A stretch of 64,000 nucleotides of DNA from Prevotella sp. (GTDB taxonomy: Bacteria > Bacteroidota > Bacteroidia > Bacteroidales > Bacteroidaceae), in assembly GCA_024684515.1 (NCBI GenBank), contig JAIKWS010000060.1:29673-93672 (forward strand), given 5' to 3'. A program made the translations under genes and the position numbers. Below, one piece after another: positions 1-64,000 of this stretch. The first letter of the stretch is position 1; each line of letters begins with the position of its first letter. Under the pieces are notes generated by a model that was not told the DNA's origin, searched no databases, and was given only the letters and a program-made list of their open reading frames with translations.

Positions 1-845
1 AAAGATGACGTACCTGCCGACACGTTACCCGTGCGTTGTTTCACAGCATTGGTAGCTACCATTCCTGTGCCGGCGTCACCTTCAGGAGGACATACGGGGA
101 TACCAGCCTTCAGATGGCCGCTGACATCGAGACGCTTGGCACCTTCCGGGGTGAGGAATCCAGCATTCTCGCCAGCATTCAATGACTTTGGCAGTATGTC
201 GAGCAACTTCCATGAGAAGCCTTTGGGAGCAACGAGCTCGTCGAACTTCTTCACCATCGTGGCATCGTAGGTCTTTGTGGCTGGATCGACAGGAATCATG
301 CCAGAAGCATCGCCAACGCCAAGCACGAACTTACCAGTCACCTGCCAGTGTACATAGCCAGCCAGCGTGGTCAGATACTTGATGTCAGAGACGTGCTCCT
401 CGTTGTCGAGGATGGCCTCATAGAGATGGCTGATGCTCCATCGAAGGGGGATATTGTAGTTGAACAACTTGCTGAGTTCAGCAGCTGCCTTTCCTGTATT
501 GGTGTTGCGCCAGGTGCGGAAAGGAACCAGTATCTCCTCTTTGCTGTTGAATGCCATATAGCCGTGCATCATGGCCGAGAAGCCAATAGCGGCGAGAGAT
601 TCAATCTCACAGTCGTATTGCTTCTGGACATCTTTGCGAAGTTCGGCATAGCAGTCCTGAAGTCCATACCATATTGCCTCTGTGGAGTATGTCCACAAGC
701 CGTCCACGAGCTGGTTTTCCCACTCGTGCGAGCCCTGGGCAATAGGCTTGTTGTCCTCGTCAATGAGGACAGCCTTGATGCGGGTAGATCCAAACTCAAT
801 ACCGAGTATGGCCTTTCCTGCTTCTATTGTTTGTTTTGCGGTCAT
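1..845 (-). CDS. araB: L-ribulokinase, FGGY family (3' part beyond window)
   Basis: This would phosphorylate L-ribulose to L-ribulose-5-phosphate in the cytoplasm, the second step of L-arabinose breakdown. The gene is absent from the ORF track because it runs off the window; I translated it from the minus-strand ATG at 845. It begins [20 protein letters not shown], and the FGGY-kinase phosphate-binding motif [15 protein letters not shown] lies at about residues 14-28. About 281 codons are visible, roughly half of a usual 530-residue enzyme. It is the last visible gene of the arabinose operon, 110 nt after araA. FGGY kinases differ in sugar, so the ribulokinase call rests mainly on the adjacent araA and araD. 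Confidence 0.9.
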
Positions 846-870
846 TTCTTAATTCATTTAATTAAACACA

Positions 871-947
871 GAATAAACAGAGGACACAGAGTAGATAGAG
901 AAGAGGGTAGTTTGCTTGGTTCTCTATTTCCTCTGTGACCTCCGTGA
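871..947. repeat. Imperfect inverted repeat between araA and araB
   Basis: An arm around 874-902 (with CAGAGGACACAGAG and GATAGAGAA) is largely complementary to 921-946 (TCTCTATTTCCTCTGTGACC). Transcribed with the operon, it could form a hairpin of about 25 bp in the only long gap of the cluster. It could terminate part of the transcripts or stabilise araA mRNA. There is no clear T-tract, so its role is open. Confidence 0.5.
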
Positions 948-955
948 TAAATCAT

Positions 956-2497
956 TTACATCAGAGCCTTGCTAAGCATGTAGTACATCTCGTTGTTGCG
1001 AAGCTGCTGCTTGAACTCAGCGGTCTTGGTGTCCTTATTGATCCTTACATATTCGATGCCAAGCATCTCGGCGAAGTCTTCCCAGTACTCCTCGGTGATG
1101 TCGTAGGAGAATGCGCTGTGGTGTGTGCCGCCAGCCAGGATCCATGCTCCAGCACCAATCTCGAATGTGGGCTGTGGAACCCAGAGAGCAGAAGCTACTG
1201 GCAGATTAGGCATTGGCTTTGGCTCGATGCACTCTACCTCCTGCGAGATGAGGCGGAAGCGGTTGCCCAGGTCTACGACAGTAGCCTTGATGCCACGTCC
1301 TACCTTAGAAGTGAATACGAGACGGGCAGTCTGCTGCTTGCGGATGCCGATGCCCAGGAAGTGAACCTCTAGCTTTGGCTTGTCGACAGCGATGAGTGGG
1401 CATACCTCGAGCATGTGGCTCTGCAGGCAAGAGCTGCGGTCGCCAGCGAAGTTCAGGGTGTAGTCCTCCAGGAACGAGCAGCCGGTAGGCATACCCTGCT
1501 GGATGACCCACAGTGTGCGGTAGAGGCAAGCAGTCTTCCAGTCGCCCTCGGCACCGAAGCCATAGCCCTCTTCCATCAGACGCTGTGATGCCAGACCAGG
1601 AATCTGGTCGAAGCCACAGAAGTTGGGATCGTCGATATTGGCATCACCCAGGTCGTCGAAGTTGGTGGTGAAGGCAGTAGCACCCTCATCCTTCAGCACG
1701 CGACGCAGGGCAATCTCTGCCTTGGCGGCATTCTTTACCTTCTGCCAGTAAACCTCTTCGCCACTCTCGTCAATCTTGATGCTGTAGAGTTTCTTGTATT
1801 CCTCAACAAGTTCGTCGGCATCGGAATCAGTCACCTTCTTGAAATATTCCATGAGAGAGCTGACGGGATAGTAGTCCACATGGTATCCCAGACGCTGCTC
1901 GAACTCCACGCGATCTCCATCCGTAACGGCAACATTGTTCATGTTCATACCGAACATCAGGCATCGCACGTTGTGAGCGTCAGCCACACCAGCAGCCACA
2001 CGTGCCCAAACGGCAATCTGCTTCTGAGCCTGCTCGTCCTTCCAGTAGCCACAAACCACCTTGCGAGGAACACGCATACGGGTGCAGATGTGTCCGAACT
2101 CGATATCGCCGTGAGCACTCTGGTTCAGGTTCATGAAGTCCATGTCCATTGTCTCCCAGGGTATCTCTGCGTTGTACTGTGTGTGGAAGTGCAGCATGGG
2201 CTTCTTCAGAGCCTGCAAGCCCTTGATCCACATCTTGGCAGGAGAGAAGGTGTGCATCCATGTAATGATACCGATACATTTCTCTTCGTTGTTGGCAGCG
2301 AGCATGACCTGCTCTACTTCCTTCGAGCTGTTGGCGGTACCTTTATAGACAATCTTCACGGGGATGTTGCCACTGGCGTTCAGGCCAGCAACCATTTCCT
2401 TAGAGTGTCCGTCAACTGCAACCACGGCATCACCTCCATAGAGGAGCTGAGCACCTGTTACCCACCAAATCTCGTAATTGTCAAATGCTTTAATCAT
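956..2497 (-). CDS. araA: L-arabinose isomerase
   Basis: This cytoplasmic enzyme interconverts L-arabinose and L-ribulose, the first step of arabinose use. The 513-residue product has family-typical length and starts MIKAFDNYEIWWVTGAQLLYGG, the classic AraA N-terminus (E-W-x-T/V-G-x-Q-x-LYG). Further family segments are IGIITWMHTFSPAKMWI at about 96-112, MDFMNLNQSAHGDIEFG and the C-terminal GGTHHSAFSYD, which contributes metal-binding histidines. It lies 47 nt after araD and 110 nt before araB in one transcription direction. The ATG at 2497 matches the family start. Confidence 0.97.
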   Translation of the reverse strand: MIKAFDNYEIWWVTGAQLLYGGDAVVAVDGHSKEMVAGLNASGNIPVKIVYKGTANSSKEVEQVMLAANNEEKCIGIITWMHTFSPAKMWIKGLQALKKPMLHFHTQYNAEIPWETMDMDFMNLNQSAHGDIEFGHICTRMRVPRKVVCGYWKDEQAQKQIAVWARVAAGVADAHNVRCLMFGMNMNNVAVTDGDRVEFEQRLGYHVDYYPVSSLMEYFKKVTDSDADELVEEYKKLYSIKIDESGEEVYWQKVKNAAKAEIALRRVLKDEGATAFTTNFDDLGDANIDDPNFCGFDQIPGLASQRLMEEGYGFGAEGDWKTACLYRTLWVIQQGMPTGCSFLEDYTLNFAGDRSSCLQSHMLEVCPLIAVDKPKLEVHFLGIGIRKQQTARLVFTSKVGRGIKATVVDLGNRFRLISQEVECIEPKPMPNLPVASALWVPQPTFEIGAGAWILAGGTHHSAFSYDITEEYWEDFAEMLGIEYVRINKDTKTAEFKQQLRNNEMYYMLSKALM

Positions 2498-2544
2498 TGT
2501 TGTGAAGTTTTGAAGTTATTAATTGATAGTTGATAAATTGTGTA

Positions 2545-3255
2545 TTAATGTTTCTGGCCTTTCTGTCCGTAGTAGGCATTGGGGCCATGTTTGCGCATGT
2601 AGTGCTTCTCTACCAGCAGCGGGTTCATCGTCAGGTTTGGATTGACGGAGAATGCCACGAATGCCATCTTGGCACACTGTTCCATGACTTTTGCGTTGTA
2701 GACGGCATTGTCGGGTGATGTGCCCCATGAGAATGGTCCATGATTCTTGACCAGCACGGCAGGTGTGTGATCGGGATTGATCTTGCGGATATTGAGTATC
2801 TCGTCAACGATGACGTTGCCAGTCTCCAGTTCATACTGTCCCTTGACCTCAGCCTCTGTCATGTCGCGAGTGCAGGGGATGTCCTTGTAGAAATAGTCGG
2901 CATGAGTGGTGCCGATATTGGGGATGTCGCGACCAGCCTGTGCAAATGCTGTGGCATAGGTGCTGTGGGTATGTACCACTCCCTGGATGTTGGGGAATGC
3001 CTTATATAATATAAGATGTGTAGGGGTGTCGCTCGAGGGATTGAGGTCGCCTTCTACCACCTTTCCCGTCTCGAGGTCTACCACCACCATGTCCTCGGCT
3101 TTCATCTCGTCGTAGCTGACGCCACTGGGTTTGATGACGACCAGTCCTTTTTCACGGTCTATTCCCGAGACATTGCCCCAGGTAAAGATCACCAGTCCTT
3201 GTTTTACAAGGTCGAGATTGGCCTTGAATACTTTTTGTTTCAGTTCTTCAAGCAT
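2545..3255 (-). CDS. araD: L-ribulose-5-phosphate 4-epimerase
   Basis: This enzyme converts L-ribulose-5-phosphate to D-xylulose-5-phosphate, feeding arabinose carbon into the pentose phosphate pathway. The 236-residue class II aldolase-fold protein shows [21 protein letters not shown] at about 25-45, the zinc-ligand motif [16 protein letters not shown] near 93, and [16 protein letters not shown]. The C-terminal [14 protein letters not shown] is typical of AraD. It starts 12 nt after the Nudix-type regulator and precedes araA, so it is co-transcribed with both. It is full length with no abnormality. Confidence 0.96.
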
Positions 3256-3267
3256 AGTATTTTAGTT

Positions 3268-3942
3268 TTAAAGTTTGAAATTTGGGTCTTCATTGTATGC
3301 TCTTTTGTTGAATCGATAGAGTGCAGCCCCTCGCTTGGATGTCAGTTTGTCGATCAGTTCTGTCTTCTCGATGAAGTCCATATCCTTTATTCGCTTGCGG
3401 AAGTTGCGTTTGTCGATTTCCTGTCCGCTGACAGCCTCATAGAGATGCTGTAGCTGTGTTAGTGTGAAGAGTTGTGGCAACAGACGGAAGCCGATGGGTT
3501 CGGTATGCATTTTCTGCTGCATCTGCCGCAAGGCCTGCCGTACCATTTTGTTGTGGTCTGAATACAGTTCAGGCAGGCTGTTGATGTCTACCCATTCCAC
3601 CTGGTGCTCCTGTCGCAGTTGCTCATCGTAGTCTTTCACATTGATAAGGGCATAATAGGCTATGGAGATGACTCGCTCGCCTGGGTCGCGGTCAATGCTA
3701 CCAAAGGCACCTACCTGTCGCATATATAGGTTATGCAGTCCTGTCAGCGACTGCAAGGTGCGAGCGGCACAGTCGTCTATGCCCTCGTCAGCGGCAACGA
3801 AGCCTCCGTAGAGGCTCCATTCGCCACGTCCGGGATCCATCTGGCGTCGGCCGATGAGTACTTTCAGCTTTCCTTCATCAAAGCCGAAGATAATCACATC
3901 GACCGACACCCAGACTTTCGAATGTTCGCTATAGAACGTCAT
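3268..3942 (-). CDS. araR: Nudix-type transcriptional regulator (AraR-like)
   Basis: The 224-residue protein has a Nudix-like N-terminal domain (about 1-150) and a winged-helix C-terminus (about 155-224, including DKRNFRKRIKDMDFIEKTE and SKRGAALYRFN). The Nudix box is degenerate: GGFVAADEGIDDCAARTLQS lacks the REUxEE glutamates needed for hydrolysis, as in NrtR-type regulators. In Bacteroides, L-arabinose genes are known to be controlled by a Nudix-family AraR that uses arabinose as effector. Its position inside the operon, 6 nt after the symporter and 12 nt before araD, supports the same role here. A palindrome at the operon promoter is a candidate operator. An active Nudix hydrolase is less likely. 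Confidence 0.85.
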   Translation of the reverse strand: MTFYSEHSKVWVSVDVIIFGFDEGKLKVLIGRRQMDPGRGEWSLYGGFVAADEGIDDCAARTLQSLTGLHNLYMRQVGAFGSIDRDPGERVISIAYYALINVKDYDEQLRQEHQVEWVDINSLPELYSDHNKMVRQALRQMQQKMHTEPIGFRLLPQLFTLTQLQHLYEAVSGQEIDKRNFRKRIKDMDFIEKTELIDKLTSKRGAALYRFNKRAYNEDPNFKL

Positions 3943-3948
3943 TATTGT

Positions 3949-5667
3949 TTAGAAGAAATACCAGTAGAAGCAGCCACAGAGAACGATGACGCCCAGTGTG
4001 CCTACAACATCCCATACGCCCCAGCTCTCGCGGATCTGCTTGCGATACTCAGGAGTGAAGGTGATGGCATCGACCTGAGCCTTCGAAGGTGCGGGAGTGA
4101 AGAATGAGATGACTACCATGAGTGCAACGATGAATACCAGTAGCCAGCACTCGAAGACGAGCCAGTTGGTCTGCCAGAACCATGCGGTGGCATCCCAGAA
4201 GGCACCATCCATAGCTGCCTTGCCAGAATCGGTGATAACGTTGGTCACCAGACGGAGCATACCTACTGCAAAACCACCGATGAGGCCCCACTGGCCAGCC
4301 AGCGGAGTGATCTTCTTTGAGAAGATACCCAGTGTGAACACAGCCACCATAGCGGGAGCCAGCAGCGACTGGATGCCCTGCAGATAGCTGTAGAGTGTAT
4401 CCATCGACATCATCACAGGCATCCAGGCCAGACCAAGCAGTACCACGACAACGGTGGCGATACGTCCTACGAGCACGTAGTGGTCCTCGCTCTTGCCTTT
4501 CTTCATGGGCTTGTAGAAGTCCTCGGTGAACAGTGTGGCACAGCTGTTGAAGAATGCTGCCAGAGATGCTACCAGAGCACAGATGAAACCAATGGTGACG
4601 ATACCCTTGACACCGATAGGCAGTACCTGCTTCACCATGCCTGCGAAAGCAGCATCGGTATTTGACAGGTCAAACTGTCCGTTCTGGGCTAGTGCTGCGG
4701 CAATCATGCCTGGGATAAGGAACATGAACACGGGGAGCAGCTTGAAGTAGCCGGCAGCGATAGTACCACGACGGGCACGCTTCATCACCTCTCTGTTGTC
4801 CTCGCCCTTGGTCTGTCCAAGCACACGCTGAACGATGTGCTGGTCAGTACACCAGTACCAGAAGCCGATGATAGAGGCACCGATGAATACGACGAAGCCA
4901 GGATATTCCTGATACATGGGGTCGCCTTCTTCCCAGTGGAACATGTGGGTGGTGCCGTAGCCATCGTGCAGCTGTCCGCAGTAGTCCATCATGGCAGTCC
5001 AGCCTTCAGAGATGCTGCCACCGCCCAGTGCTGCCAGTCCCAGGAATAGCACCAGGAACGAGCCGATGATGAGGATAGGTGTCTGTATGGCCGACAGCGT
5101 CATCACACCCTTCATGCCTCCGAAGACGGTGAAGACAGCTGTGATGGCAATCAGGCCAATGGCTCCAAACCAGAAGGGGATGCCGAGCAGATATTCGAAG
5201 AAGATACCGCCTGTGAATGCTGTTACGGAAACTTTGGTCAGCACATAGGCAATCAGGGTGATGATCGAGAGCCATGAACCTGTTGCGTTGGTATAGCGGA
5301 ATTTCAGGAAGTCGGGCATTGTGATGATCTTGCCCATCTTGTTGTTCAGCAACTGATAGAAAGGTACGAAGAGCCAGCCGAGGATGAGGATCATCCAGCC
5401 TTGCATCTCCCAATGGGCCATGCCCACACCGTCCTTGGCACCAGTACCAGCCAGGCCTACCAAGTGCTCTGAGCCGATGTTGGCTGCAAAAATAGCGGCA
5501 CCAATGATGTACCAGGGTTCACCTTTACCGAAAAGATAGTCCTGGGAGTCTGCACCCTTCATCTTTTCCTTGTCCTTCTTGATGGCACGGTATACTGCCC
5601 ATACCACACCCAGAATGCCGACAGCCAGTATCAGCCAGTCGAGCCATTGAAATTCGTGTGAATTCAT
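3949..5667 (-). CDS. Sodium:solute symporter (SSS family), probable arabinose importer
   Basis: The 572-residue inner-membrane protein has about 14 hydrophobic segments, as in the SGLT/SSS family. It starts MNSHEFQWLDWLILAVGILG, and the first cytoplasmic stretch leads to the family segment ANIGSEHLVGLAGTGAKDG near 65-85. GFWYWCTDQHIVQRVLG is another SSS hallmark. It would couple inward Na+ flow to sugar uptake. Its place between a mutarotase gene and the AraR-like regulator, inside the arabinose operon, points to L-arabinose as substrate; that specificity is inferred from context. The intergenic distances are 37 and 6 nt. Confidence 0.9.
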   Translation of the reverse strand: MNSHEFQWLDWLILAVGILGVVWAVYRAIKKDKEKMKGADSQDYLFGKGEPWYIIGAAIFAANIGSEHLVGLAGTGAKDGVGMAHWEMQGWMILILGWLFVPFYQLLNNKMGKIITMPDFLKFRYTNATGSWLSIITLIAYVLTKVSVTAFTGGIFFEYLLGIPFWFGAIGLIAITAVFTVFGGMKGVMTLSAIQTPILIIGSFLVLFLGLAALGGGSISEGWTAMMDYCGQLHDGYGTTHMFHWEEGDPMYQEYPGFVVFIGASIIGFWYWCTDQHIVQRVLGQTKGEDNREVMKRARRGTIAAGYFKLLPVFMFLIPGMIAAALAQNGQFDLSNTDAAFAGMVKQVLPIGVKGIVTIGFICALVASLAAFFNSCATLFTEDFYKPMKKGKSEDHYVLVGRIATVVVVLLGLAWMPVMMSMDTLYSYLQGIQSLLAPAMVAVFTLGIFSKKITPLAGQWGLIGGFAVGMLRLVTNVITDSGKAAMDGAFWDATAWFWQTNWLVFECWLLVFIVALMVVISFFTPAPSKAQVDAITFTPEYRKQIRESWGVWDVVGTLGVIVLCGCFYWYFF

Positions 5668-5704
5668 TTTTCGTTAGTTAATTAAATATAGTTGTTTACG
5701 TTCA

Positions 5705-6898
5705 TTATTTAATAGAGAACTTATAGGCCGCATGGCTATAGTACTTCTCGCCTGGACGAAGCACGGGGCTGGCCCACTCGGGATGGTTGGGGCTGTCGGG
5801 ATACTTCTGGCTCTCCAGACAAACGCTGACGTGCTGTGGATAGTGCTTGCCCAGCTTGCGGACGATTTTCTCTTCGCCACCTACACCCTGGAAGTTTCCA
5901 CTATATACCTGTACGCCAGGCTCGTTGGTGAACATCTCCATGAAGATGCCAGTCTTGGGAGAGTAGAGCGATGCACAAACCTGTGTGTCGTCACCCTTGC
6001 CGTCCTTATAGGTGTTCAGGCACCAGTTGTGGTCGTAGCCATGAGCATTCTGGGTCTGATAATAGCTCGAATAGATGCTGTCGCCCACAGCATGTGGCTG
6101 TCTGAAGTCCATTGGAGTACGTTCCACGGGCAGGATTTTGCCAGTAGGCATGTAGCTGTCGTCACTCTCGGTGAAGTAGTCGGCATTCACGTAGAGGATC
6201 ATGTCGGTGCCCTTCTCCTCGAAGTTGCCGTTCAGATTATAATAGTTGTGGTTTGTCTGGTTGATAATGGTTGGCTTGTCTGTCGTAGCCTCCCAGGTGA
6301 TGTCGAGTGTGCAGTCGTCAGTCACCTTGTAGGTTGTGGTAGCCGTCACGTTGCCAGGGAATCCGTTTTCGCCATCCTCAGCTACGATGGTCAGTTTCAG
6401 CGTCTGGCCGTCTACCTGCTCAGCCTTGTAGACACGGTTCATCCAGCCTGTGTCGCCACCTCCGTGCAGACAGTGGTCACGACCTCCGTGCTTGTCGTTC
6501 TGCTTCAGCTGATAGTCGATGCTGTCGAGAGTGAACTTACCCATGTTGATGCGGTTGGCATAGCGGCCAACGCTCGATCCGTAGTCGGTGGGAGTGTGCT
6601 GCGTGTCCATGTACTGGGCGATGTTGTCGAAGCCCAGGACCACGTCAGTCAGCGAGTCACCATTGTTGGGGACCATCAGCGATACCACGCGGGCGCCATA
6701 GTTGGTGATGCATACCTCCATACCCTTCTGGTTCTTCAGGGTGTAGAGCTTCACGGTGTCACCAGCTACGATAGTGTCAAACTTGGCGGGGTTAAGACCA
6801 GAGGCGGTCAGCTGCTCGGCTTTGTCGGCAGTACATGCTGTAAAAGTGAGGGCCATCAAGGCACCGGCACTCAGCAATGTTCCTTTCAGATTTTTCAT
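5705..6898 (-). CDS. galM: Aldose 1-epimerase (mutarotase), predicted lipoprotein
   Basis: This protein interconverts alpha and beta anomers of a sugar, here probably arabinose, before transport or isomerisation. The N-terminus has a lipoprotein signal ending in the lipobox LTFTAC (Cys about 22), so it is probably anchored to a membrane facing the periplasm. The GalM fold follows, with NYGARVVSLMVPN near 70, SSVGRYANRINMGKFTLD near 107, NQTNHNYYNLNG near 216 with a catalytic-type histidine, and EPGVQVYSGNF near the C-terminus. It is the first gene of the arabinose operon, preceded by a Bacteroidota promoter and a palindromic candidate operator. Confidence 0.93.
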   Translation of the reverse strand: MKNLKGTLLSAGALMALTFTACTADKAEQLTASGLNPAKFDTIVAGDTVKLYTLKNQKGMEVCITNYGARVVSLMVPNNGDSLTDVVLGFDNIAQYMDTQHTPTDYGSSVGRYANRINMGKFTLDSIDYQLKQNDKHGGRDHCLHGGGDTGWMNRVYKAEQVDGQTLKLTIVAEDGENGFPGNVTATTTYKVTDDCTLDITWEATTDKPTIINQTNHNYYNLNGNFEEKGTDMILYVNADYFTESDDSYMPTGKILPVERTPMDFRQPHAVGDSIYSSYYQTQNAHGYDHNWCLNTYKDGKGDDTQVCASLYSPKTGIFMEMFTNEPGVQVYSGNFQGVGGEEKIVRKLGKHYPQHVSVCLESQKYPDSPNHPEWASPVLRPGEKYYSHAAYKFSIK

Positions 6899-6947
6899 TT
6901 GCTTTTCAGTTTTAAGTTATGTTTTAAATACAATTTTCAGATTTTGG

Positions 6948-6961
6948 GTGTAAAGTTACAC
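6948..6961. promoter_or_regulatory. Candidate operator of the arabinose operon
   Basis: GTGTAAAGTTACAC is a perfect inverted repeat with 6-nt arms and a 2-nt centre. It coincides with the -7 box of the operon promoter, the position expected for a repressor site. The natural candidate binder is the Nudix-type regulator encoded in the operon. Binding is inferred, not shown. Confidence 0.5.
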
Positions 6962-6982
6962 ATAATTTCTGATTCAGCCAAA
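6951..6982 (-). promoter_or_regulatory. Promoter of the arabinose operon
   Basis: On the minus strand TTTG (6982-6979) is followed after exactly 20 nt by TAACTTTA (6958-6951). This fits the Bacteroidota -33/-7 pattern TTTG-N19-21-TAnnTTTG with one mismatch. The start codon of galM lies about 50 nt downstream. Confidence 0.65.
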
Positions 6983-7298
6983 TATCTGACAGCGAAATTT
7001 TCTTAATGCCTGTTTTTTCCTTGTAATCTGCTCCATAATTCATCCTATTTCCATAAAAAAGAATGCAGTTGAGGTCCTCGTGTGAGTCTTTTTGCATGTA
7101 GGCTGGTTTTGATGTCTGGAGGTAACTGTCAAATTACTTTGTCTCTCAAAACAGCATGTCGCTCAACATCTCACTCACGATGTGCTTATTGGAAAAGGGT
7201 GATGGTTTCAGGGGAAAAGGAAAGCCGTATTGTAATCGTGTGAGACAGAGGTTCGGAGCCTGAAAAAAGTTTACATTTCAAAAATGGCTAAAAAGGGA

Positions 7299-7391
7299 TT
7301 TTTATCTCCCTAGTTAGAAAAAACTTTTTTCCTAACTGGAGAAATATTTTTTCCTCACTAGGAAAATATTTTCTTCTAGTAAGGGAGAAAT
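7299..7391. repeat. Four degenerate ~22-bp dyads of the TTTTCCTAG...GGAAAA family
   Basis: Units such as TTTTTTCCTAACTGGAGAAA and TTTTTTCCTCACTAGGAAAA follow each other, each a short imperfect palindrome. A second four-unit block with the same design lies at 37757-37847, so this is a dispersed family rather than local low complexity. Confidence 0.6.
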
Positions 7392-7485
7392 TCCGGCCTT
7401 TTCTGTTATGTGAAAATACTTTACATATTGCTATCTTGAATTTTAGGTGATTGGACAAAATCTCTTACCAAGAATTGCTCAAGAA

Positions 7486-7605
7486 GTGAGCTGTTAAGTG
7501 AGCTGTTGAGAGAGTTGTTGGGTGAGCTGTTGGGTGAGTTGTTGGGTGAACTGTTGGGTGAGCTGTTGGGTGAGCTGTTAAGTGAGTTGTTGAGTGAGCT
7601 GTTGC
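7486..7605. repeat. 12-bp tandem repeat, ten copies
   Basis: The unit GTGAGCTGTTGG repeats ten times without length change, with substitutions only at a few positions (AGCTG/AGTTG/AACTG and TTGG/TTAA/TTGA). The multiple-of-three period leaves an open frame on the minus strand, which explains the 65-aa ORF in the track. There is no sign that it is translated. Confidence 0.85.
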
Positions 7606-7606
7606 C

Positions 7607-7671
7607 CAAACACCTCACTTTGTCAAAACGTCGTGTTTGTGGGCATTCAGAAGGATTGAGTGAGGTGTTTG
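7607..7671. repeat. 13-bp perfect inverted repeat
   Basis: CAAACACCTCACT at 7607-7619 is matched by AGTGAGGTGTTTG at 7659-7671, with a 39-nt spacer. It begins two bases after the 12-bp array. Its function is unknown. Confidence 0.65.
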
Positions 7672-7862
7672 CGTAAAAAGTGCTGGACTTCCGACTTCAA
7701 CAGCAGTATCAACCATCAAAAGATGAATCGTTGTATGAGAATATCCGCAAAAAACATATCGGGAAGGCACGGAAAAGACTTGCCCGTCATTAGCTAGTCG
7801 TCATGTCTCAACATTTAACTTCCATTAACTCAATATCTGACACTCGTCTCGTTTTTTCTTTG

Positions 7863-7870
7863 TACCTTTG
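7863..7870 (+). promoter_or_regulatory. -7 box of the valS promoter
   Basis: TACCTTTG matches the Bacteroidota -7 consensus TAnnTTTG and is followed by GCACCCC, 32 nt before the valS ATG. The -33 element is poorly defined. The same TACCTTTGCA core precedes the tRNA pair at 20612. Confidence 0.55.
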
Positions 7871-7902
7871 CACCCCAAATGAGAAAGCATATATAAATAG
7901 GT

Positions 7903-10605
7903 ATGGAAATCGCTAGCAAATACGACCCAAGTGAGGTCGAAGGTAAATGGTACCAGTATTGGCTTGACAACAAGCTTTTCAGCTCGAAACCCGATGGTCG
8001 CGAGCCTTATACTATCGTCATCCCACCACCCAACGTGACGGGAGTGCTCCACATGGGTCACATGCTCAACAACACCATTCAGGACATCCTCGTCAGAAGG
8101 GCACGCATGGAAGGCAAGAATGCCTGCTGGGTGCCTGGTACCGACCATGCCAGTATAGCCACCGAGGCAAAGGTGGTGAGGAAGCTTGGTGAGCAGGGCA
8201 TCAAGAAGCATGACCTGACACGTGAGCAGTTCCTCAAGCATGCCTGGGACTGGACAGATGAGCACGGTGGCATCATCCTGAAGCAGTTGCGTCGACTGGG
8301 TGCATCGTGCGACTGGGACCGCACCGCATTCACTATGGACGAGAAGCGTTCGCAAAGTGTGATCAAGGTGTTTGTAGACCTCTATCGCAAAGGGTACATC
8401 TACCGCGGGCTACGCATGGTCAACTGGGATCCAAAGGCACTCACGGCACTCTCTGACGAGGAGGTGGTGTACAAGGAGGAGAAATCGAAACTCTACTACC
8501 TGAAATACTACGTGGCAGGCAACGTGGACAGCGAGAGCCTGAAGGGTGAGGGCAACGTGGTGCACAAGGACGAAAAAGGATACTATGCCGTGGTGGCTAC
8601 CACACGTCCGGAAACCATCATGGGCGATACCGCCATGTGTATCAATCCCAAAGACCCCAAGAACCAATGGCTGAAGGGCAAGAAAGTCATCGTGCCACTG
8701 GTCAATCGCGAGATACCCGTTATCGAAGACAGATATGTCGAAATAGAGTTTGGAACAGGATGTCTGAAGGTAACTCCTGCTCACGACAAGAACGATAACA
8801 TGCTGGGAAAGACCCACAACCTGGAGACCATCGACATCTTCAATGCCGACGGTACCATCAGCAACCAGTCGACCCTCTATGTCGGCATGGACCGCTTCGA
8901 CTGTCGTAAGCAGATAGCCAGGGACCTCGAGACTGCCGGACTGATGGAGAAGGTAGAAGACTATACCAACAAGGTAGGCTATTCAGAGCGAAACCCCGAT
9001 ACCGCCATCGAGCCACGACTATCCTTGCAGTGGTTCCTCAAGATGCAGCATTTTGCTGACATCGCCCTGCCACCCGTGCTGGAAGGAGAGATGCACTTCT
9101 ATCCACAGAAGTACGTCAACACCTACAAGAACTGGCTGGAGAATATTCAGGACTGGTGCATCTCGCGACAGCTGTGGTGGGGCCATCGCATACCTGCCTA
9201 CTACTATGACGAAGAGAAGTTCGTGGTGGCTGAGACGGCAGAAGAGGCACTTCAACTGGCACGTCAGGAAAGCGGTAATGACAAATTGGAAATCAGCGAC
9301 TTACAGCAGGATGAGGATGCTCTGGATACGTGGTTCTCATCGTGGCTGTGGCCCGTGTCGCTCTTCGACGGCATCAACAATCCCAGGAACGAGGAGATCA
9401 GCTACTACTATCCCACCAGCGACCTTGTGACAGGCCCAGACATCATCTTCTTCTGGGTGGCACGCATGATTATGGCTGGCGAGGAGTATATGGGCAAATA
9501 CCCGTTCAAGAACGTCTATTTCACAGGTATTGTCCGCGACAAGCTGGGACGCAAGATGTCGAAGAGTCTTGGCAACAGCCCAGATCCCATCGAACTCATC
9601 GACAAATATGGTGCCGATGGCGTGCGTATGGGAATGATGCTGTCAGCTCCTGCCGGCAACGACATCCTTTTCGACGAGGCTCTCTGCGAACAGGGACGCA
9701 ACTTCAACAACAAGATCTGGAATGCCTTCCGACTGGTGAAGGGATGGCAGGTGACTGACGACCCAGCAGCTGCCAGCGATACCAACGACACGGCAGTCAA
9801 GTGGATGGAGGCAAAGCTGAAGCAGGCAAACGATGAACTGAAGGACCACTTCGCCAAATACCGCATCAACGATGCATTGATGACCGTCTACAAGCTCTTC
9901 TGGGATGAGTTCTCACAGTGGTATCTCGAAATGGTGAAACCTGCCTACAAGGACGGACAGCAGATGCCTATCGACAGCAAGACCTATCATGCAACGCTCT
10001 CGTTCTTCGAGACGCTGCTCAAGATGCTGCACCCATTCATGCCATTCATCACAGAAGAACTGTGGCAGGCACTCTTCGAACGCAAGGAAGGAGAGAGCAT
10101 CATGCGCGACCAGCTAGTCCTCGATGCTCCTACACAGGAGGAGTTACAGCTGGCTGCCGATATTGAACAGGTGAAGCAGGTCGTATCGGGAGTACGAACC
10201 ACCAGAAGTCTCAAGAACATCGCACCCAAGGAACAGCTAGAACTGCAGTGTGTGGGACAGAACCGCTACGAGGCTTACAACCATATCATTCAGAAGATGG
10301 CAAATCTGAAAGCCATCACCGTGGTAGAAAGCAAGGACGCTATGGCCAGCACATTCATGGTCGACACCGACGAATTTGCCGTTCCCCTTGGAAACCTCAT
10401 CGACGTGAAAGCCGAAATAGAGAAAATGGAGGCACAGCTGAAGCACCTCGAGGGATTCCTAGCCGGTGTGAAGAAGAAGCTTGCCAACGAGCGATTCGTC
10501 AGCAATGCACCAGAGGCCGTCGTGGCTATGGAACGCAAGAAACAGAGCGATGCAGAGGAGAAGATTGCTGCACTCGTGGAATCAATCAAAGGACTGAAGC
10601 AATAA
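7903..10605 (+). CDS. valS: Valyl-tRNA synthetase
   Basis: This class I aminoacyl-tRNA synthetase charges tRNA-Val. The 900-residue product has the HIGH-type signature [15 protein letters not shown] near residue 42, the editing-domain segment [13 protein letters not shown] near 231, and the KMSKS loop [14 protein letters not shown] near 548. The C-terminal tRNA-binding coiled coil is visible from about 825 ([15 protein letters not shown]). Length and domain order are normal. It leads a plus-strand run in which the next gene begins one base after its stop codon. Confidence 0.98.
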
Positions 10606-10606
10606 A

Positions 10607-12286
10607 ATGGACTGGCTCCTGAATCTCTTTACCGATACCGACTCGCTGGCTCACATAGTGTTGCTCTATGCTGTGGTCATTGCTGTTGGCGTCTACCTCG
10701 GGAAAATCAAGGTGGCTGGCATCTCGCTTGGTGTCACCTTCGTGCTTTTCGCAGGCATCCTCGCAGGGCATTTCGGATTTACAGGCACACCAAGCACGCT
10801 CAACTTCATACAAGACTTCGGACTTATCCTCTTCGTCTTCATGATAGGACTGCAGGTAGGCCCAGGATTCTTCGAGAGTTTTGGAAAGACGGGTGTCAAG
10901 CTCAACGGCCTTGCTGCTACGGCAATAGGCCTCAACATCCTCGTGATGTTCGCCTGCTACTTCATCTTCTTCGATACCTCGGACAAGACGGCATTGCCCA
11001 TGATGGTAGGCACGCTATACGGTGCCGTCACCAACACGCCAGGACTTGGTGCTGCCAACGAGGCCTTGAGTTCCATCTATGGTCCCGACAATGCACCACC
11101 CATTGCCTCTGCCTATGCCTGTGCATATCCTCTGGCAGTAGTGGGCATCATCCTCGCCATTGTATGTATTAAATATGTGTGCAAGGTGCACCTCGACCAG
11201 GAGGAAGCCGAGCTAGAGGCACAGGCCAATGCCAACGTTGCCAAGAAGCCACACAAGATGCACATCGAGGTGACGAACAAGTATCTCGAGGGCAAGACAT
11301 TGCTACAGGTGCATAACTTCCTCAATCGCGACTTTGTATGCTCCCGCATACTGCACGAGGGGCATGTCAGCATTCCCAATCGCAATACCGTGTTCCACGT
11401 TGGCGACCAGCTGTTCATCGTGTGTGCCGAATCCGACTATGAGGCCATCGTGGCCTTCCTTGGTCCCGTGATAGAAGTCGACTGGGAACAGACCGACCAG
11501 CCACTGGTCAGCCGACGCATCGTCGTCACCAATCCTGCCATCAACGGCAAGACCTTCGGACAGATGCACTTCTCGAGTGTCTATGGCGTCAATGTCACAC
11601 GTGTCACCCGTCACGGCATGGACCTCTTCGCATCGCCATCGTTGCCACTACAGGTGGGTGACCGCATCATGGTCGTTGGTCCGGAAGATGCCGTTGAACG
11701 TGTGTCGAACAAGATGGGCAACTCCGTCAAGCGACTCGATGCTCCTAACATTGCGACAATCTTCGTAGGCATCTTCCTCGGCATTATCTTCGGATCGCTA
11801 CCATTCATCCCAGGCATGCCGCTCATGAAGCTTGGCATAGCTGGTGGTCCGCTGATCATCGCCATTCTCATCGGCCGCTATGGCTACAAGATCAAACTGG
11901 TGACCTATACCACCACATCAGCCAACATGATGCTAAGAGAGATAGGACTGGTGCTCTTCCTGGCTTCCGTAGGCATCAAGGCCGGAGCCGGATTCTTCGA
12001 AACCGTGATGGAGGGAGACGGGTTGCTGTATGTGCTCACCGGATTCATCATCACCGTGGTGCCCATCATGATCGTTGGTCCTATCGCACGCATGAAGTTC
12101 AAGTTCAACTATTTCACTATCGCAGGCATGATAGCAGGTACATATACCGATCCGCCAGCCCTGGCATACTCAAACAGCATCTGCTCGAAAGAGGCACCAG
12201 CAGTGGGCTATTCTACCGTCTATCCGCTGTCGATGTTCCTGCGCATACTCACGGCACAGCTTATTGTGCTCTTCTTCTGTCAGTAA
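10607..12286 (+). CDS. YidE/AspT-family membrane transporter with two RCK_C domains
   Basis: The 559-residue protein has two sets of hydrophobic helices (about 1-190 and 380-559) separated by a soluble part with two TrkA-C (RCK_C) modules, near 205-285 and 295-375. That is the layout of the aspartate:alanine-exchanger/YidE/YbjL family. The membrane halves carry the repeated signatures [19 protein letters not shown] and [19 protein letters not shown]. Some family members exchange an amino acid for its decarboxylation product, which would suit the downstream decarboxylase subunits, but the substrate cannot be read from sequence. It starts one base after valS. Confidence 0.85.
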
Positions 12287-12323
12287 ATACTATACATTAT
12301 ATATAATAATACACTTTAAAACA

Positions 12324-13352
12324 ATGAACAACTTAAAACTATTGTTAGGAACATTGCTGTTGACTGCTTCGCAGACGATGATGGCACAAGGAGCCAAGAA
12401 CATCGTCATCAGCGAAGTGATGACCGACAATGCCTCTAGCATTGTGGATGAGTTCGGTCAGCGCGAGGCATGGATAGAGTTGGAGAATACCTCGTTCTCT
12501 ACCTACAATGTACGAGGTATGTTTATTACTACCGACCGCTCGGTGCTCAACAAAGGACTTAGCGCACCAGAACGCATTCAGAAAATGAGCATGATTCCAA
12601 GTGGTGAAGTGCGTACCAATATTGGTGCACGACAGCATCTGGTGATCTTCGCAAATTCCAGCCCGGCACAGGGCAAGTTGCACCTCGATGTGCAGATCCC
12701 GGATTCTGCGGCCGTATGGGTGGCACTCTACAATGGTAACGGTGTCGAGCTTATCGACTCAGTATCGGTACCCATGATGTCTGCCGACTGCTCCTATGCA
12801 CGTATCGATGGTGGATGGAAAATCATGAATGCACAGCAGGTAACACCTGGCATCGAAAACGCTGCTGCCGGGGAGGCCAAGAAAACGGGTGTCGACAAGT
12901 TCAAGGAACAAGATCCGCACGGATTCGCAATGGCCATCATGGCTATGGGAGTCGTCTTCCTATGCCTGGCGTTGCTATGGATCTTCTTCACCCTCTTCGG
13001 CATGCTGATGAGGCATCTCGAGACAGCAAAGAAGGTTGCCAACACACAGCCCATCAAGCCCATCACCAAGACTGTAGAGGTGACAAAGGAGCTTGCTCAC
13101 AAGACTGGCAATGTGCTGCAGGAGGGATTCGACAAGAAAGGCATCGATATGGAGGTATACATGGCCGTCATCGGTATGGCACTACGTCAGTACGAAGATG
13201 ATGTACACGACGTGGAGAGTGGCGTTATCACCATCAAGTCGAAAGATACTGACTGGGACGACGAATATAGCCAGATGACACACTGGCATGACCCGTTCCT
13301 GCCGTCAGACCACAAAGCACCAACTATTCCTACAACCCCAGAACTTCATTAA
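12324..13352 (+). CDS. OadG-type decarboxylase gamma subunit fused to a lamin-tail domain
   Basis: I place the start at ATG 12324 (MNNLKLLLGTLLL), which gives a clean signal peptide; the ORF track extends it upstream without support. After the signal comes a lamin-tail-like domain at about 25-165 (NIVISEVMTDN, EAWIELENTS). A single transmembrane helix and OadG-like segment follows (MAIMAMGVVFLCLALLWIFF, about 200-225), then a cytoplasmic tail. OadG subunits anchor and assemble Na+-pumping oxaloacetate or methylmalonyl-CoA decarboxylases. The biotin carrier starts 12 nt later and the beta pump follows, which supports the call. The extracytoplasmic lamin-tail domain is unusual for the subunit. 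Confidence 0.8.
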   Translation: MNNLKLLLGTLLLTASQTMMAQGAKNIVISEVMTDNASSIVDEFGQREAWIELENTSFSTYNVRGMFITTDRSVLNKGLSAPERIQKMSMIPSGEVRTNIGARQHLVIFANSSPAQGKLHLDVQIPDSAAVWVALYNGNGVELIDSVSVPMMSADCSYARIDGGWKIMNAQQVTPGIENAAAGEAKKTGVDKFKEQDPHGFAMAIMAMGVVFLCLALLWIFFTLFGMLMRHLETAKKVANTQPIKPITKTVEVTKELAHKTGNVLQEGFDKKGIDMEVYMAVIGMALRQYEDDVHDVESGVITIKSKDTDWDDEYSQMTHWHDPFLPSDHKAPTIPTTPELH

Positions 13353-13364
13353 AACATAAACACC

Positions 13365-13826
13365 ATGAACAAGTATCAATATAAAGTCAAAGGCGTTGAC
13401 TACGAGGTAGAAATCGCCGAAGTAGAAGGCAACATCGCCAAAGTGAATGTGAATGGCATCCCCTTCGAGTTGGAACTTCAGAAGCCCATCAATGCTGCCA
13501 AGCACCCAACGATGACAGCTCCCAAGGTAGTGGCTCCCGCTGCCGCTCCTGCTGCTGCCCCAGCACCAGCACCAGCTGCCGCTCCTGCTGCTGCACCAGT
13601 AGCTGCAGGTGCTGGTAATCCCATTAAGGCACCACTGCCAGGTACCATCACCGAGGTCAAGGTGCAGGTAGGCCAGCAGGTCAGCGTTGGTGACACTCTC
13701 GTAGTTCTTGAAGCCATGAAGATGGCCAACAACATTGAATCTGAATATGCGGGTCAGGTGACATCAATTGTCGTCAAACAAGGAGAGACCGTCATGGAAG
13801 GAGCAGTATTGCTCACCATTGCATAA
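13365..13826 (+). CDS. Biotin carboxyl carrier subunit of a Na+-translocating decarboxylase
   Basis: The 153-residue protein carries biotin that shuttles carboxyl groups between a carboxyltransferase and the membrane pump. The N-terminal part (about 1-45) is followed by an Ala/Pro-rich flexible linker (about 50-85). The biotinyl domain then shows the EAMKMAN motif at about 118-124, whose second-last lysine position is the biotinylated one. It lies between the OadG-like and OadB-like genes in the usual order. The low-complexity linker explains the long opposite-strand ORF in the track. Confidence 0.92.
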   Translation: MNKYQYKVKGVDYEVEIAEVEGNIAKVNVNGIPFELELQKPINAAKHPTMTAPKVVAPAAAPAAAPAPAPAAAPAAAPVAAGAGNPIKAPLPGTITEVKVQVGQQVSVGDTLVVLEAMKMANNIESEYAGQVTSIVVKQGETVMEGAVLLTIA

Positions 13827-13860
13827 ATGTCAAACCCCTTAATCTCATACGTCATAGGAT

Positions 13861-15012
13861 ATGTTTGACTTTATTGCTGAAAACTTCAACGAATTCCTCA
13901 CCTATACTGGCTTTGCCAATGCTACCACGGGGAATATCATCATGATAGTGGTCGGTGCCCTCTTTATCTATCTGGCTATAAAGAAGGACTTCGAACCGCT
14001 GCTGCTCGTACCCATAGGATTGGGTATTATCCTGGGAAATATCCCATTCCGTGCTGATGCAGGATTGGAGATAGGACTCTATGAAGACAACTCGGTGCTC
14101 AACATCTTCTACCAGGGTGTGCGACAAGGATGGTATCCTCCGCTCATATTCTTAGGTATAGGTGCTATGACCGACTTCTCTGCACTTCTTGCCAATCCCA
14201 AGCTGCTCCTCGTTGGTGCAGCTGCCCAGTTTGGCATCTTTGGCGCATACATGATAGCACTCGCACTGGGATTTGAGCCTAACCAGGCAGCCGGTATTGC
14301 TATTATCGGTGGTGCCGATGGACCAACCGCTATCTTCCTGAGCTCTAAACTGTCGCCAAACCTGATGGGGGCCATAGCGGTGTGTGCATATAGCTATATG
14401 GCACTTGTACCGCTCATTCAGCCACCTATCATGCGACTGCTCACTACCAAGAAGGAACGTGTCATCAAGATGAAACCAGGACGTGAGGTCTCCCAAACGG
14501 AACGTATACTCTTCCCCATCATCGGATTGCTCATCACCACTTTCATCGTGCCATCAGCATTACCGTTGCTCGGTATGCTCTTCTTCGGAAACCTGCTGAA
14601 GGAAAGTGGGAAAACCACTCGACTGGCAAAGACAGCCGGTAACGCACTCAACGATATCGTAGTGGTGCTGCTGGGACTAACCGTTGGCTGCTCAACGCAG
14701 GCTAGCGAGTTCCTGACACTCAATACCGTCTTTATCTTTGCTATCGGTGCCTTTGCCTTCGCTATTGCTACCGCCAGTGGCGTGTGCTTCGTGAAGGTGA
14801 TGAATCTCTTCTTGCCCAAGGACAAGAAAATAAACCCACTAATAGGCAACGCTGGTGTAAGTGCCGTGCCTATGGCCGCACGTATCAGTCATAATATGGG
14901 CCTTGAGTACGACCGCCATAATTTCTTGCTGATGCACGCAATGGGACCAAACGTCTCGGGTGTCATTGGCTCGGCTGTGGCAGCAGGTGCTCTGCTTGGC
15001 TTCCTCTCGTAG
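13861..15012 (+). CDS. Na+-translocating decarboxylase beta subunit (OadB/MmdB type)
   Basis: This is the membrane subunit that decarboxylates carboxybiotin and moves Na+ out of the cell. The 383-residue protein has about nine to eleven hydrophobic segments. It carries the family signatures IFLGIGAMTDFSALLANPK near 100, GGADGPTAIF near 155 and GNAGVSAVPMAARIS near 330, the last two around the proposed Na+ sites. It ends the module and a strong terminator follows at 15027. The soluble carboxyltransferase subunit is not adjacent, so the substrate (methylmalonyl-CoA or oxaloacetate) stays undecided. Confidence 0.93.
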   Translation: MFDFIAENFNEFLTYTGFANATTGNIIMIVVGALFIYLAIKKDFEPLLLVPIGLGIILGNIPFRADAGLEIGLYEDNSVLNIFYQGVRQGWYPPLIFLGIGAMTDFSALLANPKLLLVGAAAQFGIFGAYMIALALGFEPNQAAGIAIIGGADGPTAIFLSSKLSPNLMGAIAVCAYSYMALVPLIQPPIMRLLTTKKERVIKMKPGREVSQTERILFPIIGLLITTFIVPSALPLLGMLFFGNLLKESGKTTRLAKTAGNALNDIVVVLLGLTVGCSTQASEFLTLNTVFIFAIGAFAFAIATASGVCFVKVMNLFLPKDKKINPLIGNAGVSAVPMAARISHNMGLEYDRHNFLLMHAMGPNVSGVIGSAVAAGALLGFLS

Positions 15013-15026
15013 TAGATATCAGTAAA

Positions 15027-15075
15027 CAAGCGTCCCAGAAGTAGTCAAAATCCTGCTTCTGGGATGCTTGCTTTC
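15027..15075 (+). terminator. Rho-independent terminator after the decarboxylase genes
   Basis: CAAGCGTCCCAGAAG and CTTCTGGGATGCTTG pair over 15 bp, with one G-U, around a 14-nt loop. The stem is followed by CTTTCTT. It begins 14 nt after the stop codon of the beta subunit. Confidence 0.8.
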
Positions 15076-15162
15076 TTATGCGTCTTTCATGTACAATAGA
15101 TAAAGGCTTTACTGCATTGCAGAAAAAGAAGTAAATGTTGTCGGCAAGAATGGGAGAGCATC

Positions 15163-15198
15163 TAAAAAGGCTTTCCTGCATTGCAGCAAGAAAGCCTT
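15163..15198 (-). terminator. Rho-independent terminator of the DUF3127 gene
   Basis: Read on the minus strand, AAGGCTTTC, a 14-nt loop and GAAAGCCTT form a 9-bp stem followed by a T-run (A-run 15164-15168 on the plus strand). It lies 23 nt downstream of the DUF3127 stop codon. Confidence 0.75.
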
Positions 15199-15220
15199 AT
15201 TAAAAAGAGAATGATGTCGA

Positions 15221-15634
15221 CTAGAATGGAAGATCGTCTGCTGCACCCTCACCCGACGTCTCCTGAGTGGGAGGGAAAGGTGCTGCTGATGCTGCCGGCT
15301 GCTGTGGTGGGAATGCAGGTGCTCCAGGTGCTGTTCCTGCACTTGGTATTGTTTGTCCGACAGGACCGCGATGAATATTATACGCACGGATATCGTTGAA
15401 CCAGCGTCCCTGATATTCGCGGGCGTCTATATCAAATTGTACGGTAATCTCTTCACCCAGCTGAATGTTAAACTGTTTGATACGATCTTCACCGAAGACG
15501 CTGAACATCATCTTGCGAGAATACTGACCAGGAACCTCAATAACATATTCCTGAATCATCCAGGGGTTACCCGTACGCTGTGAATTACCACTTCTTGCCT
15601 CCATGATGGCAATGACTTTTCCTGTTAAATCCAT
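15221..15634 (-). CDS. DUF3127 protein with SSB-like C-terminal tail
   Basis: The 137-residue protein matches the DUF3127 pattern: a compact N-terminal domain (about 1-90, MDLTGKVIAIMEARSG, then MIQEYVIEVPG and FDIDAREYQGRWFNDIRAY) that resembles an OB fold. A Pro/Ala/Gln-rich linker follows, and the protein ends in ADDLPF. That end closely resembles the DDDIPF tip by which single-stranded DNA-binding protein recruits repair proteins. A role at single-stranded DNA is therefore a reasonable inference, but the function is not established. It is transcribed divergently from dnaN and its 3' end is partly duplicated downstream. Confidence 0.75.
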   Translation of the reverse strand: MDLTGKVIAIMEARSGNSQRTGNPWMIQEYVIEVPGQYSRKMMFSVFGEDRIKQFNIQLGEEITVQFDIDAREYQGRWFNDIRAYNIHRGPVGQTIPSAGTAPGAPAFPPQQPAASAAPFPPTQETSGEGAADDLPF

Positions 15635-15726
15635 ACTATGAATAATACTGTTTTGTTAATGTTATGACTAATTCGCTTGCGAAATTACTAAAAATAGTTT
15701 GAATCTCACAATTTTTTCTCAAATAT

Positions 15727-15758
15727 TTTGCTATTGACATAGATTTTTTGTATTTTTG
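15727..15758 (+). promoter_or_regulatory. Promoter of the dnaN operon
   Basis: TTTG (15727-15730) is followed after exactly 20 nt by TATTTTTG (15751-15758), a full match to the Bacteroidota promoter pattern. The dnaN ATG lies 36 nt downstream. Confidence 0.75.
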
Positions 15759-15794
15759 TAGTCAATTTCAGAAACATAAAACATTATAATACTT

Positions 15795-16919
15795 ATGAGA
15801 TTTACTGTATCAAGTTCTGCACTTGGCAGTCGTCTGGCTGCTTTGGCAAAAGTAATTAATAGCAAGAACTCGCTTCCTATACTGGGCGATTTCCTATTTG
15901 AGGTGTCAGAGGATGTTCTGCAGCTGACGGCTAGTGATAGTGAGGTGATGATGAAAACATCGCTTGAGCTGACCGATTGTGACGGTCAGGGGAACTTCTG
16001 CGTTGGTAGTCATGATTTGCTTGAGGCCGTTAAGGGGATAAGTGAACAACCCATCTCCTTCAGCGTCGATCAGGAGACGAACATCGCGAAGATTTGTTAT
16101 CAGAATGGTATGTTCAGCCTGCCTGTCGAAAATGCTGATGAGTTCCCACAGCCACAGGAAATCAGCGAGACTGCTACCACTATCACTATTCCCACTCAGG
16201 TGCTTGCAGACAACATCAATCGCTGCCTGTTTGCTACCGCTCAGGATGAGTTGCGTCCGGTGATGAATGGTATTTATTTCGACCTGACATCAGACTGCCT
16301 AGCCGTAGTGGCTACAGATGGTCACAAACTGGTGCGCAACAAGATTCTGAATGTCATAAGCGAAGTGCCAGCATCATTCATACTGCCCAAGAAACCAGCT
16401 TCATTGCTAAAGGGTGTCCTTGGTAAGCAGGCTGGTGACGTGGTGATCCGTTTTGACGATCGCAACGCAGAGATTGTCTTTGAAGAAGGAGTGGTCATCT
16501 GCCGACTCATGGAAGGACGCTATCCTAACTATAACTCGGTGATTCCTCAGAACAACCCCAATCAGCTGAGTGTAGACCGAAGCAGTCTGCTAGCTGCTTT
16601 GCGTCGTGTACAGCCATTCTCCAACGAGTCGAGCAATCTTATCCGCTTCCATGTAGAGAACGGCACCTTACAGTTGGATGCCGAGGATTACGACTTCTCG
16701 AAGACAGCAACTGAGAAGATGTCGTGTGACTATAACGGCATGCCCATGAGCATAGGCTTCAAAGGCTCATCGTTTATTGAGATACTGAGCAATTTCGATT
16801 GCCCTGAAGTCATTATCCAATTGGCAGATCCCAGCCGTGCAGGGTTGGTACTGCCTTCGGAGCAGCCTGTCAATCAGGATGTGCTGATGCTTATGATGCC
16901 AATGCTAATTAATGACTGA
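15795..16919 (+). CDS. dnaN: DNA polymerase III beta subunit (sliding clamp)
   Basis: This forms the ring that tethers DNA polymerase III to its template. The 374-residue product has the three repeated clamp domains. Recognisable segments are NSLPILGDFLFEVSEDVLQLTASDSEVMM near 24-52, LFATAQDELRPVMNGIYFDL near 144-163 and VATDGHKLVRNKI. The C-terminus QDVLMLMMPMLIND is near the expected end with a modified hydrophobic tail. It heads an operon with a DnaQ-like exonuclease 8 nt downstream. It is not next to dnaA or an evident origin in this window. Confidence 0.97.
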   Translation: MRFTVSSSALGSRLAALAKVINSKNSLPILGDFLFEVSEDVLQLTASDSEVMMKTSLELTDCDGQGNFCVGSHDLLEAVKGISEQPISFSVDQETNIAKICYQNGMFSLPVENADEFPQPQEISETATTITIPTQVLADNINRCLFATAQDELRPVMNGIYFDLTSDCLAVVATDGHKLVRNKILNVISEVPASFILPKKPASLLKGVLGKQAGDVVIRFDDRNAEIVFEEGVVICRLMEGRYPNYNSVIPQNNPNQLSVDRSSLLAALRRVQPFSNESSNLIRFHVENGTLQLDAEDYDFSKTATEKMSCDYNGMPMSIGFKGSSFIEILSNFDCPEVIIQLADPSRAGLVLPSEQPVNQDVLMLMMPMLIND

Positions 16920-16927
16920 TACAAATA

Positions 16928-17794
16928 ATGAATATTAAATTAACAAGACCGCTGGTCGTCTTTGATCTGGAGACGACCGGCCTTGATTTAGTAAAAGACC
17001 GTATCATACAGATTTCCTTGATTAAGGTACAGCCTTCAGGTGAAGAGGAACGTGACAACTATCTTGTCAATCCGGAACGTCACATACCTCCCCTTATTAC
17101 ACAGCTGACAGGATTTTCTGATGAGGATGTGAAAGATGCACCTACTTTCAAGGAATTGGCTCCGAAACTGGCAAAGCTCTTTGCCGGGTGCGATTTCGCT
17201 GGTTACAACTCAAACAACTTCGATATACCCTTGCTGGCAGAGGAATTCCTACGTGCTGGCATCGACTTCGATTTCTCAAAAACACGGTTCATCGATGCCT
17301 GTGTCATCTTCCGAAAGATGGAAAAACGTAATCTTGCTGCTGCTTACAAGTTCTATTGTGGCAGAAATATGGAGGACGATTTTACTGCACACCGTGCCGA
17401 TGAAGATACGGAAGCCACGTGGAGAGTGCTGCAAGGCCAGCTGGACTATTATACGGCAGAACATCAGCGAGAATTAGGTGAAAACCCTGAAGGACGAACA
17501 CTAGAGAACGATGTACAGAAACTGCACGATTTCTCGAAAATGAATAACAACGTCGACTTTGCTGGTCGTATCATATGGGGTGAGGCAAAGGATGCTAAGG
17601 GTAATACCATTGTCGATCAGAATGGTAATCCTGTGATGACTGAGTATTTCAACTTCGGCAAATACAAGGGAAGAACGGTAGCAGATGTCCTGCATACGGA
17701 TTCGGGATATTATGCCTGGATTATGGGGGGAGAATTCACCTACAATACCAAGCAGGTGCTCACTCGCATCCGTCTGCGTGAATTGTCAAAATAA
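16928..17794 (+). CDS. DnaQ-like 3'-5' exonuclease
   Basis: The 288-residue protein has a DEDD exonuclease domain at about 5-190. ExoI is seen in PLVVFDLETTGLDLVKDRII, ExoII in AGYNSNNFDIPLLAEEF and ExoIII in HRADEDTEATW. It would remove mismatched 3' nucleotides as a proofreading (epsilon-like) or repair nuclease. The C-terminal part (about 210-288, FGKYKGRTVADVLHTDSGYYAWIM) resembles a small domain seen in Bacteroidota DnaQ relatives. It starts 8 nt after dnaN and 14 nt before coaBC, an order familiar from Bacteroidota genomes. Confidence 0.9.
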   Translation: MNIKLTRPLVVFDLETTGLDLVKDRIIQISLIKVQPSGEEERDNYLVNPERHIPPLITQLTGFSDEDVKDAPTFKELAPKLAKLFAGCDFAGYNSNNFDIPLLAEEFLRAGIDFDFSKTRFIDACVIFRKMEKRNLAAAYKFYCGRNMEDDFTAHRADEDTEATWRVLQGQLDYYTAEHQRELGENPEGRTLENDVQKLHDFSKMNNNVDFAGRIIWGEAKDAKGNTIVDQNGNPVMTEYFNFGKYKGRTVADVLHTDSGYYAWIMGGEFTYNTKQVLTRIRLRELSK

Positions 17795-17808
17795 AAGAAT
17801 CAGGAAGC

Positions 17809-18999
17809 ATGCTGAAAGGGAAAAAAATAGTGTTGGGTATAACAGGCTCTATAGCTGCTTATAAGTCGTGCCTCATCATTCGTGAACTGGTGAAACGAGG
17901 GGCCGAGGTGCAAGTGGTCATCACACCTGCGGGTAAGGAGTTTATTACACCTATCACATTGTCGGCACTAACGCAGAAACCTGTTGTCAGTGAGTTCTTC
18001 TCCCAGCGTGATGGCACATGGCATAGTCATGTGAAGTTAGGGCTTTGGGCTGATGCCATGCTCATTGCACCCTGCACGGCTTCCACATTGGGGAAGATGG
18101 TTTCGGGCGTTGCCGACAACATGCTCGTTACCACTTATCTATCCATGAAAGCTCCTGTTTTCATAGCTCCGGCTATGGATCTCGATATGTATGCACATCC
18201 TTCAACACAGCAGAATCTGGAACGGCTGAAGAGCATAGGCAATCATATTATCGAACCGCAAAGTGGCTTTCTGGCAAGCGGACTTGAGGGGAAGGGACGT
18301 ATGGAAGAACCTGCGAAGATTGTTGCGGCTGTTGATGATTTCTTTGAGACAAAGGACTTGTTGGGCAAGCGTGTGCTGATCACGGCTGGTCCTACTTACG
18401 AGAAGATTGACCCAGTACGCTTCATTGGCAACTATAGTAGCGGGAAGATGGGGTTTGCCCTGGCGGAGGAGTGTGCACGACGTGGTGCAAAGGTGACACT
18501 TGTGGCGGGGCCTGTAGCCCTGGCTGTCGCTCATCCTGGCATCAATCGCATCGATGTGGAGAGTGCCATACAAATGCGTGACGCAGCTCTAGATGCATAC
18601 AAAGAGTCTGATGCTGCCATCCTTTGTGCAGCTGTTGCAGATTTCCGGCCCGAACAGGTGGCTGAACAGAAGATAAAGCGGGTGGGGGAGAGCATGGACG
18701 TGCACTTGGTTCCTAATCCTGATATTGCTGCTACGCTGGGACAGATGAAACGTCAGAACCAGCGATTGGTAGGCTTTGCACTTGAGACGAACGACGAGCA
18801 GCAGAATGCCGAGAAAAAACTGGCAAGGAAAAACCTGGATTTCATCGTGCTCAACTCCCTACGCAATGAAGGTACTTGCTTTCGGAGCGATGAGAATCAG
18901 ATTGCCATTATTTCTGCTCATGGTCGCAAGGATTATGAGAAGAAGGGAAAACAGCAGGTAGCGGCAGATATTGTCGATGAACTTGCCACATTATTTTAA
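17809..18999 (+). CDS. coaBC: Bifunctional phosphopantothenoylcysteine decarboxylase / phosphopantothenate-cysteine ligase
   Basis: This enzyme catalyses two consecutive steps of coenzyme A synthesis. The CoaC half (about 1-180) begins [19 protein letters not shown], contains [21 protein letters not shown] with the catalytic-type histidine, and has the [16 protein letters not shown] segment. The CoaB half (about 185-396) has [42 protein letters not shown] and the K-I-K-R motif. Its length of 396 residues is normal. It follows the exonuclease by 14 nt and precedes rubrerythrin by 25 nt. Confidence 0.97.
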
Positions 19000-19024
19000 T
19001 AACAATCAAAAAACGACTAGTATT

Positions 19025-19564
19025 ATGAATTTGAAAGGAACGAAGACAGAGAAAAATTTGCAAGAGGCCTTTGCCGGTGAGTCGATGGCTCGCAATAAGT
19101 ATACTTATTTTGCATCAAAGGCCAAGAAAGAGGGGTACGTACAGATAGCTGCCATTTTTGAGGAGACGGCAGGCAACGAGAAAGAACACGCCAAGATGTG
19201 GTACAAATATTTGAATGGCGGTGCCGTAGGCTCTACAGCCGAGAATCTGGCTGATGCTGCCAATGGTGAGAACTTCGAATGGACGGACATGTACGACCGT
19301 ATGGCTCGCGAGGCTCGTCAGGAGGGCTTCGATGAGATAGCCAGTAAGTTTGAGATGGTGGCTGCCATCGAGAAGGAGCACGAGGCACGCTATCGTAAGT
19401 TGCTGAAGAATGTTGAGGACAAAAAGGTGTTCTCGAAGGATGGCGATGCTATCTGGCAGTGTTCCAACTGTGGACATATCGTCATTGGTAAGCAGGCTCC
19501 CGAGGTATGCCCGGTATGTGATCATCCGCAGGCTTACTTCCAGGTGAAGTGCGAGAACTATTAA
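19025..19564 (+). CDS. rbr: Rubrerythrin
   Basis: This non-haem iron protein reduces hydrogen peroxide and protects anaerobes from oxidative stress. I chose ATG 19025 ([20 protein letters not shown]), the usual rubrerythrin start; the ORF track begins 54 nt earlier inside coaBC. The four-helix di-iron domain (about 1-140) has [25 protein letters not shown] and [14 protein letters not shown]. The C-terminal rubredoxin-like domain has CSNCGHI and CPVCDHP, forming the Fe(Cys)4 site. All expected metal ligands are present. It is embedded in the dnaN-coaBC operon, so it is probably expressed with housekeeping genes. Confidence 0.96.
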
Positions 19565-19582
19565 TTCAATCCGCCGGTTCTC

Positions 19583-20488
19583 ATGAAGCGATATTGGATT
19601 ATAGGCTTGTTTTGCAGTTTCCTTGCTGTCACTTCGACAGCACAGGAACTGCAAGTAAAAATCAATATCAACAGTTCAAAGGTACAGGGAACCGACAAGA
19701 CGGTTTTTGACAACCTGCAACAGACATTGGAGCAGTTTGTCAACGAACGGCAATGGACACAACTGCAGTTTCAGGAGAACGAACGCATACAATGTGTTTT
19801 CAACATCACAGTCTCGAAATACGATGCCTCTGCCAACAAGTTCACCTGTTCAGCATTGATTCAGGCAAACAGACCGGTTTATAATGCTGCCTATACCTCT
19901 ACATTATATAATAATAGTGACAAGAATTTCGATTTCGAGTTTGTGGCGTTCGATCAACTTAATTTCAATGAAGAGGTCATCGACAATCAGCTTGTTGCAC
20001 TTATGGCTTATTATGCTTATCTTATTATCGGTCTCGACCTCGACAGTTTTTCTCCCATGGGGGGCACAGATGTGCTACAGCGATGTATGAACTTGGTTAA
20101 CAATGCGCAGGACTTGAATTTCCCCGGTTGGAAGTCGTTCGATGACTCCAGGAATAGATTCGCCATCATTAATGACTATCTAGACGAAGGCATGCGTCCA
20201 TTCCGACAGTTGCAGTATGACTACTATCGTAAGGGACTTGACGAAATGGCACAGAATGTGGAACGTGGTAGGACTAATGTCACTACAGCCTTACAGGAAT
20301 GTCTGAAGAAAGCACACGACGACAAACCACTTAGCATGCTGCCCCAGATATGGACTGACTATAAGAAAGATGAGCTGGCTAATATCTACAAGGGCAAAGG
20401 TACTCAGAAGGAGAAAGAACAAGTCTACGATATTCTTTTCAGTATCAATGCCTCTCAGAACAATTCGTGGGAACAGATTAAGCAGTAA
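19583..20488 (+). CDS. DUF4835 family secreted protein
   Basis: The 301-residue protein has a signal peptide (MKRYWIIGLFCSFLAVTSTAQ) and then a conserved Bacteroidota domain with QELQVKININSSKVQGTDK, FDNLQQTLEQFVNERQW and GLDLDSFSPMGG. This matches DUF4835; some annotation sources link this family to type IX secretion under the name PorD, which I cannot verify here. The protein is probably periplasmic or on the outer membrane. It follows rubrerythrin by 18 nt and ends the operon. A gene for the type IX regulator PorX lies about 1 kb further on. Confidence 0.75.
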   Translation: MKRYWIIGLFCSFLAVTSTAQELQVKININSSKVQGTDKTVFDNLQQTLEQFVNERQWTQLQFQENERIQCVFNITVSKYDASANKFTCSALIQANRPVYNAAYTSTLYNNSDKNFDFEFVAFDQLNFNEEVIDNQLVALMAYYAYLIIGLDLDSFSPMGGTDVLQRCMNLVNNAQDLNFPGWKSFDDSRNRFAIINDYLDEGMRPFRQLQYDYYRKGLDEMAQNVERGRTNVTTALQECLKKAHDDKPLSMLPQIWTDYKKDELANIYKGKGTQKEKEQVYDILFSINASQNNSWEQIKQ

Positions 20489-20586
20489 TACCCCTGATGG
20501 ACCTCTTAGAATAGGACCGTTTACTTGTTCATAACCTCCTCAAAACGCTAAAGAATGTTAAGCGGAAGAAAATAAATATCCCTTTC

Positions 20587-20619
20587 TTGTGAGATTCTCA
20601 GGGAAATGTTGTACCTTTG
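20587..20619 (+). promoter_or_regulatory. Promoter of the tRNA-Asp pair
   Basis: TTG at 20587-20589 is followed after 22 nt by TACCTTTG at 20612-20619, close to the Bacteroidota -33/-7 arrangement. The first tRNA begins 28 nt downstream. Confidence 0.6.
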
Positions 20620-20647
20620 CATCCGCTAATCAGAAATGAGCCTTCAA

Positions 20648-20721
20648 GGTGCGTTAGTTCAGTAGGTTAGAATGCCTGCCTGTCACGCAGGAGGTCACGA
20701 GTTCGAATCTCGTACGCACCG
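20648..20721 (+). tRNA. tRNA-Asp (anticodon GTC), copy 1
   Basis: The acceptor stem GGTGCGT pairs with ACGCACC. The anticodon arm CCTGC-CTGTCAC-GCAGG gives anticodon GTC, and the T arm contains GTTCGAATC. The gene is 74 nt and the 3' CCA is not encoded (CACCGC follows). Confidence 0.96.
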
Positions 20722-20757
20722 CTTGAAATGCTCTTATGATAGAAAATATAATGGACT

Positions 20758-20831
20758 GGTGCGTTAGTTCAGTAGGTTAGAATGCCTGCCTGTCACGCAG
20801 GAGGTCACGAGTTCGAATCTCGTACGCACCG
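20758..20831 (+). tRNA. tRNA-Asp (anticodon GTC), copy 2
   Basis: This is identical in sequence to copy 1 and separated from it by 36 nt, so the two are probably processed from one precursor. A terminator follows 11 nt later. Confidence 0.96.
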
Positions 20832-20842
20832 CACATTAAACC

Positions 20843-20877
20843 AAAGCTCATTGATTACGTCTAATCAATGAGCTTTT
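20843..20877 (+). terminator. Terminator of the tRNA-Asp pair
   Basis: AAAGCTCATTGATTA and TAATCAATGAGCTTT form a perfect 15-bp stem with a CGTC loop, followed by one more T and an AT-rich stretch. It lies directly behind the second tRNA. Confidence 0.8.
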
Positions 20878-20893
20878 AAAATTTTTAGTGATT

Positions 20894-21526
20894 ATGAAGA
20901 AAGTAAATATTATCCTACTTGCCCTTCTGCTCTCGCTTTCCGCTATGGCACAAGACGAGCGAAAGGTATCGGCTATCATGTTCAAGGAGTTTCAACCTGC
21001 AGTTATTACCTTTGCCGATGGGCATAAGCTGAACCAGCCGTTAGCCAATGTGTTTCTGAAGAATGCCACGCTGCTCTTCCCCAAGGGTGAGTACACTATG
21101 GAGGCCAATATGGATAATATTGTAGCTGTGGACTTCCCAAATCTTTCGTTTGTTACAATCGACCGTCAGATGGCCTATTTGGTCGACTCTGTAGGGGGCA
21201 ATAGTCTCTATTGCGTGGAACTTTTCGACAAGGAAACCTATGAGCGGAACCTTCGAAATAACATCAACATCTCCAATCTCTCGCTGGGTGATCAGATCAG
21301 TACCACTACCGTCGATATCAACACCGAGGACGACTATAAGTTGCCCGTGTTCTGCCATTATTTCATGAAACTTGACGGTAAGTTCGTGAAAGTGCATGAG
21401 CGTAACCTCAGTCGTGCGTTGTCAAAGGAGAAGCGCACAATGATGAAGCGCATCATGGCTCTGCCTGATTTCAGCTGGCAGCGTAAGGAGAGTCTCATAC
21501 AGTTGCTGAAGGCCATTAGCAACTAA
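20894..21526 (+). CDS. Secreted hypothetical protein
   Basis: I do not recognise the family. The product of about 210 residues has a signal peptide (MKKVNIILLALLLSLSAMAQ), so it is exported. I prefer ATG 20894 to the GTG at 20888 given by the track, because it gives the cleaner signal sequence. The mature part has no repeats or membrane helices and contains SLGDQISTTTVDINTEDDYKLP and a basic C-terminal helix. The porX gene starts 27 nt downstream in the same direction, so it is probably co-transcribed with a type IX secretion regulator. A link to secretion or envelope stress is only suggested by that. Confidence 0.75.
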   Translation: MKKVNIILLALLLSLSAMAQDERKVSAIMFKEFQPAVITFADGHKLNQPLANVFLKNATLLFPKGEYTMEANMDNIVAVDFPNLSFVTIDRQMAYLVDSVGGNSLYCVELFDKETYERNLRNNINISNLSLGDQISTTTVDINTEDDYKLPVFCHYFMKLDGKFVKVHERNLSRALSKEKRTMMKRIMALPDFSWQRKESLIQLLKAISN

Positions 21527-21553
21527 TACCATTCCCACATCTTTTATATTATT

Positions 21554-23107
21554 ATGACGAACGGACATTTGCTGTGGATTGATGATGAGATGGAGCTACT
21601 CAAGGCTCATGTCATCTTCCTTCAGAAAAAGGGCTATGAGGTGACTACGGTGTCTAACGGAACCGATGCCATTGACTTATGCCAGGAGCGCACCTTCGAC
21701 CTGGTGTTGCTCGACGAGCAGATGCCTGGTCTTAGCGGGTTGGAGACATTGCAGCGTATCAAGCAGATCAGTCCTGCCACTCCTGTGGTGATGGTCACCA
21801 AGAGCGAGGAGGAGAACATCATGGAGCAGGCCATCGGCCAGAAGATTGTCGATTATCTTATCAAGCCTGTCAATCCTAATCAGATACTATTGGTGCTGAA
21901 GAAGAACATTCATCGCCGAGAGATTGAGACCGAGGTTACACAGAGCCAGTATCAGCAGCAGTTCCAGCAGATAGCCATGCAGATCATGGACTGTCGCACG
22001 TGGCGCGACTGGATGGCTATTTATAAGCGTCTAGTGCATTGGGAATTACAGCTCAGCAGTACTGATTCACAGATGACGGATATGCTGGCCATGCAGAAAG
22101 AGGAGGCTAATCTGGGTTTTGCCAAGTACGTGAAAAAAAACTACCTCGAATGGCTGAAACCGTCGCCTGTCGATGCTCCGTTGCTCTCTACGCGTATCTT
22201 CAAGGAGAAGGTGTTCCCGCTGCTTGACAGCAAAGAAAAGGTGTTCCTCGTCGTTCTTGATAACTTTCGCTATGACCAGTGGCGCATGCTGGCGCAGGAG
22301 ATTGGCGACCAGTTCGACATTGATGAGGACCTCTATTTCTCAATTCTTCCTACTGCTACCCAGTATGCTCGCAATGCCATCTTCTCCGGATTAATGCCCA
22401 ACAAGATAGCTGAGATGTTTCCACAACTCTGGGTGGATGAAGACGAGGAGGAGGGCAAGAACCTGAATGAGGAACCGCTGGTGCAGACGCAGCTCGACCG
22501 CTATCGTCGTCGTGACACATTCTCCTATCATAAAATCAATACCTCTGCCGAGGCCGAACGTCTGATGCAACAGCTTAACACTCTAGAGAAGAACGACCTT
22601 AATATTGTGGTGTTCAATTTCATCGATATGCTCTCACATGCCCGTACCGAGAGCCGTATGGTGCGCGAGCTGGCCAACAACGAGTCGGCCTATCGCAGCA
22701 TCACCTTGTCGTGGTTCCGTCATTCCGTCATCCGCGACTTCTTCCGCCAGTTGGCGCAGAAAGACTATCGCGTCATCGTCACTACCGATCATGGTTCCAT
22801 ACGTTGTACAAAACCAGTAAAGATTGTGGGCGACCGCAATACAAATACTAATCTGCGCTACAAGTTGGGCAAAAGACTAGCTTACGACTCTAAGGACCTC
22901 TTTGTCATCAAAGACCCGCAGAAGGCATTGCTGCCATCGCCAAACCTCTCTACGAGCTATGTCTTTGCTACGGGTGACAGCTTCTTTGCCTATCCCAACA
23001 ATTACAATTACTATGTCAGCTACTATCGCGACACCTTCCAGCATGGTGGTATCTCGATGGAAGAGATGATTGTTCCGTTGATAACCCTGAAGGGCCGACG
23101 CAGGTAA
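21554..23107 (+). CDS. porX: PorX-type response regulator with PglZ (alkaline-phosphatase-like) domain
   Basis: The 517-residue protein has an N-terminal receiver domain (about 1-120) with LLWIDDE, the phospho-acceptor Asp in LVLLDEQMPGLSGLE (about 54), MVTKS and the lysine in YLIKPVN. A helical linker leads to a PglZ domain (about 200-515) with VLDNFRYDQWRML, FNFIDMLSHARTES and TTDHGSIR, which hold the metal-binding residues of the alkaline phosphatase superfamily. In Porphyromonas, PorX works with PorY to control the type IX secretion system, and the enzymatic domain acts as a phosphodiesterase. All receiver residues are intact here. No porY is in the window. Confidence 0.9.
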   Translation: MTNGHLLWIDDEMELLKAHVIFLQKKGYEVTTVSNGTDAIDLCQERTFDLVLLDEQMPGLSGLETLQRIKQISPATPVVMVTKSEEENIMEQAIGQKIVDYLIKPVNPNQILLVLKKNIHRREIETEVTQSQYQQQFQQIAMQIMDCRTWRDWMAIYKRLVHWELQLSSTDSQMTDMLAMQKEEANLGFAKYVKKNYLEWLKPSPVDAPLLSTRIFKEKVFPLLDSKEKVFLVVLDNFRYDQWRMLAQEIGDQFDIDEDLYFSILPTATQYARNAIFSGLMPNKIAEMFPQLWVDEDEEEGKNLNEEPLVQTQLDRYRRRDTFSYHKINTSAEAERLMQQLNTLEKNDLNIVVFNFIDMLSHARTESRMVRELANNESAYRSITLSWFRHSVIRDFFRQLAQKDYRVIVTTDHGSIRCTKPVKIVGDRNTNTNLRYKLGKRLAYDSKDLFVIKDPQKALLPSPNLSTSYVFATGDSFFAYPNNYNYYVSYYRDTFQHGGISMEEMIVPLITLKGRRR

Positions 23108-23156
23108 CACATTTCATGTAGTTTTTCCAGTTTTGTAGTTTCTTTGCTCACGTGTA

Positions 23157-23257
23157 TTCCGATGTCACGTGGTTTCCGATGTCACGTGGCTTCCGATGTC
23201 ACGTGGCTTCCGATGTCACGTGGTTTCCGTGTCACGTGGTTTCCGATGTCACGCGAC
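23157..23257. repeat. 17-bp tandem repeat, six copies, each with CACGTG
   Basis: The unit TTCCGATGTCACGTGGT repeats six times; the fifth lacks one base and the last ends in CACGCGAC. Each unit centres on the palindrome CACGTG. The array fills most of the 177-nt gap between the convergent porX and helicase genes, where no ordinary terminator is visible. Confidence 0.85.
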
Positions 23258-23284
23258 TTATGCGTATCATTATTACCGTTTTTC

Positions 23285-25447
23285 TTACTTCTTTTCTAAT
23301 CCCATTATGATGTGTATCTCGTCGTAAGTTATCTCTGGTGGACATAGACTTTTGATTGCGGTGGTGCCTTCGTTGGTTCCCACTATGGCTATGACCCGTC
23401 TAATGGCACGCTGATGATCGGGGCTGATCAGGTCGTCGAGATTCACTTCGCCAGAGTGTATATATCGTGCAAGGTGACTGAGCACAGTGGCTGTCGTCAA
23501 TCCTCGTTCGTGGGCAATGAGATCGGGGTTCATACCCTGTTTGTACAGTTGCATGCTGATCTCCCATGTCTTCGGCTTGGGTGGTTCGGCAGCTTTCTCC
23601 ATCTTACGCCGGCGTTGCCTTTTCTGCTTTTCTTCCAGATCGGTGAGCACAGATAGCTGTTTGGCTTTCAGATATTTGGTCACGCTATACCCATGCATTG
23701 CCATTTCCGTAAGCAGATAGCAGGTAGCCTGCCATGTTTGTTGCAGATCGGGTAGAGCATGGCCTAGTCGCTTCTTGGCTATTTTGTTGTTAGTCTCCAC
23801 TTGGTAGGTTAGCTGCAGAGGCTTCATGAAGATGTCCTTGAGGTTGCTGGCAAAGTATTCAGCACTACGTCCCACGCGATCTAGGAAATCCTGGTCGTGC
23901 AACTTTTCTGCTGCTGTCTGTGTTATTATTGCCTTCCATTTCTCAGCTACATCCATAATACGCTGTCGTAGGGCTGTTAGTGTCTGAGCGTGTAGTTGTG
24001 TCAGATCGGCATAGCTATGGTAGAAGAATTCACCGAATAGTCGCAGCATGGATTCTTGCTGGTAGAGCAACTGTCGGAAGTCGAAGAGTTGTAACAGCAG
24101 TTGACGTTCGTATTCTTGCTTCAGCAACGGTAACTGTTCCATGCTTTGCCGTGTAGCTGTTTCCTGTTGGGCTATGTAGTTATCCACTTGCTCGTCGTTG
24201 ATGATGGCACGGTTTTGTAGTGGTGCTGCCAGCACGAGTCCTTTCAGAGACCGGCACCGGCTTAGTGCTACGTATACCTGTCCAGGGGCAAACGAGTAGC
24301 CGGCATCTATAATGGCATGGTCGAACGTCAACCCCTGACTCTTGTGGATGGTGATAGCCCATGCCAGTCGCAGAGGATATTGCTTGAATGTACCCTGTAC
24401 CTCCGACTCGATCTCACGAGTCTGCGGGTTCAAGGTGTAGTGCATGTTCTGCCACTCCAGTTGCTCTACTTCTATGTCCTTGTCGTAGCCCTCGCAGCGT
24501 ACAAGAATCTTGTTGCGGTCAAGGTAGCTCACGCGTCCTATCAGCCCATTGTAGTAGCTATGGTTCTCTGTGGGGTCGTTTTTTATAAACATCACCTGTG
24601 CACCCTGTTTTAGCGTCAGCGTTTGTGCGGTAGGATACGAGTAGTTAGGGAAGTTGCCCTGTACGACGGCCTCATACTGCTGGCTATTGGTGGCGAGTTT
24701 CAGCAGCTCGCGCTGGTTGTAGCTGTCGGCCATCCGGTTGTGAGTAGTCAGTCGTATGAAAGATTCGCCAGATTGCGGATGGAAATCGGCTATATATCTT
24801 GTGTTCAGAGTGTTTAATGCCTCTTTCGTGGGATGTCCCTGTCTTACCTGGTTCAGAATATCTATGAAAATAGGGTCGCTTTGCTGTCGGTAGACATGTT
24901 CCAACTGTATCGTCACATAGTCAATCTGCTGTAGTGCTTTCGAGCCGAAGAAATAGGGTGTGTCATAGTAGGGCTTCAGCAGTTTCTCATCTTCCGGAGT
25001 TACAACGGGCGTGAGTTGTGCCAGGTCGCCAATCATAAGCAGTTGCACTCCACCGAAGGGCAGGTAGCGGTCGCGGTAGCGTCTGAGCACCTGGTCTATG
25101 GCATCAAGAAGATCTGCCCTTACCATTGATATCTCGTCGATGATGAGCAGGTCGATACTGGCAATCATCTTGCGTTTCTCACGTCCGAAGTCGAATTTGC
25201 TTTCCACCTTGGCACCAGGTACGAAAGGTGACAAAGGCAGTTGGAAAAACGAGTGGATGGTTACGCCTCCAGCATTGATAGCGGCCACACCAGTAGGAGC
25301 TACCACGATGGGGCGTTTTCTGGAGCGTTCGACGATGGTCTTGAGAAAGGTCGTCTTACCTGTGCCTGCTTTTCCTGTCAGAAAGATGCTGCGTCCTGTA
25401 TTTTCTACGAAATCCCACGCCAAGCGCAGGTCTTTGTTTTGTTCCAT
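23285..25447 (-). CDS. Pif1-like superfamily 1B DNA helicase with C-terminal HTH domain
   Basis: The 720-residue protein begins with a Pif1/RecD2-type helicase core. Visible are Walker A FLTGKAGTGKTTFLK at about 20-34, motif Ia APTGVAAINAGGVTIHSFF, Walker B LLIIDEISMVRADLLD near 98, motif III MIGDLAQLTPV, and the late motifs WAITIHKSQGLTFDHAIID and VYVALSRCRSL near 370-410. After a charged region (KQKRQRRRKMEK) comes a helix-turn-helix-like domain (about 625-720, GLTTATVLSHLARYI). Such proteins unwind DNA, including G-quadruplexes, 5' to 3'. It is a single-gene unit between two repeat-rich gaps. A defence role is possible but unsupported here. Confidence 0.88.
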   Translation of the reverse strand: MEQNKDLRLAWDFVENTGRSIFLTGKAGTGKTTFLKTIVERSRKRPIVVAPTGVAAINAGGVTIHSFFQLPLSPFVPGAKVESKFDFGREKRKMIASIDLLIIDEISMVRADLLDAIDQVLRRYRDRYLPFGGVQLLMIGDLAQLTPVVTPEDEKLLKPYYDTPYFFGSKALQQIDYVTIQLEHVYRQQSDPIFIDILNQVRQGHPTKEALNTLNTRYIADFHPQSGESFIRLTTHNRMADSYNQRELLKLATNSQQYEAVVQGNFPNYSYPTAQTLTLKQGAQVMFIKNDPTENHSYYNGLIGRVSYLDRNKILVRCEGYDKDIEVEQLEWQNMHYTLNPQTREIESEVQGTFKQYPLRLAWAITIHKSQGLTFDHAIIDAGYSFAPGQVYVALSRCRSLKGLVLAAPLQNRAIINDEQVDNYIAQQETATRQSMEQLPLLKQEYERQLLLQLFDFRQLLYQQESMLRLFGEFFYHSYADLTQLHAQTLTALRQRIMDVAEKWKAIITQTAAEKLHDQDFLDRVGRSAEYFASNLKDIFMKPLQLTYQVETNNKIAKKRLGHALPDLQQTWQATCYLLTEMAMHGYSVTKYLKAKQLSVLTDLEEKQKRQRRRKMEKAAEPPKPKTWEISMQLYKQGMNPDLIAHERGLTTATVLSHLARYIHSGEVNLDDLISPDHQRAIRRVIAIVGTNEGTTAIKSLCPPEITYDEIHIIMGLEKK

Positions 25448-25595
25448 GTCAGATGTCTAAATGATATTTAAGGTTGTCTTCATCTGCAAATTTAGATAAA
25501 AATTCCGAATTATAAGCCTGTGGAGACGAAAATTTAAAACGAATTGCCCAGAAAAGTTAGAAATCAAGGTTTCCATACGCTCAATCCTTTTCTTT

Positions 25596-25735
25596 GATTA
25601 CGGCTCTGTATGAGAGATTATGGCTCTGTATGAGAGAGATTACGGCTCACTATGAGTGAGATTACGGCTCACTATGAGAGAGATTACGGCTCACTATGAG
25701 AGAGATTACGGCTCACCAAAGTGAGATTACGGGCA
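25596..25735. repeat. 22-bp minisatellite, six copies (type 1)
   Basis: The unit GATTACGGCTCACTATGAGAGA repeats about six times with lengths of 20-22 bp, ending in a partial GATTACGGGCAC. It shares its first 9-12 bases with the array at 46492-46615, but the segment TCACTATGAGTGA is the exact reverse complement of the matching segment there. Confidence 0.85.
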
Positions 25736-25903
25736 CTAACCGACGAACAGGGCGAGGCCTAGTTTGTGAGGAAGGATGGGGCTGAGGCACCCAGAGTGTG
25801 GCACAGAGGACCCAGACCTCTTCGCTAGATGATGGAGTATGTGCAGGAAGGACGTGACAAAGGATTGGACTAAATATTCAGATTAAGAATTAGAGATTTT
25901 TTT

Positions 25904-25943
25904 CGTTATTACGTTATTACGTTATTTCGTTATTTCGTTATTT
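25904..25943. repeat. 8-bp microsatellite, five copies
   Basis: CGTTATTA occurs twice and CGTTATTT three times in direct succession, 18 nt downstream of the gpsA stop codon. Confidence 0.8.
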
Positions 25944-25961
25944 CGGGAATTAAGAGCGTCG

Positions 25962-26969
25962 CTAGCGGAAGGAGTCGGTAAGTAGCTTGATCTCTATTTG
26001 TGGATTGATGCGCTCATACAGGATGTTGTACACAGCATCGAGGATGGGCATGTTGACATGCCAATGACGATTAATCTCCTTCATGCACTTGGTACCGAAA
26101 TATCCCTCGGCTATCATCTCCATCTCCATCTGTGCTGCCTTGACCGAATAGCCCTTGCCAATCATGGTGCCAAAGACACGATTGCGTGAGAAGTTGGAAT
26201 AGCCCGTCACGAGTAGGTCGCCCAGATAGACGCTGTCGTAGACGTTGCGCGGGATGTCAGGTTGTACAGCCATCAGGAACCTGTTCATCTCCTGTACGGC
26301 ATTGGACATGAGCACCGCCTGGAAGTTGTCGCCAAATTTCAGTCCTCCACAGATGCCTGCCGCAATGGCATATACATTCTTGAGGACAGACGAATACTCG
26401 ATGCCTACGACGTCGGTCGATGTCTTTGTCTTGATGAACGGGCTGGAGAGCACATTGGCAAAGGCCTCAGCCTTCTCGGGGTCGATACATCCCACGGTGA
26501 GATAGCTAAGCCGTTCGAGGGCGACCTCTTCGGCATGTGACGGTCCTCCCAGGCATGCTATCTGGTCGTACGGCACGTCGAAAGCCTGATGGAAATAGTC
26601 AGAGCAGATGAGGTTCTCGTCGGGAACGATGCCCTTGATGGCAGTAATGATGAACTTATCCTTCAGCCTGACCTTCAGCTTACGCAGGTGATGCTTAAGA
26701 TAGGGTGACGGTACTACGAACACCAGTGTGTCGTAGTCGGCGACAATCTTGTTCAGGTCGCTGTTGAAGTTGATCTCCTGCGTGTTGAAGTGCACACTGG
26801 TGAGATAGCTGGGATTATGTCCTATGCGTATGAAGTCGTCAATCTGGTCTTCGCGCCGCATATACCAGCCAATGTGATGGGTATGCTCCACCACAATCTT
26901 AGCAATAGCAGTAGCCCATGAGCCGCCACCCACGATTGCTATTCTGTTGCACAAGCTTTCTCTATCCAT
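25962..26969 (-). CDS. gpsA: Glycerol-3-phosphate dehydrogenase [NAD(P)+]
   Basis: This enzyme makes sn-glycerol-3-phosphate from dihydroxyacetone phosphate, the backbone of membrane phospholipids. The 335-residue protein has the Rossmann motif IAIVGGGSWATAIAKI at about 10-25, FVVPSPYLKHHLRKL near 90, the catalytic lysine in TAIKGIV, the GPSHAEEV segment near 140, and LKNVYAIAAGICGGLKFGDN near 195. The ATG at 26969 lies inside the end of lysS, a 31-nt overlap, so the two are translationally linked. Length and motifs are normal. Confidence 0.95.
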   Translation of the reverse strand: MDRESLCNRIAIVGGGSWATAIAKIVVEHTHHIGWYMRREDQIDDFIRIGHNPSYLTSVHFNTQEINFNSDLNKIVADYDTLVFVVPSPYLKHHLRKLKVRLKDKFIITAIKGIVPDENLICSDYFHQAFDVPYDQIACLGGPSHAEEVALERLSYLTVGCIDPEKAEAFANVLSSPFIKTKTSTDVVGIEYSSVLKNVYAIAAGICGGLKFGDNFQAVLMSNAVQEMNRFLMAVQPDIPRNVYDSVYLGDLLVTGYSNFSRNRVFGTMIGKGYSVKAAQMEMEMIAEGYFGTKCMKEINRHWHVNMPILDAVYNILYERINPQIEIKLLTDSFR

Positions 26970-28678
26970 TGCTGAACGTCGTCAACTGCCGGTTTCTGTA
27001 GCTGAAGTTTGAATCGCTTTACGATGTCGCCCATCTTCTGCTGCAGTCCCTGTGCCTTCTGTTCACAGATATCGTGAACGAGATAGAAGCCCGCCTTCCG
27101 TAGCACGTAGACCCAGTCCTCAGGCACGCCGATGGCCGCCCATTCCTGTATGGTGCTCTGTGGTGCGCGCTTCTCGGGCTTCATCTGTGGGAAGAACAGC
27201 ACCTCCTGTATGAACGTCTTGCCAGTCATGAGCATGACCAGTCGGTCGATGCCGATGCCAATGCCCGATGTGGGAGGCATGCCGTACTGCAGGGCGCGCA
27301 GGAAGTCCTGGTCGATGATCATCGCCTCGTCGTCGCCCTTGTCGGCCAGTCGCATCTGCTCTTTGAATCTCTCCTCCTGGTCGATGGGGTCGTTGAGTTC
27401 GGAATAGGCATTGGCCAGCTCCTTGCCGTTGACCATCAGCTCGAAGCGCTCGGTGAGACCAGGCTTGGAGCGGTGCATCTTCGTCAGCGGTGACATCTCG
27501 ACGGGATAGTCGGTAATGAATGTCGGCTGTATGAACGTTCCCTCGCAGAACTCGCCAAAGAGCTCGTCGATGAGCTTACCCTTGCCCATCGTCTCGTCGA
27601 CCTCCATACCCTTGCTGAGGCAGAACTGGCGTATCTCGTCCTCGCTCTTCCCGTCGCAGTCGAAGCCCGTTTCCTCTTTTATGGCATCGAGGATGGGGAG
27701 TCTGCGATAGGGTGCCTTGAACGATACCATCTGCCCGTCGATCTCGCGCTCGGGCTTGCCGTTGACCGCCGTGCATACCGTTTCGAGCAGACGCTCGGTG
27801 AACGACATCATCCAGTTGTAGTCCTTATACTGCACATAGAGCTCCATGCATGTGAACTCGGGGTTGTGGTTGCGGTCCATACCCTCGTTGCGGAAGTTCT
27901 TGCCAATCTCGTACACCCCCTCGAAGCCGCCCACAATGAGCCGTTTGAGATAGAGTTCGGTGGCGATACGCATATACATATCCTGATCGAGGGCGTTGAA
28001 ATGGGTTGTGAACGGCCGTGCCGAGGCACCTCCGGCGATGGCCTGCAGCGTGGGTGTCTCGACCTCGGTATATCCCGCTTCGTCGAGTACCCTGCGTATG
28101 GTTCGTATGACGGTGGCCCGCTGCAGGAATGTATCCTTCACCCCGTCGTTGACCACGAGGTCTACATACCGCTGACGGTAGCGGAGCTCGGGGTCGTCGA
28201 ACTTGTCGTAGGCCACGCCATCCTTGTATTTCACGATGGGCAGCGGCTTCAGCGACTTCGACAACAGGCATAGGTGCTGTGCATGAACGCTGATTTCACC
28301 CGTCTGTGTGCGGAACACGAAACCCTTCACGCCCACGAAATCGCCGATGTCGAGCAACTTCTTGAATACTACGTTGTAAAGATCCTTGTTGTCGTCGGGA
28401 CAAAGGTCGTCGCGAGTGATATAGACCTGGATGCGGCCCTTGGAATCCTGCAGTTCGATGAAAGATGCCTTGCCCATGACGCGGCGGCTCATCATGCGTC
28501 CGGCAATGCATACCTCTGTGGTCTGCTGTGCATCGTCGGTGAACTCAGCTATGATGTCGGTAGAGAAGGCGTTGGTGGGATATTCGGCTGCAGGATAGGG
28601 ATTGATGCCCATCTTTCGTAGTTCGTCAAGCGACTGACGTCGCAACAGTTCCTGCTCGGATAGTTCAAGAATATTCAT
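26939..28678 (-). CDS. lysS: Lysyl-tRNA synthetase, class II
   Basis: This enzyme charges tRNA-Lys. The 579-residue protein has the OB-fold anticodon domain (about 55-170, including VCIAGRMMSRRVMGKASF) and the class II catalytic core: motif 1 near RTIRRVLDEAGYTEVETPTL, motif 2 FRNEGMDRNHNPEFTCMELY, and motif 3 GIGIGIDRLVMLM near 488-500. About 75 residues follow motif 3 (PEKRAPQSTIQEWAAIGVPE and onward), longer than in E. coli LysS; similar tails occur in Bacteroidota. It overlaps gpsA and is transcribed divergently from hemW. Confidence 0.97.
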   Translation of the reverse strand: MNILELSEQELLRRQSLDELRKMGINPYPAAEYPTNAFSTDIIAEFTDDAQQTTEVCIAGRMMSRRVMGKASFIELQDSKGRIQVYITRDDLCPDDNKDLYNVVFKKLLDIGDFVGVKGFVFRTQTGEISVHAQHLCLLSKSLKPLPIVKYKDGVAYDKFDDPELRYRQRYVDLVVNDGVKDTFLQRATVIRTIRRVLDEAGYTEVETPTLQAIAGGASARPFTTHFNALDQDMYMRIATELYLKRLIVGGFEGVYEIGKNFRNEGMDRNHNPEFTCMELYVQYKDYNWMMSFTERLLETVCTAVNGKPEREIDGQMVSFKAPYRRLPILDAIKEETGFDCDGKSEDEIRQFCLSKGMEVDETMGKGKLIDELFGEFCEGTFIQPTFITDYPVEMSPLTKMHRSKPGLTERFELMVNGKELANAYSELNDPIDQEERFKEQMRLADKGDDEAMIIDQDFLRALQYGMPPTSGIGIGIDRLVMLMTGKTFIQEVLFFPQMKPEKRAPQSTIQEWAAIGVPEDWVYVLRKAGFYLVHDICEQKAQGLQQKMGDIVKRFKLQLQKPAVDDVQQWIEKACATE

Positions 28679-28722
28679 GTGCTCTATTGGTTAAATTCTA
28701 CATATTTATATAATTGTGGCTG

Positions 28723-28754
28723 CAAAATTACAAAAATATTCTGAGCCGTGCAAA
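28723..28754 (-). promoter_or_regulatory. Promoter of lysS
   Basis: On the minus strand TTTG (28754-28751) is followed by exactly 20 nt and TAATTTTG (28730-28723), a full consensus match. The lysS start lies 44 nt downstream. Confidence 0.75.
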
Positions 28755-28792
28755 TAAACACCCGTTTTATTGGAATAAAAGAGCACGTATTA

Positions 28793-28824
28793 TTTGGCTA
28801 TTCCGCTGTTTCTTTGTACTTTTG
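28793..28824 (+). promoter_or_regulatory. Promoter of hemW, giving a very short or absent leader
   Basis: TTTG (28793-28796), 20 nt, then TACTTTTG (28817-28824) is a full consensus match. A transcript starting about 7 nt after the -7 box would begin near 28831, three bases before the hemW ATG at 28834. Confidence 0.75.
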
Positions 28825-28833
28825 CACTCCTCA

Positions 28834-29955
28834 ATGTCTGGATTGTACATACATATCCCTTTCTGTAGCAGCCGTTGTATCTATTGCGGCTTCTATTCTA
28901 CCACACGTCTGTCAGACCGCCAGCGCTATGTCGACGTGCTGTGCCAGGAGCTGCGGCAGCGATGCAACGAGGCAGAGGACATTGGCACCGTCTATCTGGG
29001 CGGCGGCACGCCATCGTTGCTCAGTGGCGGGCAGCTAAACCAGCTCTTCGGGCAGATAGCAGACGCGTTTGACATCGCTGCCGGGACAGAGATCACCATC
29101 GAATGTAACCCCGACGACGTGACAGCGGAGTTCGTCCGTATCCTAGCTTCCCTGCCCGTGAACCGTATCAGCATGGGAGCCCAGACCTTCTCAGACCAGC
29201 GGCTGGCATTCCTAGGCCGTAGGCACCGGGCTCGCCAGGTGGGACAGGCGATGGAGCTGCTGCATCATGCCGGCATCACCAATGTCAGCGTGGACCTGAT
29301 CTACGGGTTTCCTGATGAGAGCATGGACGACTGGAAGCGCGACATAGACGAGGTCCTCGGGCTGGAGGCCACCCACCTCTCGGCCTACGCCCTAAGCTAT
29401 GAGGAGGGCACACGGCTCAGGCAGATGCTGGATGACGGCAGGGTGAAGGAACTTGAAGATGAGCTGCAGCGTGATATGTACTACTATCTGAAAGACAGAT
29501 TGTTGGCATCAGACTATGATCACTATGAAATCAGCAATTTCGCACAGCCCGGATACCGCTCGCGACATAACAGTAACTATTGGAATCATACACCCTATCT
29601 GGGCATCGGTGCCGGCGCCCACTCGCTAACCGTAAGAGAAGGAGTGTTCACCCGGCAGTGGAACGTCGAGAATCTGACCGCCTATATGACGGGGATAGAA
29701 AACGGACATCCTGAGGTAGGGGTAGAAGAGCTGGACGGACAGACCTGGTACAACGAACAGATCATGACCGCCTTGCGCACGTCAGAAGGTCTGAATCTCA
29801 ACGACCTGGACAGCACGATGAGGACATACTGCATGCGGCAGGCCCGGAAATATATCAGCAGCGGCTGGCTGACGCATCGCGGCACGCGGCTGGTGCTGAC
29901 TCGTGAAGGGCTTTTCGTGAGCGATCGGGTGATGAGCGATCTGATGCTGGTATAA
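28834..29955 (+). CDS. hemW: Radical SAM family haem chaperone HemW
   Basis: HemW proteins bind haem and are thought to deliver it to target enzymes; they were formerly annotated as oxygen-independent coproporphyrinogen oxidase. I place the start at ATG 28834 (MSGLYIHIPFCSSRCIYCGF) because the promoter at 28793-28824 lies inside the longer ORF of the track. The radical SAM cluster CSSRCIYC sits at about 11-18, and VYLGGGTPSLL, GAQTFSDQRLAFLGRRH and the C-terminal HemN_C-like segment with GIGAGAHSL follow. The 373-residue length is normal. It converges on the cls gene with a gap of 4 nt. Confidence 0.93.
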   Translation: MSGLYIHIPFCSSRCIYCGFYSTTRLSDRQRYVDVLCQELRQRCNEAEDIGTVYLGGGTPSLLSGGQLNQLFGQIADAFDIAAGTEITIECNPDDVTAEFVRILASLPVNRISMGAQTFSDQRLAFLGRRHRARQVGQAMELLHHAGITNVSVDLIYGFPDESMDDWKRDIDEVLGLEATHLSAYALSYEEGTRLRQMLDDGRVKELEDELQRDMYYYLKDRLLASDYDHYEISNFAQPGYRSRHNSNYWNHTPYLGIGAGAHSLTVREGVFTRQWNVENLTAYMTGIENGHPEVGVEELDGQTWYNEQIMTALRTSEGLNLNDLDSTMRTYCMRQARKYISSGWLTHRGTRLVLTREGLFVSDRVMSDLMLV

Positions 29956-29959
29956 GTTG

Positions 29960-31327
29960 TTACAGGAAGGGACGCAGCAGGTGTGCAAACCATCCGCGGA
30001 ACTTCTGCCAGCAGGTGCGGAACTGGTCCCATGTCTCAGGCGTGAGGTATACACTCTGCTGCTTGTCGCGATCGAACATCCGATCTAGTTCCATAGTCGT
30101 CTGACGGTCGATGATGACTGCATTCTCCTCATAGTCAAAACGTAGCGAGCGGGCATCGAGGTTCGTGCTGCCAACGGTGCAGAAGCGGCCGTCGACCATC
30201 ATGATCTTCGAGTGGTGGAAGCCGGGCTGATAGAGCCATACGTGAGCACCGTATTTCATCATCTTATGCATGTAGTAAAAGGCACAGTCGGGTGTGAGTG
30301 GTATGTCGCTCCTGGCAGAAATCATCAGTTCGACCTTCACCCCTCGCCGAATGGCCCTCTTCAGGGCTTTGTTGACGGAAGGAATCAGCGTAAAGTATGG
30401 ATTGATGATGCGGATGGAGTCCTGCGCGTCGTTGATGGCATTGACATAGAAATAGCGCATAGCGTCGTTCTTGCCGAGCAGCCGTCCATCGGGCAGCAAT
30501 GCCTTGCCAGGTTCGCGATTCACGACACCCACGAGCTTGTGCCCTGCGGTGGTGGTGGTATCGGGTTTCAGTCCACCCAGGAGCACCTGGCTGCCACCGC
30601 GGAAATAGCAGGTGTCGGTGAGCTCCTCGCCAGTAACCTTCTTCCACGTGCTGACGAAGATCTGCTGCAGGTCGTTGACGGTGCTCCCCTCAATCCTGCA
30701 ATGCATGTCGCGCCAGGCTCCCACCTGCTCGGTGCCCTTGATATAGTAGTCGGCCACGTTCATACCACCCGTATAGGCCACATTGCCGTCGATGACGACT
30801 ATCTTCCGATGGTCGCGAGGCCAGATGTGGTTAACCCAGGGGAACCGGATGGGGTCGAACTCGTAGATTTCAATGCTGTCGTTGCGTAGTGCCTCGACAT
30901 GATATTTCTTCAGGGGCTGATTGTTGGAGTCGTTGCCGAAGCCGTCAAAAAGAGCCCGTACCTCCACTCCTTCCTCCCTTTTCTGTCTCAGGATATCAAA
31001 GAGCAGCGATGCGATGCTGTCGTTGCGGAAGTTGAAATATTCCAGATGAATACTGTGTCGTGCCTGCCGGATGGCCGCAAACATATCGTCGAACTTCTCC
31101 TGTCCCGAGAAGAGTAGGGTGACGCTGTTGTCGGCAGAAAAGGCGATGCCATAATCACGCAACTGACGAAAGATGAGTGAGTCGGAGGTCTGTGCCGGCG
31201 CAGGGAGCAGAAAAGCCCAGCAGGCGAGGGTCACCCATAGTCTCCTGAGCAGGCGCGCAGAAGAGCAGACGTCCATTGTGGCCAGACGTCTGCAGCAAGA
31301 TGTTAACATGAGAGGTTTAGTGTTCAT
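29960..31327 (-). CDS. cls: Cardiolipin synthase-like phospholipase D protein
   Basis: This enzyme would condense phosphatidylglycerol into cardiolipin at the membrane. The protein (up to 455 residues) carries two HKD motifs: HRKIVVIDGNVAYTGGMN near 173 and HHSKIMMVDGRFCTVGSTN near 370. Unusually for Cls, the N-terminus looks like a cleavable signal (LLRRLWVTLACWAFLLPAPAQ) rather than two transmembrane helices. The second Met (MDVCSSARLL, 31276) may be the true start. It begins 4 nt after the large hybrid-regulator-like gene, at the end of the kdsA-kdsD operon. Confidence 0.87.
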   Translation of the reverse strand: MNTKPLMLTSCCRRLATMDVCSSARLLRRLWVTLACWAFLLPAPAQTSDSLIFRQLRDYGIAFSADNSVTLLFSGQEKFDDMFAAIRQARHSIHLEYFNFRNDSIASLLFDILRQKREEGVEVRALFDGFGNDSNNQPLKKYHVEALRNDSIEIYEFDPIRFPWVNHIWPRDHRKIVVIDGNVAYTGGMNVADYYIKGTEQVGAWRDMHCRIEGSTVNDLQQIFVSTWKKVTGEELTDTCYFRGGSQVLLGGLKPDTTTTAGHKLVGVVNREPGKALLPDGRLLGKNDAMRYFYVNAINDAQDSIRIINPYFTLIPSVNKALKRAIRRGVKVELMISARSDIPLTPDCAFYYMHKMMKYGAHVWLYQPGFHHSKIMMVDGRFCTVGSTNLDARSLRFDYEENAVIIDRQTTMELDRMFDRDKQQSVYLTPETWDQFRTCWQKFRGWFAHLLRPFL

Positions 31328-31331
31328 GGTC

Positions 31332-34300
31332 TTATTTTCGGTATCTCAATCTGTATTCCGATGGAGAAATACCAAAACGTTCTTTGAAAAGGGTGATGAA
31401 ATGCTCACCCGTAGCGAATCCGATATTGTTTGCCAATTCACTCATATTGATATTCGTACGCTGCAGGAGTACGCATGCATGTTTGAGACGTAGGTCACGT
31501 ACTACCTCTGCCGGTGTCTTTCCTGTGATGTCGCGCACCTTCTGGAAGAAAGGCTTCATTCCCATTCCCATTGCCGTTGCCATCTCCTCGAGTCCGATCG
31601 GTCCTCGGCTCATATTCTGCTGTACATATTGTTCGATGTTCATAATGAGCTGATTGTCAATGGCATCGTTCATGCTGAAGCTTTCAGGATCGAAATCGAA
31701 TGTCTCCTGGGCGGTAGCAAGTGGCGTTGGGGTGTCGTCTTCCGGTGTAGAACTGTCATCCGAGGGTTGGTTGATCATCCTGTCAGCCTCGTTAATCACC
31801 CTGTCAGTCTCTTTCAATACCCTCTCAGCCTCTCTGATGATGTCCTCAGGTCGATGGCTGCCGCTGTCCTGATGGGGTGCATCGCTAGCTTTTCTTCCGC
31901 TTTCCGCTGGCTTGTCGTCGCCGTTCTGTCCCGTCTTCTTGCCAGCATCATCCTTGGTCTTTTCAGCACCATTACCAGAATGCTGCCTTATGGATTTCAG
32001 TTCCAGGGTCTTGATCTCGTCGTCCTCCACCAGTTCGTTTTGCAGTTGCACATTGGTATCGAGCATAGTCTCTGTAGCCGTTGTCATGCTGGCGTTGCGA
32101 CTCTCGAGTAGTCGTGTTTCCGCCCCTTCGATGAGGTTGTTGGTAATCTCGTAGGCACCAATGCCAAAGAGTTTGTTGAAGCGCATAGCTGCCTCCTGTA
32201 TGTTGAAGGGCTTGGCCAGGTAGTCGTCGGCAGACAATGTGATATTCTGACTAGCCATTTCAGTGGGGCTAAGCTTCTTGTCGGTCATCAGCACCACCTT
32301 GATCTTGCTGAGTTTTGAATGTGTCTTGATATTGTTGCAAAGTTCACTACCCGTCATCCCTTCCATATCCTGCTTCACCACCACCATGTGTGGTATCATA
32401 GCCTCGATGTCGGTAGCAGCCTTTCTGATATCGTTGTATGGATGGAAGTCATACACATACTTCAGTCGTGCGCTGACAAATTTCAGGAATTCGATGTTGT
32501 CATCAATAAATACGATTCTGAACTTGGCAGTCGGCGAGTCGGATCGTGCCCGTATCTCGGATGTCAGCTCGTCGTTCATCAGTTCCGGCAAGTCAATCAC
32601 TCCTCTGCTGTTCAGCTCGAAGCTGCGATTGACGGATTTCTTAGCCTTGTCCTCCGGATGCTCGAGTGACGACTGCATATCGCTAACGCGTGTGATGACG
32701 GTGAGCATCTGCGAATGTAGGGCATTCAGCTGATCCCGCTCCTCGACGGTGACATCCCTTTCAGCCAGATTCATGATGATGGATGTCATTCTCGACATCG
32801 GCTGTCGCAGTTCGTCGCTGGCGGCCTTGATATCCTCCCGCTGCTGTGTCAGTTCGGCAATGATGGCATTCTTGCGTTTCCACATGCTGCGTATCTGGTC
32901 GATGCCTTTCTTCCATACATATATAATGGTAAAGACGACGATGCCGTAGAAGACCAGCATCCACCATTGCAGGTACCAGGGTTTCTCGACGACAATCTCA
33001 ATGGAGCGCTCCTCGTTGCTGATCTTTCCTTCGGCATTGATAGCCTTGACATGTAGTCGGTAGTGTCCGCTGGGCAGATTGTCGAAAGTCACGCCATGAT
33101 CGAGCGAGTTGCCATTGCGCCAGTCGTTGTCGTAGTTCTCCATCCAGTACATGAACTGCAGTCTCTCGCTCTGGTTGTAGTTGCCGGCAGCGAATTTGAA
33201 GGTGATATTGTTCTGATTGCTGTTCAGCCTGAGTGACGTACTCTCGTTAAGTGCCTGTGGCAGGACAACATTCTCGTCATAGGAGTGGCCTGTGAGAATT
33301 TCCTCTTCTCCGATGAAGAGCTGAGTGAGCATGACTGGTGGTAGTGCAGATCCGTCGTCGCCATTTTTCGTCTGCACACTACTGACGCCATATAGTCCAC
33401 CCATGACCACGTTGCCGTCTTTCGTGCTACGTATAGACCCCAGGTTGAACTCGTCGCTCTGCAGGCCATCGTTGGTGGTATAGTTGTATAGGCCATAGTC
33501 GTACGAGCCTGCATCGTGGTTACGCTGTACGACGATGCGACAGACGCCATTGGTAGTGGTAATCCACACATTCTTGTTCTCATCCTCGGCAATGCCGCAG
33601 ATATTATTGTTGCAGAGTCCTTGCTTCTCGGTGAGGATGTCAAGCCTGTCTTCCTCCAGGTCAAAGACGTTGACGCCCTCGCGTGTGCCCAGCCATATCA
33701 GTCCTCGTGAGTCTTCAAACACCTGCGTGATATAGTTGTTGGTGAATTTTTGCATATTGGTAGAATTGCCAATATACTGCTTAGTCTGCATGTTTGACAT
33801 GTTCAGCACGATAAGCCCTTCAGAGGATCCGATGAGCAACTTGTTGTCCGAGCCATAGAACACCGATGTGATATTGTTGGTGCTCAGCTTGCGGTTATTC
33901 TTCGTGTAGTTCGAGAACTGTCCTTGTCGCAGGTTGTACATGCTCAGTCCTCCGCTGGTGGCAATCCACAGGTTGCCCGTCCTGTCGGTGCACAATCCGT
34001 TAATATGATTGTCGGTAATCTTGCTCTTCAGACTGTCGCTGGTCGATGTGTAGATATGTGCCACTCCATTCTTGATGCGTGTGAGTCCGTTCTGTTTCGA
34101 CCCTACCCATATACTGCCGTCGGCGGTGATGGCCAGTGCTGTCACTTTCTGGCTGGCAAGGTGCCCTTCATATCCCACGATGCCGTTGTCGCTGGTTCCA
34201 TAGATCATGTTGCCCATGCTGTCCTGAGCCACCGCTGTGATGTCGCCAATGAGCTTCGACTCGAATTTGTAGATATTGTTTCCGAAATAGGCCACGCCGG

Positions 34301-35324
34301 CCTTTGCCGTTCCCACCCATAGCAGGTCACTATTGTCGACATAGACACTCTGCACGTTGGTCGTCTGCTCCAGTCGCTGATAGTTACGCATGCTGGTAAG
34401 GGTCACCTCTTCCATCGATAGCGTGTTGAAATTGACCTTCATCAGTCCGTGCCGGCTGGTGCCCATCCAGAGATTGCCACTATGGTCGGCAACTATCGAG
34501 TTGATCCCGAAATCGGCGTTGATACCCGTCAGTCCCAGCTGGTCGCCAATGGTAGTATTCCACGTCCTGGCATTCTTGTTGTAGACGAAAAGGGTGCCCT
34601 GGCCGTACATCCAGATATTGTCAAGGGGGTCTGCAAAGACTTTCAGCGTGTTGGTATTGCGCAGGTTGCGTTGTGCCACCTCTAGGCTTCTCCATGGTGA
34701 GGCCTGCTGTCGTGAGGCATCGCAACAGACGATACGTCCGTCGTCATAGACCACTACAGCACCGTCGCGACATTCGCCTATCGAGCAAATGTTGCCTTCC
34801 GGAATGGCATAGGCGCTGTTGTTATAGCCAAACTCGTAGATGAGTTGTTTCTGCAGATTATAGCAGAAGATGCCATTGGCGGGTATATATCCCCACATGT
34901 TCTGCCGGCTGTCGATATACACAATCTTAGGGGGTTCGGAAATACCTAGTTTGGCGAACACCTGCCTTAGGTCACGCTCGAAGCTTTCTGTCTGAGGATG
35001 ATAGATGCAATAGCCTGCTGCTGTCTTGATCCACAGGTCGCCACCTACAGCCTCCTGGATAGACTCGATGTAGCTGTCGGGTAGTGAGGAACCGTCCTGC
35101 GAGTCGGTCTGAAAATGCTTGAACAGATAGCCGTCGTACCTATATAGGCCAGCGGGAGTGCCAAACCACATGAATCCTCGTCCATCCTTGTATATGCAGT
35201 TGATCTGGCTAGAGGTCAGGCCGTTGCGTGTTCCTAGAGTCTTGAACAGGTATTGGGCAGTCAGGCCTTCCGGTAGGCAGAGCAACAGCGTCAATGCTAG
35301 TATGAATCGTCTTAATATCCTCAT
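31332..35324 (-). CDS. Degenerate hybrid two-component regulator (propeller, Y_Y_Y, pseudo-receiver, AraC)
   Basis: The 1330-residue protein has the outline of a Bacteroidota hybrid two-component system: signal peptide, a periplasmic two-component propeller region (about 25-690), Y_Y_Y domain (about 700-780), one transmembrane helix (about 786-806), receiver-like domain (about 930-1050) and AraC-type DNA-binding domain (about 1235-1330). The signalling core is broken. The H-box reads SDELRQPMSRM, with Asp in place of His; no HATPase N, G1 or G2 box is present; and the receiver has VVVKQDMEG, with Lys at the phospho-acceptor site. A disordered charged linker (about 1090-1220) precedes the AraC domain. 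It lies 19 nt after kdsD and 4 nt before cls. Confidence 0.85.
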   Translation of the reverse strand: MRILRRFILALTLLLCLPEGLTAQYLFKTLGTRNGLTSSQINCIYKDGRGFMWFGTPAGLYRYDGYLFKHFQTDSQDGSSLPDSYIESIQEAVGGDLWIKTAAGYCIYHPQTESFERDLRQVFAKLGISEPPKIVYIDSRQNMWGYIPANGIFCYNLQKQLIYEFGYNNSAYAIPEGNICSIGECRDGAVVVYDDGRIVCCDASRQQASPWRSLEVAQRNLRNTNTLKVFADPLDNIWMYGQGTLFVYNKNARTWNTTIGDQLGLTGINADFGINSIVADHSGNLWMGTSRHGLMKVNFNTLSMEEVTLTSMRNYQRLEQTTNVQSVYVDNSDLLWVGTAKAGVAYFGNNIYKFESKLIGDITAVAQDSMGNMIYGTSDNGIVGYEGHLASQKVTALAITADGSIWVGSKQNGLTRIKNGVAHIYTSTSDSLKSKITDNHINGLCTDRTGNLWIATSGGLSMYNLRQGQFSNYTKNNRKLSTNNITSVFYGSDNKLLIGSSEGLIVLNMSNMQTKQYIGNSTNMQKFTNNYITQVFEDSRGLIWLGTREGVNVFDLEEDRLDILTEKQGLCNNNICGIAEDENKNVWITTTNGVCRIVVQRNHDAGSYDYGLYNYTTNDGLQSDEFNLGSIRSTKDGNVVMGGLYGVSSVQTKNGDDGSALPPVMLTQLFIGEEEILTGHSYDENVVLPQALNESTSLRLNSNQNNITFKFAAGNYNQSERLQFMYWMENYDNDWRNGNSLDHGVTFDNLPSGHYRLHVKAINAEGKISNEERSIEIVVEKPWYLQWWMLVFYGIVVFTIIYVWKKGIDQIRSMWKRKNAIIAELTQQREDIKAASDELRQPMSRMTSIIMNLAERDVTVEERDQLNALHSQMLTVITRVSDMQSSLEHPEDKAKKSVNRSFELNSRGVIDLPELMNDELTSEIRARSDSPTAKFRIVFIDDNIEFLKFVSARLKYVYDFHPYNDIRKAATDIEAMIPHMVVVKQDMEGMTGSELCNNIKTHSKLSKIKVVLMTDKKLSPTEMASQNITLSADDYLAKPFNIQEAAMRFNKLFGIGAYEITNNLIEGAETRLLESRNASMTTATETMLDTNVQLQNELVEDDEIKTLELKSIRQHSGNGAEKTKDDAGKKTGQNGDDKPAESGRKASDAPHQDSGSHRPEDIIREAERVLKETDRVINEADRMINQPSDDSSTPEDDTPTPLATAQETFDFDPESFSMNDAIDNQLIMNIEQYVQQNMSRGPIGLEEMATAMGMGMKPFFQKVRDITGKTPAEVVRDLRLKHACVLLQRTNINMSELANNIGFATGEHFITLFKERFGISPSEYRLRYRK

Positions 35325-35343
35325 TTCTAAATTTGCTAAGTTA

Positions 35344-36291
35344 TTATATCATACAGGAGTAATGGTCGACAACTCCTATGAGTTTCCTATCATCGTCTAT
35401 GACAAGCACAGAGTGGATCTTGTGAGTCTGCATAATACGCTGTATCTCCGTAATCCTGGTCTGTGGATCCACAGTCTTGGGCTGCCGTGTCATGATATCG
35501 CTCACGGTATGGTCGAAGAATTCTGCCTGCCATCGCTCGATAGCCCTGCGGATATCGCCATCTGTGATCAGTCCCACCACACGTCCGTCCACCTCTGCCA
35601 CACCGAGTCCCAGCTTGCCCTCGCTTACCAGCATGATGGCCTGTCCAAGATGCAGGGTAGGCGAGAAGACCGGCAGGTCTGTCGACCGCATCACGTCGGC
35701 TGCCGTAGTGAGCAGCCTCTTGCCCAGCTCGCCACCAGGATGGAAATGTGCGAAGTCCTGCGGCTTGAACTGTCGTTTCTGCATCAGGGCGATAGCTAGA
35801 GCATCGCCCATAGCCAGTGTAGCAGTAGTTGAACTCGTGGGGGCGAGGTTCAAGGGACAAGCCTCTCGCTCAACGCTGATGTTCAGGTGATATTTCGAAT
35901 ATTTCGCCAGCAGCGACTGCGGATTGCCCGTCATGGCCACGATGGGTATCTGCTCCTGTAGCAGCATGGGTATGAAGCGTAGCAGCTCGTCTGTCTGTCC
36001 TGAATTGGAGATGGCCAGCACAACATCGTCGGGAGTCATCACGCCTAGGTCGCCATGATAGGCATCCAGGGGATTGACAAAGAACGACGGGGTGCCGGTA
36101 GAAGATAGCGTGGCGGCTATCTTGGCGCCAATGTGTCCGCTCTTGCCCACACCCGTGACGATGACCTTCCCCTTGCAGTCCAGCATCAGACTGACAGTCA
36201 GATCAAATTGTTCGTCCATCTTGGGAATCAGATCCAGCAGAGCCTCTGCCTCGTCCTTGATGGCTTGTATACCGTATTCGCGTATTGTCAT
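35344..36291 (-). CDS. kdsD: D-arabinose-5-phosphate isomerase (KdsD/KpsF/GutQ family)
   Basis: This enzyme converts ribulose-5-phosphate to D-arabinose-5-phosphate, the precursor of Kdo in the inner core of lipopolysaccharide. The 315-residue protein has a SIS domain (about 30-175) with VIVTGVGKSGHIGAKIAATL, the family segment DAYHGDLGVMTPDDVVLAISNSG and GDALAIALM. Two CBS domains follow (about 200-260 and 265-315). It overlaps kdsA by four bases (ATGA), so the two Kdo genes are translationally coupled, which separates it from GutQ-like paralogues. Confidence 0.94.
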   Translation of the reverse strand: MTIREYGIQAIKDEAEALLDLIPKMDEQFDLTVSLMLDCKGKVIVTGVGKSGHIGAKIAATLSSTGTPSFFVNPLDAYHGDLGVMTPDDVVLAISNSGQTDELLRFIPMLLQEQIPIVAMTGNPQSLLAKYSKYHLNISVEREACPLNLAPTSSTTATLAMGDALAIALMQKRQFKPQDFAHFHPGGELGKRLLTTAADVMRSTDLPVFSPTLHLGQAIMLVSEGKLGLGVAEVDGRVVGLITDGDIRRAIERWQAEFFDHTVSDIMTRQPKTVDPQTRITEIQRIMQTHKIHSVLVIDDDRKLIGVVDHYSCMI

Positions 36292-37052
36292 TGTAGTAGT
36301 TGCTTGATTAGACCCTCCAGGCGATTCAGTTCCAGCATATTGGCAGCATCGCTCAGCCCCTGGTCGGGATTGGGATGCACCTCGAAGAAAAAGCCTGTTG
36401 CACCAAAGGCTTTGGCTGCCATCGCCATAGAAGGTACGAAACGGCGGTCACCACCAGTCTTGCCCCCCTGTGCATCCGGACGCTGCACACTGTGCGTGCA
36501 GTCCATAATCACCGTAGGCACAATCTCCAGCATGTCGCAGATATTCCTGAAGTCTACTACCAGGTTGCCATAGCCCATCATGTTGCCTCGTTCCGTGAGC
36601 CAGATGTCCGTGGCTCCTGCCTCACGGGCTTTCTCCACAGGATATTGCATGTCACGGCCCGATAGGAACTGGGCCTTCTTGATATTGATGGTCTTGCCTG
36701 TCTGGGCAGCTGCCACGAGCAAGTCGGTCTGACGACATAGAAAGGCCGGAATCTGCAGGACATCGCAGACCTCAGCAGTTTCTCTGGCCTGCCAAGCTTC
36801 GTGAATGTCGGTCAGTATGCGAAGACCATAGCGGGCCTTAATGTCAGCTAACATCTGTAGACCCTTCTGCAGTCCAGGACCGCGGAAGGAATGGATGGAG
36901 GTACGGTTGGCCTTGTCGAAGGAAGCCTTGAATATGATGTCTGTCCCCAGCCGGCTATTGATGTCGACAAGTTGCTGGGCTACTACATCCAGCAGCTCGG
37001 CAGACTCAATGACACATGGCCCGGCAATCAGGGTGATTTTCTTTTGAGACAT
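36288..37052 (-). CDS. kdsA: 3-deoxy-8-phosphooctulonate (Kdo-8-P) synthase
   Basis: This enzyme condenses arabinose-5-phosphate with phosphoenolpyruvate to Kdo-8-phosphate. The 254-residue protein has the family motifs ITLIAGPCVIESAE at about 6-19, IFKASFDKANRTSIHSFRGPG near 41-61, ILTDIHEAWQA, AFLCRQTDLL and GDRRFVPSMAMAAKAFGATGFFFE. It is somewhat shorter than E. coli KdsA (284) but complete. It leads the operon and has a clear promoter 27 nt upstream. kdsD, the degenerate regulator and cls follow. Confidence 0.96.
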   Translation of the reverse strand: MSQKKITLIAGPCVIESAELLDVVAQQLVDINSRLGTDIIFKASFDKANRTSIHSFRGPGLQKGLQMLADIKARYGLRILTDIHEAWQARETAEVCDVLQIPAFLCRQTDLLVAAAQTGKTINIKKAQFLSGRDMQYPVEKAREAGATDIWLTERGNMMGYGNLVVDFRNICDMLEIVPTVIMDCTHSVQRPDAQGGKTGGDRRFVPSMAMAAKAFGATGFFFEVHPNPDQGLSDAANMLELNRLEGLIKQLLQ

Positions 37053-37078
37053 GAACGCGTGTATTTTATTTCAACGTG

Positions 37079-37110
37079 CAAAGATAATAATTTTGTTTTA
37101 TTCTTGCAAG
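37079..37110 (-). promoter_or_regulatory. Promoter of the kdsA operon
   Basis: On the minus strand TTG (37109-37107) is followed by 20 nt and TATCTTTG (37086-37079), matching the Bacteroidota pattern. The kdsA ATG at 37052 is 27 nt downstream. Confidence 0.7.
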
Positions 37111-37515
37111 AATAAAGTCACAAATTGCTCTGTGAGATAGAAATAATGCCAAAATCTAGCTCCGGTATTAGCCGTAGCTGGGGCTGTGAGGTTTTCTGAC
37201 AATGGGTTTGAGAAAAAGTGAACTAGCTAAAAAGATGGCAAGAAAGAGACGCTAGAACCTGCGAAAAAGTACACTCTAGTGAGGATGCGTTGTCGCTGAT
37301 GAGGAAGAGTTGTGGATGATAAAGGGGAGCAGGATGCGTGGGCTATCGTTCGTTCTCTTCTCATCTTAGTAATCATTTACCAAGAAAATCGAGTAGCGAG
37401 TAGGCGTATAGGTAAAATTCATTAACAAGTGCAGAGGGTTTCCTTTTGGTTGGCGATAGATTTCACAAGTAAACGATTTATGGTAGTTGTAAGGTAGATT
37501 TGCAGCAGTTTTGAT

Positions 37516-37608
37516 GGTAGGTCTATGGTAGGTCTTCGAAAAGACCTACCATGTCTCAAACCCTTTGCGGAAGGGCGTTTGCGGTGGGTCATGGTAGGTC
37601 GGTAGGTC
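37516..37608. repeat. GGTAGGTC repeat cluster with a perfect 12-bp hairpin
   Basis: GGTAGGTC occurs at 37516, 37527, 37593 and 37601, and in reverse at 37543. ATGGTAGGTCTT (37525-37536) and AAGACCTACCAT (37541-37552) form a perfect 12-bp stem with a CGAA loop. Confidence 0.75.
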
Positions 37609-37756
37609 TTTTCTGAAAATTCTGTTTCCCGGCTAGGTGACCAGATTAATGTGCAGTTCCATGCAAGTTGCCAACTAGTCCAGTTCTTGTCAGAAATATT
37701 TACCGTCTTGCAGAGCATGGCTTTCTTCTGCCAAATATGGCGTGTCTAGCGATATT

Positions 37757-37847
37757 TTTTTTCCTAGGCAGGAAAAAATATTTTCCTAGTTAGGGAAAAA
37801 GTTTTTCCTAGGCAGGGCGGAAATAGCCTTGCCTATCCAGGAAAATG
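37757..37847. repeat. Four ~22-bp dyads of the TTTTCCTAG...GGAAAA family (second locus)
   Basis: Units such as TTTTCCTAGGCAGGAAAAAA and TTTTCCTAGTTAGGGAAAAA succeed each other. The design and copy number match the block at 7299-7391, 30 kb away. Confidence 0.6.
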
Positions 37848-38184
37848 CTATTGAACAAAATGTTGAGATTTTTCTGCGTGTTGATAAAAGGACCAACAAA
37901 TACTAAATAGCAATATATCACCACAATTTATTAATAATGTGTGATTTCGCACCCAGAATGTTGCATATTGTAATAAGATGAAGAGTCATCTTAGAGAGCA
38001 TTTCCTTTAAGTCGGAGTAAACGGACACAAAATTGTCGTTAAACAGTCTCTAGTCCTTTTGTCATTATACGAAAAATATTTTACGTCTGAGCTCTTGCCT
38101 ATGATTTTTAGAGCATGAGCAAATCCGTAGAATATAATTCTGCGGTCAGGCGATTACTATGCCGGTATCAGTCATCTTTCAGCT

Positions 38185-40515
38185 TCAGAACAGCAGTCCT
38201 ATCTGATATACTAGAGCAGAGACTACCCAGGCGACGACTGTGGTGTAGATGGCGGTTGCGATAGCCCATCGCCATGATCCCGTCTCGTTCTTGATGGCAG
38301 CGATAGTGGCTATGCAGGGGAAATAGAGCAATACGAAGAGCAGATAGCAGTAGGCCACGAGTGGGGTGATGGCTGATAGACCTCCCAGCACACCGATGGT
38401 TGAAGCTACAATCTCCTTTGCTCCCACGCCAGCTATCAGACTGACATCTAGCTGCCAGTCGAAGCCCTGCAGGGCGAACAGTGGTTCGATGGCCTGTCCC
38501 ATGATACCGATGAAACTCTCTTCCATGGTTGGAGCAACGCCCATAGTGCCGAAATAGCCTAGTGCCCAGACAATGATGCTGGCTACGAGGATGATGCCTC
38601 CCATCTTCTTCAGATATTCCTTGCCCTTCTCCCAGGTGTGGCGCATCGTAGCTTTCCATGTGGGCCAGCGATAGGGTGGCAGCTCCATCACGAATGGTGT
38701 GTCCTCGCCCTTGATGACGAAGCGGGATAGGATCTTGCTCACGATGACAGCCATAAGGATGCCGACAACATAGAGCGATATCATGACCCACGATCGGTAC
38801 TGGGCAGCAAAGAAGGTGCCAGTAACCATGATATAGATGGGCAGCCGTGCCGAACATGACATGAACGGCAGCACAAGCATCGTGATGAGCCGTGAGCGGC
38901 GGCTCTCTACGGTACGGGTGGCCATAACGGCAGGCACGTTACACCCAAAGCCCATGATCAGGGGGATGAAGGACTTGCCGTGAAGCCCCATCTTATGCAT
39001 CAGTCGATCCATGATGAAGGCAGCACGAGCCATATAGCCCGAGTCTTCCATGAACGAGATGAAGAGATAGAGTATGAGTATCTGTGGCAGGAACACGATG
39101 ACGGCTCCCACACCACCTATCACGCCATCGACAAGCATCGAACGCAGTGGGCCTTCCGGCATGGTGGCACCTATCCACTCGCCAAGCCACTCGACGCCAG
39201 CCTCAATCCAGTCCATGGGATACTGACCAATGGTGAAGGTGACATGAAACATGACGAAGAGGATGAGGAAGAAGATGGGGAAGCCCACGTACTTGCTCGA
39301 CAGCACACGATCGATGAGATGTGTGGTGCGATAGGTATCTTCCTTGGTGCCCGTCTGATAGCCAGCCTCTGTCAGGGCACCATTGATGAAACCGTATTTG
39401 GCATCCATGATGGCAGTCTCGGCATCAGAGCCTGTCTCCTCCAGCACACGTGATGCCGCACGGTCGCGGGCTTCTTTCACGGGTACAGAGAGCAGATGGT
39501 CTACGGCTTTGTCACCCTCCAGCATCTTGATGGCCAGATAACGGGTGGAGAGACTCTTGTGGATGCTGTCGTCAGCCTTCAGATAGCGCTGGATATCCTT
39601 GATGCCCTGTTCTATCTCGTGACCATAGTTGATATGCAGGTGACGTGCCTCGCGACTGCGTCCCTCATACACCTGGATGACAGCCCTGAAGAGGTCCTTG
39701 ACACCTTGTCCGGATTTGAACGAGGTGGGGATCATTGGCATACCAAAGAGCGTGGAGAGCATCTTCAGGTCTACATTATCGCCACGACGCTCGAACTCGT
39801 CGTACATATTCAGGGCACCTACCACACGCAGGTCCATGTCCACGAGCTGGGTGGTAAGATAGAGGTTGCGCTCCAGATTGCTGGAGTCGATGACGTTGAT
39901 GACCACATCGGGCATCTGCTCCTGCAGGTAGTTGCGCACGTAGAGCTCTTCTGGCGAATAGCACGACAGCGAGTAGGTGCCTGGCAGGTCAATGAGGTTG
40001 AACTCGTATCCGAACATCGACGCATGTGCCTCGCTGGCATCGACGGTGACACCGCTATAGTTGCCAACTCGTCCGTGGGCACCGCTGGCGAAATTGAAGA
40101 GTGAGGTCTTGCCGCAGTTGGGATTGCCAATCAGCGCCACATTGATGGTACGTCGCTCGCGAAGGGCCTCGTGGATGCCTTCCTCCTCCAGGGAAACCGC
40201 CTCGGAGGAGAATGTCTCGGCAGACAGCCCGCTATTGGACTGCCACACTCCAAGTCTAGACAGTCCAATAGCGGGCTGTCTAGACTTGGAGTGTGGCGTA
40301 TAGACTTCGATCATCTCAGCCTCCTGCCGGCGCAGACTGACCTCATAGCCCATCACCTTGTATTTGACAGGATCTTGCAGGGGAGCATTCAGCAGCACGT
40401 CGATGGTCTTGCCTTTCACAAAGCCCATTTCAACAATGCGCTTGCGGAAGCCGCCATGTCCATGCACCTTTACAATGACACCCTGTTCGCCTGTTTTTAG
40501 TTCCGATAGTTTCAT
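38185..40515 (-). CDS. feoB: Ferrous iron transporter, FeoA-FeoB fusion
   Basis: This protein imports Fe2+ across the inner membrane using a GTPase domain. The 776-residue product joins a FeoA (SH3-like) domain (about 1-72, KLSELKTGEQGVIVKVHG) to FeoB. The G protein part has GNPNCGKTSLFNFASG near 129, the G3 motif DLPGTYSL and the G4-like motif NMYDE. The membrane part (about 390-776) has many helices and the Gate signature CNVPAVMATRTVESRR. The linker between FeoA and FeoB (about residues 74-98) is encoded by an interlocked double palindrome, described separately. The -7 box TAACTTTG lies 20 nt upstream. Confidence 0.96.
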   Translation of the reverse strand: MKLSELKTGEQGVIVKVHGHGGFRKRIVEMGFVKGKTIDVLLNAPLQDPVKYKVMGYEVSLRRQEAEMIEVYTPHSKSRQPAIGLSRLGVWQSNSGLSAETFSSEAVSLEEEGIHEALRERRTINVALIGNPNCGKTSLFNFASGAHGRVGNYSGVTVDASEAHASMFGYEFNLIDLPGTYSLSCYSPEELYVRNYLQEQMPDVVINVIDSSNLERNLYLTTQLVDMDLRVVGALNMYDEFERRGDNVDLKMLSTLFGMPMIPTSFKSGQGVKDLFRAVIQVYEGRSREARHLHINYGHEIEQGIKDIQRYLKADDSIHKSLSTRYLAIKMLEGDKAVDHLLSVPVKEARDRAASRVLEETGSDAETAIMDAKYGFINGALTEAGYQTGTKEDTYRTTHLIDRVLSSKYVGFPIFFLILFVMFHVTFTIGQYPMDWIEAGVEWLGEWIGATMPEGPLRSMLVDGVIGGVGAVIVFLPQILILYLFISFMEDSGYMARAAFIMDRLMHKMGLHGKSFIPLIMGFGCNVPAVMATRTVESRRSRLITMLVLPFMSCSARLPIYIMVTGTFFAAQYRSWVMISLYVVGILMAVIVSKILSRFVIKGEDTPFVMELPPYRWPTWKATMRHTWEKGKEYLKKMGGIILVASIIVWALGYFGTMGVAPTMEESFIGIMGQAIEPLFALQGFDWQLDVSLIAGVGAKEIVASTIGVLGGLSAITPLVAYCYLLFVLLYFPCIATIAAIKNETGSWRWAIATAIYTTVVAWVVSALVYQIGLLF
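40222..40296. repeat. Interlocked inverted repeats A-B-A'-B' inside feoAB
   Basis: A (40222-40242, 21 bp) is the exact reverse complement of A' (40261-40281). B (40243-40260, 18 bp, CCACACTCCAAGTCTAGA) is the exact reverse complement of B' (40279-40296). The arms alternate, so either two mutually exclusive hairpins or one pseudoknot could form. The 75-bp element keeps the reading frame and encodes about 25 residues of the FeoA-FeoB linker. Confidence 0.93.
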
Positions 40516-40534
40516 TAATTGCTGAATAAGTATG

Positions 40535-40542
40535 CAAAGTTA
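40535..40542 (-). promoter_or_regulatory. -7 box of the feoAB promoter
   Basis: TAACTTTG on the minus strand matches TAnnTTTG. A TTG lies 18 nt further upstream, slightly closer than usual. Confidence 0.55.
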
Positions 40543-40642
40543 CCCATTTTATCTTCAAAACAACGCTAGAAATGCTATTATTCCATCGTTATACCTAAAA
40601 ATGGGGATGATCAGTCTTGTCTCAGTCTCTCTTCCGGCTCAG

Positions 40643-43060
40643 TTAGAGACTGTCGATTGTCTTCATCAGTTGTTCACCAAGATTGATGGTATAGCCCTGA
40701 CTAACAAAGATGACGCGGTTGAAGGTGTCGCAGATGATGAAGACAGGAAGTGACGTGGATGCCAGCTTCATCTGTTCGCGTATCTCGTTGATAATGATAC
40801 TATTGACATCAATACCCCAAGTAACCGTTGTAGGTAGTCCTGCAAATTCTGAAGTCTGGAATCGCGATGCCTCTTCCTGACTCTCGAACAGCAATATCAG
40901 CTTGCGTTCCCACTTCTCAAACTGCTCGCTGACGGCAGCAATATCGCGAAGGGCATGGTTTGTGGGTTCCTGATTGGGAGCAATAATACCTAATACATAG
41001 TAGCCGCGACCTGTGGTAGAGAGAAGGCTTTTCTGTGTCTTCGTAGTCAGGTCAAGATATACGTTCTCAGCATTCAGCGAGCCAATGACCTGTGGTTCGG
41101 ACGTATCTTCACGCATGGTGAACCCGCCGATGGCATCGCTTGCTACATGGATATAGTCGATACGAGCCTTCACCTTACCACTTGCCAGCCGAGTGCCCGA
41201 CGTGAGCAGGTAGTCGCCCCATTCCACCTGTACGCCCTCTGCGAAATTGTCTTTCCATGTGGCATCCTCGGGATATGTAAGCAACTGAGGACGACCATCT
41301 TGCAGACGGCTGAGGGTGAAGTGAGTGTAGTACTTTGGATTGTCATAGTAGGGCACAGGCTTATAGCGCAGCTTGAGCGTGGCGTAGAGAGGTGCCGATG
41401 TTGTAGATGCTGGCGATGCTGCCTTTGCGAAGACCCGTTGCCATGTGCCGTCCTGCAGATATTCCACCTCGCTGCTTACCTCGTTGATGCGTGCTGCAAA
41501 GCCCAGGCTGCGTGCTGCCGCCACATAGAAGATGTTGCGCCCCAGCTGGTCGGCGGTGCGATGGAGGTAGACACTCATTGGCCGCATACGCAGTTGTTGT
41601 GGATTGTGGTCGTTGTCTATCTTCAGACTGTCGAGGCACCATTGTTCAAGAGCCTCAGGCGAGGTGATGGCCGACAGGCGCTGCTGGAGGAAATGGCGAT
41701 AGGGTGTCAGCCACTCGTTCTCCACACGGGGTGAGAGCGTGTATCTATCCAGCCGGCTATCTGCAGGAGCCGAGGCCCATTTCAAATGGTCGCGTAGGAC
41801 GTCGAGCGTAACATCACGCAGGTCTTTTTCCGACAGCACATTGAGTAGCCGCTGTGCTAGTTGCTTGTCAGGGGCCTCGTCAAGGAACTGTCTGATAACC
41901 TGATGATTGCCTCGCCACGCCTCGACAGGCATCGTCCTTTCATAAGCCTGGCGTATAGAGTCTTCCAAGGCCAGCCTGCGGCTGTTGTCCTTTCGCTGTT
42001 CGTCACTCACAGGCGGCTGTACAGCCGATACGGGTGGTGGTACCATATCGAGATCCATAGACAGGGGTAGGGGAGGCAGTAGCTGGAGCGTCACCTCCTT
42101 GTCGGCATCGAACGTCACTTTCTTGACTGCCACCAGTTGGTCTTTTGTTACCCATACGAGCATGTCACCATGACCAGCCGAGAGACTGGCGTGTCCCTCG
42201 CTGTCTGTAGTCTTTGTTGCCACAGGATAAAATTCGGCATAGTTGTAGAGGCGGAATTCCACGCAGGCATTATCGACAGGAAGGTTGTTGGCATCGATGA
42301 CGTGGATGGTGACTTTCGACGTGGGAGCATAGTGCGAGGTCACGTTGATTTCAGTATAGCACGATGTGCGGCTCATCACCTCCTCAGGGCCATCGTAGTG
42401 GCCAAACACCCGTGTGTGCATCAGCATGCCTCTAGAGGCACTCTCGTTGAACCATCCCAGATTGAGTACGGGCTCTGGTTCGCATGCTCCAAGGAAAAAC
42501 CATTGTCCGTCGGCCCATGCCTCAACCCATGCGTGATTGTCGTCAGTATGTGCCCAACGAGGTGTGTAGACCTGGCGTGCAGGTATGCAGACAGACCGTA
42601 GTGCGGCCACCAGCAGGGTGCTCTCCTCGCCACATCGGCCGTATGCCGTGCGGATGGTATTCAGTGGCGAGCTGGTACGTGCATCGCTGGGACGGTAGGT
42701 CACCTGCTCATGGCACCAGTGGTTGACCTCGAGGATGGCCTGTTGCATGGACAAGCCGCGAACGCGCTTACTGAGCTGTTCGAAGAATACTTGGCGACAG
42801 CTGTCCAGGTCTTCGTTGTTCACGCGTACTGGCAGTACGAAATGGCGGAACTCCCGTTCCGGCACAGATGCTCCCCATGCCATCTGCTGACGTGCCTTCA
42901 GCGCGAGCTGGATATTGTGTTCGAAAAAAGAGCTAGGATAGGCCGTGCGGTCAGGCAACGGCAGATATCGATTGATGAAATCAACATACGGCTGTTGTGC
43001 CGCTATGCTGCAAAAAGTAAGGAGTGAGATGAAAAAGACGACGACTGCTTTCCTGCTCAT
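40643..43060 (-). CDS. Secreted transglutaminase-like protein
   Basis: I start it at Met7 of the track ORF (ATG 43060). That codon forms an ATGA overlap with the upstream stop and gives a proper signal peptide ([23 protein letters not shown]). The product has about 805 residues. A transglutaminase-like core (about 110-220) has the catalytic triad candidates Cys in YGRCGEES, His in DNHAWVEAW and an acidic residue in GACEPEP. Beta-rich regions follow, and the C-terminus (about 680-800, with [18 protein letters not shown] and [20 protein letters not shown]) resembles a thioredoxin-like domain. It is probably periplasmic; whether it is a protease or cross-linker is unknown. Confidence 0.82.
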
Positions 43061-43857
43061 AGCCCACGCGCTTTCCATATTCGTTCCTTGGCAGCGTTGA
43101 TCTCCTGGAACTTCTTCTCTGCCGCCCGTCTGACGTCTTCACCAAGCTTTGCCACGCGGTCGGGATGATGTTCCAGAGCCAGTCTGCGATAGGCCTTCTT
43201 CACCTCGTCGTCAGTAGCTTGTGGGCTGACTCCCAGCACCTTGTAGGCGTCCTCCAGGGTGTCGCCTTCCATGTGGAGCATGGAATCCACTTCTTCTGTC
43301 TGCATCTGCATCCAGCGTGCCACATCCTTCAGGGCGTCCACCTCGGCATTGTCCACCTTTCCGTCAGCCTGTGCAATCATCACCAGGAAGTTCAGTAGTT
43401 GCAGTCGTCCGCTATAGTCGAGATAGCGAGCCGCTTCTTCGCAGCTCTGACGAATGTTGCGACGGAAAGCCACGCGTCCCTGTCGCTTCTCTTCTTCAAA
43501 GAGCTTTAGCATGATGTCATTGCCCTGCTGTGCTGCTTCGGCTCCGAAGTTCTGGCGCAGGAAGTTGCGTACCATTTCCATCTCGGAATGCATCACCTTG
43601 CCGTCGGCCCTGATGATATATGCCGCCATGACCAGCATCGACAACAGGAAACTGTTGCGGTCGCCCTGCTGCTGGTTGTACGCTTGCTGCTGTTGTGTGT
43701 TGTCGTCCTGATTTCCGAAGACAGAGCTGCCTTCAGATGACGAGGAGTCGAACAATGAGCCAAGGAGGAATCCCAGGATCCCTCCTATTGGTCCTAATAC
43801 GATCCAGCCTAGATAGCCGGCAATCCATTTCCCTAGTCCCACTTTTTGTATTTGCAA
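43057..43857 (-). CDS. TerB and DnaJ domain membrane protein (DjlA-like)
   Basis: The 266-residue protein has an N-terminal glycine-rich hydrophobic segment ([23 protein letters not shown], about 14-36) and a Gln-rich stretch. A TerB-like helical domain follows (about 68-195, [20 protein letters not shown] and [19 protein letters not shown]), then a J domain (about 205-266) with [20 protein letters not shown] and the HPD motif in HHPDR. This is the layout of DjlA-type membrane co-chaperones, which stimulate DnaK. Its stop codon overlaps the start of the transglutaminase-like gene, and the cytidylate-kinase-like gene ends 14 nt upstream. Confidence 0.86.
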
Positions 43858-43871
43858 TTATTGGTTACGAA

Positions 43872-44492
43872 TCAGCCGATAGCGTTCATGAGGAAGTCTA
43901 CGGCACCATTGACGCCAAATTTCCTCACGTTGATGGTCACGTCATAGTTGCGTGCGTCCTGCCATTCGCTCCCAGTGAAAGTCTTGGTGTAGAGCTCACG
44001 CGAATAGTCGTTGTCCACAATCATGGCAGCGGCATCGCGCTCCGAGATGTCATACTTCTCGGCGATGCGCCGCTTGCGGCAGTCCATATCAGCATGGATG
44101 AAGATTTTCAGCGCGTTGGGGTAGTCACGGAAGATATGGAAGCCACATCGTCCGACGATGACACACGACTCCTGTGCTGCAATCTTGCGGATGGCGCCCG
44201 CCTGTGCCTCAAACAAGTCGTGCGACGTCTTGTCCTGCTCCTGTCCGCTATATTCTGCCCCTGCCATATACTGGCGGTAGAAACCTGTGAAGTCGTCGCG
44301 CCACAGCGGATTACGGGACTCGATCTTCTCGACGGCATCCTCAACGTTGCAGAAGCGGCTGGCCACCTCGTTCAGTATTTGCTTGTCGAGCAGCTTCACG
44401 TTAAGACGGCGTGCCAGCTCTGCGCCAATCTCGTGGCCACCAGTGCCGAACTGTCGGCTAATGGTGATGATAAATTTCTCCTCCTTGTTCAT
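43872..44492 (-). CDS. Cytidylate kinase-like family protein
   Basis: The 206-residue protein belongs to the cytidylate-kinase-like P-loop family found widely in anaerobes. The N-terminus FIITISRQFGTGGHEIGAEL carries a P-loop variant, followed by LARRLNVKLLDKQIL. It also has CVIVGRCGFHIF and a lid-like segment DMDCRKRRIAEKYDISERDA. It is distinct from the canonical Cmk, and its substrate is not established for this family. A promoter (TTG-N20-TATCTTTG) lies 38 nt upstream, and the TerB-DnaJ gene follows at 14 nt. Confidence 0.85.
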   Translation of the reverse strand: MNKEEKFIITISRQFGTGGHEIGAELARRLNVKLLDKQILNEVASRFCNVEDAVEKIESRNPLWRDDFTGFYRQYMAGAEYSGQEQDKTSHDLFEAQAGAIRKIAAQESCVIVGRCGFHIFRDYPNALKIFIHADMDCRKRRIAEKYDISERDAAAMIVDNDYSRELYTKTFTGSEWQDARNYDVTINVRKFGVNGAVDFLMNAIG

Positions 44493-44529
44493 AATACTAA
44501 GACTTTAAGCGTTGATAGTTCTTTTGTTG

Positions 44530-44560
44530 CAAAGATAGGAAATAATTCTGATATGTGCAA
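44530..44560 (-). promoter_or_regulatory. Promoter of the cytidylate-kinase-like gene
   Basis: On the minus strand TTG (44560-44558), 20 nt, then TATCTTTG (44537-44530) matches the Bacteroidota promoter. The start codon is at 44492. Confidence 0.7.
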
Positions 44561-44579
44561 CTTTTATGAGAGAAAAAAG

Positions 44580-46277
44580 TCACTCTTCCATCAATTTGCG
44601 ATAGCGGGCACGCTTGGGCTCATCCTGTCCTAGCCGTAGTGCTTTGTTGGCTTCATACTCCGAGTAGTTGCCCTCGAAGTAGAAGACGTTCCCTTCGCCT
44701 TCGAATGCCAGGATATGGGTACAAATGCGATCGAGGAACCAGCGGTCGTGGCTGATGACGACGGCGCAGCCAGCAAACGACTCCAGACCTTCCTCCAGCG
44801 CACGCAGGGTGTTGACATCGATATCGTTGGTAGGCTCGTCAAGCAGTAGCACATTGCCTTCCTGTTTCAAGGCTACGGCCAGCTGTAGGCGGTTGCGCTC
44901 ACCACCAGAGAGCACCCCACATTTCTTCTCCTGGTCGACACCGCTGAAATTGAATCGCGACAGGTAGGCTCGTGCATTGATATCGCGACCTCCCATGCGG
45001 ATGGTCTCGTTGCCGCCACTCACCACTTGGTAGACGCTCTTGTCTGGATCGATGTCCTTGTGCTGCTGGTCTACATAGCTCAGCTTGACAGTCTCTCCAA
45101 CGTCGAACGTTCCTGCGTCTGCCTGTTCGAGTCCCATAATCAGACGGAAGAGTGTGGTCTTGCCTGCACCATTGGGACCTATGACGCCCACGATGCCGTT
45201 GGGGGGCAGGTTGAAATTGAGGTCTTTGAAGAGCGTCTTCTCAGGGAATGATTTCGCCACATGCTCGGCTATGATGACCTTATTGCCCAGACGGGGACCA
45301 TTGGGGATGAATATCTCCAACTTCTCCTCCTTCTGCTTCTGCTCTTCGTTCAGCATGCTTTCGTACGAGTTCAGACGGGCCTTGCCTTTGGCATGACGGG
45401 CCTTTGGTGCCATGCGTACCCATTCCAGCTCCCGTTCCAGCGTCTTGCGTCGCTTCGATGCCGTTTTCTCCTCCTGAGCCAGTCGCTGGCTCTTCTGTTC
45501 CAGCCAACTGGAGTAGTTGCCCTTCCAGGGAATGCCCTCTCCGCGGTCCAGTTCGAGGATCCATTCTGCTACGTCGTCGAGGAAGTAACGGTCGTGGGTG
45601 ACGGCAATCACCGTACCCTCATATTGCTGGAGATGCTGTTCGAGCCAGTCAATGGATTCCGCATCCAGATGGTTGGTAGGCTCGTCGAGTAGTAGCACGT
45701 CAGGCTTTTGCAACAAGAGGCGACAGAGAGCCACGCGGCGTCGCTCACCACCAGAGAGGTTCTTGACGCTCCAGTCGCCAGGAGGACAGTTCAGGGCAGC
45801 CATTGCCCGGTCGAGCTTCGAGTCCATGTTCCAGGCGTCGGTAGCGTCGATGGTGTCCTGAAGTTCCGCTTGTCGTGCCATCAGTTTGTCCATCTTGTCT
45901 GGGTCTTCATAAAATTCGGGCAAACCGAATTTCACGTTGATATCGTCGTATTCGGCCAGCGCGTCATAGACATGCTGCACACCCTCCATCACGTTCTCCT
46001 TGACGGTCTTCTCCTCGTTAAGCGGTGGATCCTGTGGCAGATATCCTACGGTATAGCCTGGACTCCACACTACGTTGCCCTGGTATTGCTGATCCAGTCC
46101 GGCAATAATTTTCATCAGCGTGGACTTACCAGCACCATTCAGACCGATGATGCCGATCTTTGCACCATAGAAAAAACTGAGATAGATATTCTTGAGCACT
46201 TGCTTCTGATTCTGCTGGATGGTCTTGCTCACACCAACCATCGAGAAGATCACTTTTTTGTCGTCTACTGTTGCCAT
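44580..46277 (-). CDS. ettA: ABC-F protein, EttA type
   Basis: EttA is a soluble ABC-F ATPase that acts on the ribosomal E site and gates translation according to energy state. I place the start at ATG 46277 (MATVDDKKVIFSMVGVSK), 17 codons after the track start, because the promoter overlaps the longer version. The 565-residue product has two nucleotide-binding domains: GLNGAGKSTLMKII with LSGGERRRVALCRLL, and GPNGAGKTTLFRLI with LSGGERNRLQLAVAL. The inter-domain linker is rich in charged residues (TASKRRKTLERELEWVRMAPKAR region). There are no membrane helices, so it is not an exporter. Confidence 0.93.
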   Translation of the reverse strand: MATVDDKKVIFSMVGVSKTIQQNQKQVLKNIYLSFFYGAKIGIIGLNGAGKSTLMKIIAGLDQQYQGNVVWSPGYTVGYLPQDPPLNEEKTVKENVMEGVQHVYDALAEYDDINVKFGLPEFYEDPDKMDKLMARQAELQDTIDATDAWNMDSKLDRAMAALNCPPGDWSVKNLSGGERRRVALCRLLLQKPDVLLLDEPTNHLDAESIDWLEQHLQQYEGTVIAVTHDRYFLDDVAEWILELDRGEGIPWKGNYSSWLEQKSQRLAQEEKTASKRRKTLERELEWVRMAPKARHAKGKARLNSYESMLNEEQKQKEEKLEIFIPNGPRLGNKVIIAEHVAKSFPEKTLFKDLNFNLPPNGIVGVIGPNGAGKTTLFRLIMGLEQADAGTFDVGETVKLSYVDQQHKDIDPDKSVYQVVSGGNETIRMGGRDINARAYLSRFNFSGVDQEKKCGVLSGGERNRLQLAVALKQEGNVLLLDEPTNDIDVNTLRALEEGLESFAGCAVVISHDRWFLDRICTHILAFEGEGNVFYFEGNYSEYEANKALRLGQDEPKRARYRKLMEE

Positions 46278-46303
46278 ATTCCTTTGCTTTTTTGTTTCAT
46301 GGG

Positions 46304-46334
46304 CAAAGTTACGAAAAGTTGAGCGCAAAACAAA
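46304..46334 (-). promoter_or_regulatory. Promoter of ettA
   Basis: On the minus strand TTTG (46334-46331), 19 nt, then TAACTTTG (46311-46304) matches the Bacteroidota pattern and lies 27 nt before the ATG at 46277. Confidence 0.7.
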
Positions 46335-46491
46335 ATAAACTTGGTTGTTTTTGTGCCGAAATGGGATAAATTCGCCAATTTATGCGTTAAGCTAAGGATC
46401 ATTCCGACAATCAGCTCTTTGAATAGTACGATAAGAAAGGGTGATGAAAAAGCACGGACGGTAATCATAGTGACTGTGCTCGTTCTAGCGA

Positions 46492-46615
46492 GTTCACGGC
46501 TCGCTCATAGTGAGATTACGGCTCACCTATAGTGAGATTACGGCTCACTCATAGTGAGATTACGGCTCGCTCAAAGTGAGATTACGGCTCGCTCATAGTG
46601 AGATTACGGCTCGCA
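46492..46615. repeat. 22-bp minisatellite, five and a half copies (type 2)
   Basis: The unit GATTACGGCTCGCTCATAGTGA repeats five times at exactly 22 bp (the first copy begins GTTCACGG) and ends in a partial unit. Compared with the array at 25596-25735, the flank GATTACGGC is in the same orientation while TCACTCATAGTGA is the reverse complement of TCACTATGAGTGA. Confidence 0.85.
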
Positions 46616-46702
46616 TTTCTTTACATTTTAAACGCGGGGACGGTATCCAATTCAAGTCTGCAGGTATAGCATAATCTTTGAGTCAGCGATGCCACGGCAC
46701 GA

Positions 46703-46881
46703 GAAATGCGGAAAGTAGGAAATGCGGAAAGTGGGCATTTGATGTTTTTGAATAAGGAAGGAGGTCATTATAAGTATAACTTAATTATTAATTATTATCA
46801 AATATATTAGTTCATTATTATCTCCTATCCTCTTCAGATAGCTTAATGTCCACTTTCCGCATTTCCTACTTTCCTACTTTC
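46703..46881. repeat. Foldback element: 37-bp inverted repeats around AT-rich DNA
   Basis: 46703-46739 and 46845-46881 are reverse complements at about 33 of 37 positions (core GGAAATGCGGAAAGTGG). The 105-nt interior is very AT-rich. Each arm itself contains two copies of a GGAAA-type word, so it may be a MITE-like or repeat-derived foldback. Confidence 0.7.
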
Positions 46882-46944
46882 TTACCTTTTTCGTTGCTTG
46901 TTCTATTTCTAAAGATTTGTCTCTTCCTGTATGGTTATTCAAGA

Positions 46945-47036
46945 AAGACACGAAGATACAGGGATGTACTTGCTACGATAAGTGGATGTATATCCAAGGA
47001 TAGTCCGTAGCCTTTTCCTTTGTATCTTCGTGTCTT
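46945..47036. repeat. 16-bp perfect inverted repeat downstream of the barrel gene
   Basis: AAGACACGAAGATACA (46945-46960) is matched exactly by TGTATCTTCGTGTCTT (47021-47036), with a 60-nt spacer. It lies about 30 nt after the stop of the minus-strand barrel gene. Confidence 0.7.
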
Positions 47037-47066
47037 GGGGTTCTGTAAAACAGAGGAGAGTAGTTC

Positions 47067-50000
47067 TTACATTCTTCCGCCGAAGCCTCCTCCGCCACCG
47101 AAGCCTCCGCCGCCTCCGAATCCTCCGCGTCCGCCTCCGAATCCTCCGCGTCCGCCACGTCCTCCGCGTCCGCCTTCACCATCTCCGCCACGCTGAGCGC
47201 TGCCACGTCCACCGAAAAGATTGAGGCGGTAGCTGACGTGTAGCATGGCATAGGAGGTGATAGCATTCACTTCCTGGTCGCGCCATCCGTTGGCATTCAC
47301 CGTGCGGGTGAAGTTTGTCTGTTCGTGTAGTATATCGTACCATTGGAGCATGACGGTCATCTTCTTGCCGCGCAGGAAGCTATGGCTCAGCTGGGCGTTC
47401 CATATCAGCTCGTTGGTATTCAGGGTCTGGTCAGCATATCCTCGCTTTGAGTAGACATGGAAGTCGGTAGACAGATCGGTACCCCACGGGAAGGTGATGC
47501 GTGTGTTACCGCCATAGTTGAAGTTCCAGGTAGTCAGGTTGCGCGAAGCCTGCAGTTTGTTCTCTGTACGTGCATAAGTGACGCTGCTGTTCAGGGACAC
47601 GTTCAGCCATTTGTTACGGAAGCTAAGTGATACGTTGGGTGAGAAATTGTAGGTATGCGTCACGTTGCGGTCAGGGATGGCCGTACGGTTGAGGTTCACA
47701 TAGCCAATACGGTGATTGTAGCTTCCGTTTATGCCACCACTGAAATCCCATCTGTTCAGGGTGTCGAGGCCAATGTTGAACGAGGCACCACCATTCATGC
47801 TCCAGTTGCCGTTGATATTCTCTGGTCGTGAGATGCGGCCACCCGTCTGCTCGTTGTAGGTTACCACATTGCCTATGGCATTGCTAGTACGCTGCAAACC
47901 AGCATTGATGCTATAGCTCCAGTGGCGCTGGGCCTTGGGAACCTGGAAGCCCATGCTGTCTTCCACCAGGGTTGGAGCCCTCATCTGCTGAAAGTTCACA
48001 TTGAGATTGGAGTTGAACGAGGGCTTCAGTCCAGGGTTACCCATCGATATGTTCAGCGGGTTCGTATCGTCGTAGATGTCAAGTAGCTGTGTGATGCTGG
48101 GCTGCGAGCTCTGTCCGCGTAATCGTACCTGCAAGTTGGTCTGCTGGTTGAAGCGGTAGCGCATGTTCAGGGTGGGGGAGATATTGGTTATCGATCTCAC
48201 CGTGTCGATAGGTATGCCTAGGTATTGTTGTATGAAGTGTGACTTTTCCGGTTGTAGTGTCACACCCAGGTTCATGTTTATCTTCTCCATGACCAGTCGC
48301 AGTTGCAGGTCGATGTTCTGTCTGTGCTCCGTACGTTCGGAGTAGCGTGTCAGACGGTCGCTGAGGTACATCTCGTAGGGATTATCGAGATATCCAAACA
48401 GTCGTGTCCATTCACGATAGTCGTTGATGACGTCCTGAAAAGCCTCGTCGCTATATTCTGGGAAGTCGTAAGTCGAGGGATCGTTCTTGTTGTGACTGTA
48501 GTTATAGCGATAGTTCACCTGCAGGAAGATGCCTTGGGAGCCGACGTTGCGTCTGTTGCTCCTTCGTCCGAATGGTCCCTGTCCCTGTTGTGTGGTGTCC
48601 TCAGGCTCAGGCTTAGGCTTGAAGGTTATCAGGGGCTCGGTGTAGGAACCGCCTATCGAGTAGCTGAAGTTATTATTGTCCGAGAGCGTGTAGCGGTTGG
48701 TCTGGTAGGTAGAGTCCTGTCCCAATGAGTTTAACTGTTGATAGAGGTGAACTGCCGAGAGGTTGGCGTTGCGGTTGTCGCCCGAGCTGTAGTTGATGTT
48801 GGCATTGAGCGACATGTTGCGTCCGCGGTTGCCAAACCTTCGGTAGATCTGTATTTGCGAGCTGGCATTTTTGTTCGACCCATAGCCAAGCGACTTTCCC
48901 TGTCGTCCGTTGACGATGAGCCCTTGTTCGTCCATATATTTAAGGCTCTCCTGACTGAGTGCATCATCCACATAGTCGAAGGGGTTTGCATTGAACGATG
49001 CTGATGATGAGAACGAGCGACTGTCGTTGTTCGACCAGCTGATGTTGGGTCGGAACGATAGTGTGGTCATCGAGTCGATGGTCCATTGCAGGTTCATGTT
49101 GCCCGTCCAGTTGTTGTTTCTTGAATAGCTCTGATTGATGCTGTTCGAAAAGGCACCTCCACGAGTGTTGACGAAGTTCTCCGATCCGCTGCGGTTCCAG
49201 TTGTCGGCATCGCTTCTGGACCACGTCACGCGTCCGCTCATTCTCAGGTTCTTGCCGTTCTCATAGCTGGCGTCGAAGGCTGCAGTCTTGCTCTCTCGTT
49301 GTCCCGATCCGAATCCTCGTCCCCGTCCTCCTCGTCCGCTGAAGTTACGGTCGTTCACGTTGTTGGCATTTGCCATGATGGTATATCTCATGGCACCGAA
49401 AGGTTTCATGGCTGTCAGACGCAGACCATAGCGTTTGTCCGTACCATAGCCTAGGTCGGGGTTGGCCTGCAGTCCGTTGCGTGCACTACGCTTGGTTACG
49501 AATTCCAGCACGAAGTCATCGTTGCCATCATCCACGCCAGTCAGGCGGCTCTGGTCGCTCTTCTCGTCGTAGGCCTTCACCTTGTCTATTACGTAACTGG
49601 GCAGGTTCTTCATCACCGCATCGTTGTTGCCAGTCATGAAGTCGCGTCCGTCCATCTTGAATTTTTTCACCTCCTTGCCGTTGACGGTGATTTTGCCGTC
49701 CTCGTCGATCTTTGCACCAGGTAGCACCTCCACCAGCGCCTCGATGACCGAACCCTCAGGAACTCGGAAGGCATCGGCATTGTATACCACCGTGTCGTCC
49801 TTGATTACCATCTTGGGGACGTTGGCAGTCACGACAGCCTCTTGTAGCATCACCGCATCGGACTCCATGCTTAGCTCACCTACAGACATGTGCTGGTTGT
49901 TGGGCTTGCTAATGCTGCGTGTCAGGGTCTTATAGCCCAGATATGTCACCTTGAGCAGATACTCGCCCCTACCTACGCCAGAGAAGGTGAAAGCTCCACT

Positions 50001-50201
50001 GGTGTTGCTGAATGTACCACTTACGAACGTAGTGTCCTTCTTGTCGATCTTGTAAAGTTGCAGCGTGGTTTTTTCCAGTGCTTCGTGGTTGTCATTATCC
50101 ACAACTGTTCCTGTCAGCGTTTGTCTCTGTTGCGCCCAGCCTGACAGTACGCTTATTAGCAGTACTGCCAGCAGGGATACGCCTCTAAAATATTTTTGCA
50201 T
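47067..50201 (-). CDS. Outer-membrane beta-barrel protein with Gly-rich C-terminal tail
   Basis: The 1044-residue protein has a signal peptide (about 1-23), a carboxypeptidase-regulatory-like domain (about 26-110, LTGTVVDNDNHEALEKTTLQLYK), a plug-like region (about 125-220, RVPEGSVIEALVEVLPGAKI) and a long beta barrel rich in aromatic and Asn residues. It is related to TonB-dependent receptors (OMP_b-brl_3 type) and would sit in the outer membrane. Residues after about 1000 form a tail made almost only of Gly, Arg and Phe (RGGRGGFGGGRGG), which is unusual because barrels normally end in a beta-signal. The substrate is unknown. No SusD partner is adjacent. Confidence 0.85.
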   Translation of the reverse strand: MQKYFRGVSLLAVLLISVLSGWAQQRQTLTGTVVDNDNHEALEKTTLQLYKIDKKDTTFVSGTFSNTSGAFTFSGVGRGEYLLKVTYLGYKTLTRSISKPNNQHMSVGELSMESDAVMLQEAVVTANVPKMVIKDDTVVYNADAFRVPEGSVIEALVEVLPGAKIDEDGKITVNGKEVKKFKMDGRDFMTGNNDAVMKNLPSYVIDKVKAYDEKSDQSRLTGVDDGNDDFVLEFVTKRSARNGLQANPDLGYGTDKRYGLRLTAMKPFGAMRYTIMANANNVNDRNFSGRGGRGRGFGSGQRESKTAAFDASYENGKNLRMSGRVTWSRSDADNWNRSGSENFVNTRGGAFSNSINQSYSRNNNWTGNMNLQWTIDSMTTLSFRPNISWSNNDSRSFSSSASFNANPFDYVDDALSQESLKYMDEQGLIVNGRQGKSLGYGSNKNASSQIQIYRRFGNRGRNMSLNANINYSSGDNRNANLSAVHLYQQLNSLGQDSTYQTNRYTLSDNNNFSYSIGGSYTEPLITFKPKPEPEDTTQQGQGPFGRRSNRRNVGSQGIFLQVNYRYNYSHNKNDPSTYDFPEYSDEAFQDVINDYREWTRLFGYLDNPYEMYLSDRLTRYSERTEHRQNIDLQLRLVMEKINMNLGVTLQPEKSHFIQQYLGIPIDTVRSITNISPTLNMRYRFNQQTNLQVRLRGQSSQPSITQLLDIYDDTNPLNISMGNPGLKPSFNSNLNVNFQQMRAPTLVEDSMGFQVPKAQRHWSYSINAGLQRTSNAIGNVVTYNEQTGGRISRPENINGNWSMNGGASFNIGLDTLNRWDFSGGINGSYNHRIGYVNLNRTAIPDRNVTHTYNFSPNVSLSFRNKWLNVSLNSSVTYARTENKLQASRNLTTWNFNYGGNTRITFPWGTDLSTDFHVYSKRGYADQTLNTNELIWNAQLSHSFLRGKKMTVMLQWYDILHEQTNFTRTVNANGWRDQEVNAITSYAMLHVSYRLNLFGGRGSAQRGGDGEGGRGGRGGRGGFGGGRGGFGGGGGFGGGGGFGGRM

Positions 50202-50425
50202 AGTGTTGGCTGTTATCGTTTGTTATCGCATCTTTTGATGATGAAACAAGGAAGAGGTTTAACAGCCTTTCAACGTTTTAACATTCATTTAGTTTTCCGT
50301 GCCCGGAAACATGAGACAATCATAGTCCGCAAAGTTCGTTTCGCCAGTTTCTTTTATGAGCTCTTGGACTGGCTTCACTTGTTGTTTTTAACAATGCTGT
50401 CAACATGAAGCTCATGTTGTAATCT

Positions 50426-52318
50426 TCACTCTGCCTTCGGAATCTCAAGTATGAAGATGTTGCCTGGTTCTTCCTTTTCATTCTTTGGCTCTACGTATAG
50501 GAGCAGGCCAAGTCGTTTTGCTATTCTATAACATATATATAATGGTAGCAATTCACTTGTTGCATAGGCATTGACCTTCTGTTCCGCAAAACGTTTGAAG
50601 AAGATGGCTTTCTCCTCCTCTGGTATTGGTTTGTTGGTCTTTGCTTCAATTTTGATACGGAGTGCGGTGGCTTCCTGATTAGGCATGAAATAGAGAGCAA
50701 TGGCTGAAGTATTGCTCACTTTGGCAGCCTCGATGATAAGTTCATACAACAGGCTCTCCAGGACATGAGTGTTGGAACGGATGCTGATGTTCCGTTTGTC
50801 GCGATACTCCTCTCTGACTTTCAGGAAGAAGCGATCCTCAAATTGATGTACCCCTTGCATGATACATTCAATGAACTCGTCACTTGACGTTATAATCATG
50901 GTGTCGTCGAGATCGCTTTTTGATGAAATCAGATTTGCGAGTTCATTGAGTTGCCTGAATTGTTGTAATATGGTAACTCCAGCCTCCTTTGCTTCGTGCT
51001 TAATGAGCTGTGCATCATCACTATCGTTTGCCATAGTAGCCAGTGCCTCGTTGTAATTCAACAGATTATTGAAAGGTATACGCATATGACTGACCACGTT
51101 ATGCATCAGTGTGGACAACATGTCATAGCTACGCTCCAGTCTGAGACGCTCCTCTTCAAGATCATCGATGTTTTTCTTTACGGCTTTTTCCATGCGCATG
51201 AACTCACGTCCCAGGTCGCCAATTTCGTCAGCACGTTCCGTTAGTTTATATGGCAATTGTACGTCGTATTTTCCTTCGCCCAGCATATGGGTAGCTTTCT
51301 GTAGTCTTTTGAATGGCCTGAGTGTCCTGCGTACTGCGAAGTAGATGATGAGAATGGCTGCTATGGTTGCCAGCAAACCCACGATGATTGCGGTATAGGT
51401 CATCGATTTGACAGAGGCAAACACCTCCGAATAGGGGGTGATTACCATAGCTGTCCAGTCCAGTTTTGGCAGCACACGCCATGTCATCACCGACTTCTCG
51501 CCGTTGATGGTGAGAATTTTCTCGCCATCGTGATCTGCAAGTATCTCGTGTCCTATATAGCTGTAAACCGTGTCATTAGTACTTTCTGCGAGCGTGAAGA
51601 GCGTTTCATTCATGATGTTCTTCGCATTGGGAGTAGACAAGAATGTTGTATTCCTGTCGAGGATGACGCTCATGCTCGAGTTCAGTTTCGTGCTGTCGCC
51701 ATTTTCTTCTTGTCCGAATGTCAGCAGGTCGTTTAGGCTCGTCAGTTCAACAGCCAGTGTGAGCACCCCCTCAAAGCCATGCTCTGAGCTGCTGACAGGT
51801 ACGGCATAGCTGACGACGGGTACGTCGAGCATATTATAGTAAGGGTCTGTCCAGAATGCCATACCCTCTAGTGCCGGTGCTATATACCAATCGTCATAGA
51901 TATATTCACCATCCATGTCCTTGTTGCTGAAATAATGGTTGACAGTACCATACAGTACCGCCGTAGGGATGCAGTAGGGATGTCCTGCTAGACGGTTTGG
52001 GGCATAGGCCAGAGCGGCACAGTTGACATATTTGTTTGATTCTACAATATTAGTCAGGATGTCGAGCACGGCCACGGTGTCGTCCATACATGCTTTCAGA
52101 GCTGGTACTGAGTAGTTTGCTGCCTGCTCGACAGAGGACTGCACCTTGCTAAGTCGCTCCACTTCGATGTCAAGTCTATAGTGTGTATCCTGTGCTGCCT
52201 CTTTCTTATGGTTGTTGATAGCCGTGGTGTATAGTGTGAACAAGGTTGCCAGCAGCACGAACAAAGTCATAATCGTTACGACGATGCTTATCCGTAGGGT
52301 GAGGGATTTTATTTTCAT
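50426..52318 (-). CDS. Membrane sensor with HAMP and degenerate histidine-kinase core
   Basis: The 630-residue protein has a transmembrane helix (about 10-32), a large periplasmic Cache-like sensor domain (about 40-305), a second helix (about 312-332), HAMP (about 333-388) and a kinase-like region. The H-box keeps a histidine (SHMRIPFNNLLNY, His about 411). The ATP-binding half (about 490-630) is ruined: the N-box region reads LLYELIIEAAK with Glu instead of Asn, and the G1 region reads EAKTNKPIPEEEK, without the DxGxG glycines. No response regulator is attached. It overlaps the upstream substrate-binding-protein gene by four bases (ATGA). Confidence 0.8.
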   Translation of the reverse strand: MKIKSLTLRISIVVTIMTLFVLLATLFTLYTTAINNHKKEAAQDTHYRLDIEVERLSKVQSSVEQAANYSVPALKACMDDTVAVLDILTNIVESNKYVNCAALAYAPNRLAGHPYCIPTAVLYGTVNHYFSNKDMDGEYIYDDWYIAPALEGMAFWTDPYYNMLDVPVVSYAVPVSSSEHGFEGVLTLAVELTSLNDLLTFGQEENGDSTKLNSSMSVILDRNTTFLSTPNAKNIMNETLFTLAESTNDTVYSYIGHEILADHDGEKILTINGEKSVMTWRVLPKLDWTAMVITPYSEVFASVKSMTYTAIIVGLLATIAAILIIYFAVRRTLRPFKRLQKATHMLGEGKYDVQLPYKLTERADEIGDLGREFMRMEKAVKKNIDDLEEERLRLERSYDMLSTLMHNVVSHMRIPFNNLLNYNEALATMANDSDDAQLIKHEAKEAGVTILQQFRQLNELANLISSKSDLDDTMIITSSDEFIECIMQGVHQFEDRFFLKVREEYRDKRNISIRSNTHVLESLLYELIIEAAKVSNTSAIALYFMPNQEATALRIKIEAKTNKPIPEEEKAIFFKRFAEQKVNAYATSELLPLYICYRIAKRLGLLLYVEPKNEKEEPGNIFILEIPKAE

Positions 52319-53280
52319 TGTGCAATAAATGTTTGAAAGTCGGGAATTGTTTGTATCAGTTCTGCCTCCATGAGTATTTTGGTGGCTTGTTCATATTGCT
52401 GACTTTGAAGTGTATAGGGTATCTGACCTGATGTCAGTTCTTGTTTCCTCAGGATTACCTCCAGGCCTGCTTTTTGCAACACCTTGCTGTTTTTGACGTA
52501 TTCTTTTTTCATCTCCCTCGTTGCAATGTCCACCGCCTGTTCCGGATGCTGCCTGCACCACTCCCATCCTTTTTTTGTGGCACGTACAAACGCTTTTACC
52601 GTTTCTGGATTCTTACTGTAGTATGCTTCAAGACAATAAACGCCGTCTTCAGGAATGTCGTAGCCATGCTCACACATACGCATCACGCTATGCTCAGACA
52701 GGTCTCCTCCTGTGTATTTCAGTCGCAGCAGCTCGTTATACTCCATCATGGTGATGGCATCGAGCACACCGTAGCTCAGCAGTTTGATGCCATTGCGGAA
52801 AGGCACTATCGTCCAGTTCAAATCATAGATTTTGTTCATTGCCTCTGCTGTAATCGACAGTCGGTTGGACCATATTCCTACTCGCAAGCCGCGAAGGCTC
52901 TCAACGCTCATTTTTCCTACTGGCGACTTGAGTACAATACTCAATGATGCATGTTGCGAGGTCTGCATAACGTTTACTAGGCTCAGTCCCTCGTTGGCTT
53001 TTGCTACGATGGCGCTGGTGAGCATTGTCGTCACCAAATCAGCTTTTCCCTCATGCATCATTTCCAGACTCGACTTGGTACCTTCGGGATATTTGATGGT
53101 CACGTTCAAGCCCTCATCCTTGTAAAAGCCCATTTCGCAGGCTGCCATATAGCCCACAAACTGCACGCTAGGGTGCCATTGCGGACAGAACGTGACCTCT
53201 TTCAATTGGGCGTGTGTTGCCAATGTGGTAAGTACTATTAGAAGCAAAAGTGCACCTCTTCTTTTCGATGATTTATCCAT
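52315..53280 (-). CDS. NMT1/THI5-like periplasmic substrate-binding protein, orphan
   Basis: The 321-residue protein has a signal peptide (GALLLLIVLTTLATHAQ) and a type 2 periplasmic-binding fold of the NMT1/THI5/SsuA kind. It shows VGYMAACEMGFYKDEGLNV near 42-60, GKADLVTTMLTSAIVAKA near 78, LRGLRVGIWSN near 129 and VYCLEAYYSKNPETVKAFVRA near 218. Such proteins usually deliver ligands (pyrimidine precursors of thiamine, sulfonates, nitrate) to ABC importers. No permease or ATPase is nearby; the gene is coupled by ATGA overlap to a membrane sensor instead. The ligand is unknown. Confidence 0.82.
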   Translation of the reverse strand: MDKSSKRRGALLLLIVLTTLATHAQLKEVTFCPQWHPSVQFVGYMAACEMGFYKDEGLNVTIKYPEGTKSSLEMMHEGKADLVTTMLTSAIVAKANEGLSLVNVMQTSQHASLSIVLKSPVGKMSVESLRGLRVGIWSNRLSITAEAMNKIYDLNWTIVPFRNGIKLLSYGVLDAITMMEYNELLRLKYTGGDLSEHSVMRMCEHGYDIPEDGVYCLEAYYSKNPETVKAFVRATKKGWEWCRQHPEQAVDIATREMKKEYVKNSKVLQKAGLEVILRKQELTSGQIPYTLQSQQYEQATKILMEAELIQTIPDFQTFIAQ

Positions 53281-53362
53281 AGGAATTCACATGATTAGTG
53301 ATCAAATATAGTTAATGATAGGTTTGCCGCCTAGCCTAGAACGGGAAAACGGTTTGCGGGTG

Positions 53363-53370
53363 CAAATATA
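53363..53370 (-). promoter_or_regulatory. -7 box before the substrate-binding-protein gene
   Basis: TATATTTG on the minus strand matches TAnnTTTG and is followed by GCACCCGC. No clear -33 element is seen. The start codon lies about 83 nt downstream. Confidence 0.4.
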
Positions 53371-53503
53371 TAAATTATTTTTTAATTATCGCATTCTTTG
53401 CCCAAAAAGTTTCAACTAAAATACATTAGTTTTTTTTCTCAGGTGCAATAATTGCTCAGAGCAAAATGAATTGTTAGAAACTACAGTCAGCAGACAATTT
53501 GGT

Positions 53504-56500
53504 CTATTTCTCCTTTTTCTTTCGATGTGAAAATAGATCTCGCAGACCGTTGAAATCCTTTTTCATGATGATGCCGATGCCTTGAGTGTTGAGAGAGGAA
53601 TGGGTAAAGTAACGATCGTTGGTCTGGTTATAGGCCTTTAGTGCCAGGCTGCCTCCAGGAGTAAGCAGATAGCTGATGTCAAAGTCACCGATAAATGATG
53701 GCGTTGCCTGCGTAGCATTGTCGCGATAGCCGAATTGACCGTTGATGAGAAGACGGTTGTTGAGCATCCGTCCACTGATCAGTCCCTCATACTCAGCATT
53801 ATGCCAGCCTTCATTGCCGGTAGAGATATTGGCTCCAAAGTTCCAGTCGTCGTTTCTGATGACTTGAGAGAGCAGCTGATTGATCTGTGAGGAGACCGTT
53901 CCTGAGAGCAGGCTCTGCATGGCGAGTTCGGTCTGTCCATAAGTCTGTGTGGTGGCATTGTTGGCTCCCTGTGTGTAGAAACGGCCAATTCCCAGCAGAT
54001 AGACTACTTGTTGGTTCATCTCCTGTTCGCTGGAAATGATAGATCGGATCATTTGCTGTTCCTCGCTGTTAACAGTAGGCATCTCCAGGTCGAATTCCAC
54101 ATGCGGGTCACCGGCTGTTCCAAGAATGTTCATCAGACAGTTTACGCGGATGGTATTGCTGGTGAATGAGTTGCCTAGGCCCAAGTCTGACAGCGACACG
54201 CCGTTGACCGTGTGTAAGGCTTTCAGGCTGAGTGACGCCTGAAGAGGATCGCCTCCGAAGACGAGTGTGCTACCTGGCTGGAAAGTGAAATTCTTTTTGA
54301 TGATGTTTTGTATGGTCATGCTATAAGTACCTCGCTCTACGTTATAGGTACCGAACATCTGGAATGGTCCCTTGTTATAATACGAGGCACGCAAGACGCC
54401 ATTGCCGTTGAGGGTGATGTAGTCACCGGAGTGCTGGTCCATCAATAGACGCAGCGTCGCATCGGGAGTGGCATTGATACGAAGGTTCAGACGAAGGTCT
54501 CCTGACTGGCGTACAGGCTGATTGGTGGAGGGGACAGTCGTATCTTTTGTTTCCTTTGTCAGAGAGCTATTGGTCCAGGTGATGAACTGCTGACGATTGA
54601 TGGCATCGGGATTGGCAGCGTTATATATAAAGTAGGAAGATGGGGTGGGGGTGACATCACAGTCGATTACCACTTCACCAGGTTTCCCTTGCAGGCTAGC
54701 ATTACCATTCACAGTTACCGAGCCACCAATGGTGCTTCCTGCTTCCAAACTCGGGAAGTCGTATGCTAGCAGATTGTCAGCATTGGCATGTAGTGAGAAT
54801 CCAAAATTCTTGAAATTGGTGTGGTTGATGGTGCCATTAAGCAATGCCAGGTTGTGGTCACGGTCGTAGACGTGAAAGTCGTTGAAGGCAATCGTTCCTG
54901 ATGACAGCCTGACGGTGTCGTCCTGGAAAGTATAGGTGGTACCAAGCGGCTTGATGGATGCCAGACCCTTGACTACGGCATCGCCACTAAGGTCTATTTT
55001 CTTCAGTGGTCCGAATATACGTACATCGCCAAAGACATTACCACTGATTTCACTAATAAAGCTCTTTGTGAACGATTGAATGAACCCCAGACTCGTCCCT
55101 CTTGCACGGATGCCCAGGTCAATGGACTTTTGGCGTGGTGATATGAAGCCATCGATATATGTCTGTTCCTCAGCACCATCGTCAATGGCTGCGTCGATGT
55201 CTATCTGTCCCTCTTCATTGTTCCATAGTGCATGAGCCTCAAGGGCTCCCATATGTGCTTCCTGGAATAAGAAGTCGTTGACTGTGATATCTGCCCATGC
55301 CTCTGCATTCTTGAAGGCGTGGCAGACATAGGCATTGCCAGTAACTTTTCCACCAAACCGGACGGAGCGGAAGTTGACAATATCCAGAATGGAGGCAATA
55401 TCTACTCCATTGATGTCGAGGATGAGAGAGTCATTCTCATTTGTCGAGGCAATGCCATCCACAATGATATGTTCATTGTCATGATGGAGCGTGAACTGGT
55501 CGATCATCAAGCGTTTTTCACTATAGAGAATATCACAGGGTTCAAGGTCCCAGACCATTCCTTTCATGATTAGCTGCGAGGGCATGACACGTACATGTGT
55601 CTCGCGTATGCCATCATCGTTCTTGTAATGGCGGGTGATGGTGTTGATAGTTCCACCGCCAGACTGATCGGAATTGATAGTGATAGCGGAATAGAGCTGG
55701 TCATCCCTGCTGTCTGCCGTGAGCTGCATATTCATCATATTGCCTTTTGCCGTCAATTGTGATGCTTGTAGGTCAAGATGCGTACTATCGCCCTTGGTGT
55801 TCATCTGGAGGGATGCATTTTTATAGTTGCCTGAGGCATAGCTGAAGGATGGTATCTTGGCATTGACATCAATTTGATGGATAGAGTCTACTACCTGGGC
55901 ATCTAAATGGAGCGGACCATCTAGGTCTAGCGGAATGCCTAGTAACTTCTGTAGCCACTGACTATTGGTGAGCTCTAAATGGAGTGTGAAATCATTGTCA
56001 GACAATGGCCTGTCTGGAAATAGCATCGGAACGGAAGAAAAGACGCTGTTTGCCAACGTGTTCCAATGGTATCTCCCGCTGATCATTCCCTCTCCGAAAT
56101 CGCTGTAGAGATTCAAATAGTGATTACCTTCCGTAAAGCCGGACTTGATATGCAGATTGTCGAGATGATAGTGGGCCGTATCGTTCTGGGCAAGGATAAA
56201 ATCGTCTAGGTCGATGGTCCCTTCTGCATCTACCAGAGAAGTGGCGGCCACGTCGGCATCGATAATTGCAGAGAAGACGGCATCATCCCATCTGTCAGAG
56301 AGATGAAGTGCCTGTGGAGCAAAATGACTTATATCGCCAGTTACGCGTATATGTGGCAATGACAGGATGTTGGCAACTGATCCTTCAACGTCTACTTTCG
56401 CATTTGGATCATCGATACTCAGCTTCCCTCTGAAATTGTCTGAAAAATAGGTTCCTTCTACGAACAGGTTGTTGTAGCTGTAGTTTTTCCAGTCTACTTG

Positions 56501-57835
56501 TGGTATCTTTGCCTTGACGTTTACTGTTTGGTTAATGGCCTGTAGGTCAAGGTCTGCAGAGATGGTTCCCAGAGAGGGGTTGCTGAACAGTTGCTGTAAG
56601 TCGAGGCTGTCTGTATGTACGACGGCATCCCATTGCTTTAGGCTGCTGGCCATCTTACCCTGATACGTCAGCATGCCAATCGATGTGTTTATCTTTCCTA
56701 TGACTGCTGTTTCATCATCCTGGTGCTGGGAAACTTGTGCTGTAAGACTGACGTCTCCCAGATTGGTAATGAACTGAGGAACAATGGGCAGTATCATGTG
56801 TAGTTCGTCCAGCAACCGATTTGAAACAAAAAGGTTTTCGATGTTGGCATGGTAATGGTCGTTGCGATAGCTACCGTCTGCTGTCATTTGGATGAGATGG
56901 TCTGGCGAGCTGATATTGAGATGTCGCAAATCAAATCCTTTCTGAGTCCCACTGCCAGAGGCGTCTATACTGAAAGTGTATTCTCTAGGAATCTGGCTCG
57001 GTAATAGGCTGGAGAAATCATCTAGTAAAATATTGCTATGTAGTTGATTGACTGATAATTTTAATGTTGATGGAATATCATCTTTTTGATAGTAGGCCGC
57101 CAAGGTGTCGATACTAAGGGATGAGTTGGGTGTGGCGAAGGCAAAATTCGTGAGGGAGGCATTGTTTGGTCCTGCCTCCAGTTTTAATGCCAGCTCACGG
57201 AGTTCTAGCCCAGACTGTTCTTTTAACGACAATCGTTTGATGTCTAGGCTTAAGGTGTCGGGGGTGAGATGATGTAGCAGGGCATGGGTGCTGACATCAG
57301 ATATCTTTATATGCTGAGGGTTGAAACGTCCGGGTGTACTAGGGGCGTCCAGTTGGTCATAGCTAATAGCCATCCTTCTGACGATAAGAGATCCGAGACG
57401 GAGGTCCAGTTTCATGGGCTCGTCCTTCTCCTCCTTGGAAGAAAGTGCATCTATGGCAAACTGATAGTTGGGCTCTGCATTGGCACTGTCACGATACAGG
57501 CGGGCTTCTACTCCAAACAGCTGTGCGGAAGAAATCTCAATGCGTCCATCCAGTAATGGTAGCAAATCGATTCTTACTGACATTCTGCGTGCCTGGACCA
57601 TTTCCAAGGAACGCTGGTCATGAATCACGACATCGTCAACAGTTACTCGGTTGAGGAATCCTAGATCTACCCGTCCGATAGTCACTTCCGTATTCAGTTT
57701 CTTACTGATAGCTCCAGCCACTAGCTGTCCTAGCCAGTTCTGAACGAATGGCAGTTGGATAAGCACAACAATGAGCACATACAGAGCCAGAAGACTCCAT
57801 ATTGTCCAACTGATAAAATGCTTTATCTTCTTCAA
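53504..57835 (-). CDS. tamB: TamB-like translocation and assembly module protein
   Basis: The 1443-residue protein has one N-terminal transmembrane helix (IWSLLALYVLIVVLIQLPFV, about 11-30), followed by a very long beta-rich region of the AsmA/TamB type that would span the periplasm as a hydrophobic groove. The C-terminal TamB domain (DUF490, about 1080-1400) contains PSSYFIYNAANPDAIN, GTYSMTIQNIIKKNFTFQPGS and QVVYLLGIGRFY. TamB family proteins are implicated in phospholipid movement to, and protein assembly in, the outer membrane. The length is normal for Bacteroidota. It is transcribed divergently from nqrA, and its -7 box TAATTTTG lies at 57887-57894. Confidence 0.9.
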   Translation of the reverse strand: MKKIKHFISWTIWSLLALYVLIVVLIQLPFVQNWLGQLVAGAISKKLNTEVTIGRVDLGFLNRVTVDDVVIHDQRSLEMVQARRMSVRIDLLPLLDGRIEISSAQLFGVEARLYRDSANAEPNYQFAIDALSSKEEKDEPMKLDLRLGSLIVRRMAISYDQLDAPSTPGRFNPQHIKISDVSTHALLHHLTPDTLSLDIKRLSLKEQSGLELRELALKLEAGPNNASLTNFAFATPNSSLSIDTLAAYYQKDDIPSTLKLSVNQLHSNILLDDFSSLLPSQIPREYTFSIDASGSGTQKGFDLRHLNISSPDHLIQMTADGSYRNDHYHANIENLFVSNRLLDELHMILPIVPQFITNLGDVSLTAQVSQHQDDETAVIGKINTSIGMLTYQGKMASSLKQWDAVVHTDSLDLQQLFSNPSLGTISADLDLQAINQTVNVKAKIPQVDWKNYSYNNLFVEGTYFSDNFRGKLSIDDPNAKVDVEGSVANILSLPHIRVTGDISHFAPQALHLSDRWDDAVFSAIIDADVAATSLVDAEGTIDLDDFILAQNDTAHYHLDNLHIKSGFTEGNHYLNLYSDFGEGMISGRYHWNTLANSVFSSVPMLFPDRPLSDNDFTLHLELTNSQWLQKLLGIPLDLDGPLHLDAQVVDSIHQIDVNAKIPSFSYASGNYKNASLQMNTKGDSTHLDLQASQLTAKGNMMNMQLTADSRDDQLYSAITINSDQSGGGTINTITRHYKNDDGIRETHVRVMPSQLIMKGMVWDLEPCDILYSEKRLMIDQFTLHHDNEHIIVDGIASTNENDSLILDINGVDIASILDIVNFRSVRFGGKVTGNAYVCHAFKNAEAWADITVNDFLFQEAHMGALEAHALWNNEEGQIDIDAAIDDGAEEQTYIDGFISPRQKSIDLGIRARGTSLGFIQSFTKSFISEISGNVFGDVRIFGPLKKIDLSGDAVVKGLASIKPLGTTYTFQDDTVRLSSGTIAFNDFHVYDRDHNLALLNGTINHTNFKNFGFSLHANADNLLAYDFPSLEAGSTIGGSVTVNGNASLQGKPGEVVIDCDVTPTPSSYFIYNAANPDAINRQQFITWTNSSLTKETKDTTVPSTNQPVRQSGDLRLNLRINATPDATLRLLMDQHSGDYITLNGNGVLRASYYNKGPFQMFGTYNVERGTYSMTIQNIIKKNFTFQPGSTLVFGGDPLQASLSLKALHTVNGVSLSDLGLGNSFTSNTIRVNCLMNILGTAGDPHVEFDLEMPTVNSEEQQMIRSIISSEQEMNQQVVYLLGIGRFYTQGANNATTQTYGQTELAMQSLLSGTVSSQINQLLSQVIRNDDWNFGANISTGNEGWHNAEYEGLISGRMLNNRLLINGQFGYRDNATQATPSFIGDFDISYLLTPGGSLALKAYNQTNDRYFTHSSLNTQGIGIIMKKDFNGLRDLFSHRKKKEK

Positions 57836-57886
57836 AATTCGCTATTCCGAGGTGACAAATGTCAGTTACGATTATCTTTTATGTTG

Positions 57887-57894
57887 CAAAATTA
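57887..57894 (-). promoter_or_regulatory. -7 box of the tamB promoter
   Basis: TAATTTTG (minus strand) matches TAnnTTTG and is followed by GCAACATAAAAG, with the start codon 52 nt downstream. The -33 element is not clear. Confidence 0.5.
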
Positions 57895-57958
57895 CGATAA
57901 ATTCTTTTCATTTTACTATTTTCGTCGACAAATTCTGCTCGTTCTTACTAATTTTTAT

Positions 57959-57966
57959 TAATTTTG
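57959..57966 (+). promoter_or_regulatory. -7 box of the nqr operon promoter
   Basis: TAATTTTG matches TAnnTTTG and lies 38 nt before the nqrA ATG. The -33 region (TTCTG near 57934) is only a weak match. Confidence 0.5.
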
Positions 57967-58004
57967 CAGACGCTTAATATGTTTTTTATTAAACTATAAC
58001 AATA

Positions 58005-59348
58005 ATGTCAAATTTAATCAAGCTACACAAAGGCTTGGACATAAAGCTTCAGGGCAAAGCCGAGGAAACACTTCTCAGTTTGAAGTCGAATGGCCACTAT
58101 GCGATGGTGCCTGACGATTTTGAGGGGGTGACGCCCAAGGTTGTCGTCAATGAGGGGGATATGGTCAAAGCCGGGGATGCGCTATTTGTCAATAAGCAAT
58201 ATCCCGAAGTGAGTTTTGCTTCGCCCGTCAGCGGAAAGGTGACTGCTGTAGTGCGAGGGGAACGAAGGAAAGTGCTCTGTGTGAAAGTTGAAGCTGACAA
58301 GGAGCAAAGCTATGTGGACTTCGGCAAGAAGGACGTGGCGAAGATGGATGCGAAAGCCGTGATAGAAAGCTTGCTAAAAGCGGGTATCTTTGGCTATATC
58401 AATCAGTTGCCATATGCCGTCTCAACAAACCCTCAGGTTATGCCGAAGGCTATTTTCGTTTCTGCCCTAAGGGACAAGCCGTTGGCATGTGACTTCGAGT
58501 ATGAAGTAAAGGGACAGGAACATGATTTCCAGACTGGTCTTTCTGCACTGGCTAAGATTGCGAAAACCTATCTTGGCGTGGGCAAGGGCTCAGCACTGGA
58601 AGGCATGAAAGACGTAGAGGTCACCGTATTTGACGGACCCTGTCCTGCCGGTAATGTGGGTGTGCAGGTCAATCATCTTGATCCTGTCAACAAAGGCGAG
58701 GTGGTATGGACCATTGGCGACCCTACTACAGTTCTCTTTATCGGAAGGCTCTTCAATAGCGGCAAGACAGATCTGCGTCGGTTGGTTGCACTCTGTGGCA
58801 GCGAGGTGAAAAAGCCCTGCCATGTGGAGATGCTAGTAGGCGAAGAACTGTCCACGCTACTTTCTAACAGTTATGATGCTGATCATCATGTGCGCATCAT
58901 AAATGGTAATGTGCTGACTGGGCGTCAGACCAATAAAGACGGCTATCTAGGTGCTCACACCAGCGAGATTACCGTGATACCTGAAGGTGACGATGCCGAC
59001 GAGTTTGCCGGATGGATTATGCCACGACTGAAGCAGTTCTCCGTCAACCGTAGCTATTTCTCCTGGCTGCAAGGCAAGAAGGCTTATGCGCTCGATGCCC
59101 GTGTGAAGGGTGGCGAGCGTCACATGATCATGAGTGGTGAATATGATCGTGTGCTGCCTATGGACATCTATGGTGAGTATCTTATCAAGGCCGTCATTAC
59201 TGGTGACATTGACAAGATGGAACAGCTAGGCATCTACGAGATCAGTCCGGAAGACTTCGCACTGGCTGAATTCGTCGACTCTTCTAAGCTGGAGCTGCAG
59301 CGTATCGTGCGTGAGGGACTGGACCTCCTGCGTAAGGAGAATGCGTGA
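58005..59348 (+). CDS. nqrA: Na+-translocating NADH:quinone reductase subunit A
   Basis: NqrA is the soluble cytoplasmic subunit of the six-subunit Na+-NQR complex, which oxidises NADH, reduces quinone and pumps Na+. The 447-residue protein begins SNLIKLHKGLDIKLQGKAEE and contains DDFEGVTPKVVVNEGDMVKAGD, a barrel-sandwich segment typical of NqrA and RnfC. VFDGPCPAGNVGVQVNHLDPV near 210 and the C-terminal EFVDSSKLELQRIVREGLDLL are also family marks. It leads the complete nqrABCDEF operon, with nqrB 33 nt downstream. Confidence 0.96.
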   Translation: MSNLIKLHKGLDIKLQGKAEETLLSLKSNGHYAMVPDDFEGVTPKVVVNEGDMVKAGDALFVNKQYPEVSFASPVSGKVTAVVRGERRKVLCVKVEADKEQSYVDFGKKDVAKMDAKAVIESLLKAGIFGYINQLPYAVSTNPQVMPKAIFVSALRDKPLACDFEYEVKGQEHDFQTGLSALAKIAKTYLGVGKGSALEGMKDVEVTVFDGPCPAGNVGVQVNHLDPVNKGEVVWTIGDPTTVLFIGRLFNSGKTDLRRLVALCGSEVKKPCHVEMLVGEELSTLLSNSYDADHHVRIINGNVLTGRQTNKDGYLGAHTSEITVIPEGDDADEFAGWIMPRLKQFSVNRSYFSWLQGKKAYALDARVKGGERHMIMSGEYDRVLPMDIYGEYLIKAVITGDIDKMEQLGIYEISPEDFALAEFVDSSKLELQRIVREGLDLLRKENA

Positions 59349-59381
59349 GGAATCATCAATTGAAAATAGGAAAATAGAATT

Positions 59382-60566
59382 ATGAGCGCATTAAGAAACT
59401 ATCTTAACAAGATAAAACCGAACTTCGAGAAGGATGGTAAGCTACATGCTTTCCATAGTCTTTTCGATGGTTTTGAAACGTTCCTGTATGTTCCCAACAA
59501 GACCTCCAGGAACGGGGTACATATCCATGATGCTATCGACTCGAAACGCATCATGAGTATGGTGGTACTTGCACTGATGCCTGCGCTGCTCTTTGGCATG
59601 TACAATGTAGGCTATCAGAACTATCTGGCCGCGGGAAAACTGGCTGAGGCAGGATTCTTCGAACTTTTCTTCTTCGGATTCCTGGCTGTGCTGCCTAAGA
59701 TCCTGGTCAGCTATATTGTTGGACTGGGAATAGAATTTGCCTGGGCCCAATGGAAAGGTGAGGAGATTCAGGAGGGATTTCTCGTATCGGGTATTCTCAT
59801 TCCGATGATCATCCCTGTCAACTGTCCGCTATGGATACTTGCCATTGCGGTGGCCTTTGCCGTCATCATAGGTAAGGAGATCTTCGGTGGCACGGGTATG
59901 AATATCTTCAATCCGGCACTGATCTGTCGCGCTTTCCTTTTCTTTGCCTACCCCTCGATGATGAGTGGCGATAAGGTGTGGGTTGCCGACGAATCGATTC
60001 TGGGCCTTGGTCATAACCTGGCAGAAATATCCTCCGTAGATGCTTTCACGCAGGCCACGCCACTGGCTGAGGTTGGTCAGGGCATTAACCCCATCGACAC
60101 TGGCACAAGCCTCTGCGATATGATCTGTGGCTTCATCCCAGGTTCTATTGGCGAGACCTCTGTCATTGCCATCGCACTAGGAGCCTGTCTGTTGCTAATC
60201 ACGGGCATCGCTTCGTGGAAGACCATGCTGAGTGTGTTTGTGGGTGGCTCTCTGATGGCTGCTTTGTTTGCTGCACTTGGCTCTACCGTCATCCCCTGGT
60301 ATGAGCATCTGGTGCTCGGTGGCTTTGCCTTCGGTGCTGTCTTCATGGCTACTGATCCTGTCACCTCTGCCCGCACAGAGACTGGCAAATGGATTTATGG
60401 ATTCCTGATTGGCGTGATGGCCATTGTGATCCGTGTGCTCAATCCGGGCTATCCTGAGGGCATGATGCTGGCCATCCTGCTGATGAATATGTTTGCTCCT
60501 ACTATCGACCACTTCGTGGTGGAGCGTAATGTGTCAAGACGAATGAAGAGAGGAGGTACAAAATGA
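59382..60566 (+). CDS. nqrB: Na+-translocating NADH:quinone reductase subunit B
   Basis: NqrB is a membrane subunit that carries covalent FMN and riboflavin and lines the Na+ path. The 394-residue protein has about ten hydrophobic segments. It shows RNGVHIHDAIDSKRIMSMV near 43, GILIPMIIPVNCPLWILAI near 137, GGTGMNIFNPALICRAF near 170, and DAFTQATPLAE near 214, where the Thr in QAT matches the usual flavinylation site. ATDPVTSARTETGKWIYG lies towards the end. Its stop overlaps the nqrC start (ATGA). Confidence 0.96.
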   Translation: MSALRNYLNKIKPNFEKDGKLHAFHSLFDGFETFLYVPNKTSRNGVHIHDAIDSKRIMSMVVLALMPALLFGMYNVGYQNYLAAGKLAEAGFFELFFFGFLAVLPKILVSYIVGLGIEFAWAQWKGEEIQEGFLVSGILIPMIIPVNCPLWILAIAVAFAVIIGKEIFGGTGMNIFNPALICRAFLFFAYPSMMSGDKVWVADESILGLGHNLAEISSVDAFTQATPLAEVGQGINPIDTGTSLCDMICGFIPGSIGETSVIAIALGACLLLITGIASWKTMLSVFVGGSLMAALFAALGSTVIPWYEHLVLGGFAFGAVFMATDPVTSARTETGKWIYGFLIGVMAIVIRVLNPGYPEGMMLAILLMNMFAPTIDHFVVERNVSRRMKRGGTK

Positions 60567-61264
60567 AAGAGTCGACAAAGCTGAATACCAACAGCAACGC
60601 GTACATTATTATATATAGTGCGATACTTGTGGCAATCGTTGCCTTCCTGCTGGCTTTTGTCTATCAGGCACTCAAGCCTAGGCAGGATGCCAACGTGGCA
60701 CTCGATGTGAAGAAGCAGATTCTATACTCTCTGAATATCCGTGACCTCGATGGTGCCGCTGCAGAAGCCAAGTATGCTGAGGTGGTGAAAGAAGAGGGAG
60801 AACTGGATGGACAGAAATTCTATCGCTGCCAGGTTGGCGATGACGACGTGTATGTCGTCTCACTTAAAGGCATGGGCCTCTGGGGAGGCATCAGCGGTTA
60901 TATCTCCTTGCATGGCAACGAGAACGCAACGGTCTATGGTGCCTACTTCAATCACGAGAGCGAGACTGCCGGACTGGGAGCCGAGATTAAGGACTCACAG
61001 GAGTGGCAGGAGAAATTCATTGGCAAGAAGGTCTTCGTCGATGGTACTGATACTCATGAGGTAGCCCTTGCCGTGGTGAAGAATGTAGACAACCCTGACA
61101 CGCAGGTCGACTGTGTGACGGGAGCTACACTGACCTCAAATGGTGTTAACGATATGATTAAGACTGGGCTGAAGGACTATGGACAGCGTGCTGCCACCTT
61201 GTTTGGCAATACCGGGAGTCAGCAGAACCTCACAGTCGATGAACCTAAAGTAGAGGAGGAGTAA
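60563..61264 (+). CDS. nqrC: Na+-translocating NADH:quinone reductase subunit C
   Basis: NqrC is anchored by one N-terminal helix (AYIIIYSAILVAIVAFLLAFV, about 11-31) and has an extracytoplasmic FMN-binding domain. The flavinylation motif is seen as VTGATLTSNGVNDMI near 192-206, where the second Thr in GATLT carries FMN in characterised enzymes. GLWGGISGYISL near 100 is also conserved. The 233-residue length fits the family. It overlaps nqrB by four bases and nqrD starts 4 nt after its stop. Confidence 0.96.
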   Translation: MKESTKLNTNSNAYIIIYSAILVAIVAFLLAFVYQALKPRQDANVALDVKKQILYSLNIRDLDGAAAEAKYAEVVKEEGELDGQKFYRCQVGDDDVYVVSLKGMGLWGGISGYISLHGNENATVYGAYFNHESETAGLGAEIKDSQEWQEKFIGKKVFVDGTDTHEVALAVVKNVDNPDTQVDCVTGATLTSNGVNDMIKTGLKDYGQRAATLFGNTGSQQNLTVDEPKVEEE

Positions 61265-61268
61265 AGAT

Positions 61269-61892
61269 ATGGCATTATTCAGTAAACAAAATAAGGAGGT
61301 CTTCACCAATCCGTTGAACCTCGACCACCCGATACTTGGACAAGTGCTGGGTATCTGTTCGGCACTTGCCGTCACCTCGCAGCTGAAGCCTGCCATCGTG
61401 ATGGGACTGGCCGTGACCGTCATCACTGCTTTTTCAAATGTGATCATTTCTATCATACGCAACACCATCCCCAACCGTATACGAATCGTGGTGCAGCTGG
61501 TTGTCGTTGCTGCATTGGTGACCATCGTGTCGCAAATCCTAAAGGCATTTGTCTACGACGTCAGCGTGCAGCTGAGTGTCTATGTGGGACTGATCATCAC
61601 CAACTGTATCCTGATGGGACGTCTCGAGGCCTTCGCCATGCAGAACAAGCCATGGCCGTCGTTCCTCGATGGCGTCGGCAACGGACTTGCCTATGCCATG
61701 ATCCTCGTCATCGTAGGTGCTGTTCGCGAATTGCTGGGTCGGGGCACACTGCTGGGCTTCCAGGTCGTTCCCGACGTCTGCTACGACTGGGGCTATGTCA
61801 ACAATGGCATGATGACCATGCCTGCCATGGCACTTATTCTCGTGGGATGCGTTATTTGGATTCATCGTGCTTACTTTTATAAGGAGAAATAG
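61269..61892 (+). CDS. nqrD: Na+-translocating NADH:quinone reductase subunit D
   Basis: NqrD is a small membrane subunit with about six helices; together with NqrE it forms the Na+-channel-like core, with a bound iron centre. The 207-residue protein has NPLNLDHPILGQVLGICSALAVTSQ at the start, LIITNCILMGRLEAFAM near 105 with the conserved cysteine, and GLAYAMILVIVGAVRELLG near 131. Length and motifs are normal. nqrE follows after 3 nt. Confidence 0.95.
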   Translation: MALFSKQNKEVFTNPLNLDHPILGQVLGICSALAVTSQLKPAIVMGLAVTVITAFSNVIISIIRNTIPNRIRIVVQLVVVAALVTIVSQILKAFVYDVSVQLSVYVGLIITNCILMGRLEAFAMQNKPWPSFLDGVGNGLAYAMILVIVGAVRELLGRGTLLGFQVVPDVCYDWGYVNNGMMTMPAMALILVGCVIWIHRAYFYKEK

Positions 61893-61895
61893 GAT

Positions 61896-62522
61896 ATGGA
61901 ACACGCAATAAGTCTTTTATTCAGGTCGATATTCGTCGACAATATGATTTTCGCCTTCTTCCTCGGCATGTGTTCCTACCTTGCCGTGTCGAAGACTGTG
62001 AAGACATCCCTGGGACTGGGGATGGCAGTGACATTTGTGCTTACCGTCACTGTTCCAGTCAACTATCTGCTACAGACACTGGTGCTGGGTCCCAACTGCC
62101 TGGCTGAGGGCATTGACCTGAGCTATCTGTCATTTATTCTCTTCATTGCTGTCATCGCTGGCATGGTGCAGCTCGTGGAGATGACCGTCGAGAAATACTC
62201 ACCATCGCTCTATGCAGCACTGGGCATCTTCCTGCCACTGATTGCAGTCAACTGTGCCATCATGGGTGCCTCGCTATTCATGCAGCAGCGTATACAGATG
62301 GATCCGGAAAACTCACAGGCCATCACCTCCGTATGGGATGCCATTGTCTATGGCTTCGGATCGGGCATTGGATGGACACTGGCCATCGTGTCGCTGGGAG
62401 CTATTCGCGAGAAGATGCAATATTGTGACGTCCCTAAGCCGCTACAGGGCCTGGGTATAACATTCATCACCGTGGGACTCATGGCTATGGCTATGATGTG
62501 CTTCTCTGGTCTAAATATATAA
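61896..62522 (+). CDS. nqrE: Na+-translocating NADH:quinone reductase subunit E
   Basis: NqrE is the partner of NqrD, with six predicted helices in inverted topology. The 208-residue protein shows [24 protein letters not shown] at about 5-28 with the conserved cysteine, and [19 protein letters not shown] near 112 with the second cysteine of the iron site. [22 protein letters not shown] follows near 150. The nqrF ATG immediately follows its stop codon. Confidence 0.95.
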
Positions 62523-63797
62523 ATGACTATGGCAGAGTTTATTCTATACAGTATAATAGTGTTTCTGATTACGATTCTAGCTATCGTAGTCATCCTGCTC
62601 GTGGCAAAGAAATACCTGTCGCCATCGGGTAATGTGAACATTGAAATCAATGGTGACCGTACCATCAACGTGCCTCAGGGCAACAATCTGATGGCTACGC
62701 TCAATCAGAATGGTATCTTCTTGCCATCTGCATGTGGTGGAAAGGCATCGTGCGGACAATGTAAGGTGCAGGTCCTAGAGGGTGGGGGAGAGATCCTCGA
62801 CTCGGAGAAACCGCACTTCACCCGAAAGGAAATCAAGAACCACTGGCGACTCGGATGCCAATGTAAAGTCAAGGGCGATCTGAAGATACATGTCGATGAG
62901 AGTATCCTTGGCGTGAAGGAGTATGAGTGTACCGTCATCAGCAACAAGAACGTGGCTACCTTCATCAAGGAATTCAAGGTGCAACTGCCTCCTGGCGAGC
63001 ATATGGACTTCCTGCCTGGCTCCTATGCACAGATCAAGATCCCGGCTTTCGATTGCATTGACTACGACAATGACTTTGACAAATCCCTCATTGGTGCTGA
63101 GTACCTACCGTCATGGGAGAAGTTCAAGATGTTCCCGTTGAAGTGCAAGAACCCTGAACCCACCATCCGTGCCTATTCCATGGCCAACTATCCTGCCGAG
63201 GGCGATGTTTTCATGCTCACCGTGCGTATTGCCACACCTCCTTTCAAACCCGACAAGAGCGGATTCATGGAGGTCAACCCAGGTATCGCATCCAGCTATA
63301 TCTTCTCGCTGAAACCTGGTGACAAGGTAGTGATGAGTGGACCATTTGGAGATTTCCATCCTCATTTCGACTCAAGGAAAGAGATGATATGGGTAGGTGG
63401 CGGTGCTGGTATGGCTCCTCTGCGTGCACAAATCATGCACATGACGAAGACCCTCCACACCACCGACCGTGAGATGCACTACTTCTATGGTGCACGTGCC
63501 CTGAACGAGGTGTTCTATCTTGACGACTTCCTTGGACTGGAGAAGGACTATCCCAACTTCCACTTCCATCTCGCACTCGACCGTCCTGATCCTGCTGCCG
63601 ATGCTGCTGGCGTGAAATACACACCAGGCTTTGTACATCAGGTGATGCTCAACACCTATCTGAAGGACCATCCCGCACCCGAGGACGTGGAGTACTACAT
63701 GTGCGGCCCTGGCCCCATGTCTGCAGCCGTGGTGTCGATGCTCGACTCACTGGGTGTAGATCCCGAGAGCATCATGTATGACAATTTCGGAGGATAA
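62523..63797 (+). CDS. nqrF: Na+-translocating NADH:quinone reductase subunit F
   Basis: NqrF is the NADH-oxidising entry subunit. The 424-residue protein has one N-terminal helix (about 4-26) and a 2Fe-2S ferredoxin domain whose ligands lie in ACGGKASCGQCKV (near 70-82) and LGCQC (near 112-116). The FAD domain has RAYSMANYP, and the NADH-binding domain has WVGGGAGMAPLRAQI and YYMCGPGPMSAAV. It ends YDNFGG, as is usual. It completes the operon and is followed by a strong terminator. Confidence 0.97.
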   Translation: MTMAEFILYSIIVFLITILAIVVILLVAKKYLSPSGNVNIEINGDRTINVPQGNNLMATLNQNGIFLPSACGGKASCGQCKVQVLEGGGEILDSEKPHFTRKEIKNHWRLGCQCKVKGDLKIHVDESILGVKEYECTVISNKNVATFIKEFKVQLPPGEHMDFLPGSYAQIKIPAFDCIDYDNDFDKSLIGAEYLPSWEKFKMFPLKCKNPEPTIRAYSMANYPAEGDVFMLTVRIATPPFKPDKSGFMEVNPGIASSYIFSLKPGDKVVMSGPFGDFHPHFDSRKEMIWVGGGAGMAPLRAQIMHMTKTLHTTDREMHYFYGARALNEVFYLDDFLGLEKDYPNFHFHLALDRPDPAADAAGVKYTPGFVHQVMLNTYLKDHPAPEDVEYYMCGPGPMSAAVVSMLDSLGVDPESIMYDNFGG

Positions 63798-63826
63798 CGT
63801 ACTACAAGCTACACTTCCAAATCATT

Positions 63827-63865
63827 GCACGAATCAGCGAGACAACCCGCTGGTTCGTGCTTTTT
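63827..63865 (+). terminator. Rho-independent terminator of the nqr operon
   Basis: GCACGAATCAGCG and CGCTGGTTCGTGC form a 13-bp stem with one G-U, an 8-nt loop and a following TTTTT. It ends directly at the probable 5' end of a group II intron. Confidence 0.85.
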
Positions 63866-64000
63866 GTATGCTCGGCATGAGTATTGTCTAACGGGTGCAA
63901 GTCCCGAGTGAGCCCTAATAGCGGGAATCACATAGCCAAGAGCAAGGGTGTCCGTCGCGAGGCGGAATCTGAAAGAAGCTTACGGCAAACATCTGGCCTG
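63866..64000 (+). mobile_element. 5' part of a group II intron (continues beyond window)
   Basis: The sequence after the nqr terminator has the look of group II intron domain I. It contains ACGGGTGCAAGTCCCG, then GCCAAGAGCAAGGGTGTCCG, then GGCGGAATCTGAAAGAAGC and TTACGGCAAAC, in the order seen in bacterial introns that encode an LtrA-type reverse transcriptase. The exact 5' splice site is uncertain; GTATG at 63866, right after the T-tract, is a candidate for the GUGYG-like start. The maturase gene would lie outside the window. Confidence 0.72.

Follow-up and report, generated by a model that had tools for sequence, protein, structure and literature searches.

The protein encoded at 31332-35324 on the minus strand of the window (the whole stretch of 64,000 nucleotides of Prevotella sp. 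DNA analyzed here) has, by its sequence, lost the phosphorelay chemistry of the hybrid two-component systems (HTCSs). We consider it probable that it is a one-component regulator in the membrane that descends from an HTCS and operates independently of phosphorylation, with the former kinase hairpin and a pseudo-receiver serving as a mechanical relay; a change of shape alone is most likely what carries its signal to DNA.

Architecture and active-site residues of the regulator

The open reading frame occupies exactly these coordinates on this strand and comprises the following features:

31332..35324 (-), whole gene of the kinase-less, HTCS-derived regulator, 1330 aa (ORF, Pfam, orthologues)
33195..35255 (-), periplasmic Reg_prop propellers, residues 24-710 (Pfam Reg_prop, 1.5e-32)
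32988..33182 (-), Y_Y_Y domain, residues 715-779 (Pfam, 7.2e-12)
32910..32972 (-), predicted membrane helix, residues about 785-805 (hydrophobic stretch; begins one long model helix)
32661..32882 (-), pseudo-DHp two-helix hairpin, residues 815-888 (model helices 783-855 and 860-888; omega 0-0.08 in close pairs)
32814..32816 (-), codon for Asp837, which takes the place of the phospho-His in SDELRQP (none of the 42 orthologues has His: D35/E6/N1)
32169..32525 (-), pseudo-receiver, residues 934-1052 (Pfam Response_reg, 1.6e-10; receiver fold, pLDDT about 75-91; PDB receiver matches)
32373..32375 (-), codon for Lys984, in place of the acceptor Asp (K in 42/42 orthologues)
32070..32144 (-), conserved post-receiver motif LIEGAETRxLExxNxSMTTATE (orthologue alignment, 73% mean pairwise identity)
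31680..32069 (-), charged disordered linker, longer in this species (orthologue alignment, 18% identity with 65% gaps; pLDDT mostly <50)
31341..31661 (-), AraC-type DNA-binding domain, residues 1222-1328 (Pfam HTH_18, 8.4e-18; 74% mean pairwise identity)

The propeller, Y_Y_Y domain, membrane helix, receiver fold, and AraC domain named in the original prediction were all found by Pfam, as a hydrophobic stretch, or in the structural model. The sensor matches the solved HTCS sensors 4a2l (E=5.5e-70) and 3v9f, and the AraC domain, for which Pfam reports HTH_AraC as well as HTH_18 (E<=10), is the best conserved domain among the orthologues. The predicted absence of an ATPase domain was borne out: no HATPase, hidden or otherwise, was detected in the reading frame by Pfam at E<=10, HisKA appeared only as a noise-level match (E=7.7), and the hairpin is separated from the receiver by only about 45 residues, which leaves no room for an ATPase domain. 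In the AlphaFold2 model, built with four sequences, a single long helix runs from the membrane into the hairpin and is followed by a second helix, the receiver fold is well predicted, the AraC domain is present, and residues 1057-1216 are mostly disordered; Foldseek matches of the model are PDB receivers and AraC domains, while the pTM of 0.30 means that the arrangement of the domains is not reliable. The protein thus has the Reg_prop and Y_Y_Y periplasmic sensor and the C-terminal AraC domain of an HTCS; it has no HisKA domain with a phospho-His, no HATPase, no receiver with an acceptor Asp, and no complete S/CHIP-DK latch, a feature of most HTCSs. Its receiver fold without acceptor Asp (Pfam, orthologues, model, and PDB matches) is that of a pseudo-receiver or aspartate-less receiver (ALR), and sensor, membrane helix, and DNA-binding domain in one chain without phosphotransfer, as read from sequence and model, are the features of a transmembrane transcription regulator (TTR).

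An orthologue is present in 58 of 149 other genomes of the same genus, 57 of them matching at 1366-1852 bits and one, a fragment, at 509 bits with 70% identity, and the remaining matches fall below 480 bits. A survey of named genomes yielded at least three orthologues among the matches listed, from uncultured Prevotella and Prevotellaceae, and an order-level search with a strict cut-off returned, besides the window itself, just two proteins, whose reading frames are as long as those of full HTCSs. In the alignment of 42 orthologues, which includes the window protein (two members, L031 and L096, are identical), the Asp predicted in place of the phospho-His and the Lys predicted in place of the acceptor Asp both recur as family characters, the former position being occupied by Asp, Glu, or Asn and the latter invariably by Lys. 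Comparison with these orthologues and with canonical HTCSs from the same genome, a check that the original prediction named as able to refute it, puts neither His nor the acceptor Asp in the active sites of the protein. By comparison, His is absent from 0.9% of HisKA domains and Asp from 2.0% of receivers surveyed (PMC12632262). In the same genome, His, ATPase, and acceptor Asp are all present in the full HTCSs L078, L079, L080, and L082, so the losses are particular to the protein at 31332-35324.

In the receiver, the first acidic residue is Asp and the switch Lys is present in 42/42 orthologues, Thr in 41/42, and a Tyr at K-3 in 42/42. Since the allosteric Tyr and Thr are kept, conformational switching may remain. 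The T+1 residue is mostly small in working receivers (PMC12632262) and is Asp, Glu, or Asn in all 42 orthologues, which is a further argument against phosphorylation. In close pairs, the hairpin has an omega of 0-0.08 and the pseudo-receiver one of 0.03-0.12, compared with 0.04-0.10 in the sensor and 0.02-0.05 in the AraC domain; these values come from a custom Nei-Gojobori-type script and are approximate, with synonymous sites near saturation in wider pairs. Every domain, including both dead ones, is under purifying selection, and such selection on dead catalytic residues indicates a working protein.

Proposed relay and alternative explanations

In canonical HTCSs, a latch between the receiver (S/CHIP) and the DNA-binding domain (D, K) holds the protein off DNA until phosphorylation (Gao et al. 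2024, PMC11253607), and substitutions in the latch motif of BT4124 and BT4663 lead to phosphorylation-independent DNA binding (PMC11253607). In our family the receiver side of the latch is gone (Pro replaced by Lys in 38/42 orthologues) and the DNA-binding side is kept (Asp in 42/42, Lys or Arg in 42/42); several full HTCSs near the family in the tree also deviate at the latch motif when inspected by eye. A weakened latch could have let phosphate-free operation arise, after which the hairpin and pseudo-receiver would have come to relay conformational change. A periplasmic ligand, perhaps a glycan or an envelope fragment, would move the propeller/Y_Y_Y sensor; the movement would pass through the membrane helix to the retained pseudo-DHp hairpin, which has neither ATPase nor His and is presumably dimeric, and from the hairpin through the pseudo-receiver and a flexible tether, altering how two AraC domains pair on DNA. 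Dimerization, the mechanical relay, the ligand, and the target promoters are the parts of this scheme that we infer.

The charged linker noted in the original prediction is indeed long and is predicted to be disordered; its length, proposed there as a departure from standard members, is found in this species and only a few more, the majority of orthologues being shorter by 60-80 aa, and linker length as a family trait was rejected as species-specific on the orthologue alignment. A long linker, disordered in the model and opened by a conserved peptide, could favor cleavage of the C-terminal part (pseudo-receiver, linker, and AraC domain) from the membrane to act as a soluble regulator. We regard such release as unlikely, given that linker sequence and length are not conserved, that the operon contains no protease gene, and that canonical HTCSs operate in membrane-tethered form. 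Slightly less likely still is a role as a modulator of canonical HTCSs, through mixed hairpin dimers or competition for DNA sites, with output following their phosphorelay. The strong conservation of the hairpin and the presence of at least four full HTCSs in the same genome speak for such a role; however, the AraC domain lies on a long branch apart from those of full HTCSs, and the hairpin motif SDELRQPMSRM differs from the HELRTPLTL-type motif of the HTCSs in this genome.

Alternatively, the protein could still be controlled through a modification, phosphorylation or some other, of an unusual residue, for example Asp986 (D+2) or Lys984. Many orthologues have Asp, Glu, or Asn at D+2, Lys984 is invariant, and Lys acetylation has been reported for GlnR, another pseudo-receiver protein (PMC12632262), but L016 and L019 carry Ala or Ser at D+2, T+1 is not small, and the kinase domain is gone; we therefore judge this explanation very improbable. 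Decay of the gene, which the missing domains, replaced catalytic residues, and lineage losses might suggest, can be practically discounted in view of 42 open, full-length orthologues with invariant replacements and omega no higher than about 0.1 in the hairpin, the receiver, and the AraC domain, which speaks against decay genus-wide. The phosphorylation-independent, one-component regulator remains our preferred reading.

Relatives and gene neighborhood

Distant homologs in other genera of the family are at differing stages of loss. The g2 proteins (L092, L093) have no ATPase, carry Glu at both the His and acceptor positions, and are encoded a few genes away from cls; those of g8 have neither HisKA nor ATPase, with the acceptor Asp kept in L094, which adjoins cls, and replaced by Ser in the other g8 proteins looked at. 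For both groups the acceptor residue was identified by visual inspection of the sequences. In g13, two HTCS-like proteins (L209:4263-8222 and L212:4746-8705) retain HisKA and HATPase and have a deleted receiver, while L208 and L210, from two genomes, have lost both kinase and receiver and retain the sensor, the membrane helix, an acidic linker, and the AraC domain, which strengthens the one-component reading. The direct signaling to DNA proposed in the original prediction, which we likewise infer, is supported and gains further weight from relatives with such losses. Three observations stand beside these: the L209 and L212 kinases have no obvious in-chain acceptor, one in-frame TAG (L092:8614-8938) occurs near the N-terminus of a g2 homolog and may be a sequencing error or a lesion, and the genome of the window protein encodes an 824-aa Reg_prop/Y_Y_Y/AraC protein (L081:3364-5838, minus strand) without kinase or receiver, a one-component architecture.

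The sensor tree joins g1 and g2 at 96 and places the g13 group within the full HTCSs. One shared origin for every protein without a phosphorelay was rejected by the AU test (p = 4e-6), while a common origin of g1 and g2 with g8 is compatible with it (p = 0.47). It follows that, within our sample, this part of the HTCS family has seen at least two losses of the phosphorelay. On balance, we lean towards a wider account in which a branch of HTCSs gave rise at least twice to phosphate-free, one-component membrane regulators, with intermediates still alive today (loss of the ATPase; Asp, Glu, Lys, or Ser at the acceptor position; deletion of the receiver with the kinase kept; deletion of both), and in which the Prevotella line, with an invariant Lys where the active site used to be, turned its dead hairpin and receiver into a mechanical relay.

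The regulator gene lies between kdsD and a cls-like gene, with kdsA upstream and all on one strand:

36288..37052 (-), kdsA, first gene of the putative operon (Pfam DAHP_synth_1; gene order conserved)
35344..36291 (-), kdsD (Pfam SIS and CBS)
29960..31327 (-), cls-like phospholipase D family protein, downstream of the regulator (Pfam PLDc_2)
37078..37086 (-), possible Bacteroidales -7 box (TATCTTTGC) of the kdsA promoter (by eye in upstream sequences; low confidence)

In 55 of 59 genomes, this one included, kdsD is directly upstream of the regulator, and cls is the next gene in all 20 carrier loci examined, often with a 4-nt overlap; in 20 kdsD loci of non-carrier genomes, cls comes directly after kdsD. 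Carriers and non-carriers are intermixed in the kdsA+kdsD+cls tree, some nodes of which are weak. This pattern fits ancestral presence with several clean losses, although carriers may instead have gained the regulator by transfer. The apparent clean loss from several lineages implies that the gene is dispensable. Envelope biosynthesis is a plausible context; upstream of kdsA in carriers, no conserved operator was found beyond promoter-like boxes seen by eye. A literature search reaching a minority of subscription journals found nothing on this gene order and no papers on this family. Elsewhere in the window, nested inverted repeats lie within the feoB reading frame (40222-40297), with 25-nt arms 96% and 21-nt arms 100% complementary; one arm sequence has no other copy in the genome with three mismatches allowed.

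Comparison with known systems

Pseudo-receivers, SusR-like regulators, and TTRs are already known, and BT4236 has been proposed to work without phosphorylation (PMC11253607); the apparent novelty lies in a conserved family in which both halves are dead and intermediates survive. Descent of membrane-bound one-component regulators from two-component systems was suggested previously (PMC10269533), and the living intermediates make the order of losses and the mechanism directly testable, so that the family is a good test case for this transition. It also poses the question of what role a receiver and a kinase hairpin have once their chemistry is gone; a 2025 review of pseudo-receivers calls their switching mechanisms a mystery (PMC12632262). 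The annotation "hybrid kinase" would be misleading for such proteins.

The protein shares with the Bacteroides HTCSs BT4663 and BT4124 the Reg_prop/Y_Y_Y sensor, membrane helix, receiver fold, and AraC domain, indicating common descent, and differs from them in having no HATPase, phospho-His, acceptor Asp, or receiver half of the S/CHIP-DK latch. BT4236 of B. thetaiotaomicron, whose proposed independence of phosphorylation goes with a Gln at the phospho-His position and a non-consensus latch (PMC11253607), is similar by description and is listed among the B. thetaiotaomicron HTCSs, whereas our family also lacks the ATPase and the acceptor Asp. SusR-like regulators are membrane proteins with a periplasmic sensor and a cytoplasmic DNA-binding domain, which in SusR is described as unlike other factors (PMC3878776). 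Our protein has the same general plan; in contrast to SusR, as described, its DNA-binding domain is of the AraC type and it keeps the hairpin and pseudo-receiver.

RitR, ChxR, and HP1043 are soluble regulators. Their receiver folds have no acceptor Asp or do not need Asp phosphorylation (PMC4395418, PMC12632262), whereas our pseudo-receiver is part of a membrane sensor chain, has Lys at the acceptor position, and mostly keeps the acidic pair. The TTRs, such as ToxR and CadC, are one-component and membrane-bound, and their descent from two-component systems has been suggested (PMC10269533, the text of which does not mention AraC). Our protein appears to be one-component and membrane-bound as they are, but keeps visible remnants of both two-component parts.
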